Shown here piece by piece: positions 1-11,809 of a stretch of 11,809 nt of DNA (position 1 is the first letter of the stretch; every line of letters begins with the position of its first letter). The stretch spans positions 1-11,809 of the forward strand of contig CATPAM010000102.1 of NCBI GenBank assembly GCA_955651735.1, read 5' to 3'. This DNA is from Candidatus Acidiferrales bacterium. GTDB lineage: Bacteria > Acidobacteriota > Terriglobia > Acidiferrales > UBA7541. A program made the translations under genes and the position numbers. The notes below the pieces were generated by a model. The model did no database searches. It worked only from the letters and a program-made list of their open reading frames with translations, and was not told the DNA's origin.

Positions 1-129
1 ACGCGAGAGGCCATTGCGGGTGGTGCAACGATCCCGCCTAAAACCTTTGTGAAACATGCTCTACGAAATCCGGCCTACATCTTCAACGAAATGCCACCCT
101 GTGTGCGTTTCGCTGTTTACGCGCACTGA
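1..129 (+). CDS. possible C-terminal end of a gene entering from the left (unrecognised)
   Basis: The first reading frame is open from base 1 to a TGA at 127-129 and gives 42 residues. They look protein-like: a Gly/Pro-rich start (AGGATIPPKTF) followed by ARG/ASN/PRO/TYR-containing text and ending in VRFAVYAH. No start codon is needed because the gene would begin outside the window. I do not recognise the family. An open stretch this short can arise by chance at this GC content, so it is offered only as a candidate. The sequence to the left of the window would settle it. Confidence 0.3.
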   Translation, partial: TREAIAGGATIPPKTFVKHALRNPAYIFNEMPPCVRFAVYAH

Positions 130-918
130 CAAAGCGCCATGGGGCAAGACATACGCACGGTCAGTGAAAGCCAGCGGCCTAACCGGCGCACAGCGATGGC
201 TAAAGTGCATTCTTGAAATATTCGGGAATAGTCGCAGCTACATCGAATTGATCAGGTTAACGAATAACGCGCTGTCCGTGGATTGACCGCATTCGACTCG
301 AGCCACCTAGCGAAATTCGACCATCTAATGTTTCTTGCTTTACCTACTGAATAAGCCAATGCTACCGTGTCTCATGCACTCCGCTCCCACCCTCGTCTGC
401 CCCGCAGCAAGCGCCGCTGGCTCCCCCATGCCGTCTTGCGAACCTTCGCATTCCTGCGGAGCCGGTCGGAATAGATATATCGCCTCCAGTCCTGCGTATT
501 CTCAGCGTAGGGTCAATGTCACGAGGGACCACGCAATCGCAACTCCTTTGTTTCCTGTCATAGCCCTGCAACCCTTGTGTTTTCATGCGATTGCGCACTC
601 TTTTCCGCAACGGCGCTCCGCTATCCGCCGGGCATTCGATAACTTGCGCACTCTTTCGATCGTCCCTAGGGGCTGGTACCCCTCTCTCTTGCAGGGACCG
701 GGACCACTCGTTTTTGCAGCGCCTTTGTTTTCATACTCTTACGAATTGCTCTTCCCGCAACTCCCTCGCTTTCACAACCATCCTCATTGCCCGGGGGGGG
801 GACCCAACTCTAGGCGCTCGGACCCCCACGGCTTCCAACGTCCAATTCGTCCGATCCGCAACGTGGACGCGGCGCGCACATCCAACTATCATTGCTGCAA
901 GGTCAAGGTTCCAGGTCC
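130..918. other. gene-free stretch upstream of the phosphatase gene
   Basis: No reading frame here has convincing protein character. The longer ones on both strands are rich in Cys, Pro, Ser and Arg and match no family I know. The segment from about 540 to 800 is pyrimidine-rich on the + strand. It contains a 13-base direct repeat (TTGCGCACTCTTT at 591-603 and 644-656), a short inverted repeat (AGGGG/CCCCT, 668-683) and a run of nine G at 791-799. It probably includes the promoter and leader of the phosphatase gene, but no clear -35/-10 pair could be picked. Confidence 0.5.
591..656. repeat. 13-base direct repeat, two copies
   Basis: TTGCGCACTCTTT occurs at 591-603 and again at 644-656, 53 bases apart start to start, in otherwise non-coding DNA upstream of the phosphatase gene. 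It could be a regulator binding site, a remnant of duplication, or chance in a pyrimidine-rich region. Confidence 0.4.
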
Positions 919-2292
919 ATGGATGAAGCCACAAAACTAGCGCCATTCCCGCTCGTGGGCGACGCCGACCCCGTTCCCGCCAGTCTGTTCGCTTCCTATC
1001 CCGAACAGGCCAATACACTTTCGCTCCTCTATGAAGTCAGCCGCGAAATCACTTCCATTCTCGACCGCGAAGAACTCCTGCGCCGCGTCGCGCAGCGCGT
1101 CAAGAAACTCGTCAACTATCACGTTTTCAGCGTCATGCTGTGGAATGAAAAGACGCAGCACCTCGAGAGCGCCTTCGTCATGCGCTATGGCGACGCCATT
1201 CCCGCGCGCATGCGCGTCCCTCTCCATCAAGGGCTTACCGGCGCCGCCGCCTCCGCACGCCGCTCCGTGCGCGTCACCGACACTCTCGCGGATCCTCGCT
1301 TCCTCGGCTGTGAAGTCGAAATCGGAGTCGCCGTTCGTTCGGAACTCGTCGTTCCGCTTTTGATGCAGGATCGTCTGATCGGTGTCCTGGACTTGGAAAG
1401 CGCCGACACGCATGCGTTTACCGCCGAACACGAGCGCATGCTGGCCACGCTCGCTTCCTACATAGCGATTGCACTCGAAAACGCCCGCCTCTATGAAGAG
1501 GCCCGCCAAACCGAGCGCCGCCTCCACGAGGATCTTTCCACCGCGCGCGAAATTCAGCGCCAGCTCCTTCCCAGCGGAGCTCGCGAAGTTCCCGGCCTCG
1601 ATCTAGCCGCCGGGTACTGTTCGGCGCGCGAATTGGGTGGGGACTTCTACGATTTTCTTCCCTACGGCAAGGGCCGCCTCGCGGTCGCGCTCGGCGATGT
1701 CTCCGGCAAAGGCACCGCCGCCGCACTCTTTGGTTCGCTCGCCATCGGCACCATGCGTGAGCACATCGTCGAGCATCCCTGCCCGCCGCCGGAAATGCTC
1801 GCACTGCTAAATCGACGCCTGCATGGCGCACGGCTCGACGCGCGCTTCATCGCCATGGCATTCGCGGTGTACGACGCAGGCAAACGCCGCCTCACGCTTG
1901 CAAATGCCGGTGCCCCCTATCCGATATTGCTGCGCGGCGGAAAAGTGCAGCAAATTCGCGCTTCCGGCGTACCTCTCGGTCTGTTTTCGGACACCGAATA
2001 TGACGAAGTCACTGTCGACCTTCGCCCGGGCGATATCGTGCTGTTTGCATCGGATGGCATCCTCGAATCCGAAAACTCCGAGGAGCAGGAATTCGGCATC
2101 GCGCGGCTCAGCGCCCTTCTGGAGAGCGTCTCGCCGCAGCAGTCTGCCAGCGAAATCTGCGACCTCGTACTGAACGCCACAGACGCCTACGCCGGCGGCG
2201 GCTTCACTCCTTCGGACGACCGCACCCTGCTGGTGCTCCGCTTGACCGATCACTCTTCGACCGATTTCTCGAAGATGCCCATCATCTACTGA
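919..2292 (+). CDS. GAF domain-SpoIIE serine phosphatase (RsbU-type PPM phosphatase)
   Basis: This 457-residue cytosolic protein has a GAF sensor domain (about residues 50-195), a helical linker (195-220, EIQRQLLP) and a C-terminal SpoIIE/PP2C phosphatase domain (225-445). The metal-binding signatures are present: GGDFYD (240-245), GDVSGKG (259-265), ASDG (377-380) and SDD (432-434). In known relatives such as RsbU, these enzymes remove phosphate from STAS-type anti-anti-sigma proteins and so start a partner-switching cascade; the GAF domain would bind a small ligand or a partner. No STAS, anti-sigma kinase or sigma gene is present here, so the target is unknown. I chose ATG 919 over the in-frame TTG at 892, which only adds nine residues without family character. 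An AAGG at 905-908 is a weak, rather distant ribosome site. The gene is convergent with the M23 gene, only 22 bases away. Confidence 0.93.
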   Translation: MDEATKLAPFPLVGDADPVPASLFASYPEQANTLSLLYEVSREITSILDREELLRRVAQRVKKLVNYHVFSVMLWNEKTQHLESAFVMRYGDAIPARMRVPLHQGLTGAAASARRSVRVTDTLADPRFLGCEVEIGVAVRSELVVPLLMQDRLIGVLDLESADTHAFTAEHERMLATLASYIAIALENARLYEEARQTERRLHEDLSTAREIQRQLLPSGAREVPGLDLAAGYCSARELGGDFYDFLPYGKGRLAVALGDVSGKGTAAALFGSLAIGTMREHIVEHPCPPPEMLALLNRRLHGARLDARFIAMAFAVYDAGKRRLTLANAGAPYPILLRGGKVQQIRASGVPLGLFSDTEYDEVTVDLRPGDIVLFASDGILESENSEEQEFGIARLSALLESVSPQQSASEICDLVLNATDAYAGGGFTPSDDRTLLVLRLTDHSSTDFSKMPIIY

Positions 2293-2314
2293 CGTGAGAA
2301 ACGTTTTTGCGGAA

Positions 2315-3583
2315 TTATTGTGCGGGCGAGGAGCTGATGCTGACTTGCAGGAGCGCAGGATTTTTCAGCAGCGCCAGCCATTTTTCGCGCACCGCGGCGA
2401 ATTCAGGAAGGTTTTTCTTGCCGACCGGATCCGAAGGCGGCAGTCCCAGCTTCTCGAAATTTTTGTATTGCCCGCGCTGCAAAATGCGGAAATCCAGATG
2501 CGGCCCGGTGGAAAGTCCCGTGCTGCCCACCAGACCGATGGTCTTGCCGATTTCTACGCGCTCCCCGTTGCGCACGTACATGCGCGACAAATGCAGGTAC
2601 ATCGTTTCGTATCCGTTGGGATGCGCGATCTGCACCATGTTTCCCTCCCCGCCTTTGCGCCCGGCAAAAACCACGTGGCCCGTGCCGATGCTTTGCACCG
2701 GAGTGCCTACCGGTGCGCCATAATCGGTGCCCAGGTGCGCGCGCACCGTTTTCAGGATCGGATGAAAACGCGCGCGGCTGAAATGCGAAGTCACTGGTGC
2801 GGAAAATTTTAGCGGGGAGCGCAAGAAAACTTTTTGCAGCGATTTGCCGTCCGCGTTGTAGTAAGCGGGCCGCCCCGTTTCATCGTGAAAGAGCAGTGCC
2901 TCGTATTTTTTGCCGCCGTTGTCGTATTCGGCCGCAAAGATTTTTCCGTACCCGGCAAACTGCCCCCTGGAATATTTCTTTTTTTCCAGCACCACGCGAA
3001 ACGTATCGCCCTTGCGCGGGTCGGTATAAAAATCCAGATCGTATCCAAAAATCTGCGCGAGGTGCATCGCGAGTTCGGCTGATTCTCCGGTTTGTTCCAC
3101 GGCGTTGAAAAGCGAATCGTCGATTTGTCCCGTCACCACCGTGACTTCCAGCCGCGACGGAATTTCCCGCACTTCCGCGCTGAATCCACTTTGCGCCGGA
3201 GTAATTTTAAGCATGCGATCGGCGTCAATTTTGTAATCGATTTCGCGCAACTCCCCATCCACGCTGCGGTTCACCGTAATGGTATTTCCCGCGCGCACCT
3301 GCCGCAAATTGAAGGCGCGCTGCGCGGCGTCAGAGGCGCTCGCGGCGTCTTCCGCGCTGAGGCCGAATTTTTGCAGCGCGGCTGCAAAATGCTGGCCTGC
3401 GGGAACCTGCTTTTCCGTGGGGAGTACGGTTTGCGCGCGAATGTGCGCGGCTTCTTCGCGGGCGAGCTGCGTTTGCCGCTGCATTTCCGTCACCGCGTCG
3501 AGGCGAAGGCGGAAAATATAGGCGAGCGTACCGCACGCGGCGGCGATCAGAATCAGAAATAAAGAGAGAGAGCGGCGCGTCAA
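2315..3583 (-). CDS. membrane-anchored M23 (LytM/MepM-like) peptidoglycan endopeptidase
   Basis: The protein has 422 residues. An N-terminal signal anchor (residues 5-24 after RR) leads to a short coiled region (30-50). A MepM-type N-terminal part follows (about 60-235), with the usual 'FGYDLDF...RKGDTFRV' segment at 179-197. The M23 domain covers about 265-375. It would cleave peptide cross-links of peptidoglycan in the periplasm. The zinc and catalytic positions seen are H283xxxD287 and H331. The usual HxH of 'GPHLHYE' reads GPHLDF here, H362-L-D364, so the third zinc ligand is Asp rather than His. The start is TTG 3583: an in-frame stop lies three codons upstream, AGGA sits just before it, and the anchor begins directly after. 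The gene follows the penicillin-binding gene on the same strand after 148 bases, which suggests a shared role in wall growth. Confidence 0.9.
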   Translation of the reverse strand: MTRRSLSLFLILIAAACGTLAYIFRLRLDAVTEMQRQTQLAREEAAHIRAQTVLPTEKQVPAGQHFAAALQKFGLSAEDAASASDAAQRAFNLRQVRAGNTITVNRSVDGELREIDYKIDADRMLKITPAQSGFSAEVREIPSRLEVTVVTGQIDDSLFNAVEQTGESAELAMHLAQIFGYDLDFYTDPRKGDTFRVVLEKKKYSRGQFAGYGKIFAAEYDNGGKKYEALLFHDETGRPAYYNADGKSLQKVFLRSPLKFSAPVTSHFSRARFHPILKTVRAHLGTDYGAPVGTPVQSIGTGHVVFAGRKGGEGNMVQIAHPNGYETMYLHLSRMYVRNGERVEIGKTIGLVGSTGLSTGPHLDFRILQRGQYKNFEKLGLPPSDPVGKKNLPEFAAVREKWLALLKNPALLQVSISSSPAQ

Positions 3584-3599
3584 ATATTCCTCACTGTCA

Positions 3600-3627
3600 G
3601 TTCGAATCCCCCCGGTTGGTTCGAATC
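3600..3627. repeat. two direct copies of GTTCGAATC upstream of the M23 gene
   Basis: GTTCGAATC occurs at 3600-3608 and 3619-3627, 19 bases apart start to start (about two helical turns), just upstream of the M23 start at 3583. The core TTCGAA is itself palindromic. The spacing and position would suit a regulator binding site. It also resembles the T-loop of tRNA genes, but no tRNA fold surrounds it. Confidence 0.35.
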
Positions 3628-3698
3628 AGCTTGGCAGCTTACCGCAGGAATGGCGCTCCTGTCCCACGCCGCGGCAAGAAAACAACGGATTTGAGGCT

Positions 3699-3720
3699 AG
3701 CACAGCCTAAAGGCCGTGCT
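3699..3720 (-). terminator. possible hairpin terminator after the penicillin-binding gene
   Basis: An inverted repeat with ten-base arms and one mismatch (AGCACAGCCT / AGGCCGTGCT on the + strand) lies 12 bases beyond the stop of the minus-strand transpeptidase gene. On the minus strand it is not followed directly by a T run; a looser T-rich stretch comes about 20 bases later. It may end or attenuate transcription between the transpeptidase and M23 genes, or only stabilise the 3' end. Confidence 0.4.
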
Positions 3721-3731
3721 GCTGAGCGGTA

Positions 3732-4826
3732 CTACTTGCCGGAGGTAAGCAGGTTGAGATCGGGTTGGCGGAGGCCAGTCTGGTCTCGGGTGGCGAAATA
3801 ATTTTGTTCGCGGAGGCGGCGATAAATGCGACCGGCGACGAGGGCAGCGGTGGGGCCGATGACTTGGCGGGAGCTGCCGCGGAGAAGAACAGCCAGCGCT
3901 ATTTTCGGATGCGCTTCGTCGGCGTAGGTGACGAACCAGCCCACGCGCGAAGTGGGATCGTTGCAGGTTCCGGTCTTGCCCAGGGGCATTTCGTCTCCGC
4001 CGCTATCGAAGCTGCGCTTGCCGGTGCCGTAGAGAACGGCGGCGAGCATGCCCTCGCGAATTTCCGGCAGGACCTCTGCGATATTCAAATCGCGCTTCAC
4101 ACGCGGCGCGAAATTCTGGATTTCGTCCGCGGTGCGCGGATATTGCAGATAGTAGAGTGTGCCGCCGTTGGCGAAAGCAGCGGCAAGCGAAACCAACTGC
4201 AGCGGCGTCATGTGGATGCCTTCTCCGAAGCTGGACATGCGCGCGATGCCGCCATGCGCGGGCGGCTGCATGGGGAAGGAACCCGGGTGCTCTTCGGGAA
4301 GATTGTAGCCGGCAAGCTCGCCGAGACCGAGAAGGCGCGCGTAACGGGAAATGGTGTCGAAGCCCATGCGGCGGCCGAGCTGCTCGAAAAAGACGTTGTT
4401 GGAGTGGGCCATGGCTTCGGTCAAATTCATGTACTTGCGGCGGCCGACTTTGAGCATGGTGTCGCGAGTGATGACATTTTCTTCCAGAGCGGCGAGCGCG
4501 ACAGTGGGCTTGATCGTGGAGCAGGGAATGTAGCCGTCACCGAAAGCGATTTTTTGATTGACGATGGTGAGGATGCGGCCGGTGTTGGGATCGACGGCGA
4601 CGACGGCGCCGTTGTAGCGGCCAAGGCCATCGACAGCAGCGGCGCGCACGACGGGATCATCAAAGGTGCCGATATCCGCGAGAGTGGAATCAGCGAACGT
4701 CGGGACGCCGCGAAAACGCGAGATGTGATGCAGCGAAGCCCTGCGCGCGGCGGGCGCGGCCGGCATCAGCACGGCCACCGTTACAGCGAGAAGTGCGGCT
4801 AGATATACACGTCCCAGGTGCTTCAC
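3732..4826 (-). CDS. secreted stand-alone penicillin-binding transpeptidase
   Basis: The protein has 364 residues with a signal peptide (charged MKHLGR, hydrophobic 8-21, then APAARRA). The rest is a single transpeptidase domain (PF00905 type) with all three active-site motifs: S103-TI-K106, S142-N-N144 and K284-T-G-T287. It should form D,D cross-links, or act on the stem peptide, in the periplasm. It lacks both the glycosyltransferase domain of class A proteins and the dimer domain of FtsI/PBP2, so it is much shorter than those. The SNN motif and GKTGT argue for a penicillin-binding protein rather than a class D beta-lactamase, though resistance-like hydrolysis cannot be excluded by eye. The start is GTG 4826: GGAG (4833-4836) lies six bases upstream, the signal peptide begins there, and the promoter lies inside the longer reading frame that would start at 4913. 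Confidence 0.9.
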   Translation of the reverse strand: MKHLGRVYLAALLAVTVAVLMPAAPAARRASLHHISRFRGVPTFADSTLADIGTFDDPVVRAAAVDGLGRYNGAVVAVDPNTGRILTIVNQKIAFGDGYIPCSTIKPTVALAALEENVITRDTMLKVGRRKYMNLTEAMAHSNNVFFEQLGRRMGFDTISRYARLLGLGELAGYNLPEEHPGSFPMQPPAHGGIARMSSFGEGIHMTPLQLVSLAAAFANGGTLYYLQYPRTADEIQNFAPRVKRDLNIAEVLPEIREGMLAAVLYGTGKRSFDSGGDEMPLGKTGTCNDPTSRVGWFVTYADEAHPKIALAVLLRGSSRQVIGPTAALVAGRIYRRLREQNYFATRDQTGLRQPDLNLLTSGK

Positions 4827-4832
4827 CGTTTG

Positions 4833-4836
4833 CTCC
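4833..4836 (-). promoter_or_regulatory. ribosome binding site that fixes the transpeptidase start
   Basis: On the minus strand GGAG sits six bases before GTG 4826. This decides for the GTG start, and so for a proper signal peptide, over the in-frame upstream start at 4913. Confidence 0.75.
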
Positions 4837-4877
4837 AAACTTTTTTGCTCGACTCGGATTCGTTTTGTGAAGGGCTG

Positions 4878-4906
4878 TTTGTATCCCAGGCGGCTCGCCC
4901 GGTCAA
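4878..4906 (-). promoter_or_regulatory. sigma-70-type promoter of the transpeptidase gene
   Basis: On the minus strand TTGACC (4906-4901, five of six to consensus) and TACAAA (4883-4878, four of six) are separated by exactly 17 bases. Transcription would begin near 4871, leaving a leader of about 45 bases before GTG 4826. It is the only clear promoter for this gene, and it may also serve the downstream M23 gene. Confidence 0.65.
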
Positions 4907-4913
4907 CCTTCAT

Positions 4914-5430
4914 TTCCGCGAATCGTTCCCGCTAGACAAACCGTGTCTGCGACAAGCGGTCGATTACTGCCCAGCTTTGCTGCACCCCATCGGCCAAAAG
5001 GGCGGATGCACATTTGACGCGACTTAGCTCCTAAAGGTTTTGCTGCACTGTGCCTGAGAGAAACACGTGCATCTCAGGATGAAACAGATTGTAGGGTTTT
5101 GGGGAGGGCCGAGCAATAGCCAAAGAGCTCCAGTACGAAGCTATGTGCTTTATTTTGAACGGCTGGCCGGGTGGACAGAGAAGGGACAGGCGCGGGGGCT
5201 GGGCCTGTCCGGGGGAACGGTTCGATGGGTGGACAAAGGGGGTGTCGCGAGATGAAAACAAGGGCTGTGCCAGATCACGGCGAGACTAGGAGCTAAACAC
5301 AGGGCCAATAGCACACAGTTTATTGAGACACAGCGAGTCGGGCGGCGATGACGGGCCGCGTATTTCGCGGCTCTGGCGCGGTTGCCGCAGAGCTCGTTTG
5401 GACCGCAATTCGGAAGATTGTGGTTGTGGT
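4914..5430. other. gene-free stretch between the transpeptidase gene and the DUF1569 remnant
   Basis: The open frames here on both strands are short and have no family character. The stretch holds a hairpin (5184-5210) and two copies of GGGTGGACA-A/G-AG (near 5169 and 5226). The left end provides the upstream region of the transpeptidase promoter. The frame of the DUF1569 remnant is open further upstream, to about 5323, but residues before ATG 5431 look unlike the family. I see nothing else in it. Confidence 0.5.
5184..5210. repeat. inverted repeat / hairpin, eight-base arms
   Basis: GGACAGGC (5184-5191) and GCCTGTCC (5203-5210) are perfect inverted repeats around an 11-base G-rich loop. No T run follows on either strand, so it is not a standard terminator. 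It stands alone in a gene-free stretch. Confidence 0.45.
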
Positions 5431-5844
5431 ATGGAATTTCTTTCCATCAAGAACCTGCGGAACGCGAAGGGCAAAGAGGAAATCGCACGTCGGCTGGAGA
5501 ACGTGGGGCCAGACAGCAAGCGCGTGTGGGGAAAAATGTCCGCCCCGGCCGGAGGGATGTATCCGAGCAAGGTGTTGAGGTGGATTGCCCTGTGGGCCCC
5601 GCTACAGTGGCCGCACGGATTCAAGACCATGCCGGAACTGGACCAGGAGGCGGGCGCGGGCACCTCGCCGCTGGAATTTGCGCGGGATCAGCGCGAGCTG
5701 CAGAACTTGCTGGAACGCTTCACCAGCACGCCGCGCGATTTTAGCTGGGGGCAGCATCCGCATTTTGGAGCGATGAGCGAGAGCGAGTGAATGCGGTTGG
5801 CGTACCATCATGCGCATCACCATTTGCGGAGGTTCGGGACCTGA
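5431..5844 (+). pseudogene. decayed DUF1569 (DinB-superfamily) gene
   Basis: Translation from ATG 5431 gives clear DUF1569/DinB text: EEIARRLENVGPDSKRVWGKMSAP, then RWIALWAPLQWPHGFKTMPELDQE, GTSPLEFARD, LLERF and HPHFGAMSESE. Two lesions are visible. First, after WGKMSAP the family normally continues for roughly 30 residues with a 'HL' metal-ligand region; here it jumps in frame to SKVLRW. Second, TGA at 5788-5790 stands exactly where the family has Trp in 'SEWLRWGYLHMDHHLRQFG'. The same frame then continues after the stop as MRLAYHHAHHHLRRFG to a second TGA at 5842-5844. Intact members are predicted DinB-fold metal proteins, some possibly thiol-linked transferases. It sits just upstream of the arsR cluster on the same strand. 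The family assignment is from memory of its consensus; the stop and continuation are directly visible. Confidence 0.8.
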
Positions 5845-5866
5845 AACTTTTCCTGCATTTTTTCTC

Positions 5867-5903
5867 TTGACACAATCCATCGGTAAGCGGTAGCTTACCG
5901 TTC
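5867..5903 (+). promoter_or_regulatory. arsR promoter
   Basis: A perfect -35 box, TTGACA, lies at 5867-5872. A poor -10 (TAGCTT, 5891-5896) lies 18 bases on. The predicted transcription start is then at about 5902-5904, on or next to the GTG start codon of arsR. This implies a leaderless or nearly leaderless message; there is no room for a ribosome binding site. A weak -10 is typical where a bound regulator overlaps the promoter. Confidence 0.65.
5881..5900. promoter_or_regulatory. palindromic operator of the arsR cluster
   Basis: CGGTAAGC (5881-5888) and GCTTACCG (5893-5900) are perfect inverted repeats around GGTA. The site lies between the -35 box and the GTG at 5904 and covers the -10 region. 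ArsR-family dimers bind 12-2-12-like or shorter palindromes in this position and block RNA polymerase, so autorepression by the adjacent gene product is the simple reading. Confidence 0.75.
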
Positions 5904-6299
5904 GTGCAGACTTACGTACAAGCGGGGCTGGAGGCGCTAGGGGATCCGACGCGCTTTGCCATTTTGCAAAGCCTGGCGCGGCGGCCGCTGGCGGTGAGCG
6001 AGCTGGCGGAGACGCTGCCGGTGAGCCGCCCGGCGGTTTCGCAACACCTGCGGGTGCTGAAGGATGCGCGGCTGGTGAGCGACCGCAAGGCCGGCACGAA
6101 AAGGATTTACGAAGTGAATCCCGAGGGGATCGCGCTGCTTCGCGAGCATTTCGACAAGTTGTGGGAGCAAGCTTTGGGCGCGTTCCAGATAGCCGCAGAA
6201 AAAAACAAGGAGAGACAACATGGCCGAATCCGTGGCAGCAAAAGCAGACATCGTCCGAAAAACGCTAAACACGAACGTGCCAATCGAGCGCGCGTTTGA
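5904..6299 (+). CDS. ArsR-family winged-helix transcriptional regulator
   Basis: This 131-residue protein has an ArsR winged helix at about 5-75: ALGDPTRFAIL (11-21), helix-turn-helix VSELAETLPVSRPAVSQHLRVLK (31-53) and wing VSDRKAGTKRIYEV (58-71). No CxC-type metal site is visible, so it is not the arsenic-sensing kind. It matches the subgroup that accompanies SRPBCC/AHSA1 genes. GTG 5904 is chosen because the conserved N-terminus (MQTYVQAGLEALGDPTR) starts there, directly behind the operator. The reading frame overlaps the next gene by 80 bases. The last 25-30 residues are a basic, low-complexity tail unlike the rest of the family, so the ancestral stop may have been lost. It probably represses its own cluster; the inducer is unknown. 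Confidence 0.92.
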   Translation: MQTYVQAGLEALGDPTRFAILQSLARRPLAVSELAETLPVSRPAVSQHLRVLKDARLVSDRKAGTKRIYEVNPEGIALLREHFDKLWEQALGAFQIAAEKNKERQHGRIRGSKSRHRPKNAKHERANRARV

Positions 6300-6714
6300 G
6301 GTGTTCACGGGGAAGATGGCGGCGTGGTGGCCGGCGACGCACCATATCGCCAAGCAGGCGTTCGCGGAGATCGTGGTGGAGCAACGCAGCGGCGGGCGAT
6401 GGTTCGAACGCGCCGCGGACGGAAGCGAGTGCGAGTGGGGGCGCGTGCTGGCTTGGGAGCCGCCGCACCGCGTGGTGTTTTCGTGGCATTTGCAAGCGGA
6501 CTGGAAGTATGACCCGAATCCGGAGAAGGCCAGCGAAGTGGAAATTCGATTTTTCGCGGAGGGCGCGGGGAAGACGCGCGTGGAGTTGCAGCATCGCGCT
6601 CTGGAGCGCCACGGCGCGGGTTGGGAGCAAATTCGCACCGGCGTGGATTCGCCTGGGGGGTGGAGCGCGATTCTGGAGCAGTTTGCGAAGGCGGTGGTTA
6701 CACAGCAAGGTTAG
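6220..6714 (+). CDS. SRPBCC / AHSA1-like domain protein
   Basis: A 164-residue single-domain protein of the START/SRPBCC fold, with the typical N-terminal strand and helix (NTNVPIERAFEVFTGKMAAWW), a central GGRWFER..., the EWGRVLAWEPPHRVVFSW segment and the C-terminal helix motif RHGAGWEQIRTGVDSPGGW. These proteins have a deep hydrophobic ligand pocket; the ligand here is not known. The start ATG 6220 has AAGGAG (6207-6212) seven bases upstream. The gene starts inside the arsR reading frame and is almost certainly co-transcribed with it, which is the usual ArsR-SRPBCC pairing. It is followed by the YCII gene after 43 bases. Confidence 0.92.
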   Translation: MAESVAAKADIVRKTLNTNVPIERAFEVFTGKMAAWWPATHHIAKQAFAEIVVEQRSGGRWFERAADGSECEWGRVLAWEPPHRVVFSWHLQADWKYDPNPEKASEVEIRFFAEGAGKTRVELQHRALERHGAGWEQIRTGVDSPGGWSAILEQFAKAVVTQQG

Positions 6715-6745
6715 TCGAGAATCGCGGGATATTATTTTACTCAAC

Positions 6746-6751
6746 GAGGAG
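6746..6751 (+). promoter_or_regulatory. ribosome binding site that fixes the YCII start
   Basis: GAGGAG lies six bases before ATG 6758 but directly abuts the other in-frame ATG at 6752. The spacing favours 6758 as the true start. Confidence 0.65.
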
Positions 6752-6757
6752 ATGCCT

Positions 6758-7201
6758 ATGTTGAAAAACGGAAAATCAATCAAGACGGTGCTATTTGCTT
6801 TCGTGTTGCTACTCGGGGGCGCGGCCATTGCGCAAACGCCGAGGGAGTTTCCGCAAGGCGTGAACATTCCGAAAAACATGAAGCCGTATTTCTTGTGCCT
6901 GTTGGAAACGGGGGAGAAGTGGACCCCCGTGCAGTTTGCGGACCCAGCGATGCAGGAGCATCTGGCGTACATTCGCGAGCAGGTGGAGGCGGGGAAGTAC
7001 GTGGTGGTAGGGCCAGCGCTCGATCAAGGACGAATTGGCGGGATGGCAATCATCAACGCTGCGTCGATGGAAGAGGCGCAGAAGATTGTGAACGCCGACA
7101 AGATGGTACAAAGCGGCCATCTAACGGCGGAGATTCATCCGGTGATGCTGGCGGACCTCTCGGCGCTGCACATTGAGTATCCGGCTAAGGCAGGGAAGTA
7201 A
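6758..7201 (+). CDS. exported YCII-domain protein
   Basis: The protein has 147 residues. An N-terminal signal peptide (MLKNGKSIK, hydrophobic stretch to about 23, then AIAQ as a likely cleavage site) is followed by a YCII-related domain at about 40-135, with MKPYFLCLLETGEKW, DPAMQEHLAYIREQVEAGKYVVVGPAL, GGMAIINAASMEEAQKIVNAD and AEIHPVML. YCII proteins adopt a ferredoxin-like fold and are usually cytosolic; their activity is mostly undefined. Here it would act in the periplasm or outside. It ends 25 bases before the convergent stop of the trehalose synthase gene. It is the third gene of the arsR-SRPBCC cluster on the same strand, and no separate promoter is visible in the 43-base gap, so it is probably under the same operator. 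Confidence 0.88.
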   Translation: MLKNGKSIKTVLFAFVLLLGGAAIAQTPREFPQGVNIPKNMKPYFLCLLETGEKWTPVQFADPAMQEHLAYIREQVEAGKYVVVGPALDQGRIGGMAIINAASMEEAQKIVNADKMVQSGHLTAEIHPVMLADLSALHIEYPAKAGK

Positions 7202-7226
7202 GAAACGGCACCGCCGCACTCCAAAA

Positions 7227-9506
7227 TCAGCGGGTTAGCGGTTCCGCGGATTCCGCGCGCTCCGGCGCGTCGATGCGAATCTCCGTAAGATCGGAGAGCA
7301 AGCTAGCCGCCCAGCGGTAGACATTGTGTTCCCGCACGGAATCTCGCATGCGCTGCATGCGGGCGGCTTGCTCTTCGACAGGCATGTTCAGCGCGCGATG
7401 GATGGCGCCGGCCAGTTGCTGGACGTCGTAAGGATTGACGAGCAGGGAGTCGGTAAGCTCCAGAGCCGCGCCCGCGAACGTGCTGAGGATCAGGACGCCG
7501 CGATTATCCCCGCGAGAAGCGACAAACTCCTTGGCGACGAGATTCATTCCGTCATGCAGCGAAGTGACCATGCACAACGAGGCGGCATGATAGAAGCGGG
7601 CGATTTCCTCGTGCGAATGGTGGCGCTTGAGGAAGACGATGGGCTTCCAGTGGCCGGCCTGAAAGCGCGCGTTGATGCGCTCGGTTTCGGAGGCGACCTG
7701 GTCTAGCAGGGTCTGATAGCGCTCGATTTTCGTCCGACTGGGGGCGCCGAGCTGAACGAAGGTGAAGCGGCGCTGGTAAGAAGGGTAAAGCTCAAAGAAG
7801 AGCTCGATGCCGCGGAAGCGCTCGAGAATGCCTTTGGTGTAGTCCACGCGATCGACGCCAACTCCCAGAACCGTGGCGCTAATACCGAGTTCATTGCACA
7901 GCGCCGCGCTTTCCTCGGCCATGGTGCGCGCGGGCTGACCGTTTTCCTGAAGTGCCACGCTGATGGGAAAAGGCCGCACGCGAGTAACGTGTCCCTGGCG
8001 ATTCACTGAAAAACGATCCCATTCGGTGAGCGCCTCCACCGCGCGGTCGACGGTGGAAAGAAAATTGTTGCAATGAGACTGGATGTGAAAGCCCACAAGG
8101 TCGGCGCCGAGCAGGCCGTCGATCAGTTCGCGCCCCCAGGGGCAGATGCCGAAGACCTCGGGATTGGGCCAGGGGGTGTGCCAGAAGATGGCGACGCGGG
8201 CGTCGGGCCTGGCTTCCTTGATCATGCGGGGAAGCAGAGCGAAATGATAATCCTGCACCAGGACAATAGGTGACTCGGTGGATTCCATCTCCTCGATGGC
8301 GGCGTCGGCGAAGCGGCGATTGACTTCCTGATAGGCGACCCAATCCTCAGGGCGAAAAATGGGACGAGTGTGCGCGATGTGGCAGAGCGGCCAGATGCCT
8401 TCATTGGCGAAGCCTTCGTAGTAGCCCTTCTCTTCTTCGGCGCTGAGCCAGACGCGGCGCAGCGTGTACTTGGGATGGTCGGGGGGCACACGAAGATGGT
8501 CTTTGGCGTCAACGGTTTCGCGGTCGGCGCTGCCCGCGCCGTGGGCGATCCAGGTGCCTTCGGTGGCGAGGAGCACGGGCTCGAGAGCGGTGACCAGGCC
8601 GCTGGCAGGAACAATCACCTGGACATTTCCATTGTTGCCGATGCCGCGGACGTGCATATACGGCTCGCGATTGGCGATGACGAAGAGCGGCTTGTTTTGC
8701 AATTTGCTGCTCAAGCTCACACGGAGGCGCTCGGCGGTCCATAAGGAATCGTTGGTGTCGCGAAGGCGCGCTTCTTCCTCGGCGGTGGCGCGCGCGGCGT
8801 TGAGGTCGCGTGCGAGATGCGTGACTTCGTGATGCAGTTGGTCGAAGACCTCGCCCTGCGGGAGGGAGGGAGGAGCGTGCGATTGGCCGGTGCGCAAGGT
8901 GCGGAGCCACTTGGCGGTGCGCGCGAGCGGGCCGGTGAGCGTCCAACGAACAAGAATTAGCGCGAGCAGGGTGACGAGCAGCGTTTGCACCAGAGCATTG
9001 ACCAGGGAATCGCGCAAGGTATGAGCAACCTGCTGGTCGATGTAGGTGGCGTCGTGAACCAGGGCGAGCGTGCCGACTACTTGGTCGTTGCTGTGAAGAG
9101 GCAAGGCGTAAACGTGGACAGGCGTGTTGTTCACGCTGAGGAACTCGCCGAAGCCGGTATCGCGTTCGGCGGCAAGCGCCGCGGCGGCGGGACGGATCTG
9201 GAACAGAGAAGCAAGGCCGGACGTTACGGCGAGGGCCACGCCATTGGCGTTGTAGACGGCGACGCATTTCAAATGCTCGCGCTGGCCGAAGCGATCCACG
9301 AGCCGTTGCAGGCTTTTGTCCGGCAAGGGCCTGTCAAATTGCGGCTCGACATTTTCCTGCAAGCTTTCCCCAAGGATTTCGTCGCGGCGGGAGAGATCAT
9401 TGCGAAGGACGCGGCGCTCGGTGCGAACCTGGTAGCCGGCGAAAAGCAGGGACACGACAACGACGCTGACAATAAGCGGCGAGATAAGTTTCAGGGTCGT
9501 GCGCAT
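7227..9506 (-). CDS. otsA: membrane sensor fused to trehalose-6-phosphate synthase (GT20, OtsA-type)
   Basis: At 759 residues it is about 280 longer than E. coli OtsA. Residues 9-24 and 168-187 are membrane segments; 25-167 would be a periplasmic sensor domain of unrecognised type; about 187-245 is HAMP-like, followed by a charged helix (235-262). The GT20 domain spans 272-742, transferring glucose from UDP-glucose (or another nucleotide sugar) to glucose-6-phosphate. Residues equivalent to known OtsA active-site positions are present: NREP (279-282, Arg280), W372, D419 in QDYH, H443 in HTPWP, R553 and K558 in VDRVDYTKG, and D652 and E660 in SLHDGMNLVAKE. So the enzyme should be active, with the catalytic part in the cytosol on the membrane inner face. 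No trehalose-6-phosphate phosphatase gene follows. Start ATG 9506 has a GGGGGAAG about five bases upstream. Input could be osmotic or wall stress, but that is inference. Confidence 0.92.
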   Translation of the reverse strand: MRTTLKLISPLIVSVVVVSLLFAGYQVRTERRVLRNDLSRRDEILGESLQENVEPQFDRPLPDKSLQRLVDRFGQREHLKCVAVYNANGVALAVTSGLASLFQIRPAAAALAAERDTGFGEFLSVNNTPVHVYALPLHSNDQVVGTLALVHDATYIDQQVAHTLRDSLVNALVQTLLVTLLALILVRWTLTGPLARTAKWLRTLRTGQSHAPPSLPQGEVFDQLHHEVTHLARDLNAARATAEEEARLRDTNDSLWTAERLRVSLSSKLQNKPLFVIANREPYMHVRGIGNNGNVQVIVPASGLVTALEPVLLATEGTWIAHGAGSADRETVDAKDHLRVPPDHPKYTLRRVWLSAEEEKGYYEGFANEGIWPLCHIAHTRPIFRPEDWVAYQEVNRRFADAAIEEMESTESPIVLVQDYHFALLPRMIKEARPDARVAIFWHTPWPNPEVFGICPWGRELIDGLLGADLVGFHIQSHCNNFLSTVDRAVEALTEWDRFSVNRQGHVTRVRPFPISVALQENGQPARTMAEESAALCNELGISATVLGVGVDRVDYTKGILERFRGIELFFELYPSYQRRFTFVQLGAPSRTKIERYQTLLDQVASETERINARFQAGHWKPIVFLKRHHSHEEIARFYHAASLCMVTSLHDGMNLVAKEFVASRGDNRGVLILSTFAGAALELTDSLLVNPYDVQQLAGAIHRALNMPVEEQAARMQRMRDSVREHNVYRWAASLLSDLTEIRIDAPERAESAEPLTR

Positions 9507-9595
9507 GAATACTTCCCCCTGGGCAAGAGCGAAGATTCCGTTTTTGGATTCACAAGGGCCACGCGAATCCGCAGGGCCAAAGAAAGCGCGTCCAT

Positions 9596-9952
9596 TTATT
9601 GCGACGAGTCCGACGGCTGCACGGCTACGTGAGTAGCAATGTTGGTTCCGTCGTTGGTTCGATAATCGACCGTGGCGTGCGCGCCAACTTTAAGTCTTCC
9701 CTCGACTGTGGTCATGTCGTCGATCAGGAACTGGAAGGTGACCAGGTCCTGGTTCTTCTTTACGTCAACCGAAAAGGAAGCGTCTCCGATGGCTGAAATT
9801 TTGCCGGAAACGGAGCCGCGCTCGGTGGCTTCTTTGAACAGGCGGCTATGCGGCTGGCTAGCGCGTCGGACGAAACCGCGACGCTTAAGCATGCCACAAA
9901 TAGGGTTCCAATGACCAGGGCAAGCTGTACTAGAACTATGAAAGATTTCCAC
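9596..9952 (-). pseudogene. DUF5666-like secreted protein gene, signal-peptide region out of frame
   Basis: The C-terminal two-thirds reads well as a DUF5666-like beta-barrel protein: VSGKISAIGDASFSVDV, FQFLIDDMTTVEG, LKVGAHATVDYR, NIATHVAVQP. Frame and stop (TAA, 9596-9598) are intact there. The first ~45 residues from GTG 9952 (MEIFHSSSTACPG...) look like nonsense. In the frame one base later the same DNA encodes a classic signal peptide: KSFIVLVQLALVIGTLFVAC... ending SDALAS. GTG followed by one extra G fits: removing a G at 9948-9949 puts GTG in frame with the signal peptide, and a second shift near 9840-9875 returns to the DUF5666 frame. So two offsetting indels probably scrambled the export signal. 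The intact part could still be made as a cytosolic protein from GTG 9952 or ATG 9892. It is listed as a pseudogene on balance. Confidence 0.6.
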
Positions 9953-9955
9953 TGG

Positions 9956-10554
9956 CTAACGCTGTGCGAGCAGAAAGCGGCGGAGGACGGGAAAAGCGTC
10001 TGGCCGTTAGGCTGAGGAGGGTAAGCGGCGACTATGCGCTTGGCGAATGCGTCGATAAATTTGGCGGATTCTTTTTCGGGAAGAGCAGAGAGAAAAGAAC
10101 GCCGCGCCGTGCCGGGCATGAAGTTAACGACGGGGTCTTTGCCGTCCAGTACCTGGAGGTAGACGGTTTCCCACCGATCGATATTGCTAGCGTGCCTTGA
10201 GAGCCAGCGCCAGTACGTTTCCGGAGGAGGAATGGGCGCAAGGAGGATAGGCTCCAACTTGACGCGCCACTGGCTTTGCATGACGAGCTCTTTCAGGCCG
10301 AGGTGCGAAGGCGACCACATGAGCGCGGGAAACTCGCAGCGAGCTTCCGCGAGCATTTCGGGAGAGGAATCGATGCCGGTGACTTCGGAATTGGAGAGAG
10401 TATCGGCTAGGATGCGGGTCAGGTGGCCGGTGCCGCAGCCGAGGTCATAGATTGAGGAGTATCCGGATTTCGGGCTGCGGGCCATGAGACCGAGGCCCGC
10501 ACGAAAGCGGATGTCAGGTTAGCGGAGCTAAGTTAGCGGCTCCCAGGTAGTCAC
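9956..10554 (-). pseudogene. tam: wrecked trans-aconitate 2-methyltransferase
   Basis: From GTG 10554 the frame gives TTWEPLT-stop-LR-stop-PDIRFRAGLGLMARSP, followed by the SAM motif DLGCGTGH. It aligns without a gap to the family start W-x-P-x-x-Y-L-x-F-x-x-x-R-x-R: TAG stands at the conserved Tyr and TAA at the conserved Phe. After the segment EARCEFPAL about 50 family residues (the middle of the Rossmann fold) are missing, and text resumes with PSHLGLKEL. The C-terminal part is well kept: RWETVYLQVLDGKDPV, NFMPGTARRSFLSALPE, AAYPPQPNGQTLFP. A frameshift follows: the expected RRFLLAQR and stop TAG (9956-9958) lie in another frame. The span of 599 bases is not a multiple of three. Tam normally methylates trans-aconitate with S-adenosylmethionine. 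No active enzyme can result. It lies 54 bases downstream of the LuxR-type gene. Confidence 0.85.
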
Positions 10555-10608
10555 CGCGGTAAGAAGAAATCATACCACCGCAACTCGGGAAGCCGCGGAT
10601 GGACAAGA

Positions 10609-11370
10609 TTAAGCCAGGAAGCCCTGGGTGCGATAGAGCTGCACCATATCGAGGCGGTCTTCGGCGCCGATTTTGTGCTTCATGCGATACAAGTGATTCT
10701 TGATGGTCTGCTCGGACAGGGAGAAGTGATTGGCGATTTCCTTATTGCTCAGTCCCTGTGCAATCAAAGGAATAAGCTGGAGTTCGCGGCGGCTGAGACC
10801 TAAACGGCGGCGGCCGCTGGCGCACGGAAGGCTCGCGGTATCGGATTCGAAATAACGGAACAGTGCGGCGCAAAGCGCGCCGGGACAAACCGCTTCCCCA
10901 GCGTGTACGGCCTGCACACCTTGCAGAACCTCTCCGGCGGAAGCATCACGCAGCAAGTAACCGCTGATGCCTGCGTGCACACATTGCAGGAATTCGCGCT
11001 CGTCCTTGGCCATGCCAATCAGCAGGATGCGGACGCCAGGTGCCGCAGTGCGGACCTGTTGAATGGCCGACAAGTCTTCCTGAAGGCTTCCCCGGGAGGT
11101 GAGGAGAAGGAGGTCCGGGCGTGCGTCCAGGAGCGCGTCCGTGTGGAATGGCGCGGCGGAGTCGGTGGCAATCACTTCAACGCAACCGCCCTTGATTAGA
11201 ACGCGGGCCAAAGCTTCACGCAGCAAGCGGTTGTCCGCAGCCACAAAGACACGGATATTCTCGGCTGGAGTCTTGCGAGCGTCGGCACGCGCGGGTTTTG
11301 AGGCACGCCGACGGGTATCTGGCGCAGAGTCGTTCGAACGGGCGGTTTCCTTGACCATGGTGTCCGTCAT
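10609..11370 (-). CDS. LuxR/NarL-type regulator with degenerate receiver domain
   Basis: The 253 residues comprise a basic, probably disordered N-terminal tail (1-37), a receiver-like domain (38-155) and a LuxR-type helix-turn-helix (about 190-250: LSRRELQLIPLIAQGLSNKEIANHFSLSEQTIKNHLYRMKHKIGAE in outline). The receiver has lost its chemistry. At the phospho-acceptor position, where RPDVVLLD is usual, it reads RPDLLLLT (Thr91). The acidic pair is reduced to Ala45-Asp46. The conserved Lys of GYLLKD is Arg141, and the switch Thr position is Gly119. Phosphorylation is therefore unlikely; activity would depend on ligand, partner or abundance. The ATG at 11370 overlaps the stop of the upstream hydroxylase gene (ATGA), suggesting translational coupling. 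AAGGAG lies about 13 bases upstream; a second Met (11358) is possible. It has no neighbouring histidine kinase. Confidence 0.9.
   Translation of the reverse strand: MTDTMVKETARSNDSAPDTRRRASKPARADARKTPAENIRVFVAADNRLLREALARVLIKGGCVEVIATDSAAPFHTDALLDARPDLLLLTSRGSLQEDLSAIQQVRTAAPGVRILLIGMAKDEREFLQCVHAGISGYLLRDASAGEVLQGVQAVHAGEAVCPGALCAALFRYFESDTASLPCASGRRRLGLSRRELQLIPLIAQGLSNKEIANHFSLSEQTIKNHLYRMKHKIGAEDRLDMVQLYRTQGFLA
11367..11370 (-). promoter_or_regulatory. ATGA stop/start overlap
   Basis: On the minus strand the four bases ATGA hold the start codon of the LuxR-type regulator and the TGA of the upstream hydroxylase gene. Such overlaps couple translation of the second gene to the first, so the regulator would be made in step with the membrane enzyme. 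Confidence 0.85.
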
Positions 11371-11809
11371 TGAAGCGCCGCCTCTCCTTCTGCTGTGCTT
11401 TCGCCCCGCAGGGAACCTAAAGACATTGTCAATTTATAACGTTGCAAGGCAATTGCCAAGCCCTTGCGGTTAAGAGGGCGATGGCGGGTGGACAGGGTGC
11501 GGAAGATCCGGTCGAAAAGGAAAAAGCCGATGCCAAAAATGGTATCCATGTGTCCCGTGCCGTCAACGCTGTGATGATGAATATCGTGAAGGCGCCTGGC
11601 ACGCCGGAACCAGTGATTGATCAGCGGCATACGAGCCATCCAGAAATCGCGGAGGTGCATGGCATCGTGGAGAAAGCTGAAGGTGAAGAACGGCCAGACA
11701 ACGAGGTTGCCTAGCACAATCACCTGATATTGGGGCCGTACGTGAAACAGGAACATAATGCCCCAACAGAAAGCCAGAACGACAGCCGACGGAACGAGCC
11801 ATTCAAGAC
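11367..11809 (-). CDS. fatty-acid hydroxylase / sterol-desaturase-superfamily membrane protein, 5' end outside the window
   Basis: The last 146 residues of a membrane protein are seen; the frame is open to the window edge. Hydrophobic segments occur at the start (WLVPSAVVLAFCWGIMFLF) and at YQVIVLGNLVVWPFFTF. Two histidine clusters typical of the non-haem di-iron fatty acid hydroxylase superfamily follow: HDAMH and, in RRLHDIHHH, HxxHH. Then DTIFGIGFFLFDRIF, the usual tail of this family. Enzymes of this group hydroxylate or desaturate lipids, sterols or carotenoids; the substrate cannot be told. The usual Asn in 'DTNFG' is Ile here. The gene continues past the right edge, where a third histidine cluster would be expected. 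It is the first visible gene of an operon with the LuxR-type regulator. Confidence 0.82.
   Translation of the reverse strand, partial: LEWLVPSAVVLAFCWGIMFLFHVRPQYQVIVLGNLVVWPFFTFSFLHDAMHLRDFWMARMPLINHWFRRARRLHDIHHHSVDGTGHMDTIFGIGFFLFDRIFRTLSTRHRPLNRKGLAIALQRYKLTMSLGSLRGESTAEGEAALQ

Follow-up and report, generated by a model that had tools for sequence, protein, structure and literature searches.

Bacterial control of compatible solutes is usually put down to gene induction or to cytoplasmic ions acting on an enzyme. A gene in an 11,809-nucleotide stretch of DNA from a Candidatus Acidiferrales bacterium (the window, taken from genome G000, a draft that is 73% complete) raises the question of whether a signal outside the cell could act directly on trehalose-6-phosphate (T6P) synthesis. 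Its product, sensor-TPS, joins a front end resembling that of a sensor histidine kinase to a T6P synthase of family GT20 (Table 1). The ORF starts with an ATG at position 9506, and the amino terminus MRTTL is common to 21 of the 24 rows of alignment A1, which holds the sensor-TPS relatives. The closest named relative found, from the acidobacterium Candidatus Acidiferrum typicum (L003), is 87% identical over residues 1–759.

Table 1. Features of the sensor-TPS gene and its product, with positions in the window.
Feature	Position	Strand	Basis
Sensor-fused trehalose-6-phosphate synthase, 759 aa	7227..9506	(-)	ORF, Pfam, alignment A1
Shine-Dalgarno-like AGGGGGAAG, 5 bases before the ATG	9512..9520	(-)	read directly
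Transmembrane helix 1 (TM1), about residues 5-25	9432..9494	(-)	hydropathy; helix 2-57 in model
Putative extracytoplasmic Cache/PAS-like sensor domain, about residues 29-160	9027..9422	(-)	model; WalK and CitA outside-domain matches
Transmembrane helix 2 (TM2), about residues 166-190	8937..9011	(-)	hydropathy; helix 154-205 in model
HAMP-like relay, residues 191-236	8799..8936	(-)	collinear with kinase HAMP; P193, E227 invariant; no Pfam HAMP match
Linker helix, residues 237-252	8751..8798	(-)	best-conserved segment of the front end (52% between groups)
W-T helix capping the GT20 domain, residues 253-268	8703..8750	(-)	stand-alone relatives, group comparison
GT20 catalytic domain, residues 275-741	7284..8684	(-)	PF00982, OtsA alignment, structure superposition

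The 3' neighbour of sensor-TPS is a convergent YCII-domain gene, and no OtsB, TreT, TreY or TreS gene adjoins. The window also encodes a GAF-SpoIIE phosphatase, a stress-type regulator, at 892–2292 (+). Upstream of sensor-TPS and on the same strand is a small ORF (9596–9952) with a DUF5666 match just under the cut-off; the ORF cluster at this place has members in 15 of the 23 loci compared. A methyltransferase-like ORF (9760–10485, minus strand) apparently lacks a stretch found in its L003 counterpart (L003:4599-5381), which could be due to deletion or to assembly.

The sensor front end

The first-pass annotation had proposed two membrane segments, an outside domain and a HAMP-like linker in the manner of a histidine kinase. 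Both membrane segments were confirmed. The hydropathy peaks lie at residues 5–23 (2.41) and 168–186 (2.47), the next highest value (1.72) falling within the GT20 domain, and an AlphaFold2 model of residues 1–266 (pLDDT = 81) places helices at residues 2–57, 154–205 and 219–250 around an alpha/beta domain at 64–152. Chance hydropathy as the source of the two segments was ruled out by this model and by homology. The kinase-like character of the front end also proved genuine, since it is homologous to the front ends of acidobacterial histidine kinases over 249 columns (profile E = 1.9e-24). No Pfam family was identified in the first 270 residues, and the NCBIfam matches to WalK (residues 11–247, E = 3.5e-5) and CreC (residues 131–236, E = 1.1e-4) are weak and far under their cut-offs. 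Neither HisKA nor HATPase_c was matched in the window protein.

The proposed outside domain stands with respect to its fold: the model fits the outside domains of WalK and CitA and is of the Cache/PAS type, although no Pfam Cache family was matched by the window protein itself. Among 42 fused relatives, searched at E 0.01, sCache_3_2 was identified in 12, dCache_1 in 9 and Cache_WalK in 6, and 20 of the 132 Cache columns are at least 90% conserved in the 42 sequences. Taking the sidedness from the kinase homologues, the domain would sit outside the membrane.

The HAMP-like linker was upheld in part. The region following TM2 is collinear with the HAMP domains of homologous HAMP-bearing kinases (hhalign) and is modeled as two helices with a connector; by our reading, this connector is longer than in the kinases. 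P193 and E227 are invariant in the 42 fused sequences and presumably represent the AS1 proline and AS2 glutamate that are hallmarks of HAMP. In contrast, a scan of the window protein with E up to 1 gave no match to the Pfam HAMP family PF00672, and this family is likewise missing from the ten listed for the 42 fused relatives at E 0.01.

For a comparison of conservation, 17 acidobacterial sequences were set against 25 from the group retrieved with the L004 protein, which is mostly Patescibacteria by name and has many members without a name. Between-group identity is 19% for TM1, 30% for the Cache domain, 24% for TM2, 25–27% for the HAMP region and 11% for its connector, against 52% for the linker helix, which is the best-conserved segment of the front end. 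Residues 253–268 are 40% identical and the GT20 domain 51–58%. From its conservation, which is about as tight as that of the enzyme, the stretch from HAMP to GT20 would fit a mechanical signal relay. Residues 253–268 were assigned to the enzyme because several stand-alone relatives start close to this point with a similar W-T or W-N helix.

The catalytic domain

The GT20 domain was matched by PF00982 with an E-value of 1.6e-114 (383.7 bits against a gathering score of 32.5), in agreement with the first-pass annotation, whose eight active-site residues were all correctly named when aligned with E. coli OtsA (L153). In total, ten OtsA residues are kept in a complete GT20 active site: R280, Y363, W372, D419, H443, R553, K558, R591, D652 and E660. 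We take these to be, in order, R9, Y76, W85, D130, H154, R262, K267, R300, D361 and E369 of the E. coli literature, a numbering offset by the initial Met. All 28 full-length copies read from the window's genus retain the ten residues and have no internal stop, and an inactive GT20 domain is unsupported given this retention in the window protein and the genus copies. A model of the whole protein (pLDDT = 82.8) can be superposed on the structures of TPS ternary complexes (5jio, TMt 0.90). Judged by sequence and model, the enzyme end looks active, with a predicted activity, donor and acceptor, and product.

Distribution and history of the fusion

Misassembly of the front end, against which the first-pass annotation had cautioned, was ruled out since many separate genomes contain the fusion, among them 35 of the 36 in the window's genus (32 full length, 3 fragments). 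Two of these 32, G325 and G326, carry only a divergent copy that is 44% identical. Some match was found in 64 of the 89 genomes of the family and none in 25; for the phylum, the corresponding numbers are 120 and 177 of 297 Acidobacteriota genomes. Full-length fusions, defined by a match starting at query residue 1–29 and reaching 719 or beyond, occupy at least 31 places in 29 of the 297. This patchiness across phylum and family was counted against the receptor-synthase reading. With the L004 protein as query, the 120 matches listed (of 8000 scored) are all 739–779 aa in length and 96–100% covered. Of the 21 listed with an organism name, 19 are of the Patescibacteria type (Daviesbacteria, Gottesmanbacteria, Levybacteria and others, which we place in Patescibacteria), one is from Bacteroidales and one is named only 'bacterium'. 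The Acidobacteriota copies and this group bear out the earlier expectation that similar fusions occur in other bacterial genomes. Matches were found in 359 plasmid records, none covering 80% of the query, and thus no full fusion lies on the plasmids searched. An Aminobacter plasmid encodes a 605-aa relative (L154:3782-5599) that was matched only from query residue 256; it adjoins an amylo-alpha-1,6-glucosidase gene and is near a GT4 gene. Among the open-access papers listed, no title or abstract start describes a sensor- or HAMP-fused T6P synthase, a negative result that carries little weight.

A phylogeny built from 70 GT20 domains (leaving out the incomplete L019 and L028, and L136, in which no GT20 ORF was obtained) separates 7 classical rows from 63 non-classical rows, of which 43 are sensor-fused, 14 stand-alone and 6 antiporter-fused. 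The clade of the window protein (support 94/96) contains 28 sensor-fused rows, to which the L004 group contributes 7. The sensor label requires four changes on this tree, at least three by the starred branches, and so its history includes several gains or losses. Since stand-alone relatives exist within the same group, the front end would be dispensable for catalysis.

Other members of the non-classical group in Acidobacteriota are also placed on a membrane module, in this case behind a Na/H-exchanger-like domain (L142:2086-4842, L151:1856-4585 and L152:2644-5376; PF00999, E = 1e-19 to 5e-23). These fusions differ from sensor-TPS in having an antiporter-like domain and not Cache-HAMP, and they form a separate clade. 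Further fusions of this kind were identified by reading of ORFs in L139–L141. The arrangement suggests that ion flux and T6P synthesis are directly coupled.

Gene neighbours and the trehalose pathway

The T6P phosphatase OtsB (PF02358) was searched for in 30 fusion-bearing Acidobacteriota genomes, being the 29 above and G169, in which the match starts at residue 83. OtsB is present in 25 of the 30. It lies directly downstream of the fusion on the same strand in 18 genomes (19 places, one genome having two), with 59–153 bases between the TPS match and OtsB. In G018, G109 and G127 it is about 2 kb upstream, in G230 it is convergent, and the others have it elsewhere. In the Patescibacteria locus L004:1742-4839, by reading, an OtsB-like ORF overlaps the end of TPS; the group is known for small genomes.

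Within the window's genus, OtsB was found in only 4 of 36 genomes and not in G000, a genome that is 73% complete. The fusion-bearing members without a detected OtsB number 31 of 35, G000 included, and all 31 have TreT, TreY or TreS. Absences from draft genomes can be gaps; among fusion-bearing members that are at least 90% complete, 20 of 23 are without OtsB. A hidden OtsB was considered and rejected, as a profile of 12 OtsB sequences from the phylum (A2) strongly matched the same four genomes only. The remaining 22 listed matches are weak, with E = 3.7e-6 at best, and extend over fewer than 100 of 268 positions. Three of these loci were read (L145–L147), and each contains a HAD ORF of about 180–190 aa, the one scanned having generic HAD families only; the single weak match in G000 is a 186-aa generic HAD hydrolase. 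We take these HAD ORFs to resemble KdsC.

TreT, identified from the solved relatives 6zj4 and 2x6q and from PF21269, lies downstream of the fusion on the same contig and strand in 27 of the 36 genus genomes, which are all that have TreT. A DUF5752-like ORF is situated between fusion and TreT in 12 of the 13 loci read, two of which were Pfam-scanned; at the exception, L114, OtsB takes this place. DUF5752 (PF19027) stands between sensor-TPS (or OtsB) and TreT in L101:4360-6242 and L109:8860-11578. In G324 and G312, OtsB is found between TPS and TreT. The nine genomes without TreT are G000, G300, G301, G310, G321, G325, G326, G328 and G331. Six of these have TreY or TreS, OtsB is present in G325 and G326, and G300 is also without the fusion; TreS is present in G000. 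TreY and TreS were counted over the curated cut-off only, since a limit of E 0.001 gives matches in every one of the 36 genomes and in 13 of 14 control genomes. The TreY match of G328 starts at position 189 and the TreS of G310 is in two pieces. A Fisher test of TreT against TreY/TreS in the genus gave p = 2.8e-4, uncorrected for phylogeny. The neighbouring genes tie the fusion to trehalose.

Proposed mechanism and alternatives

The reading preferred here, with a probability of roughly two in three, is a membrane receptor-type T6P synthase whose activity is gated through HAMP by a signal from outside. It draws on the domain order, TM segments, kinase homology, catalytic residues, two-group conservation and trehalose neighbours, all evident from sequence and models. 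The gene product would be an inner-membrane synthase, presumably dimeric, whose WalK/CitA-like Cache (PAS) domain senses a cue outside the membrane. The change would be relayed via TM2, the HAMP-like relay and the conserved helix to the GT20 domain in the cytoplasm, where glucose transfer from a nucleotide sugar to glucose-6-phosphate would be either raised or lowered. T6P would thereby be tuned post-translationally, with no phosphorelay or transcription between. Relatives of the Cache domain bind many ligands and thus the cue is not predictable; WalK-like domains sense wall fragments and CitA-like domains carboxylates, neither of which can be assumed for sensor-TPS. Counted against this reading were the missed OtsA cut-off, the unmatched Pfam HAMP family, the T6P phosphatase not found in G000 and the 14 stand-alone relatives in the tree.

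The earlier suggestion that a periplasmic signal gates trehalose synthesis is kept as a proposal as far as gating is concerned, the conserved HAMP-GT20 helix being consistent with a relay. Trehalose as the output is not straightforward and requires amending, because PF02358 was found neither in G000 nor in 30 other genus genomes with the fusion. The direct output of sensor-TPS would be T6P, and trehalose may come from TreT, TreY or TreS.

The front end might serve to anchor and dimerise the enzyme near the envelope or partner enzymes with no transmission of a signal. Stand-alone members of the same GT20 group and the antiporter-fused branch indicate that membrane attachment itself may be selected, and the HAMP region is too degenerate for Pfam. 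However, the conserved Cache columns, the HAMP proline and glutamate, and the linker helix exceed the needs of an anchor, and the homologous front ends are those of sensor kinases; an anchor is held to be rather unlikely. That the GT20 product is another glucoside phosphate, such as glucosylglycerol phosphate, is considered very unlikely. The window protein falls below the cut-off of the NCBIfam OtsA equivalog TIGR02400 (423.3 against 564.85 bits), its group branches apart from the seven classical tree rows, and the T6P phosphatase is missing in most genus members. Yet the cut-off of the glucosylglycerol-phosphate synthase model GgpS (TIGR02398) is missed as well (316.9 against 569 bits), and the OtsA model scores higher than GgpS by 423 to 317 bits. 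Moreover, R280, Y363 and R591, the residues to which we attribute binding of the glucose-6-phosphate phosphate, are retained, and OtsB or TreT so often lies downstream of the fusion.

The scarcity of OtsB in the genus invites two further explanations. The enzyme could be a leftover of OtsB loss, TreT, TreY or TreS having taken over trehalose production, as every fusion-bearing member without a detected OtsB has another trehalose maker. A leftover should decay, but 32 of 36 genomes have a full-length fusion and the 28 copies read keep the ten catalytic residues with no internal stop; this explanation is considered highly improbable. Alternatively, in Candidatus Acidoferrum-like bacteria T6P itself might act inside the cell as the messenger for an osmotic or envelope cue, the receptor-synthase being uncoupled from T6P phosphatase and trehalose being supplied by exchangeable T6P-independent routes (TreT, TreY or TreS). 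Retention of the fusion, the usual absence of OtsB and the varying trehalose routes leave room for such a signal. The proposal is speculative and unlikely to hold, and the same observations would be accounted for by a generic phosphatase.

Comparison with known systems

OtsA is soluble and controlled mainly through transcription. Sensor-TPS has its fold and the ten checked catalytic residues in common, but OtsA has no membrane front end and is separate in the tree. Sensor histidine kinases of the WalK/CitA type have the same TM-Cache-TM-HAMP front end; in sensor-TPS, HisKA and HATPase_c give way to a glycosyltransferase as the output. HAMP-linked adenylate and diguanylate cyclases are membrane-gated enzymes in which a two-TM sensor and HAMP drive small-molecule synthesis. 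Their architecture is alike, whereas the product of sensor-TPS would be a sugar phosphate that is both a metabolic intermediate and an osmolyte precursor. Fusions of a TPS domain are treated by Avonce et al. (2006, PMC1769515); these TPS-TPP proteins, unlike sensor-TPS, join TPS to the next enzyme of the trehalose pathway. In the text searched, 'transmembrane', 'HAMP' and 'sensor' have 0 occurrences.

A synthase built as a kinase-type receptor, in Acidobacteriota and in Patescibacteria with their small genomes, would link an outside signal directly to a metabolite. With two domains, a sensor-TPS can be assayed in one tube, and the gating question is directly testable. T6P has a regulatory role in plants. 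Such a role in yeast is noted in a passage of PMC1769515. The separation from OtsB in one genus makes bacterial T6P signalling a possibility; if true, the receptor for such a signal would consist of a single protein, sensor-TPS.
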